Shown here in pieces: positions 1-7,413 of a stretch of DNA of 7,413 nt (positions are counted from its first letter, which is position 1; every line of letters starts with the position of its first letter). The translations under genes and the position numbers were made by a program. The DNA is from Candidatus Mcinerneyibacteriota bacterium. GTDB lineage: Bacteria; AUK180; JAQVHJ01. Under the pieces are notes generated by a model. The model worked only from the letters and a program-made list of their open reading frames with translations. It was not told the origin of the DNA and made no database searches. The stretch covers positions 1 through 7,413 of the forward strand of contig DAOVMD010000141.1 of the NCBI GenBank assembly GCA_030630935.1, given 5' to 3'.

Positions 1-62
1 GAAAAAACCTTTTTACAGGGACTTTTACGAGACTTGCAAGGATAAATCAAAAACGACTGATT

Positions 63-89
63 GTCATTGTCCCGACGCGTCGGGATGAC
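63..89. repeat. Perfect 16-bp palindrome with extended arms
   Basis: TCCCGACGCGTCGGGA at 70-85 is a perfect palindrome. The arms extend through GTCA (63-66) pairing with TGAC (86-89), leaving a 3-base bulge (67-69). As a perfect palindrome it has no free loop unless the central bases open. No T-run follows, so it is a poor intrinsic terminator. It looks like the core of a dispersed intergenic repeat or a protein-binding site, and which of these is not decidable here. Confidence 0.75.
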
Positions 90-203
90 TTCCGTTACAC
101 TCCAGCCACGCGCTAAAGCAAAGTGCGGCAATCTCTTTTGAAGAAGGAACATGGATGGGACAAACAAAAATAAATAAAAATAAAAGAAGAAAATATTTCA
201 CCG

Positions 204-221
204 CCCCGAAAAAAAACGGGG
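204..221. repeat. CCCCG-A8-CGGGG inverted repeat
   Basis: CCCCG (204-208) and CGGGG (217-221) flank eight A residues, giving a 5-bp GC stem with an 8-base homopolymer loop. No U-tract follows on either strand, so it is not a standard terminator. The flanks (TTTCACCGC before, ACGCAGAGAAAA after) recall the CACCGCAGAGACGCAGAG-type intergenic repeats seen in many environmental genomes. That resemblance is from memory. Confidence 0.5.
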
Positions 222-330
222 TAAACTCCGGACGCAGAGAAAAAACAAATTAAATTTAACTCGTTTCGCTCAGCAATGAAGAATGAATAAGTAAGAATGA
301 TTATGCATTAATTATTGTACTGCTTATATT

Positions 331-362
331 TAAAGCGATTGTTGCTTAAAGATATCGCTTTA
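331..362. repeat. 9-bp inverted repeat, 14-base spacer
   Basis: TAAAGCGAT at 331-339 is exactly complementary to ATCGCTTTA at 354-362, separated by 14 bases. It lies about 100 bp upstream of the -35 element of the kinase promoter. It could form a hairpin or be a dyad operator for a regulator. There is no T-run and no evidence for a specific binding protein. Confidence 0.55.
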
Positions 363-369
363 CTGGATG

Positions 370-380
370 TGTGTTACACA
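370..380. repeat. TGTGT-T-ACACA dyad
   Basis: An 11-bp odd palindrome, TGTGT/ACACA around one central T, lies about 80 bp upstream of the kinase promoter. Short dyads of this size arise by chance. Its position upstream of the promoter is the only reason to record it as a possible activator or repressor site. Confidence 0.25.
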
Positions 381-460
381 ATACGCAATTACAATTAAGT
401 GTTATCAAACTGGTTTTACGTTGTTCAGTACTGGCTTTCCATTAAAATATAAAAAAAGAA

Positions 461-489
461 TTGACTTTTTCACCTTTTTATAATATAAT
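461..489 (+). promoter_or_regulatory. Sigma70-type promoter of the kinase operon
   Basis: TTGACT (-35, 461-466) and a perfect TATAAT (-10, 484-489) are separated by exactly 17 bp. Transcription would start near 496, giving a leader of about 34 nt before the kinase ATG at 530. A second TATAAT at 479-484 overlaps but is too close to this -35 box. The region is AT-rich, so chance matches are more likely than usual, but five of six plus six of six matches at ideal spacing directly upstream of a gene is strong. Confidence 0.75.
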
Positions 490-529
490 ATAAAGATAAT
501 ATATATGTTGAAGGTTAACTGGAATAATT

Positions 530-3103
530 ATGAAAAAGAGTTTTAAAGATTATGATTTCTTAGAGGTTATCGGAAAAGGCGGTATGGCAGTCCTTTATAA
601 AGGCTATCAGAGGTCACTTGCAAGAAATGTAGCAATAAAGGAGCTTCACACTTTTCTCCTCGATAACGAAAACTTTATAGATCGGTTTGAACGCGAGGCA
701 AAAGCATTAGCTTCTCTCATGCATGAAAATGTGGTTCAGGTTTTTGATTTTGGTAAGGAACAGGATTCTTATTATATTGTTATGGAGTATGTAGAGGGTT
801 TAGATTTAAAAGAACTTATGAAGAGTACCACGAAATTCCCCTTAGAAATTGCACTTATGGTTATCTACCAAATCTGTTCAGGTCTTGAGCATGCTCATTC
901 ATCCGGTATCACACACCGTGATATGAAGCCCGGAAATGTCTTGATGAACAAGTTTGGAGTAGTTAAGATTGCGGACTTTGGATTGGCTCAGGCAGCAAAC
1001 CTTGACTCTATTACTGTTACGGGTTCACTCATAGGAACCCCGGCATATATGTCTCCTGAGCAAGCAGCAGGAAAGAAAGTTGACCACCGGAGTGATATTT
1101 TTTCAGTTGGAGTTATGCTTTATGAAATGATATCGTCAAAGAAACCCTATGAAGGTGATTCTTATGCTTCAGTAATTGCAAAGATATTAACTCAAAAACC
1201 CCGTCAAATAATTGAGATTGAACCAAACCTTCCTCCAGACGTTATAAATATTATAAATAAATCACTTGCAAAAGATGTTGAGAAACGATATGCCGATATT
1301 GGAATAATGCTTCAGGATATGGAAAGTTACTTTGGATCAATAGGTATTACGCCAAATAAACGCTTAGTTAAAAAATTCATGGAGAACCCGGCTGAATACC
1401 AGGAGAAATACAAGGATAAATTTGTTAATGAGCACCTTAATAAGGGAATCTACTATATGCAGATGGGTCTTGAGAAATTTGATGATGCCTCAACAGAGTT
1501 CAATCGAGTTCTTTCTATAGACCCGAAAAATGAAAATGCAGAGAAATATCTTAAGGATATAAAAAAGAAACGCGAAGAATCAGGGATATTTGAACCACCC
1601 CCGAAACCGCCCGTAAGCGAAGCACTTGGTCCTGATGATGTCACCGGTCAGACTCCTACGCCTACTCCAATTCCCGAGACTCCGGCATCAACACTGACAC
1701 ACACCCAAACTCCAATTCCCGAGACTCCTAAATACACACCTATCGCACAAGCACCAAAGAAAAAGTCAAAAGTTCCATTAATTATTGGGTTTGTAATAAT
1801 TGCAATTATTGCTGTCCTTGCATTTATTCAATTTGGAACTGATTACAAACTAATTGTTTTAAGTGAAACTCCCACCACAAGTATTCATCTTGAATTTAAA
1901 CCAGAGGACGCAACTGTTTATTTAGATAATAAACCGGTCGGGAATAAGTCGCCTATTGATTTAAAAAACATTGAAATAGGTCAGCATACTTTAGAAATTA
2001 AGAAAGAAGGGTATACGGGTGAAAAGATGGAGATTGAGCTTCTTAATGACCGACCTTTTAAAAAGATATATGAGTTGGAGAAGATCCCTGCAGAAAAACC
2101 TAAAGCCATATCCGTAAACGTCACAACAGACCCACCCAATGCAAAGGTAATTCTTGATGGGAAAAAGGAGATCATGTCACCGGGGAAATTTGAGAACGTG
2201 AAGCCGGGACTACATATATTGACCATTAAGTATGAGCATAAACCGGGAATAATTATTGAGAAAGAGAAATCATTCACTGCAAAACCAGGAGATGTTCTTG
2301 ATTACCAGATTGATTTGAAAAAAGACCTGGATAAAATTTTAAAAACATCATTAACGATTATAAGCAAACCCTCGGGAGCAAAGATATATAGGAACGGGAA
2401 ATATATCGGTAAAAAAACACCTATTCAAACTTCCCAATACACTCCGGGGAAATATACTTTTAAATTTATCAAGACCGGGTATATAACAAGGGAGATGACA
2501 TTTGAAGTTAAACCAAATATCGCTAATAAAATTAATGTTACCCTTCAGAAATTACCTGTTGATAAACCACCCGAACCGGAACCGGAGCCGGAACCCGAGC
2601 CGGGACCCGATGAACCGGAACCGCCACTGCAGCCACCTCCGCCACCACCAGTTGTTCCAAAAACCGCATTCTTAAAAATTAAAGTTGTTCCCTGGGCAAA
2701 AATTTATATTGACGGAAAATATTTTGACACTACACCTATCTCAAAATCGATTGAAGTTAAGACAGGAAGCCATACAATTAAAGCAGCCAATCCTGGATTT
2801 GAAGTTTGGGAAGAGACAATTGATTTCCCGGGTGGAAAAACAATTACTAAAAAAATTACTCTAAAGAAAAAAGCTGCCCCTGTTTCATCAAAAGGATTTT
2901 TAAAGATCACTGTATCACCTTGGGCGAAATTGTATATTGATGGAAATTATATAGATACCACTCCTATTGGAAAACCCATTCCTCTCTCAGAAGGAACGCA
3001 TAAAATCAAGCTGGAAAATCCAGGTAGAAAGATTCATGAAGAAGAGATTGAGATTAAGAGTGGAGAAATTTTAGAAAAGAATATTAAATTATTATTTAAA
3101 TAA
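530..3103 (+). CDS. Transmembrane Ser/Thr protein kinase with five PEGA domains
   Basis: This is an 857-residue eukaryotic-like (Hanks-type) Ser/Thr kinase, predicted in the inner membrane with its N-terminus in the cytoplasm. The kinase domain spans about residues 8-268: glycine loop GKGGMA (15-20), catalytic Lys37 (VAIK), helix-C Glu56, HRDMKPGN with Asp131 and Asn136, DFG (149-151), GTPAYMSPEQ (169-178) and Asp189. All key residues are present, so it should be active. A TPR-like segment follows (about 297-345), then a Pro/Thr-rich linker (355-408), a basic stretch and one membrane helix (about 415-434). The extracytoplasmic part carries five PEGA-type beta-domains (about 452-516, 526-596, 606-673, 712-778, 789-856), with a Glu-Pro/poly-Pro spacer (680-710) between the third and fourth. 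PEGA domains are usually extracellular binding modules, and the ligand here is unknown. The start is chosen because the kinase fold begins at residue 8; the ribosome site is weak (GGA, 521-523). It is the first gene of a likely four-gene operon. Its substrates are unknown. Confidence 0.96.
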   Translation: MKKSFKDYDFLEVIGKGGMAVLYKGYQRSLARNVAIKELHTFLLDNENFIDRFEREAKALASLMHENVVQVFDFGKEQDSYYIVMEYVEGLDLKELMKSTTKFPLEIALMVIYQICSGLEHAHSSGITHRDMKPGNVLMNKFGVVKIADFGLAQAANLDSITVTGSLIGTPAYMSPEQAAGKKVDHRSDIFSVGVMLYEMISSKKPYEGDSYASVIAKILTQKPRQIIEIEPNLPPDVINIINKSLAKDVEKRYADIGIMLQDMESYFGSIGITPNKRLVKKFMENPAEYQEKYKDKFVNEHLNKGIYYMQMGLEKFDDASTEFNRVLSIDPKNENAEKYLKDIKKKREESGIFEPPPKPPVSEALGPDDVTGQTPTPTPIPETPASTLTHTQTPIPETPKYTPIAQAPKKKSKVPLIIGFVIIAIIAVLAFIQFGTDYKLIVLSETPTTSIHLEFKPEDATVYLDNKPVGNKSPIDLKNIEIGQHTLEIKKEGYTGEKMEIELLNDRPFKKIYELEKIPAEKPKAISVNVTTDPPNAKVILDGKKEIMSPGKFENVKPGLHILTIKYEHKPGIIIEKEKSFTAKPGDVLDYQIDLKKDLDKILKTSLTIISKPSGAKIYRNGKYIGKKTPIQTSQYTPGKYTFKFIKTGYITREMTFEVKPNIANKINVTLQKLPVDKPPEPEPEPEPEPGPDEPEPPLQPPPPPPVVPKTAFLKIKVVPWAKIYIDGKYFDTTPISKSIEVKTGSHTIKAANPGFEVWEETIDFPGGKTITKKITLKKKAAPVSSKGFLKITVSPWAKLYIDGNYIDTTPIGKPIPLSEGTHKIKLENPGRKIHEEEIEIKSGEILEKNIKLLFK
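1664..1728 (+). repeat. 20-bp direct repeat in the Thr-Pro linker
   Basis: Identical 20-bp copies at 1664-1683 and 1709-1728 (45 bp apart, in frame) each encode the residues TPIPETP. They lie in the Pro/Thr-rich linker between the TPR-like segment and the membrane helix of the kinase. Slippage or local duplication is the likely origin. Copy number could vary between strains without a frameshift, because the period is a multiple of three. Confidence 0.85.
2567..2659 (+). repeat. GC-rich Glu-Pro / poly-Pro coding repeat
   Basis: This encodes kinase residues 680-710: alternating Pro-Glu, then a run of six prolines. The DNA is built of CCGGAA/CCGGAG/CCCGAG units, clearly richer in GC than the surrounding gene. 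The peptide should form a stiff, extended spacer that separates the first three PEGA domains from the last two. It is also prone to length change by slippage in steps of two residues. Confidence 0.8.
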
Positions 3104-3117
3104 TTATACAAAGATAC

Positions 3118-3146
3118 TTGATTTTTCAGTCAAAATATGTTAGTAT
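3118..3146 (+). promoter_or_regulatory. Possible internal promoter before gene 2
   Basis: TTGATT (3118-3123) and TAGTAT (3141-3146) are spaced by 17 bp, with an extended -10 TG at 3138-3139. Transcription would begin near 3153, only about 13 nt before the ATG and almost on the ribosome site (AGGAGG, 3155-3160), which weakens the case. If real, gene 2 and the lipoproteins could be made independently of the kinase. Confidence 0.35.
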
Positions 3147-3165
3147 TTTAAAAAAGGAGGATAAA

Positions 3166-3972
3166 ATGCGTAGATTAACTCTTATCATTTCATTGGTATT
3201 AATATTCTCAATTGCAGCATTAGCTGTATCAGATTTTGAGAAGGCACTTGAGAATGCAAAGATTTATTATGATCAGGGTGATTTCACAAAGTCAATTGAA
3301 GAACTTCAGAAAGCTATGAAAACTCTTGAAAGTCAAAATAATGACGATAAAATTGAGGCATATAAATACCTCGGCTTTTCCTACGTTGCATTTGGCGAGA
3401 AGGAGAAAGCAAAAGTAGAATTTAAGAAAGTCATCAAATTGAAACCCAGCATGAAATTAGATGCAACGATTGTCTCCCCCAAGATAATCGCAGTGTTTGC
3501 AGAAGCCCGGGCTGAATTGGAAGCAGAAGGTTTTGATTTCACTCAACCTGTATCAATCAATCCAGTCCCAACTCCGCAACCGCGAGTTCCCGGACAGATC
3601 ACAAAGAGCGGAGCATTCTTCCGTTCCCTTTTCATTCCCGGTTTAGGTCAGATCTATAAAGGCCAGAAAACCAAAGGCTATGTAATTATGGGTTCAGGAG
3701 TTGTCTTTTTAGGAGCGACCTTAGGTGCAATGGGTGATTATAACGACAAAAAAGATGCTTATGAAAGTGCCGAATATAATGCTGATTTTGAAAAGTTATT
3801 TAAGGACTATGAAGATGCCGGGTCAAAAGCAACTGCAATGGCAACGATTACCGGTGTAATTTGGATGTATAATATTATTGATGCATCATTCTTTTCATTC
3901 GGACCAAGTACAAATTTAAAAGTAAATCCTGATTTTGGTAAGCCAGGTTTAAAACTCCAAATTAAATTCTAA
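3166..3972 (+). CDS. Envelope TPR protein with DUF5683-like membrane domain
   Basis: A 268-residue protein with a cleavable-type signal peptide (basic MRR, then a hydrophobic stretch to about residue 20 ending ALA). Two TPR-like helical hairpins follow: about 23-56 (IYYDQGDFTKSIEELQKA) and 63-97 (YLGFSYVAFGEKEKAKVEF). After a Pro-rich linker (131-143) comes SLFIPGLGQIYKGQKTKGY (154-172), which resembles the PGLGQIYNGQ signature at the start of DUF5683-type domains in Bacteroidota and relatives. Two hydrophobic helices follow (about 172-190 and 222-243), and the C-terminus ends in phenylalanine. I start it at 3166 because the ATG there has an ideal AGGAGG (3155-3160) and gives a clean signal peptide; a start at 3118 would place charged residues ahead of it and has no ribosome site. 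It lies 62 bp after the kinase and 45 bp before the first lipoprotein. The function is unknown. The TPRs suggest a protein-binding scaffold in the periplasm, perhaps a partner of the kinase PEGA region (inference). Confidence 0.9.
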   Translation: MRRLTLIISLVLIFSIAALAVSDFEKALENAKIYYDQGDFTKSIEELQKAMKTLESQNNDDKIEAYKYLGFSYVAFGEKEKAKVEFKKVIKLKPSMKLDATIVSPKIIAVFAEARAELEAEGFDFTQPVSINPVPTPQPRVPGQITKSGAFFRSLFIPGLGQIYKGQKTKGYVIMGSGVVFLGATLGAMGDYNDKKDAYESAEYNADFEKLFKDYEDAGSKATAMATITGVIWMYNIIDASFFSFGPSTNLKVNPDFGKPGLKLQIKF

Positions 3973-4017
3973 TTTAATTTCAAATTTAGTAATTAGAAAA
4001 ATAATTAGGAGTTATAA

Positions 4018-4974
4018 ATGAAAAAGATTATTACATTAGCGATCATTTTAACCTTACTCAATTTTATGATAGGGTGTTTTGATGTCGAGAGAAATAACCC
4101 GTTTGACCCGGATTCTGATCTTCCTGATTCAGAAAAAATGGTTACAGTAAAAGGATTTACTTACCGCGGTTATTCAGACCATATTTTACCTAATGTTGAG
4201 GTAACAATCGGAGGTAAAACCACTGTCTCAGATTCAGGTGGTTTCTATTCAATTGATTTAATGCGGGGAACTCATAATCTCAGAGCCAGTAAAGGCGGTT
4301 GGACAACTGAAGAATATCAAATTAATGTTAATGCAAAAGCTACTGCAACTCAGTACGAAGATATTAGTATGTTTATCTGGTATGAATACTGGGAAGCATT
4401 TAATCCCGGCGAGATCCCGGAAAAACACTGGTGTCACAATCCTGGAATTCAAGGATATAATGTGATTAATAATAATGATGTCTTGCAAATTGGTATATAT
4501 AACGAGTCTAACAATATGGATTCAACTACAACATGGCTGCCATATTGGGATAATAAAACTACACCTATTAATAATGTTCTAATTGGACTTAGATTTGATA
4601 GTACTTACTATAGTGAAACATCTATGCTATTTTGTTTTGAAGATGCGACTTCTATGCATATTATTAGTGTTGAGTTTTACTCGGATATATTATATGTTAA
4701 CTCATCAGCAGGTGCATCAGTAATTGTTGAAGATCAACCTAATAATATTACAAACAGAAATATTATGGTTGAATTCCGAGTTAATCCAAGTAATCGAACA
4801 AAGGGAACTGTTTATTTTTATAACCATAACGGGGATTCTATATTTACTTCAGCAGATGTAACATTTACTGTAGATTTTAATCCAGAGACCTTGAGGTTTC
4901 TGATATTCGATGCTTGGGGAGCAGGATCAGGTGTATGGGGAATGATGCAAGTTCTATTTGTGGAATTCTTTTAA
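4018..4974 (+). CDS. Lipoprotein A: carboxypeptidase-regulatory-like domain plus divergent C-terminal beta domain
   Basis: A 318-residue lipoprotein. Its type II signal peptide ends in MIGC, so Cys20 is the predicted lipidated residue; the lipobox has Met at -3 rather than the usual Leu. Residues 20-46 form an acidic tether containing NNPFDPDSD and are identical to those of the next gene. Residues about 41-118 fit a carboxypeptidase regulatory-like beta-sandwich (VTVKG..Y..., GGKTTVSDSGGFYSID, GTHNLRA). The C-terminal 200 residues are rich in beta-strand patterns and aromatics (WYEYWEAF, NVLIGLRF, VEFRVNPSN) and may be a jelly-roll or lectin-like domain, but I do not recognise the family. AGGAG (4007-4011) lies 6 nt before the ATG. 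The likely place is the outer membrane, with the C-terminal domain as a binding module. It may be co-transcribed with the kinase. Confidence 0.92.
   Translation: MKKIITLAIILTLLNFMIGCFDVERNNPFDPDSDLPDSEKMVTVKGFTYRGYSDHILPNVEVTIGGKTTVSDSGGFYSIDLMRGTHNLRASKGGWTTEEYQINVNAKATATQYEDISMFIWYEYWEAFNPGEIPEKHWCHNPGIQGYNVINNNDVLQIGIYNESNNMDSTTTWLPYWDNKTTPINNVLIGLRFDSTYYSETSMLFCFEDATSMHIISVEFYSDILYVNSSAGASVIVEDQPNNITNRNIMVEFRVNPSNRTKGTVYFYNHNGDSIFTSADVTFTVDFNPETLRFLIFDAWGAGSGVWGMMQVLFVEFF
4075..4155 (+). repeat. 81-bp near-identical block, copy 1
   Basis: It matches 5100-5180 in 80 of 81 positions. The only difference is T4116 versus A5141, a silent change in a Ser codon (TCT/TCA). The block begins within the lipidated Cys codon and ends after the codon for Gly46 of both lipoproteins. 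Identity stops abruptly at both ends. Confidence 0.95.
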
Positions 4975-5042
4975 GTGATAGGATAGAGTAAAACTGAAAT
5001 ATAAAACAAGTTATTCATTATAAAAAAATGGAGGTATCGGTT

Positions 5043-6026
5043 ATGAAGAAAGTGTTAATTTTAACTATTGCTCTTATTTTCGCAATCATTTTGACCGGCT
5101 GTTTTGATGTCGAGAGAAATAACCCGTTTGACCCGGATTCAGATCTTCCTGATTCAGAAAAAATGGTTACAGTAAAAGGACATACTTACAGGGGGTATTC
5201 AGACTCAATCATAGCGGGTGTAAATATTACAATTGGAGATAAAACCACTGTCTCTGATTCCAGTGGTTACTATTCAATCGATATAATGCCCGGAACATAT
5301 ATGTTAACTGCAGCTAATACTAACTGGATAACAGAACAATATCAAATCACTGTAAATTCGGCAAGAAAAACAAGTTCGCAGCAGGAAGACATTAGTATGT
5401 TTTTGTATTTAGATTATTTTGATACTTATACTGTAGGTGATGCCCCAACTTCACCTTGGTATTATGATATATATACAACTTCGGGCACAGGACATGTTCT
5501 GATTTATGATACACCTTATAACGAAATGAATTTATTCCTTGATGATTACTATGATGGCAATGCCTATGTCTCCGCTTGGATGTTTCCTACAGATGTTCAA
5601 AATGTCGGTGTAGAAAATATAGTTATCGGTTTACTGTTTCACAAGAAGAACAATACATTTACTGAAACCGGTTTTAATCTAATGTACGGTGCTAACGAAT
5701 TCTTATATCTTTCTATATCTGAAACTGCTGCTGGAAATGGAATAATTAAATTTATTGACCCCTCGGGAACTACTATTATTACAAGTTTATTTGACAAATG
5801 GGAAGAGGTTATATATTTTGAGGTTGAAATTTACCCAACAAACACTAAATTGGGAGAATTATGGATTTCTGATAATAATGGAATCCTTTTTGGCTCCCCA
5901 TATAATCTTGATTTTGGTACCAACATTAATGATGTAGATTTAATTAATTTTTTTATAAATGTAAACGACTTAGCTGTACCACCATTACTCGGAGAATTAA
6001 CGGTTGAATCTCTTGAAATATATTGA
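5043..6026 (+). CDS. Lipoprotein B, tandem paralogue of lipoprotein A
   Basis: A 327-residue lipoprotein with a textbook LTGC lipobox (Cys20). Residues 20-46 are identical to lipoprotein A. Hand alignment gives about 60% identity over residues 47-105 (the carboxypeptidase-regulatory-like sandwich: TYRGYSD, KTTVSDSSGYYSID, PGTYMLTA), and then similarity falls to scattered positions. The C-terminal part keeps the same order of patterns as A (YLDYFDTYTVGDAP, NIVIGLLF, YFEVEIYPTN, INFFINVND), so the two C-terminal domains are probably homologous but fast-diverging. The start is placed at 5043 because GGAGGT (5030-5035) lies 7 nt upstream. The ATG at 5028 overlaps that ribosome site and would only add five residues before the signal peptide. 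It follows lipoprotein A by 68 bp and is the last gene of the plus-strand cluster. It is likely an outer-membrane surface or periplasmic binding protein; the ligand is unknown. Confidence 0.92.
   Translation: MKKVLILTIALIFAIILTGCFDVERNNPFDPDSDLPDSEKMVTVKGHTYRGYSDSIIAGVNITIGDKTTVSDSSGYYSIDIMPGTYMLTAANTNWITEQYQITVNSARKTSSQQEDISMFLYLDYFDTYTVGDAPTSPWYYDIYTTSGTGHVLIYDTPYNEMNLFLDDYYDGNAYVSAWMFPTDVQNVGVENIVIGLLFHKKNNTFTETGFNLMYGANEFLYLSISETAAGNGIIKFIDPSGTTIITSLFDKWEEVIYFEVEIYPTNTKLGELWISDNNGILFGSPYNLDFGTNINDVDLINFFINVNDLAVPPLLGELTVESLEIY
5100..5180 (+). repeat. 81-bp near-identical block, copy 2
   Basis: Second copy of the block at 4075-4155, in direct orientation 1025 bp away, with one silent mismatch (A5141). 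It encodes the membrane-proximal tether of lipoprotein B. Confidence 0.95.
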
Positions 6027-6098
6027 TTTAATATTGGTAGTTGTTTTAAATTGTTGAATTTTACACAATTATTCAAGACATTAAAAACTAAATAAATT

Positions 6099-6118
6099 GT
6101 AAGGATGCTGTGCCTTAC
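6099..6118. terminator. Weak candidate bidirectional terminator hairpin
   Basis: GTAAGG (6099-6104) pairs perfectly with CCTTAC (6113-6118) around an 8-base loop. On the plus strand only TTT follows; on the minus strand the following bases are AATTTATTT. It lies between convergent genes, 73 bp past the stop of lipoprotein B, where termination is expected. The 6-bp stem and short U-tracts make it a weak call, and it may instead be part of the decayed repeat. Confidence 0.3.
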
Positions 6119-6137
6119 TTTCACAATCATACCGCAA

Positions 6138-6156
6138 TGACAAAGTGGAGTTGTCA
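6138..6156. repeat. TGACAA/TTGTCA inverted repeat
   Basis: A perfect 6-bp inverted repeat around a 7-base spacer. The word CAATGACAA at 6135-6143 is the exact complement of TTGTCATTG at 61-69 in the upstream noncoding region, which supports a shared repeat origin in opposite orientation. Confidence 0.4.
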
Positions 6157-6295
6157 AATAGTCTTAGTAGGATTTTCTATTGAAAAACTTGCGATAACTT
6201 ATTTCTATTTTTTTCTCAACAGCAGTGACTATTCATCCAAACATTTTTCGGTATTAATTAAAATTAACACAGAAAAATTACTCAAACCTCCCTGG

Positions 6296-7413
6296 TCATT
6301 CTGACCTTCCATACTTATAAACCAAATCCGTACTACTATCAACTGCATATATATTGCCTTGCGAATCGATACCAATTGCATATATAGAAGTTAATCCCGA
6401 ACAAACCTCACCTAAATAATTACCTGTTGAATTATAAATTCTTATCGTATTAAGATCGTGGTCAGAGAAAAATATAATATTATTCTTTTTATTTATAGCA
6501 ATTTCATCCGGATAATAGACTGACCAAGACATAATAAAATTTCCATTTGAATCATATTTCGAAATTAATTTGGAGTTTACACTTGCAACATAAACATTAT
6601 CTTTACCATCAATTGCCATTGATTTTGAATTTGTTTCTATGCTCCAGCTTGTTATATAAACTCCTTGAGAAGTATATTTTTTTATCTTTGCATCCTGGTA
6701 ATCAAGAACATATACATTATCTATGCTATCCACGTCAATAGACATTGGTTTTTGAAATTGATTATTACCTGATCCTGAGCTGCCCCAGGTCAAAACAAAA
6801 TTCCCTTGAACGTTAAATTTCTGAATTCGATCGTTTCCAGAGTCGGTAATATATATATTACCTCCGCTATCAATTGCGATATCAATAGGATCATCAAACT
6901 CACCATCACCGGTTCCAGATACTCCCCAGGTTTTTAAAAATGTCCCATCTAATGCAAATTTTATAACACAATCTTTAACAAAATCTACTATAAAAATATT
7001 TCGTCCTGAACATTCAGCTCCATATGAAAGTTGAAACTGACCGGGTCCGGAACCACCCCAAGATTTTATAAATTCAAATTCATATTTCAAATATCCGTAA
7101 TCCGATGTGCTGAGTTCACTGAACCCAAAGTTAAATGCATAGGCTTTAACTTTATAGAAATATGTCGCCCCCACATCAATACTACTATCTTCATAGCTCA
7201 CGTTGGAAGAATATCCAATGTCGGAATAGGTTCCGGTTGAGGTTAAAGCTCGATAAATATAGTAGTTATCCGCACCATTAACCGCGTCCCAGGTAATGGT
7301 AATCTGGTTATTATCCGTACCATTAGTCGCCGCAATGTTCTGAGGGGTAGTGAAAACAGTGTACCCGGTATCGTAAATACTGTATGCACTGGTCTCAGGA
7401 ACTGTATTTCTCC
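6296..7413 (-). CDS. C-terminal part of an FN3 / six-bladed NHL-repeat protein (5' end outside window)
   Basis: The frame is open from the right edge (first full codon at 7411) to the TGA at 6296-6298, giving 371 visible residues. Residues 1-17 end in YDTGY and look like the tail of a preceding FN3 domain. Residues 23-107 are a complete fibronectin type III domain (Trp41, NYYIYRA at 49-55, Tyr73, TYFYKVKAY at 83-91) ending SDYGY, so the FN3 repeats appear to be tandem with a period of 90 residues. Residues about 110-371 are six NHL-type blades with the pattern GNIYITDSGNDRIQKF..GNFVLTWG (cores near 137, 184, 231, 271, 310 and 352). The first strand (EFEFIKSWG) probably closes the last blade. 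The chain ends three residues after the last blade, with no sorting domain. A GTG at 7201 is not the start, because the FN3 domain runs through it. It is probably a large secreted or surface adhesion/binding protein, transcribed toward the lipoprotein cluster. Confidence 0.92.
   Translation of the reverse strand, partial: RNTVPETSAYSIYDTGYTVFTTPQNIAATNGTDNNQITITWDAVNGADNYYIYRALTSTGTYSDIGYSSNVSYEDSSIDVGATYFYKVKAYAFNFGFSELSTSDYGYLKYEFEFIKSWGGSGPGQFQLSYGAECSGRNIFIVDFVKDCVIKFALDGTFLKTWGVSGTGDGEFDDPIDIAIDSGGNIYITDSGNDRIQKFNVQGNFVLTWGSSGSGNNQFQKPMSIDVDSIDNVYVLDYQDAKIKKYTSQGVYITSWSIETNSKSMAIDGKDNVYVASVNSKLISKYDSNGNFIMSWSVYYPDEIAINKKNNIIFFSDHDLNTIRIYNSTGNYLGEVCSGLTSIYAIGIDSQGNIYAVDSSTDLVYKYGRSE

Follow-up and report, generated by a model that had tools for sequence, protein, structure and literature searches.

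A short island of silent-site identity in two tandem lipoprotein genes of a Candidatus Mcinerneyibacteriota bacterium

Genes and repeats in the window

The window, that is, the whole stretch of DNA analysed here, is the entire 7,413-nucleotide contig C48, which belongs to a fragmented metagenome assembly of 471 contigs that is about 80% complete. It carries, on the forward strand, a gene for a Ser/Thr protein kinase with PEGA domains at 530-3103 (PF00069, E 2e-55; PF08308 in five stretches) and one for a TPR and DUF5683 protein at 3166-3972 (PF07719 and PF18935), the latter directly upstream of an array of two lipoprotein genes, A and B. The kinase gene, upstream of A and B, is part of the same conserved cluster, and the gene order is repeated in locus L016 of a relative. 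The TPR-DUF5683 protein is 66% identical to its counterpart in a genome of the same family; a search of the six other phylum genomes found relatives of it in every one, and they also occur in genome G007, where locus L017 encodes a kinase with PEGA-like C-terminal repeats near a related lipoprotein. A truncated, convergent ORF with NHL/beta-propeller repeats occupies window positions 6296-7411.

Gene A (4018-4974, forward strand, 318 aa) was delineated by ORF call, Pfam and a structure model, and gene B (5043-6026, forward strand, 327 aa) has the same layout. The start of B was taken as the ATG at 5043, while the ORF list begins it at 5028. The two are tandem neighbours in the same orientation, 1025 bp apart. 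At its ribosome-binding site and first codons (window 5024-5066), B matches paralogue D on another contig, C329, at 14/20 and 19/24 bases, and the neighbouring A less well (9/20 and 14/24 bases); given this D-like start, gene B may, to judge from its sequence, be a mosaic.

A palindromic intergenic repeat, TCCCGACGCGTCGGGATGA, lies at window positions 70-88 and is a dispersed REP-like element, with 45 copies in the genome at no more than one mismatch, 27 of them exact, and zero copies of a reversed control. Downstream of D, further direct repeats about 260-270 bp apart, including GAGCGAAGCGATGCT and CGGGATCTCCTCTCT, are likewise REP-like (L015, 2950-3350). An ORF beside the relative's lipoprotein array (L016, 291-1247) has the appearance of a putative REP-associated (Y1) transposase.

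A family of lipid-anchored proteins

The genome contains exactly four full-length members of the lipoprotein family, namely A and B in the window and the tandem pair C (367-1356) and D (1848-2825) on contig C329. A contig scan for close relatives returned a sole match, a metagenome-assembled genome of the same family but a different genus (G001; JAQVHJ010000118.1, locus L016), and the search of the phylum covered seven genomes. The G001 contig carries four more members, E-H, in tandem; immediately upstream of them lie the end of a PEGA protein and a TPR-DUF5683 gene, in an order that matches the window. The family proteins of this nearest relative show 26-38% protein identity, and all eight proteins align end to end, including homologous C-terminal domains. 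A and B are adjacent tandem paralogues within a family of lipid-anchored surface proteins that is old and has diverged strongly.

The eight proteins share one layout, consisting of a signal peptide with a lipobox (IGC or TGC), an acidic linker with the pattern C-F-x-x-x-R-N-N-x-[FY]-D-P-D, a carboxypeptidase-regulatory-like domain and a C-terminal domain. PF13620 matches residues 44-112 of A (E 6e-7) and a second paralogue (1e-6), both at 2-3 bits below the curated cut-off. In the AlphaFold2 model of A (pLDDT 76), the C-terminal domain resembles a ConA-like jelly roll; the best matches to residues 119-318 are GH16 glucanases (Z 14-16, rmsd about 3 Å), and L-type lectins are also among the fold matches. 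None of the eight proteins contains the GH16 catalytic motif E-x-D-x-(x)-E, so the domain is better described as lectin-like than as a GH16 enzyme. That these are lipid-anchored carbohydrate-binding proteins is a reasonable inference. The descriptive value is modest: a small, uncharacterised ConA-fold lipid-anchored family encoded beside a PEGA kinase and a TPR-DUF5683 protein within a single family of a phylum that has been sampled sparsely, whose anchors are better conserved than the putative binding domains.

Silent-site identity of the shared block and its flanks

An 81-bp block on the forward strand is shared by A (4075-4155; residues 20-46, running from the lipidated Cys up to where the regulatory-like domain begins) and B (5100-5180). 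As a preliminary description of this DNA had claimed, the two copies are identical at 80 of 81 bases; the only difference, T in A at window position 4116 and A in B at 5141 (TCT/TCA, Ser33), is silent. Silent identity was counted over residues common to A and B, excluding Met and Trp. Within the block 25 of 26 such codons are identical, compared with 37 of 74 elsewhere in the pair (Fisher P 8e-6). The latter figure combines the signal peptide (1/6), the next domain (25/40) and the C-terminal domain (11/28). Local codon usage would lead one to expect 11.9 identical codons among the 26, against the 25 observed (P about 7e-9). The excess of A-B identity in the block is not due to chance.

This island of silent-site identity is missing from every other pair. 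Over the same block, identical silent codons number 12/24 for both A-C and B-C and 11/19 for both A-D and B-D, and comparisons of E-H with A or B give 3-8 among 13-20 codons. The best 26-codon window in any other of the 28 pairs formed by the eight paralogues reaches 20/26. When A-B was tested by permutation for a tract of silent-site identity, P was 0.0002-0.0013, depending on the mismatch penalty; because the cross-genus pair D-F also reaches P of about 0.001, at a score of 14 versus 25 for A-B, this test is not decisive alone and the others weigh more.

The preliminary description presented the block as a sharp island, but its right edge is less sharp than was stated there. Upstream, the signal-peptide codons of A and B are 51% identical. 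The left edge is the nearest mismatch, one base upstream of the Cys codon (third base of Gly19), with no demonstrated breakpoint, and because the adjoining signal peptide is in any case diverged, no significance need be read into the island beginning exactly at the lipidated Cys. Downstream, A-B identity in 15-codon windows is 64-67% at residues 46-65, recovers to 80-87% over residues 61-85 and drops under 50% beyond about residue 121. This second raised stretch, seen by sliding-window identity at about residues 63-80 (4205-4259, forward strand; partner 5230-5284), has 80-87% nucleotide identity for A-B versus 51-71% for A-C and A-D; its silent identity (12/17 over residues 61-87) is not significant by itself. 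It may be left over from an exchange that was older or more extensive; alternatively, a closer relationship between the middle domains of A and B, which has 86/88 tree support, would explain it.

Outside the block, raw identity places B nearer to C than to A, both in shared residues of the C-terminal domain (55 vs 28) and in signal-peptide DNA (65% vs 51%), and the block is therefore at odds with its flanks. However, trees built from the regions flanking the block resolve too poorly to reject a pairing of A and B as sisters (AU p 0.21-0.31), and in a tree of just the middle domain A groups with B. Because the trees do not reject this sister relationship, the incongruence backs a conversion event only weakly.

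Origin of the block and comparison with known systems

The best explanation, to which we assign a probability of about 0.8, is a recent and short gene conversion between the adjacent genes A and B. This was one of the options raised in the preliminary description, and the contrast between 25/26 and 37/74 silent identity, together with the variation in C and D, supports it. A short stretch, at least the 81 bp between the codon of the lipidated Cys and the point where the next domain begins, would have been copied between A and B by non-reciprocal homologous recombination, with one silent mutation since the transfer. RecA-type recombination between neighbours about 1 kb apart would be the likely maker of the island. 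The block would have been a favoured site, as it is the best-conserved part of the family (the NNPFDPDSD linker) and, because of this, already offered the paralogues their longest stretches of homologous DNA. The exchange probably served no special function, and short conversion between tandem paralogues is, as a process, ordinary.

Two other options in the preliminary description were that selection on the DNA or RNA keeps the copies identical and that the block is a swappable cassette. Purifying selection on a regulatory element, RNA structure or early-codon choice would fit the block being the best-conserved stretch of the family, with 19-24 of its 26 residues also present in D and C. However, C, D and E-H differ freely at its silent sites, which means that the block is under no constraint at the DNA level, and no Rfam family matches anywhere in the window; this explanation is very unlikely. 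Even less credence can be given to a cassette in which a constant lipoprotein head acquires new C-terminal domains by grafting. The C-terminal domains of A and B are indeed far more diverged (39% nucleotide identity) than the head (99%), but they are homologous and align end to end, and the weakly detected other lipoproteins (C121 and C167) carry different heads. Further copies of the block do exist elsewhere in the genome: there are two, both on C329 and 79% and 76% identical, but they lie in full-length family members and none precedes an unrelated C-terminal domain. Genome-wide DNA, protein, pattern and profile searches confine the head to the four full-length members of this one family, and because it was never found before other domains, the cassette is removed for the available part of the genome (about 80% complete). 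In the G001 array, moreover, the four tandem heads have diverged at silent sites as much as the remainder of the genes, and the clearest sister pair, E-F, has silent identities of 8/19, 17/43 and 42/91 along its length; homogenised heads therefore do not characterise the family. No plasmid matches the block, leaving mobile spread unsupported, and IMG/VR contains no exact copy of its first 27 bases.

Somewhat less remote, yet still improbable, is the proposal that A or B is a recombinant hybrid from unequal crossing-over during expansion of the array, with the block as a remnant. Array size and composition vary between genomes (2+2 here, four in tandem in G001), the start of B resembles D (14/20 and 19/24 bases), and A and B share the second patch at residues 61-85. 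However, a simple crossover leaves one breakpoint, and an internal island with diverged flanks needs two. An assembly artefact, in which reads of one copy were used for both blocks, might be suspected in so fragmented a metagenome assembly, but a fixed difference is kept mid-block, both reading frames are intact and the exact runs are of 41 and 39 bases, which is below the k-mer lengths that assemblers usually apply in their final round; we consider it as doubtful as the cassette. A broader form of exchange, in which tandem lectin-like lipoproteins undergo repeated segmental transfer that keeps a constant, homogenised anchor beside fast-diverging binding domains, could cite the A-B head tract, the patch at residues 61-85 and the D-like start of B, but we regard it as unlikely, to about the same degree as the hybrid.

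A literature search on bacterial conversion of tandem lipoproteins turned up chiefly studies of Borrelia and of antigenic variation. The vlsE/vmp cassettes of Borrelia (reviewed in PMC4534519) resemble the present case in involving surface lipoproteins and segmental transfer between paralogues, but A and B share the constant head and not the variable part, are two apparently intact genes with their own starts rather than silent truncated cassettes, and give no sign of repeated switching. In this genome there are four full-length homologous genes, and not a constant piece joined to several different or silent variable pieces. The likeness to concerted evolution of prokaryotic paralogues (PMC6053082) is that paralogues of one genome are more similar than expected, here over the block only; the difference is that this concerns one pair and one short block, with the other paralogues and the relative's array not homogenised. 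Overall, the closest parallel is gene conversion between bacterial tandem paralogues, with which A and B share a short tract of silent-site near-identity, diverged flanks and a neighbouring, same-strand arrangement, and from which they differ in nothing essential.
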